From an uncultured Eubacteriales bacterium (GTDB lineage: Bacteria; Bacillota; Clostridia; Peptostreptococcales; Anaerovoracaceae), in NCBI GenBank assembly GCA_902765035.1, contig CACWYF010000002.1, positions 1 to 20,166 on the forward strand: DNA of 20,166 nt, given 5' to 3'. Positions 1 to 20,166 of the stretch are shown piece after piece (positions within the stretch are counted from its first letter, which is position 1; every line of letters begins with the position of its first letter). Both the position numbers and the translations under genes were made by a program. Under the pieces are notes generated by a model. It was given only the letters and a program-made list of their open reading frames with translations. It made no database searches and had not been told where the DNA came from.

Positions 1-33
1 GCATTTTCAAGGCTTTCAGCTGCTTGCGCTAAA

Positions 34-56
34 AGAGCCCGCCGCCAGGCGGGCAA
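34..56 (-). terminator. Intrinsic terminator, leftward
   Basis: On the - strand a GC-only stem GCCCGCC / GGCGGGC with a TGGC loop is followed by TCTTTT. The T-run is only present in the leftward direction, so this fits the end of the trpS transcript, or a backup for the hairpins nearer trpS. Confidence 0.75.
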
Positions 57-59
57 GTT

Positions 60-138
60 AAGAGGCTGCCACACTTTTTATTGTGCGACAGCCCCTTTTG
101 CATATACTGTATTGAAATGTGTGAGGCGGCAGCCTCTT
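60..138 (-). terminator. Hairpin cluster downstream of trpS
   Basis: Directly beyond the trpS stop there are three possible stems. One is an imperfect 11-bp stem (GGCTGTCGCAC against GTGTGGCAGCC, around an A-rich loop) followed by TCTT on the - strand. A second is a small GAGGC / GCCTC hairpin at 123-136. The third is a perfect 11-base inverted repeat, AAGAGGCTGCC at 60-70 with its complement at 128-138. They share bases, so only some can form at once. The most likely role is 3'-end formation for trpS. Confidence 0.55.
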
Positions 139-144
139 ATGATC

Positions 145-1158
145 CTATCTCTCCGGCATGAGGAAGCCGACCTTCTTGTAGACCTTGTTCAGTGTCTTGT
201 TGGCTACGTAGGAAGCTCTCTCTGCGCCGTCCTTGCATACGGAGTTCAGATAAGCCTTGTCCTTCATCAGGCGCTCTGCCTCTTCTCTGATCGGAGTGAG
301 GGTATCGATAACGACCTCTGCTACTGCCGGCTTGAATGCGCCGTAGCCCTTGCCCTCGAACTCAGCCTCGATCTGCTCGAAGGACTGGCCTGTAAGAGTG
401 GAGTAGATGTTCATGAGGTTGGCAACGCCCGGTTTGTTCTCCTTGTCGTAGCGGATGCAGTTCTCGGTATCGCTGTCGGTGACGGCTCTCTTGAACTTGC
501 GGTTGATAACATCCGGCGGATCCATCAGGAAGATGCATCCGTCAGGGATGGACTTGGACATCTTGTCTGTCGGAGTGGTAAGTCCGTAGATCCTTGCGCC
601 TGCCTTAGGGATATATGGTTCAGGGATCTTGAATACATCGCCGTAGATGCCGTTGAATCTTGTTGCTATGTCACGGCAGATCTCAACGTGCTGCTTCTGG
701 TCCTCGCCTACAGGTACATAGTCTGCCTGATACAGCAGGATGTCTGCGGCCATCAGAACAGGATATGTGAACAGACCTGCGTTGATGTTGTCCTTGTGCT
801 TTGCCGACTTGTCCTTGAACTGGGTCATGCGGGAAAGCTCGCCGAACATCGTGTAGCAGTTGAGGACCCATGCAAGCTGGGAGTGTGCAGGAACGTGCGA
901 CTGCATGAAAAGTACGTTCTTCTCCGGATCAAGACCGCAGGCAATGTACTGTGCCAGCTGGTTGAGTGAACGGCGGCGAAGATCTGCAGGCTCCTGTCTT
1001 ACCGTGATGGTGTGGAGGTCTGCCATGAAATAATAATTGTCAAATTCGTCCGCTCTGGCAGCCCAGTTGGAAATAGCTCCGAGATAGTTCCCGAGATGCA
1101 GGTCTCCGCTTGGCTGTATGCCTGACAGCATTCTTTTCTTCTGATTATTATTTTCCAT
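145..1158 (-). CDS. trpS: Tryptophanyl-tRNA synthetase
   Basis: Cytosolic class I aminoacyl-tRNA synthetase that charges tRNA-Trp with tryptophan using ATP. The 337-residue product has the normal length for bacterial TrpRS. The HIGH-type signature appears as HLGN at residues 21-24, just after a GIQPSG stretch, and the KMSKS loop is intact at residues 199-203. The reading frame stays open further upstream, but the start at 1158 is fixed by a consensus AGGAGGT (1167-1173) eight bases before the ATG and by the family's typical N-terminus. The gene is transcribed divergently from the flavodoxin-like gene across a 220-base gap. I see no T-box leader in that gap, although T-boxes often control trpS in Bacillota. 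Confidence 0.98.
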   Translation of the reverse strand: MENNNQKKRMLSGIQPSGDLHLGNYLGAISNWAARADEFDNYYFMADLHTITVRQEPADLRRRSLNQLAQYIACGLDPEKNVLFMQSHVPAHSQLAWVLNCYTMFGELSRMTQFKDKSAKHKDNINAGLFTYPVLMAADILLYQADYVPVGEDQKQHVEICRDIATRFNGIYGDVFKIPEPYIPKAGARIYGLTTPTDKMSKSIPDGCIFLMDPPDVINRKFKRAVTDSDTENCIRYDKENKPGVANLMNIYSTLTGQSFEQIEAEFEGKGYGAFKPAVAEVVIDTLTPIREEAERLMKDKAYLNSVCKDGAERASYVANKTLNKVYKKVGFLMPER

Positions 1159-1232
1159 TATATGATACCTCCTGATTTCAATAGTCCCGTTGCCCTTCTT
1201 TGCTTTATGTATCCGATTGTACTTCAAATTGC

Positions 1233-1245
1233 ATGGTATTACCAT
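1233..1245. promoter_or_regulatory. Short palindrome, possible operator
   Basis: ATGGTA-T-TACCAT is a perfect inverted repeat with six-base arms, lying in the gap between trpS and the divergent flavodoxin-like gene. Its size and place would suit a small repressor site. No partner regulator is encoded nearby, and a palindrome this short can arise by chance. Confidence 0.25.
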
Positions 1246-1315
1246 AGCTGATTTACATAATTTCTTCACAATATCAACGAAAACGTTCCTGTATATGGTG
1301 CTACAATTCTTTTTG

Positions 1316-1337
1316 GACGGGGAGTTATATCCCCGTC
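1316..1337. other. Stable hairpin in the divergent intergenic region
   Basis: GACGGGG (1316-1322) and CCCCGTC (1331-1337) form a perfect 7-bp stem with an 8-base loop. A run of seven T starts about 13 bases later on the + strand, too far for a classical terminator. The hairpin ends about 40 bases before the flavodoxin-like start codon, so it could lie in that gene's leader and affect mRNA stability. Its function is unknown. Confidence 0.4.
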
Positions 1338-1378
1338 TGCAATTTATGCATTTTTTTCGTGACGTATAAGCAGGAACC

Positions 1379-2035
1379 ATGATCAGAAGAATTGTCGGAA
1401 TACATTTCAGCCCGATAGGCGGGACGGCAAGAATGACTGACCGGCTTACAGCGCAGCTCGCGGATCTGCTGAAGGACTGCTGCCCGGATGACATCAGGGT
1501 GGAGTCGTATGAGCTGATGAGGATGGGGCCGGAGACGGTGGACCTTGACGATGAGACGGTAGCTGTTATCGGTATGCCTGTTTACGTTGGAAAAGTTCCG
1601 CTTCCTGCCATAAGCGCTCTCAGAAAATTCAGGCCTAACGGAGCTGCTGCTGTGACAGCCGTATCGTTCGGGTCGAGAACTTTCGGCAATGCGCTGTATG
1701 AGCTGCAGCACTTCACTGAGGATCAGGGGTTCAAAGTGCTCGGCGCAGGTGCGTTTGCTGTCAGATACAGGAAGGGCGGCATCGGACGCGAAATGAGTGA
1801 GCATTATGGTGATGTTGCTTCGCTGACGGAGTTCGGGACGGCTGCCGCTGCCAAGATAAGAAGGCTGGCGGGGACCGAGATCGAGGAACTCAGGATCAGA
1901 CCTGTACCGCTTGAGGTCGCCGGACGGCTGCCGATACACAGGATAAGCAGGCTGTCACCGAGAGCCGCCGCTGCAGCACAGGATCTGCTCGAGAGGATCT
2001 GCATCAGAAGAAGCGATTCCGAGTGGTATCTGTAA
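1379..2035 (+). CDS. Flavodoxin-like protein (stand-alone EFR1-type N-terminal domain)
   Basis: This 218-residue protein opens with a flavodoxin beta-strand and an FMN phosphate-loop-like motif, SPIGGT, at residues 11-16. A GMPVYVGKVP segment follows near residues 62-71. Both are typical of the flavodoxin half of EFR1-family flavodoxin-ferredoxin proteins in anaerobes. Those proteins normally carry a C-terminal 2x[4Fe-4S] domain; here there is no CxxCxxC cluster and the chain ends in a basic helix-rich tail. The role is probably electron transfer or an NAD(P)H:FMN-type redox function in the cytosol, but the substrate cannot be told. The ATG has only a short-spaced AGGAA before it. A terminator follows the gene, so it appears monocistronic. 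Confidence 0.78.
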   Translation: MIRRIVGIHFSPIGGTARMTDRLTAQLADLLKDCCPDDIRVESYELMRMGPETVDLDDETVAVIGMPVYVGKVPLPAISALRKFRPNGAAAVTAVSFGSRTFGNALYELQHFTEDQGFKVLGAGAFAVRYRKGGIGREMSEHYGDVASLTEFGTAAAAKIRRLAGTEIEELRIRPVPLEVAGRLPIHRISRLSPRAAAAAQDLLERICIRRSDSEWYL

Positions 2036-2047
2036 TAAAACGCAAGA

Positions 2048-2097
2048 AACGGTGAGATTGCATACAAAACAGGCTGATTTTGGCCGTTATGAATGAA
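2048..2097 (+). repeat. Possible dispersed intergenic element, copy A
   Basis: This non-coding stretch contains TGAGATTGC, then CAAAACAGGCTGATTTT and GGCCG, bounded by AACGG (2048-2052) and CCGTT (2084-2088), which could pair. A related order of words occurs at 3826-3890. The resemblance was spotted by eye and the copies are diverged, so this is only a candidate. Confidence 0.3.
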
Positions 2098-2123
2098 CAG
2101 TGAGGACGCCGGAAAATGAGACG

Positions 2124-2155
2124 AAAGCCGGAGGAGTTATCCCTGCGGCTTTTTC
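2124..2155 (+). terminator. Intrinsic terminator after the flavodoxin-like gene
   Basis: AAAGCCG (2124-2130) pairs with CGGCTTT (2146-2152) and runs into TTTTTCT. It separates the flavodoxin-like gene from the citrate synthase-like gene downstream. Confidence 0.75.
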
Positions 2156-2212
2156 TGTTGCTGCAGAACGCCTCGAACTGCTGAAAATATAGGGTTATTT
2201 TGTCTTGTGAGG

Positions 2213-2262
2213 TTGACTTGATCCTATGCGCGGCATTAGAATACATGTATACACTTTATAAT
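2213..2262 (+). promoter_or_regulatory. Promoter candidates for the citrate synthase-like gene
   Basis: Two sigma-A-like options exist. TTGACT (2213-2218) is followed after 18 bases by TAGAAT (2237-2242). A perfect TATAAT lies at 2257-2262 but has a poor -35. Either would start transcription a few dozen bases before the chosen start codon at 2309. Confidence 0.5.
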
Positions 2263-2308
2263 GCTGCACCGGAATGTAAGGAGAGAGCCGGGCACAGAGG
2301 ATGGCAGA

Positions 2309-3745
2309 ATGATCAATAAAGACCACATAACAGATAATGACGGAATTACCAATTTTGATGAGCTCGAGGGAAAGAAGGTAAGAAAGACCAGCCTCAGCAG
2401 AAAGAGCAACCTTCTTGAGATGGAAGGGGTCAACTATGAAGTGCAGGATGTGGATAAGCCTAACCTGTTCAGAGAGTTCTTCGAATATGTTGAGGTGCCT
2501 AAGGTCGGTTTCAACTTCAGAACAAGCCCTTATGACATGCCTGAGGAGATCCTGATCACGGACTCGACGTTCCGCGACGGACAGCAGTCGAGAGAGCCGT
2601 ATACAACAAAGCAGATAGTTGATATATTCAAGCTCATATCCAGACTGTCGGGACCTAAGGGGATAATAAGACAGACAGAATTCTTCACATACAGCGACAG
2701 GGACAAGGAAGCTATCCATGCCTGCCAGGATCTCGGGCTTGAGTTCCCGCAGATCACGACATGGATCCGCGCAAAGAAGGAAGACTTCAAAATAGTCAAG
2801 GAGATGGGCGTCAAGGAGACAGGCATCCTGACAAGCTGTTCTGACTATCACATCTTCTACAAGCTCGGAATGACAAGAAAGCAGGCAATGGAACACTATC
2901 TGTCTGTAGTATATGATGCTTTTGAAGCCGGGATCATGCCGAGATGCCATCTCGAGGATATTACCAGAGCGGACTTCTACGGATTCGTAGTACCTTTCGT
3001 AAGGGCGGTGCAGGAAATGGCCGATGAGGCGGGAATGCCTGCCAAGATAAGGCTCTGTGATACAATGGGATTCGGTGTTCCGTATCCGGGCGTTGCAATG
3101 CCTAGGTCGGTTGCAGGTATAATCTACGGTCTCAAGCAGTATGCAGGCGTACCGAGCGAGATGCTTGAATGGCACGGACACAATGACTTCTATAAGGCTG
3201 TTGTCAATGCAGCAACTGCATGGCTTTACGGCTGCGGCGCGGTCAACTGCACGATCTTCGGAATAGGAGAGAGGACCGGCAACATTCCTACTGAGGCGAT
3301 GGTATTCGAATACGCACAGCTCAAGGGAACCCTCAATGGTATGGATACGACGGCCATCACTGAGCTCGCAAGATTTTATGAGCACCAGATAGGATATACA
3401 CTTCCGGCCCAGACACCGTTTGCCGGAGCCAACTTCAATGTTACCAGAGCAGGCATCCATGCAGACGGTCTTCTGAAGAATGAAGAAATCTATAATATAT
3501 TCGACACAGGCAAATTCCTTGACAGACCGCCTCTTGTCAACATCAACCAGAACTCAGGTGCAGCAGGTGTCGCACACTGGCTCAACACAAGCTACGGCCT
3601 GAAGGGCGAGAAGCAGGTAGACAAGCACAGTCCGGTCGTCAAATATGTCAAAGAGTGGATCGACAGCGAATACGCGAGCGGACGTGTGGCAGAAATCGGC
3701 GCCTCGGAGATCTACAACAAGGTCAACGAGTTCACTCAGCAGTAA
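2309..3745 (+). CDS. Re-citrate synthase-like enzyme (2-isopropylmalate synthase superfamily)
   Basis: Probable citrate (Re)-synthase, condensing acetyl-CoA with oxaloacetate to citrate in the cytosol. The DRE-TIM metallolyase signatures are present: DSTFRDGQQ at residues 85-93 with metal-ligand Asp90, the HxH metal pair His289 and His291 in EWHGHNDF, and a GERTGN motif. The long C-terminal LeuA regulatory domain seems absent. This matches Re-citrate synthases of strict anaerobes such as Clostridium kluyveri. The neighbouring aconitase-family and icd genes support citrate rather than isopropylmalate or homocitrate as product. I chose ATG 2309 (478 residues) because AGAGGA lies 7 bases upstream; an in-frame ATG at 2261 adds 16 residues but has no ribosome site and overlaps the TATAAT. 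The family is sure; the exact substrate is inferred. Confidence 0.85.
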   Translation: MINKDHITDNDGITNFDELEGKKVRKTSLSRKSNLLEMEGVNYEVQDVDKPNLFREFFEYVEVPKVGFNFRTSPYDMPEEILITDSTFRDGQQSREPYTTKQIVDIFKLISRLSGPKGIIRQTEFFTYSDRDKEAIHACQDLGLEFPQITTWIRAKKEDFKIVKEMGVKETGILTSCSDYHIFYKLGMTRKQAMEHYLSVVYDAFEAGIMPRCHLEDITRADFYGFVVPFVRAVQEMADEAGMPAKIRLCDTMGFGVPYPGVAMPRSVAGIIYGLKQYAGVPSEMLEWHGHNDFYKAVVNAATAWLYGCGAVNCTIFGIGERTGNIPTEAMVFEYAQLKGTLNGMDTTAITELARFYEHQIGYTLPAQTPFAGANFNVTRAGIHADGLLKNEEIYNIFDTGKFLDRPPLVNINQNSGAAGVAHWLNTSYGLKGEKQVDKHSPVVKYVKEWIDSEYASGRVAEIGASEIYNKVNEFTQQ

Positions 3746-3772
3746 GCTGTCAGCCGGTATATGCAGACATAG

Positions 3773-3806
3773 AAGCAGCGGGAGTACGGGTACTTCCGCT
3801 GCTTTT
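3773..3806 (+). terminator. Strong intrinsic terminator after the citrate synthase-like gene
   Basis: A stem of about 14 bp, AGCAGCGGGAGTAC against GTACTTCCGCTGCT with one G-T wobble and a two-base loop, ends in TTTT. It should make the synthase gene a separate transcription unit from the aconitase-citrate lyase cluster, unless read-through occurs. Confidence 0.85.
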
Positions 3807-3825
3807 GCATAAATACCGCCAGTGC

Positions 3826-3890
3826 TGAGATTCCAACGCTTACGGGCACATCAAAAAGACTGAATTTGAGGGCCGAAAATCTTCAAATTT
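3826..3890 (+). repeat. Possible dispersed intergenic element, copy B
   Basis: This contains TGAGATTCC, then CAAAAAGACTGAATTTGAG and GGCCG, in the same order as related words at 2048-2097. Inside it AATTTGA (3863-3869) and TCAAATT (3883-3889) form a perfect 7-base inverted repeat that could act as a hairpin or operator upstream of the next operon. This is a candidate only. Confidence 0.3.
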
Positions 3891-3915
3891 AGTGGAATTA
3901 TCGGATGTCTCTAAA

Positions 3916-3956
3916 TATAATCTAATTACTGATAATGGACGGCGTAAATCGTACGC
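3916..3956 (+). promoter_or_regulatory. Promoter candidate for the acn-cit-icd cluster
   Basis: A perfect TATAAT (3916-3921) lies about 90 bases before the aconitase-family start codon, with no good -35. Just past the expected start point is an inverted repeat, GCGTA-aatcg-TACGC (3942-3956), in a position where a repressor could act. Its assignment as an operator is inference. Confidence 0.4.
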
Positions 3957-4011
3957 TTTCAGGGGAAAAGAAGCTATTTCTTGAACAGAGATCAGGGAAG
4001 GAGATTTAATT

Positions 4012-6255
4012 ATGATCAAGTATTATCAGAGGGGAGTCCTGTGGCATGACGGCGCTCCGGTGGATGCACCTGAGTCGGCAGATAAGTGCAGCGGGCGCAA
4101 CGGGACAATGGCATATCAGATACTGAACGCACACCGCGAACAGACTGATGACGGTATTTTTCATATAAAATTCGATGCTCTTGTATCGCACGACATCACA
4201 TACGTAGGCATCATACAGACAGCAAGGGCGAGCGGACTTAAGGAGTTCCCGATCCCTTCTGCAATGACAAACTGCCACAACAGCCTCTGCGCTGTCGGCG
4301 GCACCATAAACGAAGACGACCACGTATTCGGTCTGTCTGCAGCAAAGAAATACGGCGGCATATATGTTCCGGCCAATCAGAGTGTTATCCACTCATATGC
4401 AAGAGAAGAGCTGGCTGCATGCGGCAACATGATCCTCGGGTCTGACAGCCACACCCGTTATGGCGCGCTCGGCACGATGGGCGTCGGAGAAGGCGGTCCT
4501 GAGCTGGTAAAACAGCTCCTTAAGAACACATGGGATATAACCCCTCCTGAGGTCGTCCTCTGCTATGTCACAGGCAAGCCTCGCAAAGGTATAGGCCCTC
4601 ATGACGTGGCCATCGATCTCGTCAGAGAGACATTTGCCGGCGGCAAGGTCAAGAACAAGGTTCTCGAGTTCGCGGGACCTGGACTTGAGTATCTTCCGTA
4701 TGACTTCAGAAGCGGTATAGATGTAATGACGACAGAGACGACATGTCTCTCGTCCATCTGGGCTACTGATGATGAGATCAGGAAATACTATGAGATCCAC
4801 AAGCGTCCTGAGTGCTACAGGGAACTTGCACCTGAAGAAGGCGCTTACTATGACGCGATCGTAACCATCGAGCTCGACAAGATCGAGTCAATGATCGCGC
4901 TTCCTTTCCATCCGTCCAACGCATATACGATCCATGAGTTCCTTGAGAACGCAGATGAGATCCTCGCGGGAGTGGAGGAAGAAGCAGCCAGGAAGTTCCC
5001 TAAGGCGCGTCTCGACCTTCGCTCCAAGGTCAGTGACAAGGGCGTTCTTGCCAATCAGGGCGTCATCGCCGGATGCTCAGGCGGAATCTTCGATAACATC
5101 GTAGAAGCGGCAGATATCCTTGCCGGCGGAAGCACAGGCAACGGCTACTTCTCGCTGTCCGTATATCCGACAAGCGTGCCGACGAGCCTTGCTCTTACAC
5201 GTGCGGGCAAAACAGAAGCGCTTCTTGAGGCGGGAGCTGTCATCAAGCCGTCGTTCTGCGGACCGTGCTTCGGTGCAGGAGACGTACCTGCCAACAACGG
5301 ACTGTCTCTCCGCCACACGACAAGGAATTTCCCTAACCGTGAAGGCTCAAAGCCGGGCGAAGGACAGATAAGCGCTGTTGCACTGATGGATTCACGTTCA
5401 ATCGCAGCTACTGCAAAGAACGGAGGATACATCACAGCTGCAACGGATATTGATTACGAAACAGAGCACATCCCGTATACATTCGATAACACAGCATACA
5501 GGAACAGATGCTACTATGGCTTTGGCAAGGCTGATCCTGAAGCAGAGCTCATACTCGGACCTAACATCACAGACTGGCCGAAGATGTACGAGCTCTCAGA
5601 CAACCTGCTTGTAGAGCTGGCAGCTGTTATCAGAGACCCTGTTACTACAACAGACGAGCTGATCCCTTCGGGTGAGACCAGCTCATACAGGAGCAATCCA
5701 CTGAGACTGTCAGAGTTCGCGCTCTCGCGCCGCGTACCTGAATACGTCGGAAGATCCAAAGCTGTTGCAGCAGACGAGGCAGCACGCCGTGCAGGCGGGA
5801 AGCCTGAGAAGCTGGCAAAGGTACTCGGAGCAGTAGGCGACGCGGATGAACTCATTAAGAACACACAGTTCGGATCCTGCGTATTCGCCAACAAGCCGGG
5901 TGACGGATCGGCGCGTGAACAGGCCGCATCCTGCCAGAAGGTGCTCGGCGGTTTTGCCAACATATGCTATGAGTACGCGACCAAGAGATACCGCAGCAAC
6001 TGCATCAACTGGGGCATCCTGCCGTTCACACTTGACGAGGGCACTGAATTCCCTTACGAGGACGGCGACTTCGTATTCGTACCCGGCATCCGCGCAGCCA
6101 TAAGCAGCGGAGAAGAGAAGATACCTGCCAAGGTCATCACTAAGGACGGCAAGGTAAATGACATAGACCTCTGGGTAAAGGGACTTACGGAAGACGAGAA
6201 AGAGATCATACTTGAGGGATGCCTCATGAATTACTACGCAGCTCAGAATAAGTAA
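4012..6255 (+). CDS. Aconitase-family hydratase (YbhJ-like)
   Basis: Likely interconverts citrate and isocitrate in the cytosol with a [4Fe-4S] cluster. The 747-residue protein has the three cluster cysteines: Cys355 (AGCSGG) and Cys416/Cys419 (CGPC). Other aconitase landmarks are GSDSH at 143-147, RNFPNR at 438-443 and GDGSARE at 630-636, the last containing the expected catalytic Ser633 and Arg635. It departs from textbook aconitase at several places: CTN after the first cysteine is CSG, SSR is SAR, and the CDH motif appears as NCH (residues 87-89). Overall it resembles the E. coli YbhJ branch, whose activity is poorly known. AAGGAG precedes the ATG. It lies 21 bases before citD and downstream of the citrate synthase-like gene, which favours aconitase activity. 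Family certain, substrate probable. Confidence 0.85.
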   Translation: MIKYYQRGVLWHDGAPVDAPESADKCSGRNGTMAYQILNAHREQTDDGIFHIKFDALVSHDITYVGIIQTARASGLKEFPIPSAMTNCHNSLCAVGGTINEDDHVFGLSAAKKYGGIYVPANQSVIHSYAREELAACGNMILGSDSHTRYGALGTMGVGEGGPELVKQLLKNTWDITPPEVVLCYVTGKPRKGIGPHDVAIDLVRETFAGGKVKNKVLEFAGPGLEYLPYDFRSGIDVMTTETTCLSSIWATDDEIRKYYEIHKRPECYRELAPEEGAYYDAIVTIELDKIESMIALPFHPSNAYTIHEFLENADEILAGVEEEAARKFPKARLDLRSKVSDKGVLANQGVIAGCSGGIFDNIVEAADILAGGSTGNGYFSLSVYPTSVPTSLALTRAGKTEALLEAGAVIKPSFCGPCFGAGDVPANNGLSLRHTTRNFPNREGSKPGEGQISAVALMDSRSIAATAKNGGYITAATDIDYETEHIPYTFDNTAYRNRCYYGFGKADPEAELILGPNITDWPKMYELSDNLLVELAAVIRDPVTTTDELIPSGETSSYRSNPLRLSEFALSRRVPEYVGRSKAVAADEAARRAGGKPEKLAKVLGAVGDADELIKNTQFGSCVFANKPGDGSAREQAASCQKVLGGFANICYEYATKRYRSNCINWGILPFTLDEGTEFPYEDGDFVFVPGIRAAISSGEEKIPAKVITKDGKVNDIDLWVKGLTEDEKEIILEGCLMNYYAAQNK

Positions 6256-6276
6256 CGTGCCCGGGGAGGAAGAACA

Positions 6277-6576
6277 ATGGAAATCAAGAAAACCGCAGTT
6301 GCAGGCACACTCGAAAGCAGCGACTGCATGGTCACGATCGAGCCATCGGCCAAGGGCCTGGAGCTGGATCTTGAAAGTGCTGTCATCAGGCAGTACGGAA
6401 AGAGGATCGCAGAAGTGGCGATGGAGACGCTCGGCCGCCTCGGCGTTGAAAACGCCAGAGTCAGCATTGTGGACAAGGGCGCTCTTGACTGCACCATCAA
6501 GGCCAGAGTGGAATGCGCCGTTATGCGCTCTGCCGAATATGAAGGCAGAATAGGCTGGGGAGGTGTTATAAAATGA
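6277..6576 (+). CDS. citD: Citrate lyase gamma subunit (acyl carrier protein)
   Basis: Small acyl carrier subunit of citrate lyase, 99 residues, the usual length. It carries the 2'-(5''-triphosphoribosyl)-3'-dephospho-CoA arm to which acetyl and citryl groups are thioester-linked. The attachment region GTLESSD is intact, with Ser14 at the position modified in the Klebsiella protein, and the DKGALDC segment further on is also typical. A strong GGGGAGGA site precedes the ATG. Its stop codon overlaps the citE start (ATGA), implying coupled translation and matched amounts of the two subunits. Confidence 0.97.
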   Translation: MEIKKTAVAGTLESSDCMVTIEPSAKGLELDLESAVIRQYGKRIAEVAMETLGRLGVENARVSIVDKGALDCTIKARVECAVMRSAEYEGRIGWGGVIK

Positions 6577-7475
6577 CAAATCCTAACAAATACCGCCTGC
6601 GCAGGACGATGATGTTCCTGAACTGCCAGAAACCTGGTCTCATCAAGGACCCGTACATCTATAAGCCGGACTCGATCATGCTTGATCTCGAGGATGCTGT
6701 AGCTGAGAGAGAGAAGGACGCAGCCCGGTTCTCCCTCTATCATGCTCTGCAGGAGATCGATTACAGAGGCGTCGAGAGAGTCGTCCGCATCAACGGACTC
6801 GATACGGACCTGTGGAGAGAAGATGTAAGATGCGCGGTCGCAGGAGGCTGCGACTCCATCCGCATCCCTAAGACAGAGACAGCTGATGATGTCCGCACTG
6901 TAGAGTACGCCATAGAAGAGGCTGAGAGAGAATTCAGCAGACCTGCCGGCAGCGTGCTGATCATGGCGGCGCTCGAATCCGCAAGAGGCGTCATCAACGC
7001 GATGAGCATATGCGACTCATCGGAGAGACTGTTCGGAATAGCCCTTTCCGGAGGCGACTATTCCAGAGACCTTCAGATCTCGATATCCGGTACCGGCGTC
7101 GAGTTCATGGGGGCAAGGCAGCACATGATCATAGCTGCAAGAGCAGCCAAGATTCAGTGCTTCGATACAGTATGGACCAACCTCGATGACATGGAGGGCT
7201 TCAGAAAAGAAGTTGAAGTCATACATTCCATGGGCTTTGACGGCAAGTCCATCATCAACCCTCGCCAGATCCCGGTCGTCCATGAGATATACACACCGAA
7301 GGAGAAGGACATCATCTTCGCCGAGAAGGTCATCAGGGAGATCGACGATAAGAAGGCTAAGGGCATAGGCGTATTCACAGTAGACGGAAAGATGATCGAT
7401 ATCGCGTTCTATGACGGAGCGAAGAGAACGATCGCGCTTGCCAAAGCATCCGGTATATACAAGGGGGATCTGTAA
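6573..7475 (+). CDS. citE: Citrate lyase beta subunit (citryl-ACP lyase)
   Basis: Splits citryl-S-ACP into oxaloacetate and acetyl-S-ACP, a Mg2+-dependent step within the cytosolic citrate lyase complex. The 300-residue chain has the HpcH/CitE TIM-barrel pattern: LDLEDAV near residue 37, RINGLD near residue 73, ALES with the metal-ligand Glu135, and GGDYSRDL with Asp162 as the second Mg2+ ligand. Length and motifs agree with true CitE, and the presence of citD and citF excludes the stand-alone CitE-like enzymes (malyl- or citramalyl-CoA lyases). It overlaps citD by four bases and ends just before citF. Confidence 0.97.
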   Translation: MTNPNKYRLRRTMMFLNCQKPGLIKDPYIYKPDSIMLDLEDAVAEREKDAARFSLYHALQEIDYRGVERVVRINGLDTDLWREDVRCAVAGGCDSIRIPKTETADDVRTVEYAIEEAEREFSRPAGSVLIMAALESARGVINAMSICDSSERLFGIALSGGDYSRDLQISISGTGVEFMGARQHMIIAARAAKIQCFDTVWTNLDDMEGFRKEVEVIHSMGFDGKSIINPRQIPVVHEIYTPKEKDIIFAEKVIREIDDKKAKGIGVFTVDGKMIDIAFYDGAKRTIALAKASGIYKGDL

Positions 7476-7476
7476 C

Positions 7477-9078
7477 ATGATTAATGCAGTAGGAAGAGAC
7501 ATCCCGGAAGAGATACTGGAAATAACAGGCAAAGAACCTTTCCAGGGAAACTTTTATAAAGACGACAAATCCATAGTCATGAGAGGACCGACGATCAGGC
7601 CTGTCATGAACAACGAGAAGTCCAAGCTGGTCGCAGATATCAGGGAAGCTCTTGTCAAGTGTGATGCGCATGACGGGATGACAGTATCATTCCACCATCA
7701 CTTCCGTGATGGCGACCTCATAGTCAACATGGTCATGAAAGAGATTCATGACATGGGGCTGAAGGACATAACCATCTGCGCCACTTCGTTGGGTAAGGCT
7801 CACGATCCGCTCGTGCCGATGATAGAAGACGGCACAATTACGGGTATCGAGTCTTCGGGTGTAAGGGGCAAAATCGGTGAGGCTATCTCCAAGGGCAAGC
7901 TCAAGGGGCTGGCTGTAATGAGATCTCATGGAGGAAGAGTCAGAGCTCTTGCCACAGGTGAGGCTCACGTAGACATCGCATTCATCGGTGCTCCGACTGC
8001 GGATGACTACGGCAACCTCAGAGGTATCGGAGGAAAGGCAGACTGCGGCGTACTCAGTTATGCCATAGTAGACGGCAACCACGCAGACCACTGCGTAGCC
8101 ATCACTGACTGCCTCGTACCTTATCCGAACTTCCCGGCTCACATCTCTCAGACCAAGGTCGACTATGTATGCGTGGTGGACGAGATCGGTATTCCGTCCA
8201 AGATCGCGACGGGCGCGGCCAAGCCGACGACTGACCAGAGAAAACTCCTGATGGCACAGTACTGCACCGATGTTGTAGTAAATACGCCGTGGTTCAAGGA
8301 TGGTTTTTCATACCAGACAGGAGTAGGCGGAGCATCCATCGCATCCACTCAGTATCTCGCTGAGATAATGAGAGAGCGCAACATACATATGGGCTTTGGT
8401 GTAGGAGGCCTGACCAAGGCAATGTGCCAGCTGCTCGATGACGGAATGGCAAGAGTCATGCTCGACGTACAGGATTTTGACCTTGATGCGGTTCGCAATC
8501 TTAAGAATGTCAACCATCACAGGATCCCGGCGGGCGTATACGCCAATCCGCTTAACAAGGGTGCGGTAGTAAACAAGCTGGATTACGTCGTGCTTGCATC
8601 CCTTGAGGTCGACGTCCACTTCAACTGCAACGTAGTTGTCGGTTCGGACGGAATGATCACGGGAGCGCAGGGAGGACATCCGGACACGGCTCAGGGAGCA
8701 AAATGCGCGATCGTAATCTGTCCTCTGCTGCAGGGAAGGATACCTGCTATTTGCACCGATGTAACAACAGTAACCACACCGGGAGAGAGCATCGATGTAG
8801 TCGTTACTGATTACGGCGTCGCCGTCAATCCGGCAAGGCAGGATATTCTCCAGGCGCTGAAGGAGGCTGACTGCGTTCCGCTGAAGACCATAGAGGAACT
8901 CAGGGACATCGCATACTCCATAGTCGGCGAGCCTGAGAAGGTCGAATTCGAGGACAGAGTCGTAGGCATCATAGAAGCCCGTGACGGAACTATCATTGAT
9001 GTAGTAAGGCAGAGCAAGGAAATCCCGGAGCCTGTTGTGTATAAGAAGAAAGCAAGTAAAAGGAAATCAAATGGATAA
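7477..9078 (+). CDS. citF: Citrate lyase alpha subunit (citrate:acetyl-ACP transferase)
   Basis: Exchanges acetate for citrate on the CitD carrier, forming citryl-S-ACP and releasing acetate. The 533-residue product is of normal to slightly long size. It has family segments such as [24 protein letters not shown] and [11 protein letters not shown] placed the start at ATG 7477, two bases after the citE stop, because AAGGGGGA lies nine bases upstream; an upstream in-frame extension would run back into citE. The last residues form a lysine-rich tail (KKKASKRK) which may be a local extension. The 3' end overlaps the start of icd by eight bases, an arrangement that ties isocitrate dehydrogenase translation to the lyase. 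Confidence 0.96.
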
Positions 9079-10282
9079 GATCAGAATGACGACCCCGATC
9101 GTCGAGATGGACGGGGATGAAATGACAAGAATACTCTGGAAGATGATCAAGGACGAACTGATCCTTCCTTTCGTGGATCTCAAGAGTGAATATTACGACC
9201 TGGGACTTCCTGTCCGCGATGAGACAGGTGACCAGATCACCAAGGATGCCGGAGAAGCCATTAAGAAATACGGCGTCGGAGTCAAGTGCGCTACCATCAC
9301 ACCTAATGCTCAGCGCATGACTGAATACAATCTGCACGAGATGTGGAAGAGCCCTAACGGGACGATCCGTGCGATACTCGACGGAACCGTTTTCCGCGCA
9401 CCTATCACAATAGACGGCATCAAGCCGGTCGTACGCAACTGGAAGAAGCCTATCACCGTTGCCCGTCACGCATATGGCGACCTCTACAGAGGAACAGAGT
9501 ACCGCGTGCCTGAGAAGGGCAAGGCTGAGCTGGTGTTCACAGGCGAAAACGGAGCTGAGTTCCGCGAGACAGTATATGACTATGAATGCCCGGGCATCCT
9601 GCAGGCAATCTACAACAAGGACAGCTCAATCGAGTCCTTTGCTCATTCATGCTTCAAGTATGCTATAGAGACCAGACAGGACCTCTGGTTCTCCGCTAAG
9701 GACACTATCTCCAAGAAGTACGACATGCACTTCCGCGATGTGTTCCAGAAGCTGTATGACGAGTGCTATAAGGAAAAATTCGAAGAGCTCGGACTTACAT
9801 ATTTCTATACACTCATCGACGATGCCATCGCGCGCGTCATCAGAAGCGAGGGCGGATTCATCTGGGCTCTCAAGAACTACGACGGGGATGTCATGAGCGA
9901 CATGGTTTCGACAGCGTTCGGCTCACTTGCAATGATGACATCCGTACTCTGCAGCCCGGACGGAAAGTTTGAGTACGAAGCTGCGCACGGTACTGTTACA
10001 AGACACTACTACAAGTATCTCAACGGCGAAGAGACTTCGACCAACCCGATGGCTACCATTTTCGCATGGAGTGGCGCTCTCAGAAAGCGCGGTGAGATGG
10101 ACGGTCTCGAGGACCTTCAGAAATTCGGAGACAAGCTCGAGGAGGCATGCATCGATACCCTCAATGACGGCATCATGACCAAGGACCTCGTAGGTCTCGT
10201 TGACGGAATGGAAGCAAGGGCAGTCCTCACCACGGACTTCATAGCAGCAATCCGCGAGCGCCTGGAGCAGAAGCTCGCATAG
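9071..10282 (+). CDS. icd: NADP-dependent isocitrate dehydrogenase (eukaryote-like homodimeric type)
   Basis: Oxidatively decarboxylates isocitrate to 2-oxoglutarate with NADP+, or in reverse carboxylates 2-oxoglutarate with NADPH and CO2. The 403-residue protein begins with [14 protein letters not shown] and contains KCATITP, the substrate-phosphate loop [10 protein letters not shown] and GTVFR. This pattern marks the homodimeric type shared by eukaryotes and some bacteria, not the E. coli Icd type. The start at 9071 follows AAAGGAA closely and lies inside the end of citF. It sits between citF and citC, splitting the citrate lyase genes. With the aconitase-family protein it completes a route from citrate to glutamate precursor. 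Confidence 0.96.
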
Positions 10283-10319
10283 GACGGAACTACAGGGCGG
10301 GACTGATCAGGAACACTTG

Positions 10320-11300
10320 ATGGGCGTAGCAATTTATCAGACACCGTTATACGAAAGTCAGCAGCACGATTATCTCGAGCTGCTGGCTTTATGCGGTCTC
10401 AGGGATGAAGGAGACGCGGATGCAGTAGCTCTGGCTACTGACGAAAGAGGCATTCTTACTGGCTGTGGCGCACTGGCAGGACATACTGTCAAGCAGCTCG
10501 CCGTCACACCGGACGCTGAAGGACAGGGAGTGATGGCATCCGTGCTGTCTGCTCTCATAGGTGAAGCTCATGCCCGCGGGGAGCACAGGCTGTTCCTGTG
10601 TACCAGGCCGGATAACGTGAAGATGTTCAGCTCGATGGGATTCTACACTGTCATCAGTACAGCGGATGCCCTTCTCATGGAGAACAGAAGAGACGGACTG
10701 GAGGATTATCTCAGCTCGCTGCCGCGATACAAAGGGGTGTGCGGAGCCGTGGTGTGCAACTGCGATCCTTTTACCCTCGGACACCGGCATCTTATAGAAT
10801 ATGCGGCATCGCAGTGCGATCATCTGTATGTGTTTGCGGTATCTGAAAGCGGGTCGATGTTCACCCCGCCAGAGCGCCTTGAGATGATACAGAGGGGAAC
10901 AGAGGATATCCCGGACTGCCATGTGTTCGAAAGCAATCTGTACCTTGTATCACGCGCAACTTTTCCTGCGTATTTCATAAGAGATGAAGAGAGGGCTGAC
11001 CTCGTGAAGTCCGATATTGACATAGAGCTGTTCGGTGCTCGGATCGCACCTGCTCTTAACATCACGAAGAGGTTCGTGGGAGAAGAGCCGTACTCCCCGG
11101 TCACAAAGGCCTACAACGAACGGATGAAGGAGCTGCTGCCGGAGCACGGGATCACGATCTGTGAGATCCCGAGATATGAAGGCATCAGCGCCGGAAAAGT
11201 TCGCAGCCTGCTGCTTGAGGGCGACATGGAATCCGTAAGAGAAATGGTTCCGGAGACTACATATGAAATCATACAGCGTAAGTCTCGCGCAGGTGCTTGA
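10320..11300 (+). CDS. citC: [Citrate (pro-3S)-lyase] ligase
   Basis: Activates citrate lyase by ATP-dependent acetylation of the thiol on the CitD prosthetic group. The 326-residue protein has the standard two parts: an N-terminal GNAT-like domain (to about residue 120, with VTPDAEGQG) and a nucleotidyltransferase domain holding CDPFTLGHRHL at 148-158, where T-x-G-H is the ATP-binding motif. A TTG three bases upstream could also start translation; I prefer ATG 10320 because AGGA (10309-10312) is better spaced from it. It lies 37 bases after icd and overlaps the next gene by 38 bases. Because only acetylated lyase works, this enzyme is a natural on-switch for citrate cleavage. Confidence 0.95.
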   Translation: MGVAIYQTPLYESQQHDYLELLALCGLRDEGDADAVALATDERGILTGCGALAGHTVKQLAVTPDAEGQGVMASVLSALIGEAHARGEHRLFLCTRPDNVKMFSSMGFYTVISTADALLMENRRDGLEDYLSSLPRYKGVCGAVVCNCDPFTLGHRHLIEYAASQCDHLYVFAVSESGSMFTPPERLEMIQRGTEDIPDCHVFESNLYLVSRATFPAYFIRDEERADLVKSDIDIELFGARIAPALNITKRFVGEEPYSPVTKAYNERMKELLPEHGITICEIPRYEGISAGKVRSLLLEGDMESVREMVPETTYEIIQRKSRAGA

Positions 11301-12549
11301 CGCCCGCGAGAGACGTGCAGCGATACAGAATAAAATGCTTGCGGGAGCAGGTCAGGGCCATTGCCTTATCTGCCTCACTCTGAACATAGCGGGAGAGGTC
11401 AAAAGGACGCCGATGACACGCATGCTGTTCGGGCGCGGAGTCAGAGAACTGAAAGCCCTGGACCTAAGGATAGCGGACAGCTTCATGCTCGATGAGCCAA
11501 CGGGCTCTGAGGGATTCTGGCTGGCTGAAGAAGACCCCGCAGAAGTAAAAAGACAGCTTGAGACTGTTGAGGACTCGTTCCCTGCAGCCAGGCTTTTTGA
11601 TTTTGATGTTCTGACAGCGGACGGAACCAAGCTGTCAAGGAATGAAAGCAGGCGCTGCCTCATATGCGATGCGCCGGCAGCCGAGTGTGCCAGAAGCCGC
11701 AGGCACGGACTGGACGCGGTAAAAGCAGCTACTGACCGGCTGCTGAGGCAGTTTTGTGCTGATGAGCTGGCGGAGGCAGCACATGATTCGCTTCTGGATG
11801 AACTGTACACAACGCCTAAACCGGGACTTGTGGACCTGATGAGCTGCGGTGCGCATACGGACATGGATGTCTCGCTTTTCGAAAAGAGTGCTGCAGCGCT
11901 GGTGCCGTATTTCAGGGACGCTGCCCTGATGGGTATGGACTGTTGTGAGATGGCAGACCTCCGCAGACGCGGACTGGAAGCGGAACAGGATATGTTCAGA
12001 GCGACCGGCGGAGTCAACACCCATAAGGGGATGATATATTCAATGGGACTTCTCCTGGCGGGAATGGGCAGATGCCTGACGGATGGCGGAGACTGCATTG
12101 AACATGCGGCAGAGCTTGCCCGCCGGGATGCGGACAAGTATCTCGGAGAAAACCTTGAAAGACCGGTCACGAATGGCGGGGCGGTATACAGAAAATACGG
12201 TGCCGGGGGTGCCACTGCGGAAGCGGCTTCCGGGTTTCCGGAAGCAGAGTACTGCTTCTCAAGACTCGTGCACTACAGAAGCCTGGGATGCGGGAACCCC
12301 GATGCACTTGCATTCTGTGACGTCATGGCGGACCTCGAAGATACTAACCTGTTGCACAGAGGGGGCGAAGAGGGACTTGGATTTGCACGGCAGGCCGCGG
12401 CAGAGATAGCCGCAATGCCGGAAGCGGAGCGTGAAAAGGCTCTTGCTGAACTTGATGATGAAATGATCAGACGCAATCTGTCGCCGGGAGGCAGCGCTGA
12501 CATGCTCGCGCTTGCATTCCTGCTTGAGAGGTGGCAGATACTGCTGTAA
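11263..12549 (+). CDS. citXG: Fused holo-citrate lyase synthase / triphosphoribosyl-dephospho-CoA synthase (CitXG)
   Basis: One 428-residue chain joins two maturation enzymes. Residues 1-150 are CitX, which transfers the phosphoribosyl-dephospho-CoA arm to Ser14 of apo-CitD; it shows LTLNIAGEVK near the start and the cysteine-rich end CLIC...CARSRRHG (132-149). Residues from about 155 to 428 are CitG, which makes the arm's precursor from ATP and dephospho-CoA; it shows ELYTTPKPGLVD (180-191), GAHTDMD, GGVNTHKG and TNLLHRGG. Fusions of this kind are known in other bacteria. CGGAG precedes the ATG, which lies 38 bases inside citC. This is the last gene of the cluster before a hairpin terminator. 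Confidence 0.95.
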   Translation: MKSYSVSLAQVLDARERRAAIQNKMLAGAGQGHCLICLTLNIAGEVKRTPMTRMLFGRGVRELKALDLRIADSFMLDEPTGSEGFWLAEEDPAEVKRQLETVEDSFPAARLFDFDVLTADGTKLSRNESRRCLICDAPAAECARSRRHGLDAVKAATDRLLRQFCADELAEAAHDSLLDELYTTPKPGLVDLMSCGAHTDMDVSLFEKSAAALVPYFRDAALMGMDCCEMADLRRRGLEAEQDMFRATGGVNTHKGMIYSMGLLLAGMGRCLTDGGDCIEHAAELARRDADKYLGENLERPVTNGGAVYRKYGAGGATAEAASGFPEAEYCFSRLVHYRSLGCGNPDALAFCDVMADLEDTNLLHRGGEEGLGFARQAAAEIAAMPEAEREKALAELDDEMIRRNLSPGGSADMLALAFLLERWQILL

Positions 12550-12561
12550 TCTGATAATCAG

Positions 12562-12589
12562 GGCTCTGTCTATGGTGCGGAGCCTCTTT
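12562..12589 (+). terminator. Intrinsic terminator ending the acn-cit-icd cluster
   Basis: GGCTCTG (12562-12568) pairs with CGGAGCC (12578-12584), including one wobble pair, and is followed by TCTTT. It is moderate in strength. Confidence 0.6.
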
Positions 12590-12592
12590 ATC

Positions 12593-12601
12593 TGTTATAA
12601 T
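12593..12601 (+). promoter_or_regulatory. Extended -10 promoter of the AEC permease gene
   Basis: TGTTATAAT is a perfect extended -10 element, just after the preceding terminator and about 55 bases before the permease start codon. No convincing -35 is present, as is common for extended -10 promoters. Confidence 0.6.
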
Positions 12602-12655
12602 ATGCGACTGTAGCGGCAGGGCTGAAATACCCGGAATAATACCGCGGAGAACAGT

Positions 12656-13597
12656 ATGCTTCAGAATTTTATACTCTGCTTCAATGCAGTACTTCCATCA
12701 ATGATATATCTGGCCATCGGCATCATCCTGAGGATGAACAAAGTGATCGATGACCGGGATGTAAAGAGGTTCACGCACATCGTATTCGTGGCGCTCTATC
12801 CTTTTATAATGTTCGATAATCTCTACGGCAAGAACGTAGGCGAGCACCTGGACTTTAAGCTCGGAGCCTATGCACTGGGATTCACCATCCTGCAGTTTGC
12901 TGTTTCGTGGGTATTCGTGTGCAAAACAGAAAAGGACAACTACGACCGCGGCGCGATGATACAGGCGCTGTTCCGGAGCAATTTCATCCTGATGGGATTC
13001 CCGATAGCGATGAACCTGTTCGGCAGGGGCAATATAACGCCTGTAGCCATAATCATGCTGCTTGTGATCCCGTTCTATAATATCGCAACTGTAGTCGTAT
13101 TCGAGACTTTCAGAGGCGGCAAAGTAGACATTAAGGACATGGTAAAAAGGATCCTGACCAATCCTATCATCGACGGCGGCATAGCTGCAGCGGTAGTGAT
13201 GCTGCTGCATATCACACTCCCTGAGACCATAGCGAACACGGTCACGGCACTCTCGGACTGCACTTCTCCGATAGCACTGATCCTGCTCGGCGCGGGACTC
13301 AACCTGAAGGATTTTGAGAGCGACACGAAGAAAGTAGCCATCTGCACATTCGGCAAGCTCGTATTCTTCCCGGCATTCGGGATCGCAGGAGCAGTGCTCA
13401 TCGGTCTGAGAGGAGTGCCTCTTGTATCCGTCACGCTTATGGTGGCGGCCCCTGTTGCGCTCGCTTCATATGCTATGGCGAGCTCAATGGGAGGCAACGG
13501 CAGGCTTGCGGGAGAGCTCGTCGTAACGACAACGCTTATTTCATGCCTGACCATACCGGTCTGGCTGTTCATACTCAGGACAGCGGGGATGTTCTGA
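12656..13597 (+). CDS. AEC-family transporter (auxin efflux carrier / malonate-malate permease type)
   Basis: Integral membrane carrier of 313 residues with about ten hydrophobic segments arranged as two repeats of five, the usual AEC (PF03547) layout. Typical words are an ALYPF segment in the second helix, FRSNFILMGFP in the first half, and LILLGAGLNL followed by VALASYAMA in the second half. Family members with known function move dicarboxylates such as malate or malonate (MleP, MdcF), so an organic-acid role next to citrate genes is reasonable, but the substrate and direction are inferred. GGAG lies six bases before the ATG. It has its own promoter and is followed after 48 bases by mntP, probably in the same transcript. 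Confidence 0.92.
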   Translation: MLQNFILCFNAVLPSMIYLAIGIILRMNKVIDDRDVKRFTHIVFVALYPFIMFDNLYGKNVGEHLDFKLGAYALGFTILQFAVSWVFVCKTEKDNYDRGAMIQALFRSNFILMGFPIAMNLFGRGNITPVAIIMLLVIPFYNIATVVVFETFRGGKVDIKDMVKRILTNPIIDGGIAAAVVMLLHITLPETIANTVTALSDCTSPIALILLGAGLNLKDFESDTKKVAICTFGKLVFFPAFGIAGAVLIGLRGVPLVSVTLMVAAPVALASYAMASSMGGNGRLAGELVVTTTLISCLTIPVWLFILRTAGMF

Positions 13598-13645
13598 GCA
13601 GATACATATACGCAGTAACTGAGACCGGGAAAGAGGGATATCAGA

Positions 13646-14272
13646 TTGACTACGGAACTTATCATTACAAGTATACTGCTTGGCGCAGGCCTTGCTATGG
13701 ATGCGTTTTCCGTCAGCCTGGCGGACGGGCTCGGCGAGAAGGAACTCAGCGCAGGGAGAGTGCTCACGATCGCGGGCACCTTTGCGGTGTTTCAGTTCGC
13801 CATGCCGGTAGCAGGCTGGCTTCTTGTACACACTGCAGCAGAGAGATTCACTGCTTTTCAGGCATTCATACCGTGGATAGCACTTGTTCTGCTCCTGTAT
13901 ATCGGGGGCAAAATGCTGATCGAAGGCATCCGTGAGAACCGCAGCGTAGCGGGCGCGGAAGAAGAGGCTGTTGCGCAGACAGCAGAGGCATCTTCCCATA
14001 ATGCACACCTTTCCGCCGGCGACCTCCTGGTCCAGGGCGTGGCCACATCCATTGACGCTCTCTCGGTCGGCTTCACCATAGCGGCATACAGCGCGGTTCA
14101 GGCAGTCATGTCTTCACTCATAATCGGAGTCGTGACACTGTTCATATGCATAGCAGGACTGTATCTCGGCAGGAGCATCGGGACAAGACTGGCCGGCAAG
14201 GCGTCTGTCCTCGGCGGCGTTATACTCATCGCCATCGGGATCGAGATATGGGCAAGAGGAGTATTCTTCTGA
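13646..14272 (+). CDS. mntP: Manganese efflux pump MntP family
   Basis: Inner-membrane Mn2+ exporter of 208 residues built from two repeats of three helices. Each repeat carries the conserved aspartate of the family: Asp19 in AMDAFSVSLA and Asp137 in TSIDALSVGF. The loop between the repeats is acidic (GAEEEAV). The start is taken as TTG 13646, eight bases after AGAGGG, because no ATG or GTG fits the N-terminal helix. In many Bacillota this family is controlled by the yybP-ykoY Mn2+ riboswitch; the 48-base gap upstream has no room for one, so the gene probably depends on the permease promoter. Its 3' end overlaps the next gene. Confidence 0.92.
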   Translation: MTTELIITSILLGAGLAMDAFSVSLADGLGEKELSAGRVLTIAGTFAVFQFAMPVAGWLLVHTAAERFTAFQAFIPWIALVLLLYIGGKMLIEGIRENRSVAGAEEEAVAQTAEASSHNAHLSAGDLLVQGVATSIDALSVGFTIAAYSAVQAVMSSLIIGVVTLFICIAGLYLGRSIGTRLAGKASVLGGVILIAIGIEIWARGVFF

Positions 14273-16290
14273 CAGTAAAAACTAAGTTGAGAAAAAAGAG
14301 CGGAATTAACAGTATATATAAGGCGGTAATAACGATGACTATGGCGGCTGTTCTGATCATGAGCAGCGGCCTTATTTACGTTGACGCAGCCGGCCCGTCC
14401 GGACTCGATGAGTATATAGCGTCCGGGATCGTCGGCGGAGATAATGCAGGCAGCGGGGACGCAGCTGAGACAGAAGAGCCTGAGGAGCCGCGCCTTGAAG
14501 CCGGGCCGCAGAGCTTCGCTGAAGCTCTCGCTCAGGAGTACAGCAGGCAGAAAGGGTCTTTCATCCTGACTAAGGACAGCAGGTTCTATATAGTGGCAGA
14601 CGAAGAGCCGGACAAGGACCTCGTTGAGACTGTAAGGCTCATAGACTCTCAGTTTGCGGCTTACGCCATCCCTTCGGATCAGCCTCTTCCTGTCGTATAC
14701 GGGAAAAAGGATTTTGCCCTTAAGGGGGATATCGTCGTTAACCTTGTCGGTGAAGAGGACTTCCTGCCGGGGATACAGACGGCTGACCCGGAAGAGACGT
14801 ACAGGATCGACGTGGATGAAACGGCGGCGGTGGAAGCCTGCGGACAGGACGGGATATGGTACGGCCTGATCGAGCTGATGCAGCTCTTCAGGGAAAAGCA
14901 GAACGCGGAGCAGGAAAATGCGGTGGTCCTTGACAAAATGAGGATCAAGGACGGACCTGACCTGAAAGAGCGTGCGCTGATGCTCGACTGCGGGCGCAAA
15001 TACTACAGTAAGGAATGGATAGAGAATCTTATTAAAAGAGCTTCTCTTCAGAGATACAACGCGATCATCCTGCATTTTGCCGAAGCGGAGGGCATCAGAT
15101 TCGACTCCGAAGTTTTCCCGTGGCTGACGGAAAACATAGACTCTCTTACGACTGAGGACATGAAGGAGATCGTCGAAACTGCGCACCGCTATCACATGGA
15201 GGTGATCCCATCCTTCGACACTCCGGGACACAACACATTTATGGTCGAGAGATATGCTTCGTATGTGAAGAGCGATCCGGACTTCTCGTTCACGTATGAC
15301 GGAAAGACGTATGACAGCAGTGTTGACGGATTCAGCTCGATCGCCAATCATTACTCTCACGGCGGAGAGACGGAGAAGGCTGACTATATAGGCATCGATC
15401 TTACAAGAGAGCATGCGGTGGCCTTCACCAATACGCTGATCGAAGGTTACGCGGATTATTTCAGCAAACTCGGCTGCAGCAAATTCGATATCGGAAGTGA
15501 CGAGCTGCTCGGATGGTATACGTTCGAGCTGGGCGGGGATGTCATTGACTACGATAACCGCTGGACTGCGCTCGAGCACTGGAAGAGCTATGCGAGGAAC
15601 ACGCTCGGGATAGAGAAAGGAAGCGCGAGAGACGTTCTCGTATCCTACATCAATGATCTCGCGGGGCGTCTTGAGAAAAAAGGCTACACCTGCAGGGTCT
15701 TCAACGACGAGATAGATGTGAACAGGAGCCAGCATGTGGAACTGAAGGATTCGATAGAGGTCACATACTGGTTCGACGCGGACAATACAGCTGCTCATTT
15801 TGCGGAAAAGGGACATACCGTACACAACTTCATGGAATCCTGGTGCTTCTATGTTCTCAGAAGCGAGAACGGCAGGGATATCATGAACGGCAAGTACAGG
15901 ACTGTCAACGGGCGCAACATATATGAGAACTGGAACCCGAGGTCGTTTGCCCGCAAGGCAGGCAAAAGCGACACGGTGCCTGAGGACAGGCTCGGCGGCG
16001 GATATTTTGCGATATGGTGCGACTTCCCTGATTACAAGGGCGCAGGCACTGTGTGGGCGGAAACTGAGTTCAAGACGTGGGCCAACGCGTCGAGGATGTG
16101 GAATGCAGAGGTGAACTCTGCAGCCTCGGGCATAAGAAACAGGATCCCGTATGATGACATGAAAGCGTTTGCTGCGGGCCTGAACGGATTCCCGGGTTAC
16201 ACCGGCGATCCTGAGGTAACTGCTGAACTTCCTGACGCGCCGCAGCCTGAGGATGGAATGAGCTGGTGGCAGAGACTGACTTCAAAATGA
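14248..16290 (+). CDS. Secreted GH20 family beta-N-acetylhexosaminidase
   Basis: Predicted exported glycosidase removing terminal N-acetylglucosamine or N-acetylgalactosamine, 680 residues. A basic N-region (KTKLRKKS) and a hydrophobic stretch to about residue 48 form a signal peptide ending near VDAAG, followed by an acidic linker. A GH20b-like domain spans about 90-225 and the GH20 barrel about 230-600. The catalytic Asp418-Glu419 pair sits in DIGSDEL, the family's substrate-assisted motif. No LPXTG or repeat anchor is seen at the C-terminus. The start at ATG 14248 (GGGA seven bases before) lies 25 bases inside mntP. A CTG at 14269, seven bases after a stronger AGAGGAG, would also give a sound signal peptide. 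Host-glycan or peptidoglycan sugars are plausible substrates. Confidence 0.9.
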   Translation: MGKRSILLTVKTKLRKKSGINSIYKAVITMTMAAVLIMSSGLIYVDAAGPSGLDEYIASGIVGGDNAGSGDAAETEEPEEPRLEAGPQSFAEALAQEYSRQKGSFILTKDSRFYIVADEEPDKDLVETVRLIDSQFAAYAIPSDQPLPVVYGKKDFALKGDIVVNLVGEEDFLPGIQTADPEETYRIDVDETAAVEACGQDGIWYGLIELMQLFREKQNAEQENAVVLDKMRIKDGPDLKERALMLDCGRKYYSKEWIENLIKRASLQRYNAIILHFAEAEGIRFDSEVFPWLTENIDSLTTEDMKEIVETAHRYHMEVIPSFDTPGHNTFMVERYASYVKSDPDFSFTYDGKTYDSSVDGFSSIANHYSHGGETEKADYIGIDLTREHAVAFTNTLIEGYADYFSKLGCSKFDIGSDELLGWYTFELGGDVIDYDNRWTALEHWKSYARNTLGIEKGSARDVLVSYINDLAGRLEKKGYTCRVFNDEIDVNRSQHVELKDSIEVTYWFDADNTAAHFAEKGHTVHNFMESWCFYVLRSENGRDIMNGKYRTVNGRNIYENWNPRSFARKAGKSDTVPEDRLGGGYFAIWCDFPDYKGAGTVWAETEFKTWANASRMWNAEVNSAASGIRNRIPYDDMKAFAAGLNGFPGYTGDPEVTAELPDAPQPEDGMSWWQRLTSK

Positions 16291-16412
16291 CAACAGCTGT
16301 TCTCACAAGTATCACCAATTCAACATAATTGTGGGTTAATATATAGCTGTAACAGAGAGAAACCTCTGAAACCTCCATATAAAATTTCCATATAATACCT
16401 TAGACAATGATG

Positions 16413-16445
16413 AGAGCGGAGATGAAAGTCTCCGCTCTTGTTTTG
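16413..16445 (+). terminator. Intrinsic terminator after the GH20 gene
   Basis: AGAGCGGAGA and TCTCCGCTCT form a perfect 10-bp stem with a six-base loop, followed by TGTTTTG. It closes the permease-mntP-GH20 unit. Confidence 0.85.
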
Positions 16446-16549
16446 TGCAGCGGGTCTCTGACCTGATATGATACAGAACCGGCAGATTTCATCACAGAAA
16501 AACCATTCTTGAAATATTACGAAATATATGCTTCGCAATACCGATGTTG

Positions 16550-16555
16550 TATAAT
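16550..16555 (+). promoter_or_regulatory. -10 element for the ABC transporter gene
   Basis: TATAAT, 44 bases before the start codon. The spacing to any TTGACA-like word is poor. It is preceded by CGAA...TTCG half-sites that could be a regulator site. Confidence 0.45.
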
Positions 16556-16599
16556 ATGGTGTCAAATTATGTTGATCAAAGGACTAGAGTTATAAACAG

Positions 16600-19500
16600 A
16601 TGCTTGAACTGAAGAACATTTCCAAGGAATATAAGACGGGCGCCGAGGTGGTCCATGCTCTGAAGGGCATAGACCTCGCTTTCCGTGAGAGCGAGTTCGT
16701 CTCGATCCTGGGACCTTCAGGATGCGGCAAGACTACGATGCTGAACATCCTCGGAGGACTTGACCAGTATACGGACGGCGACCTTGTAATAGACGGCATC
16801 AGCACCAAGGAGTACAAGGACGCGGACTGGGATGCGTACAGAAACGACACGATAGGTTTCGTATTCCAGAGCTACAACCTGATCTCACATCAGACGGTGC
16901 TTGCCAATGTTGAGCTTGCGCTGACTCTTTCAGGTGTATCCGCAGGGGAGAGAAAACAGAGGGCGATACAGGCTCTTGAGCAGGTAGGCCTGGGAGACCA
17001 GATATACAAGAAGCCGGCACAGATGTCTGGCGGACAGGTGCAGAGAGTTGCGATAGCGCGTGCACTCATAAATGACCCGGACATAATCCTTGCTGATGAG
17101 CCGACCGGTGCGCTGGACTCCGAGACCAGCATCCAGGTAATGGCCATCCTAAAGGAGATATCCAGAAACAAGCTGGTCATAATGGTAACGCACAACCCTG
17201 AACTTGCCGAGGAGTATTCCACCAGGATAGTAAGGCTGTCTGACGGACAGGTCATCAGCGACTCCGATCCGTTCGTACCGGGAACAGAGCCTGTGATGCT
17301 CAGTGCAGGAGCCCTTCCTGCAGCAGGAGCAGCGGCAGGACTGGCCGGAGCTGATGCGGCGGACGTTCCGAAACGGGCTGCAAGAAGAGCGAGCGGAAGA
17401 CATAATAAGTCGATGTCAATGAAGACCGCGCTGCAGCTGTCGCTGAACAACCTCATGACCAAGAAGGCCAGGACTCTGCTCACGGCGTTTGCCGGCAGCA
17501 TCGGTATCATCGGCATCGCGCTCATACTTTCGGTATCCAACGGATTCCAGAAGTACATAGATAAACTCGAAGAGGATACACTCTCGTCCTATCCTCTGAC
17601 GATACAGTCCGAGACCGCGGACATGACATCCATGATCACGGCTTTTGCCACAAACGCCCAGGACACTGAAGGTGAGGAATCCGGCGACCGGATCCATGAG
17701 CAGCAGATCATGACGGATCTGCTGGCAAGTGTCGGAAGCAATGACCTCGCGGCATTCAAGAAGAGGCTGGATGCTGACATGGGCAAAATCGGCAAGTGGT
17801 TCAATGCGTACGATTACTCATACGGGCTGTCAGTAAACATATACTCGACGGATATGAAGTACGGCCCGCTGAGAGTCAGCCCGGGCTCGATCATGCAGTC
17901 GTACATGAGCGGCTTCCAGCAGAACAACTTCTCGATGATGAACACAGACGTATTCTTCCAGATGATGGACAACGAGAAGCTGCTGAAATCCCAGTATAAA
18001 GTGCTCGCAGGAAAGTGGCCTGAAAAGTACAACGAGCTGCTGCTCGTCCTCGACAGCGAAGACCAGCTCAATGACTACATAGTCTACACGCTCGGCCTCC
18101 GCGACCCTCAGGAACTGAAGGACATGATCAACGATGTCATGAACGGCAAAGAGGTCGAGAACACCAATGAAAAGCTCGAATGGACCTACGATGACTTCAT
18201 CGGCAAGGAGTTTGCCCTTGTTCATGCCTGCGATACATTCAGACGCAACTCTTCCTATGCTGTATGGGAGGATATGACCGATGACGAGGCATACATGGAG
18301 AATCTGATCAAGGAATCAGAGAAGCTTCATATAACCGGTATAGTCTGTGCGAAGGAAGCCAGTGCTGCCAATGCCATGGAGTCTGGCGTAGGATACCTTC
18401 CGGCCCTGACACATCACATGATCGACTATGCCAAGGAGTCAGAAATAGTCAGGATACAGCGCGCCAACAAGAACACTGACGTTTTCTCGGGCAAAAGCTT
18501 CGAGTCGATCCGCAACAATACCGATGAGGGGCTCGGCTTCGATGACATGATCAGCATCGACGAGAACAAGCTGAAGCAGGCGTTCGGCGGCAACATGAAC
18601 ATGAAGGCGCTCGAAAAGGCCATCCGCAAGACCGGAGACGACGAGCTCAAAAAGCTGATGAATCAGGATTCAGCGGAGAAGATAGAAGAAGATGTCAATT
18701 CCGCACTCCGCACCGGATGCAACGGAATGATAGACTACATAGTTGAGCAGTATAAGAAAGATCCTGCGAACTTCAAGTTCAATGATGATCTTGTCACTGC
18801 AGCTCTCGGAGAGAACCTGAACAGCGGCAAGCATGCACAGGTAGTAAACGGCCTTCTTAAAGGATATGCCGAGCTTCTCAAAGCATCGGGACCGCAGATC
18901 ATGGCGGGTATAGCTGCTGCATCTGACCCTGCGGCTGCGCAGGCGCTGCTGGCTCAGCAGATAGCTCAGCAGACAGGCGGTGTGATCACAGCAGATCAGG
19001 CCATGCAGCTTCTCAATACCGGAGTAAATAAGGAAGCCATAATGGCTCTTATCCCGGATATGACTGAGGAGGCGGCAGAAGCTCTTGCCGGACAGATCAA
19101 CAGGATGGTAGAAGAGCAGGCACAGGCCGATCCGGCTCAGATGCTTAAGGACGGCCTGTCGCAGACCGTGGATCCGTATGTGACCAACAGTGAGGTGCAG
19201 AACGGCATCAAACAGTACGGCGAAGGTATCCAGGCCATGCAGATGGCTCAGGAAGTATACCCTGCACTCGGCAAGGTAGCCGCTGCAGTCGGAAGCCAGT
19301 TCAATGTCGATCCGTCGCTTATTGCTTCGGCCTTCCAGATGAAGATGGATGAGGATGAGATCACACGGCTCATAACGGCATATGTATCCGGAGGACAGGA
19401 GACGAGTTATGACTCCAACCTCAGGAAACTCGGATATGCGGATCTCGCCAACCCGATGGCGATGTCCTTCTATCTCAAGGACTTTGAGTCCAAGGAGAGC

Positions 19501-20028
19501 TTCCTGAAGTATATAGATGACTACAATCAGGAGATGCAGGACAACGGCGATGAGGACATGGTCATCAGCTACACGGATATAACCGGCGTCATGATCAAGT
19601 CGGTCAAGACGATCACCAATGCCGTCAGCTATGTTCTTATAGCATTCGTGGCGATTTCACTGATCGTATCCTCGATCATGATCGGAGTCATCACCTACAT
19701 CTCGGTACTTGAGCGTACCAAGGAGATCGGTATCCTGAGGGCTATCGGAGCATCCAAGAAGGATATCTCCAGGATATTCAACGCAGAGACTATAATAGTC
19801 GGTCTGTGCGCAGGTGTCATAGGAATAGCGGCGAGCCTGCTCCTCCTGATACCTATAAACCACATACTGTTAAATCTCACCAAGATAGTTTCACTCAGGG
19901 CCATCCTGCCGCCGGCAGGAGGAGTAATACTGATACTCATCAGTATATTCCTCACTTACATCGCGGGACTCATCCCGTCAGGCATGGCTGCAAGAAAGAA
20001 TCCTGTCGAGGCTCTCAGGACCGAATAG
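16600..20028 (+). CDS. Fused ABC transporter ATPase/permease, MacB/FtsX type
   Basis: A 1142-residue membrane protein. Residues 1-225 are an ABC ATPase of the LolD/MacB type: Walker A GPSGCGKTT (38-46), signature MSGGQ (142-146), Walker B ILADE (163-167) and the H-loop THNP. An Ala-rich linker (about 230-265) leads to the first membrane helix (about 292-311). A very large extracellular domain (about 312-1005) follows, then three helices (about 1010-1032, 1060-1082, 1105-1128) with the FtsX-type ERTKEIGILRAIGASK loop between the first two of them. Four helices fit the type VII ABC mechanism, which drives extracellular work or export without a classic channel. The extracellular part is far larger than in MacB and has an Ala/Gln-rich section after residue 768. 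The ribosome site is weak (AAAGGA, distant). The substrate is unknown; peptide or antibiotic export, or lipoprotein or envelope handling, are possible. Confidence 0.92.
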   Translation: MLELKNISKEYKTGAEVVHALKGIDLAFRESEFVSILGPSGCGKTTMLNILGGLDQYTDGDLVIDGISTKEYKDADWDAYRNDTIGFVFQSYNLISHQTVLANVELALTLSGVSAGERKQRAIQALEQVGLGDQIYKKPAQMSGGQVQRVAIARALINDPDIILADEPTGALDSETSIQVMAILKEISRNKLVIMVTHNPELAEEYSTRIVRLSDGQVISDSDPFVPGTEPVMLSAGALPAAGAAAGLAGADAADVPKRAARRASGRHNKSMSMKTALQLSLNNLMTKKARTLLTAFAGSIGIIGIALILSVSNGFQKYIDKLEEDTLSSYPLTIQSETADMTSMITAFATNAQDTEGEESGDRIHEQQIMTDLLASVGSNDLAAFKKRLDADMGKIGKWFNAYDYSYGLSVNIYSTDMKYGPLRVSPGSIMQSYMSGFQQNNFSMMNTDVFFQMMDNEKLLKSQYKVLAGKWPEKYNELLLVLDSEDQLNDYIVYTLGLRDPQELKDMINDVMNGKEVENTNEKLEWTYDDFIGKEFALVHACDTFRRNSSYAVWEDMTDDEAYMENLIKESEKLHITGIVCAKEASAANAMESGVGYLPALTHHMIDYAKESEIVRIQRANKNTDVFSGKSFESIRNNTDEGLGFDDMISIDENKLKQAFGGNMNMKALEKAIRKTGDDELKKLMNQDSAEKIEEDVNSALRTGCNGMIDYIVEQYKKDPANFKFNDDLVTAALGENLNSGKHAQVVNGLLKGYAELLKASGPQIMAGIAAASDPAAAQALLAQQIAQQTGGVITADQAMQLLNTGVNKEAIMALIPDMTEEAAEALAGQINRMVEEQAQADPAQMLKDGLSQTVDPYVTNSEVQNGIKQYGEGIQAMQMAQEVYPALGKVAAAVGSQFNVDPSLIASAFQMKMDEDEITRLITAYVSGGQETSYDSNLRKLGYADLANPMAMSFYLKDFESKESFLKYIDDYNQEMQDNGDEDMVISYTDITGVMIKSVKTITNAVSYVLIAFVAISLIVSSIMIGVITYISVLERTKEIGILRAIGASKKDISRIFNAETIIVGLCAGVIGIAASLLLLIPINHILLNLTKIVSLRAILPPAGGVILILISIFLTYIAGLIPSGMAARKNPVEALRTE

Positions 20029-20036
20029 AGAAATGC

Positions 20037-20065
20037 AAAGCGGGCGGGCCGTATGGCCCGCTTTT
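20037..20065 (+). terminator. Intrinsic terminator after the ABC gene
   Basis: AAAGCGGGC (20037-20045) pairs with GCCCGCTTT (20056-20064), ending in TTTT. An alternative inner stem GGGCC / GGCCC exists. Confidence 0.85.
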
Positions 20066-20067
20066 GC

Positions 20068-20166
20068 GTGTATGACGGGCATGCCGTCAGTCTGTGGTGA
20101 AAGTCCATAAGGGGCGCAGTTGCCGACGAACCCTAAAGTGAATTGCAAGGTTTGCATCGTGAGGTG
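20068..20166 (+). mobile_element. 5' end of a group II intron (partial, continues beyond window)
   Basis: After the terminator the sequence changes character. It begins GTGTATG, resembling the GUGYG 5' end of group II introns, then makes a hairpin TGACGG / CCGTCA (20073-20089). Next come GGTGAAAGTCC, GCCGACGAACCC and GCATCGTGAGGTG, phrases I recognise from domain I of bacterial group II introns that carry a reverse transcriptase (LtrA type). The reverse transcriptase itself would lie beyond the window. The exact 5' boundary and the intron class are uncertain. The identification rests on remembered similarity, not on a full secondary structure. Confidence 0.6.

Follow-up and report, generated by a model that had tools for sequence, protein, structure and literature searches.

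The window, by which we mean the whole analysed stretch of 20,166 nucleotides, carries citrate-making and citrate-splitting genes side by side, as a sequence-only reading had claimed, with all of the genes that it named present at about the positions given here.

2309..3745, plus strand: Re-citrate-synthase-like gene, HMGL family (PF00682), 478 aa
3770..3807, plus strand: terminator-like hairpin in the gap between the Re-synthase gene and acn (-25.6 kcal/mol; z -7.4; equalled by 0 of 200 shuffles)
4012..6255, plus strand: acn, aconitase-family hydratase, PRK11413 type, 747 aa (PRK11413, 1144 bits, cut-off 641)
6277..6576, plus strand: citD, citrate lyase gamma subunit, the acyl carrier (TIGR01608, 124 bits, cut-off 63.5)
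6573..7475, plus strand: citE, citrate lyase beta subunit (TIGR01588, full length, 357 bits, below the cut-off of 443)
7477..9078, plus strand: citF, citrate lyase alpha subunit (TIGR01584, 647 bits, cut-off 501; PDB 2hj0, 541 bits)
9071..10282, plus strand: icd, NADP-type isocitrate dehydrogenase, within the lyase operon (PRK08299, 640 bits, cut-off 335)
10320..11300, plus strand: citC, citrate lyase ligase (TIGR00124, 269 bits, cut-off 262)
11263..12549, plus strand: citXG fusion, prosthetic group synthesis and attachment (PF03802 and PF01874)
12561..12585, plus strand: terminator-like stem-loop downstream of the operon, from the pattern scan (z -3.9; equalled by 1 of 200 shuffles)
12656..13597, plus strand: putative AEC-family permease, substrate unassigned, neighbour of the operon (PF03547)

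The genes acn-citD-citE-citF-icd-citC-citXG form one tight operon (4012-12549, plus strand), with successive intergenic gaps of +21, -4, +1, -8, +37, and -38 bases. The Re-citrate-synthase-like gene precedes this operon and ends in its own terminator-like hairpin, which is absent from the pattern-scan list of terminators. Re-synthase and lyase genes, previously read as one locus, are indeed adjacent, but this strong hairpin separates the Re-synthase gene from acn, and the layout suggests that the former is transcribed separately from acn-citXG. An RNA family scan gave zero matches at the gathering threshold, and dN/dS lay between 0.02 and 0.17 across all eight genes, wherever computable.

By NCBIfam profiles, the citrate lyase gene set comprises all three subunits, the ligase, and the prosthetic-group genes, which bears out the claim of a complete, self-maturing lyase: citD, citF, citC, and the CitX part of citXG (TIGR03124, 126 bits, cut-off 105) score above their cut-offs, and citE and the CitG part (TIGR03125, 209 bits, cut-off 272) are full length, though below theirs. 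MdcB, the sister family of CitG, scores 228 bits on the CitG part, which is below its own cut-off too. The encoded lyase would be expected to cleave citrate to acetate and oxaloacetate. The lyase copies of methylaspartate operons, which are probable citramalate lyases, likewise exceed the citF cut-off, and PF04223 counts lump the two kinds of lyase together.

The 2309-3745 product falls below every LeuA, NifV, and CimA cut-off in NCBIfam, as would an HMGL-family synthase distinct from these three, and is 26% identical to the product of a separate LeuA-like gene in its own genome. Its homologue lies within a synthase-aconitase-dehydrogenase cluster in 14 of 15 fetched relatives, and the gene is likely to encode a Re-citrate synthase. 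Among the 120 matches listed, 11 carry a source name, namely (i) 'citrate (Re)-synthase' for one relative at 74% identity, (ii) a generic synthase name for three, and (iii) '2-isopropylmalate synthase' for seven; that most of these named relatives bear the last label tells against the reductive reading set out below. The Re-synthase gene is present in 18 of 19 window-clade genomes, and Si-citrate synthase in 0 of the 19. It adjoins the lyase operon in 5 of 18 loci (four of the 18 being truncated by contig ends), and three of these five (L002, L007, and L065) have the synthase on the opposite strand. Adjacency of the two was consequently dropped as an essential feature; it is a local trait.

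The icd product has the features of subfamily II NADP-isocitrate dehydrogenases, with an equivalog-level score and the Arg-His pair that we take to be the NADP-site determinant, and it scores 631 bits against the NADP enzyme of PDB 4aou, with which it shares a VTRHYYK stretch. The acn model, PRK11413, is an aconitase-family model titled 'hydratase', not aconitase. In an alignment that is weak at the C terminus, the three Fe-S cysteines and the equivalents of His101, Ser642, and Arg644 are conserved, and those of Asp100, Ser643, and Gln72 are Cys, Ala, and His, respectively, assuming that residue numbers and roles are as in the reference aconitase. The changes at these three active-site positions weigh against the reductive reading. 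They also fit, together with the hydratase title and the probable citramalate lyases that pass the citF cut-off, a reading in which either the hydratase or the lyase has a different substrate, such as citramalate. We consider this very improbable: a clear isocitrate dehydrogenase is encoded in the same operon, LeuC-like hits are the only other aconitase-type matches in these genomes, and G044, G045, and G105 likewise have acn paired with icd. Window-type acn occurs as one copy in 18 of the 19 genomes and never as more than one, and window-type icd as one copy in all 19.

In G105 and G045, the acn-icd pair occurs with a synthase (Re and Si, respectively) and without an adjacent lyase; the NADP-type icd is therefore no proof of direction, and we dropped it as proof of reductive flux. 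The older LeuB-like dehydrogenase (L158) has an Arg at the position where Asp marks NAD enzymes, and a cofactor switch from that enzyme is not claimed.

A citF scan, which served as the proposed search for the same gene order in related genomes, retained 80 loci, of which 18 have the acn/citDEF/icd block. Because these 18 come from separate public records, misassembly is excluded; the carriers are a group of uncultured ruminant-gut bacteria. In a wider family sample of 119 genomes, acn-icd-citDEF is contiguous in six, and the unit co-occurs with a Re-synthase, with a Si-synthase, or with no recognised citrate synthase. Neither synthase type was matched in four of the six (two genera, 94-97% complete). 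The HMGL genes of these four genomes, found at E 0.001 and typed by best BLAST match (and by models for some), correspond to LeuA, to a degenerate paralogue of LeuA, to OadA, or to pyruvate carboxylase, none of which fits an alternative Re-synthase. The acn-icd-citDEF unit is older than the Re-synthase adjacency.

Because these four genomes have no recognised synthase, synthase-made citrate cannot explain the operon there. This tells against recycling, the third option raised earlier, in which the lyase merely trims surplus Re-synthase citrate, so that oxaloacetate is regained and one acetyl-CoA is spent; nothing favours it beyond the retention of both Re-synthase and lyase in 18 of 19 genomes, and we regard it as improbable. 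Synthase-free genomes would also be accounted for if the lyase ran backwards as a synthase, with high rumen acetate driving oxaloacetate and acetate to citrate and on to 2-oxoglutarate, and assumed formation energies give the lyase a K of ~0.5 M. However, of the six condition sets assumed, five made 2-oxoglutarate formation uphill by 6-19 kJ/mol, and it was favoured only where oxaloacetate was set high and 2-oxoglutarate, CO2, and NADPH were set low, which leaves a reversed lyase very improbable.

The G050 acn and icd nest within the window clade, whereas its CitF groups with those of G037, G046, and G117 (support 100/99); the lyase has therefore been swapped within an operon that was itself retained. 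The lyase genes stem from two distant lineages with acn and icd common to both, and the coupling of acn-icd to a lyase thus outlived replacement of the lyase itself.

The main rival combines citrate utilisation with biosynthesis: the lyase would ferment imported citrate to acetate and oxaloacetate, acn and icd would draw 2-oxoglutarate and NADPH from citrate, and the Re-synthase would supply citrate otherwise. The earlier statement that the window lacks a citrate symporter holds for CitS/CitM types and is limited to these because the AEC-family permease lies at 12656-13597, adjoining citXG. In two Treponema loci (L066 and L070), too, AEC homologues (30-32%) come directly after citXG in the gene order. 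We take the O. oeni carrier MaeP to be an AEC-family protein. In that species, citrate is imported by MaeP (PMC10798043). Further, in other clostridia, citDEF loci whose CitF belongs to this lineage carry a transporter of the CitMHS type (group F6, 20 loci, of which one was scanned) or a TctA-like one (F22, 7 loci, by eye), and some of them also hold a relative of acn from the window at 52-59%. Against this stands the lack of any CitMHS-type match in all 15 of the 19 window-clade genomes that were searched and in G050, G037, and G112, a search that covered the CitMHS type among citrate carriers. Moreover, AEC homologues (41-53%) directly follow the synthase-aconitase-dehydrogenase cluster in 4 of 15 fetched relatives, without lyase genes there, and in G128 the permease stays with the Re-synthase block, away from the lyase (by eye). 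The permease probably belongs to that older block, and a citrate importer inferred from its position is weakened.

No oxaloacetate decarboxylase had been seen in the window, and none is found there, but decarboxylase-type genes lie on another contig of the genome (G000:C113). These encode a sodium-pumping decarboxylase beta subunit (485 bits, cut-off 190.6) along with an OadA-type protein (709 bits, below the cut-off of 718) and a biotin-carrier-like protein, so that the genome carries the oxaloacetate decarboxylase typical of a citrate-fermentation cluster, away from the operon. These genes are compatible with citrate fermentation, as are the AEC permease and the synthase-free genomes, which import would explain equally well; that the permease could import citrate counts against the reductive reading. 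Citrate utilisation is a serious, if tentative, possibility.

A switch at the locus, as had been supposed, is supported in relatives only. Some carry a LysR gene, whose best model is GltC at a score below cut-off, and have the exact palindrome GATAGA-N5-TCTATC at 120-134 bp upstream of acn. All nine distinct loci with this LysR also have the palindrome, but the nine are related (one sub-clade, L006, and G050) and do not count as independent events. Neither element, however, lies beside the window's operon. A glutaminase A gene is found downstream of the operon in six of the nine second-sub-clade loci showing that side, and none beside the window's; the absence of glutaminase and LysR there speaks against the reductive reading. 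In G037, gamma-glutamyltransferase-like and amidase genes adjoin citXG on the opposite strand. As background that carries no weight in the argument here, the citrate lyase ligase of C. sphenoides is reported to be under L-glutamate control.

We therefore favour, at a probability of roughly 0.43, a reading in which the operon products act as a single linear module, 2-oxoglutarate <-> isocitrate <-> citrate -> oxaloacetate + acetate, that would run reductively when glutamate is plentiful. Abundant glutamate or glutamine would yield 2-oxoglutarate, which the NADP-isocitrate dehydrogenase would carboxylate with NADPH and CO2; the aconitase-type hydratase would convert isocitrate to citrate, and the ATP-independent lyase would cleave it. 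Oxaloacetate could then pass to aspartate or to the sodium-pumping-type decarboxylase encoded elsewhere. Under glutamate scarcity, the presumably separately controlled Re-citrate synthase would serve 2-oxoglutarate synthesis through the same aconitase and dehydrogenase. What the sequences display directly is gene content, operon layout, conservation, the independence of the operon from any particular synthase, and regulator and operator occurring together in relatives; enzyme activities, direction, separate transcription, and metabolite signals are predicted. Among the three options raised earlier, this one gains most, from the synthase-free operon in four genomes, the lyase exchange with acn-icd retained, and the glutaminase joined in six relatives. 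Also in its favour are the decarboxylase-type genes of its own genome, the lack of a CitMHS-type match in the window-clade genomes searched, the low dN/dS values, and the gamma-glutamyltransferase-like and amidase genes of G037. The Re-synthase kept in 18 of 19 genomes counts against it, and for that reason oxidative flux to 2-oxoglutarate is likely too. With assumed formation energies, the reductive direction comes to about -13 kJ/mol at assumed rumen-like values, and one of six assumed concentration sets gives +10 kJ/mol.

If glutamate dehydrogenase supplied the NADPH, glutamate would yield acetate, pyruvate, and NH4+ in a redox-neutral manner. The B12-dependent methylaspartate route has the identical net balance. 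A B12-independent glutamate fermentation via citrate splitting and sodium-pumping oxaloacetate decarboxylation, reaching that same sum by different chemistry with one extra ion-pumping step, is conceivable but on present evidence doubtful.

For anaerobes, the direction of citrate metabolism is commonly deduced from whichever citrate enzyme is found. In the window, genes for making and for splitting citrate coexist, and the splitting operon contains acn and icd, with which cells may turn 2-oxoglutarate from glutamate backwards to citrate and split it. If so, a ruminant-gut lineage degrades glutamate via citrate, and the inference of amino-acid fermentation, CO2 use, and acetate formation from gut genomes would change.

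Known systems share parts of this arrangement. In C. acetobutylicum, CAC0970-0972 is described as a putative operon of citrate synthase, aconitase, and isocitrate dehydrogenase, and an aconitase mutant as rescued fully by glutamate, partly by glutamine, and not by 2-oxoglutarate (PMC4383383). That operon, tied to glutamate synthesis, covers the same three steps as the window but is without citrate lyase, whereas the window joins acn and icd to citDEF. CAC-like clusters in the family combine an aconitase of the PRK07229 type with a LeuB-like dehydrogenase (both typed in L158), unlike the window. Citrate fermentation clusters of lactic acid bacteria and others share the full lyase and maturation set, and the decarboxylase-type genes in the genome; the window differs in having aconitase and icd inside, no CitP/CitS/CitM permease, and its decarboxylase on another contig. 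If the reductive reading holds, the citrate-cleaving arm of the reductive TCA cycle would follow the same course, 2-oxoglutarate -> isocitrate -> citrate -> oxaloacetate + C2, although the window's lyase is ATP-independent and would give acetate, not acetyl-CoA. The methylaspartate pathway likewise uses a CitDEF-type lyase and would arrive at the same net products as the module, provided that the latter is complemented by glutamate dehydrogenase and oxaloacetate decarboxylase, but the window has neither mutase nor methylaspartate ammonia-lyase beside its lyase, as a methylaspartate operon would. These two genes are found in separate operons of G044, G046, and G117 (G046 scanned).

The window, contig C2 of a 1.76-Mb, 68%-complete genome, carries a Re-citrate-synthase-like gene of the HMGL family (hereafter Re-synthase) and an operon of aconitase-family, citrate lyase and isocitrate dehydrogenase genes:

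2309-3745, the Re-synthase-like gene, with a strong hairpin at its end (3770-3807)
4012-12549, acn-citD-citE-citF-icd-citC-citXG, one operon with intergenic gaps of +37 to -38 bases
3' of citXG, a second stem-loop

Because of the strong hairpin at its end, the Re-synthase-like gene is probably a transcription unit of its own; this hairpin is absent from the list of a simple pattern scan, which counted 12 terminators against 9.1 (sd 3.2) in shuffles, i.e., no excess. The 2309-3745 product reached none of the LeuA, NifV and CimA model cut-offs. Source names were attached to 11 of its 120 listed relatives: "citrate (Re)-synthase" for a single one (74% identity), "2-isopropylmalate synthase" for seven and a generic synthase name for three. 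From family models and these names the product is a putative Re-synthase. Elsewhere in the window, 1379-2035 encodes a small protein, flavodoxin-like by eye and with no Pfam or NCBIfam match, which is found close to Re-synthase in several relatives, and 16600-20028 encodes a 1142-aa protein with an N-terminal ABC ATPase and a C-terminal FtsX permease domain.

The sequence-only reading had proposed a search for the same gene order in related genomes, and the order does recur. A citF scan of genome contigs confirmed 109 relatives, of which 80 loci were kept, and 18 of these carry the window-type block. The order is acn-citDEF-icd in 13 (in L002 the contig end truncates acn) and acn-icd-citDEF in one (L006), while four are cut by contig ends yet consistent with the block (L012, L013, L016 and L067). 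Of the 14 loci where citC and citXG are visible, 10 have them after the block in the same orientation and four (L003, L006, L007 and L065) have them inverted. L001, recorded under uncultured Clostridiales bacterium isolate RUG099, shares 98-100% identity with the window across the operon and flanking genes; several relatives bear the label Mogibacterium sp., with goat or sheep gut as source, and the Anaerovoracaceae placement is that of the tree tool. Where computable, dN/dS was 0.02-0.17 (window genes versus L065, L007 and L010), the ratios being meaningless in the 4 of 24 comparisons with saturated dS.

The Re-synthase gene adjoins the block in five of the 18 loci (L001, L002, L006, L007 and L065), sharing its strand in two (L001 and L006). 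Among 19 genomes, namely those of the 18 loci and the window's own (the single one of the 19 with a stated completeness), 18 carry a Re-synthase homologue (82-100% identity), 18 carry window-type acn (fragmented in G120 and G136) and all 19 carry icd (partial in G131 and G133). The one genome with no window-type acn match, G131, has a lyase contig of just 3.3 kb. Si-type citrate synthase was found in none of the 19, and 13 of the 14 reference genomes gave a match to the positive control. Weaker acn matches (26-33%) in 16 genomes and weaker icd matches in 16 look like leucine genes, since all of the former and 15 of the latter share a contig with a LeuA-like match. In two of the 18 genomes the Re-synthase gene bears one in-frame stop (TAG in G120, TGA in G124; copies on L085 and L086, also L155 6170-7678).

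The likely older state is found in relatives with Re-synthase. Among 119 genomes sampled from the family, 21 have the gene (E 1e-60), 19 of them besides G000 (the window's genome) and G105, and loci of 15 of these 19 were compared. In 14, a different aconitase and a LeuB-like dehydrogenase come after Re-synthase (types model-scanned in L158 and L165), with a GntR-type gene inserted in six. Directly after this cluster, four loci (L158-L161) carry an AEC permease (41-53% identity), the type of gene found at 12656-13597 in the window. From this order, the lyase operon in the window takes the place, flanked by Re-synthase and permease, where these relatives have the older aconitase-dehydrogenase pair. 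One of the four cases, G082 (the window's own genus, 99% complete), showed no match to CitF, nor to window-type acn or icd at the thresholds used. G105, with Re-synthase, a GntR-type gene, window-type acn and icd, and the lyase on a separate contig, looks like an intermediate state. In G128, the Re-synthase block (with permease and mntP, both by eye) shares a contig with the acn-cit operon and lies ∼30 kb past it.

In the same 119 genomes, CitF exceeded its cut-off in 24 (29 at E 0.001), window-type icd occurred in 26 (E 1e-30), window-type acn in 15 (E 1e-60) and Si-synthase in 75. The acn, icd and citDEF genes are contiguous in six: G000, G050, G037, G112 (citF cut), G046 and G117. G050 contains a Si-synthase; the other four besides G000 (94-97% complete, two genera) matched neither synthase type, and their HMGL genes, typed by best match, are LeuA in G037 and G112, a LeuA paralogue lacking the metal motif (incomplete in these two genomes), OadA, and pyruvate carboxylase (G046 and G117). 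Motif-less LeuA-like proteins, lacking both HxHND and the usual DTTLRDGEQ start (L118 1498-2889 and L122 1456-2850, both with a LeuA_dimer domain, and L124 1426-2154), have relatives in 8 of 10 genomes checked, and none in G000 or G050.

Between the window and the other five contiguous blocks, acn and icd are 74-90% identical, whereas citD, citE and citF are just 40-58% identical; in G050 and G046, both CitF and CitE score above the citrate lyase cut-offs. G050 acn and icd fall inside the window clade, beside L006 (97/99 and 88/91), whereas its CitF joins G037, G046 and G117 (100/99). Window-clade CitF adjoins Oscillospiraceae-labelled rows (L015 and L017) and L045; the tree tool flagged L148, L147, L153 and L139 as long branches whose placement is uncertain. 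The simplest reading is that citDEF was exchanged, on one side or the other, within a retained operon.

The direction of flux through this module is testable and possibly unusual. From formation energies, 2-oxoglutarate + CO2 + NADPH -> oxaloacetate + acetate has a standard energy of +3.6 kJ/mol; of six condition sets assumed for this reductive sum, five give -6 to -19 kJ/mol and one gives +10. G000 also encodes pyruvate carboxylase and, adjoining an aminotransferase-like gene, decarboxylase genes for a beta subunit (485 bits against a cut-off of 190.6), an OadA-type protein (709 against 718) and a biotin carrier. None of this proves the direction, and the main rival is that the operon uses citrate imported from outside, as the AEC permease in the window and transporter-bearing lyase loci in other clostridia would suggest. 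A CitMHS-type importer from one such locus, however, had no match in any of the 15 window-clade genomes searched (of the 19), nor in G050, G037 and G112; relatives at 38-40% occur in G046 and G117, the G117 copy lying in an unrelated gene set (L151, by eye).

The components are already known and the arrangement is new to us. In a literature mostly outside subscription journals, titles and abstract openings of papers that name both Re-citrate synthase and citrate lyase described no such operon, no paper joining citDEF to aconitase and isocitrate dehydrogenase in an operon was found, and wider searches had none among the matches listed, which is weak evidence of novelty. Background comes from passages of PMC12016533, PMC12743299, PMC4383383 and PMC10798043; a figure legend in the first gives all the steps considered here as reversible except Re-synthase.

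A putative switch and glutamate links appear in a sub-clade as we grouped it (L003-L005, L008-L014, L016 and L021). A divergent GntR-type gene lies upstream of acn in nine of its loci (FCD domain in L010). Beyond citXG, nine loci show that side, with a LysR gene in seven (L004, L008-L011, L014 and L021) and a glutaminase in six (not L004, L005 or L012; Glutaminase A in L010, 346 bits, cut-off 255). The best LysR model was GltC, at 165-172 bits in three scanned (under the cut-off of 350), with AlsR near at 145-169. A LysR of 72-73% identity lies near the operon in L006 and G050; a 30% match in L040 is a different LysR. The palindrome GATAGA-N5-TCTATC occurs 120-134 bp upstream of acn in all nine distinct loci with the sub-clade-type LysR and in L016, whose contig ends before the LysR place; the other exact copies in 2.15 Mb (overlaps included) are just overlapping stretches of the L006 site (L086 and L155). 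It matches the T-N11-A pattern of LysR sites and is a candidate operator. Neither LysR nor palindrome adjoins the operon in the window, L001, L003, L005, L007 or L065. In G037, gamma-glutamyltransferase-like (352 bits, cut-off 358) and amidase genes lie beside citXG on the opposite strand.

Second citDEF copies, probably citramalate lyases, share operons with glutamate mutase genes in G046, G117 and G044, and also with methylaspartate ammonia-lyase genes in G046 (model-scanned) and G117. Downstream of the lyase operon, two loci carry a C69 peptidase gene and, after it, aconitase X in two parts (AcnX and swivel):

L149 7713-16386, second citDEF operon
L150 3377-11993, second citDEF operon
L153 86-9987, second citDEF operon
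L005 16757-20036, C69 peptidase and AcnX/swivel (domain scan)
L156 12300-15593, C69 peptidase and AcnX/swivel (by eye)
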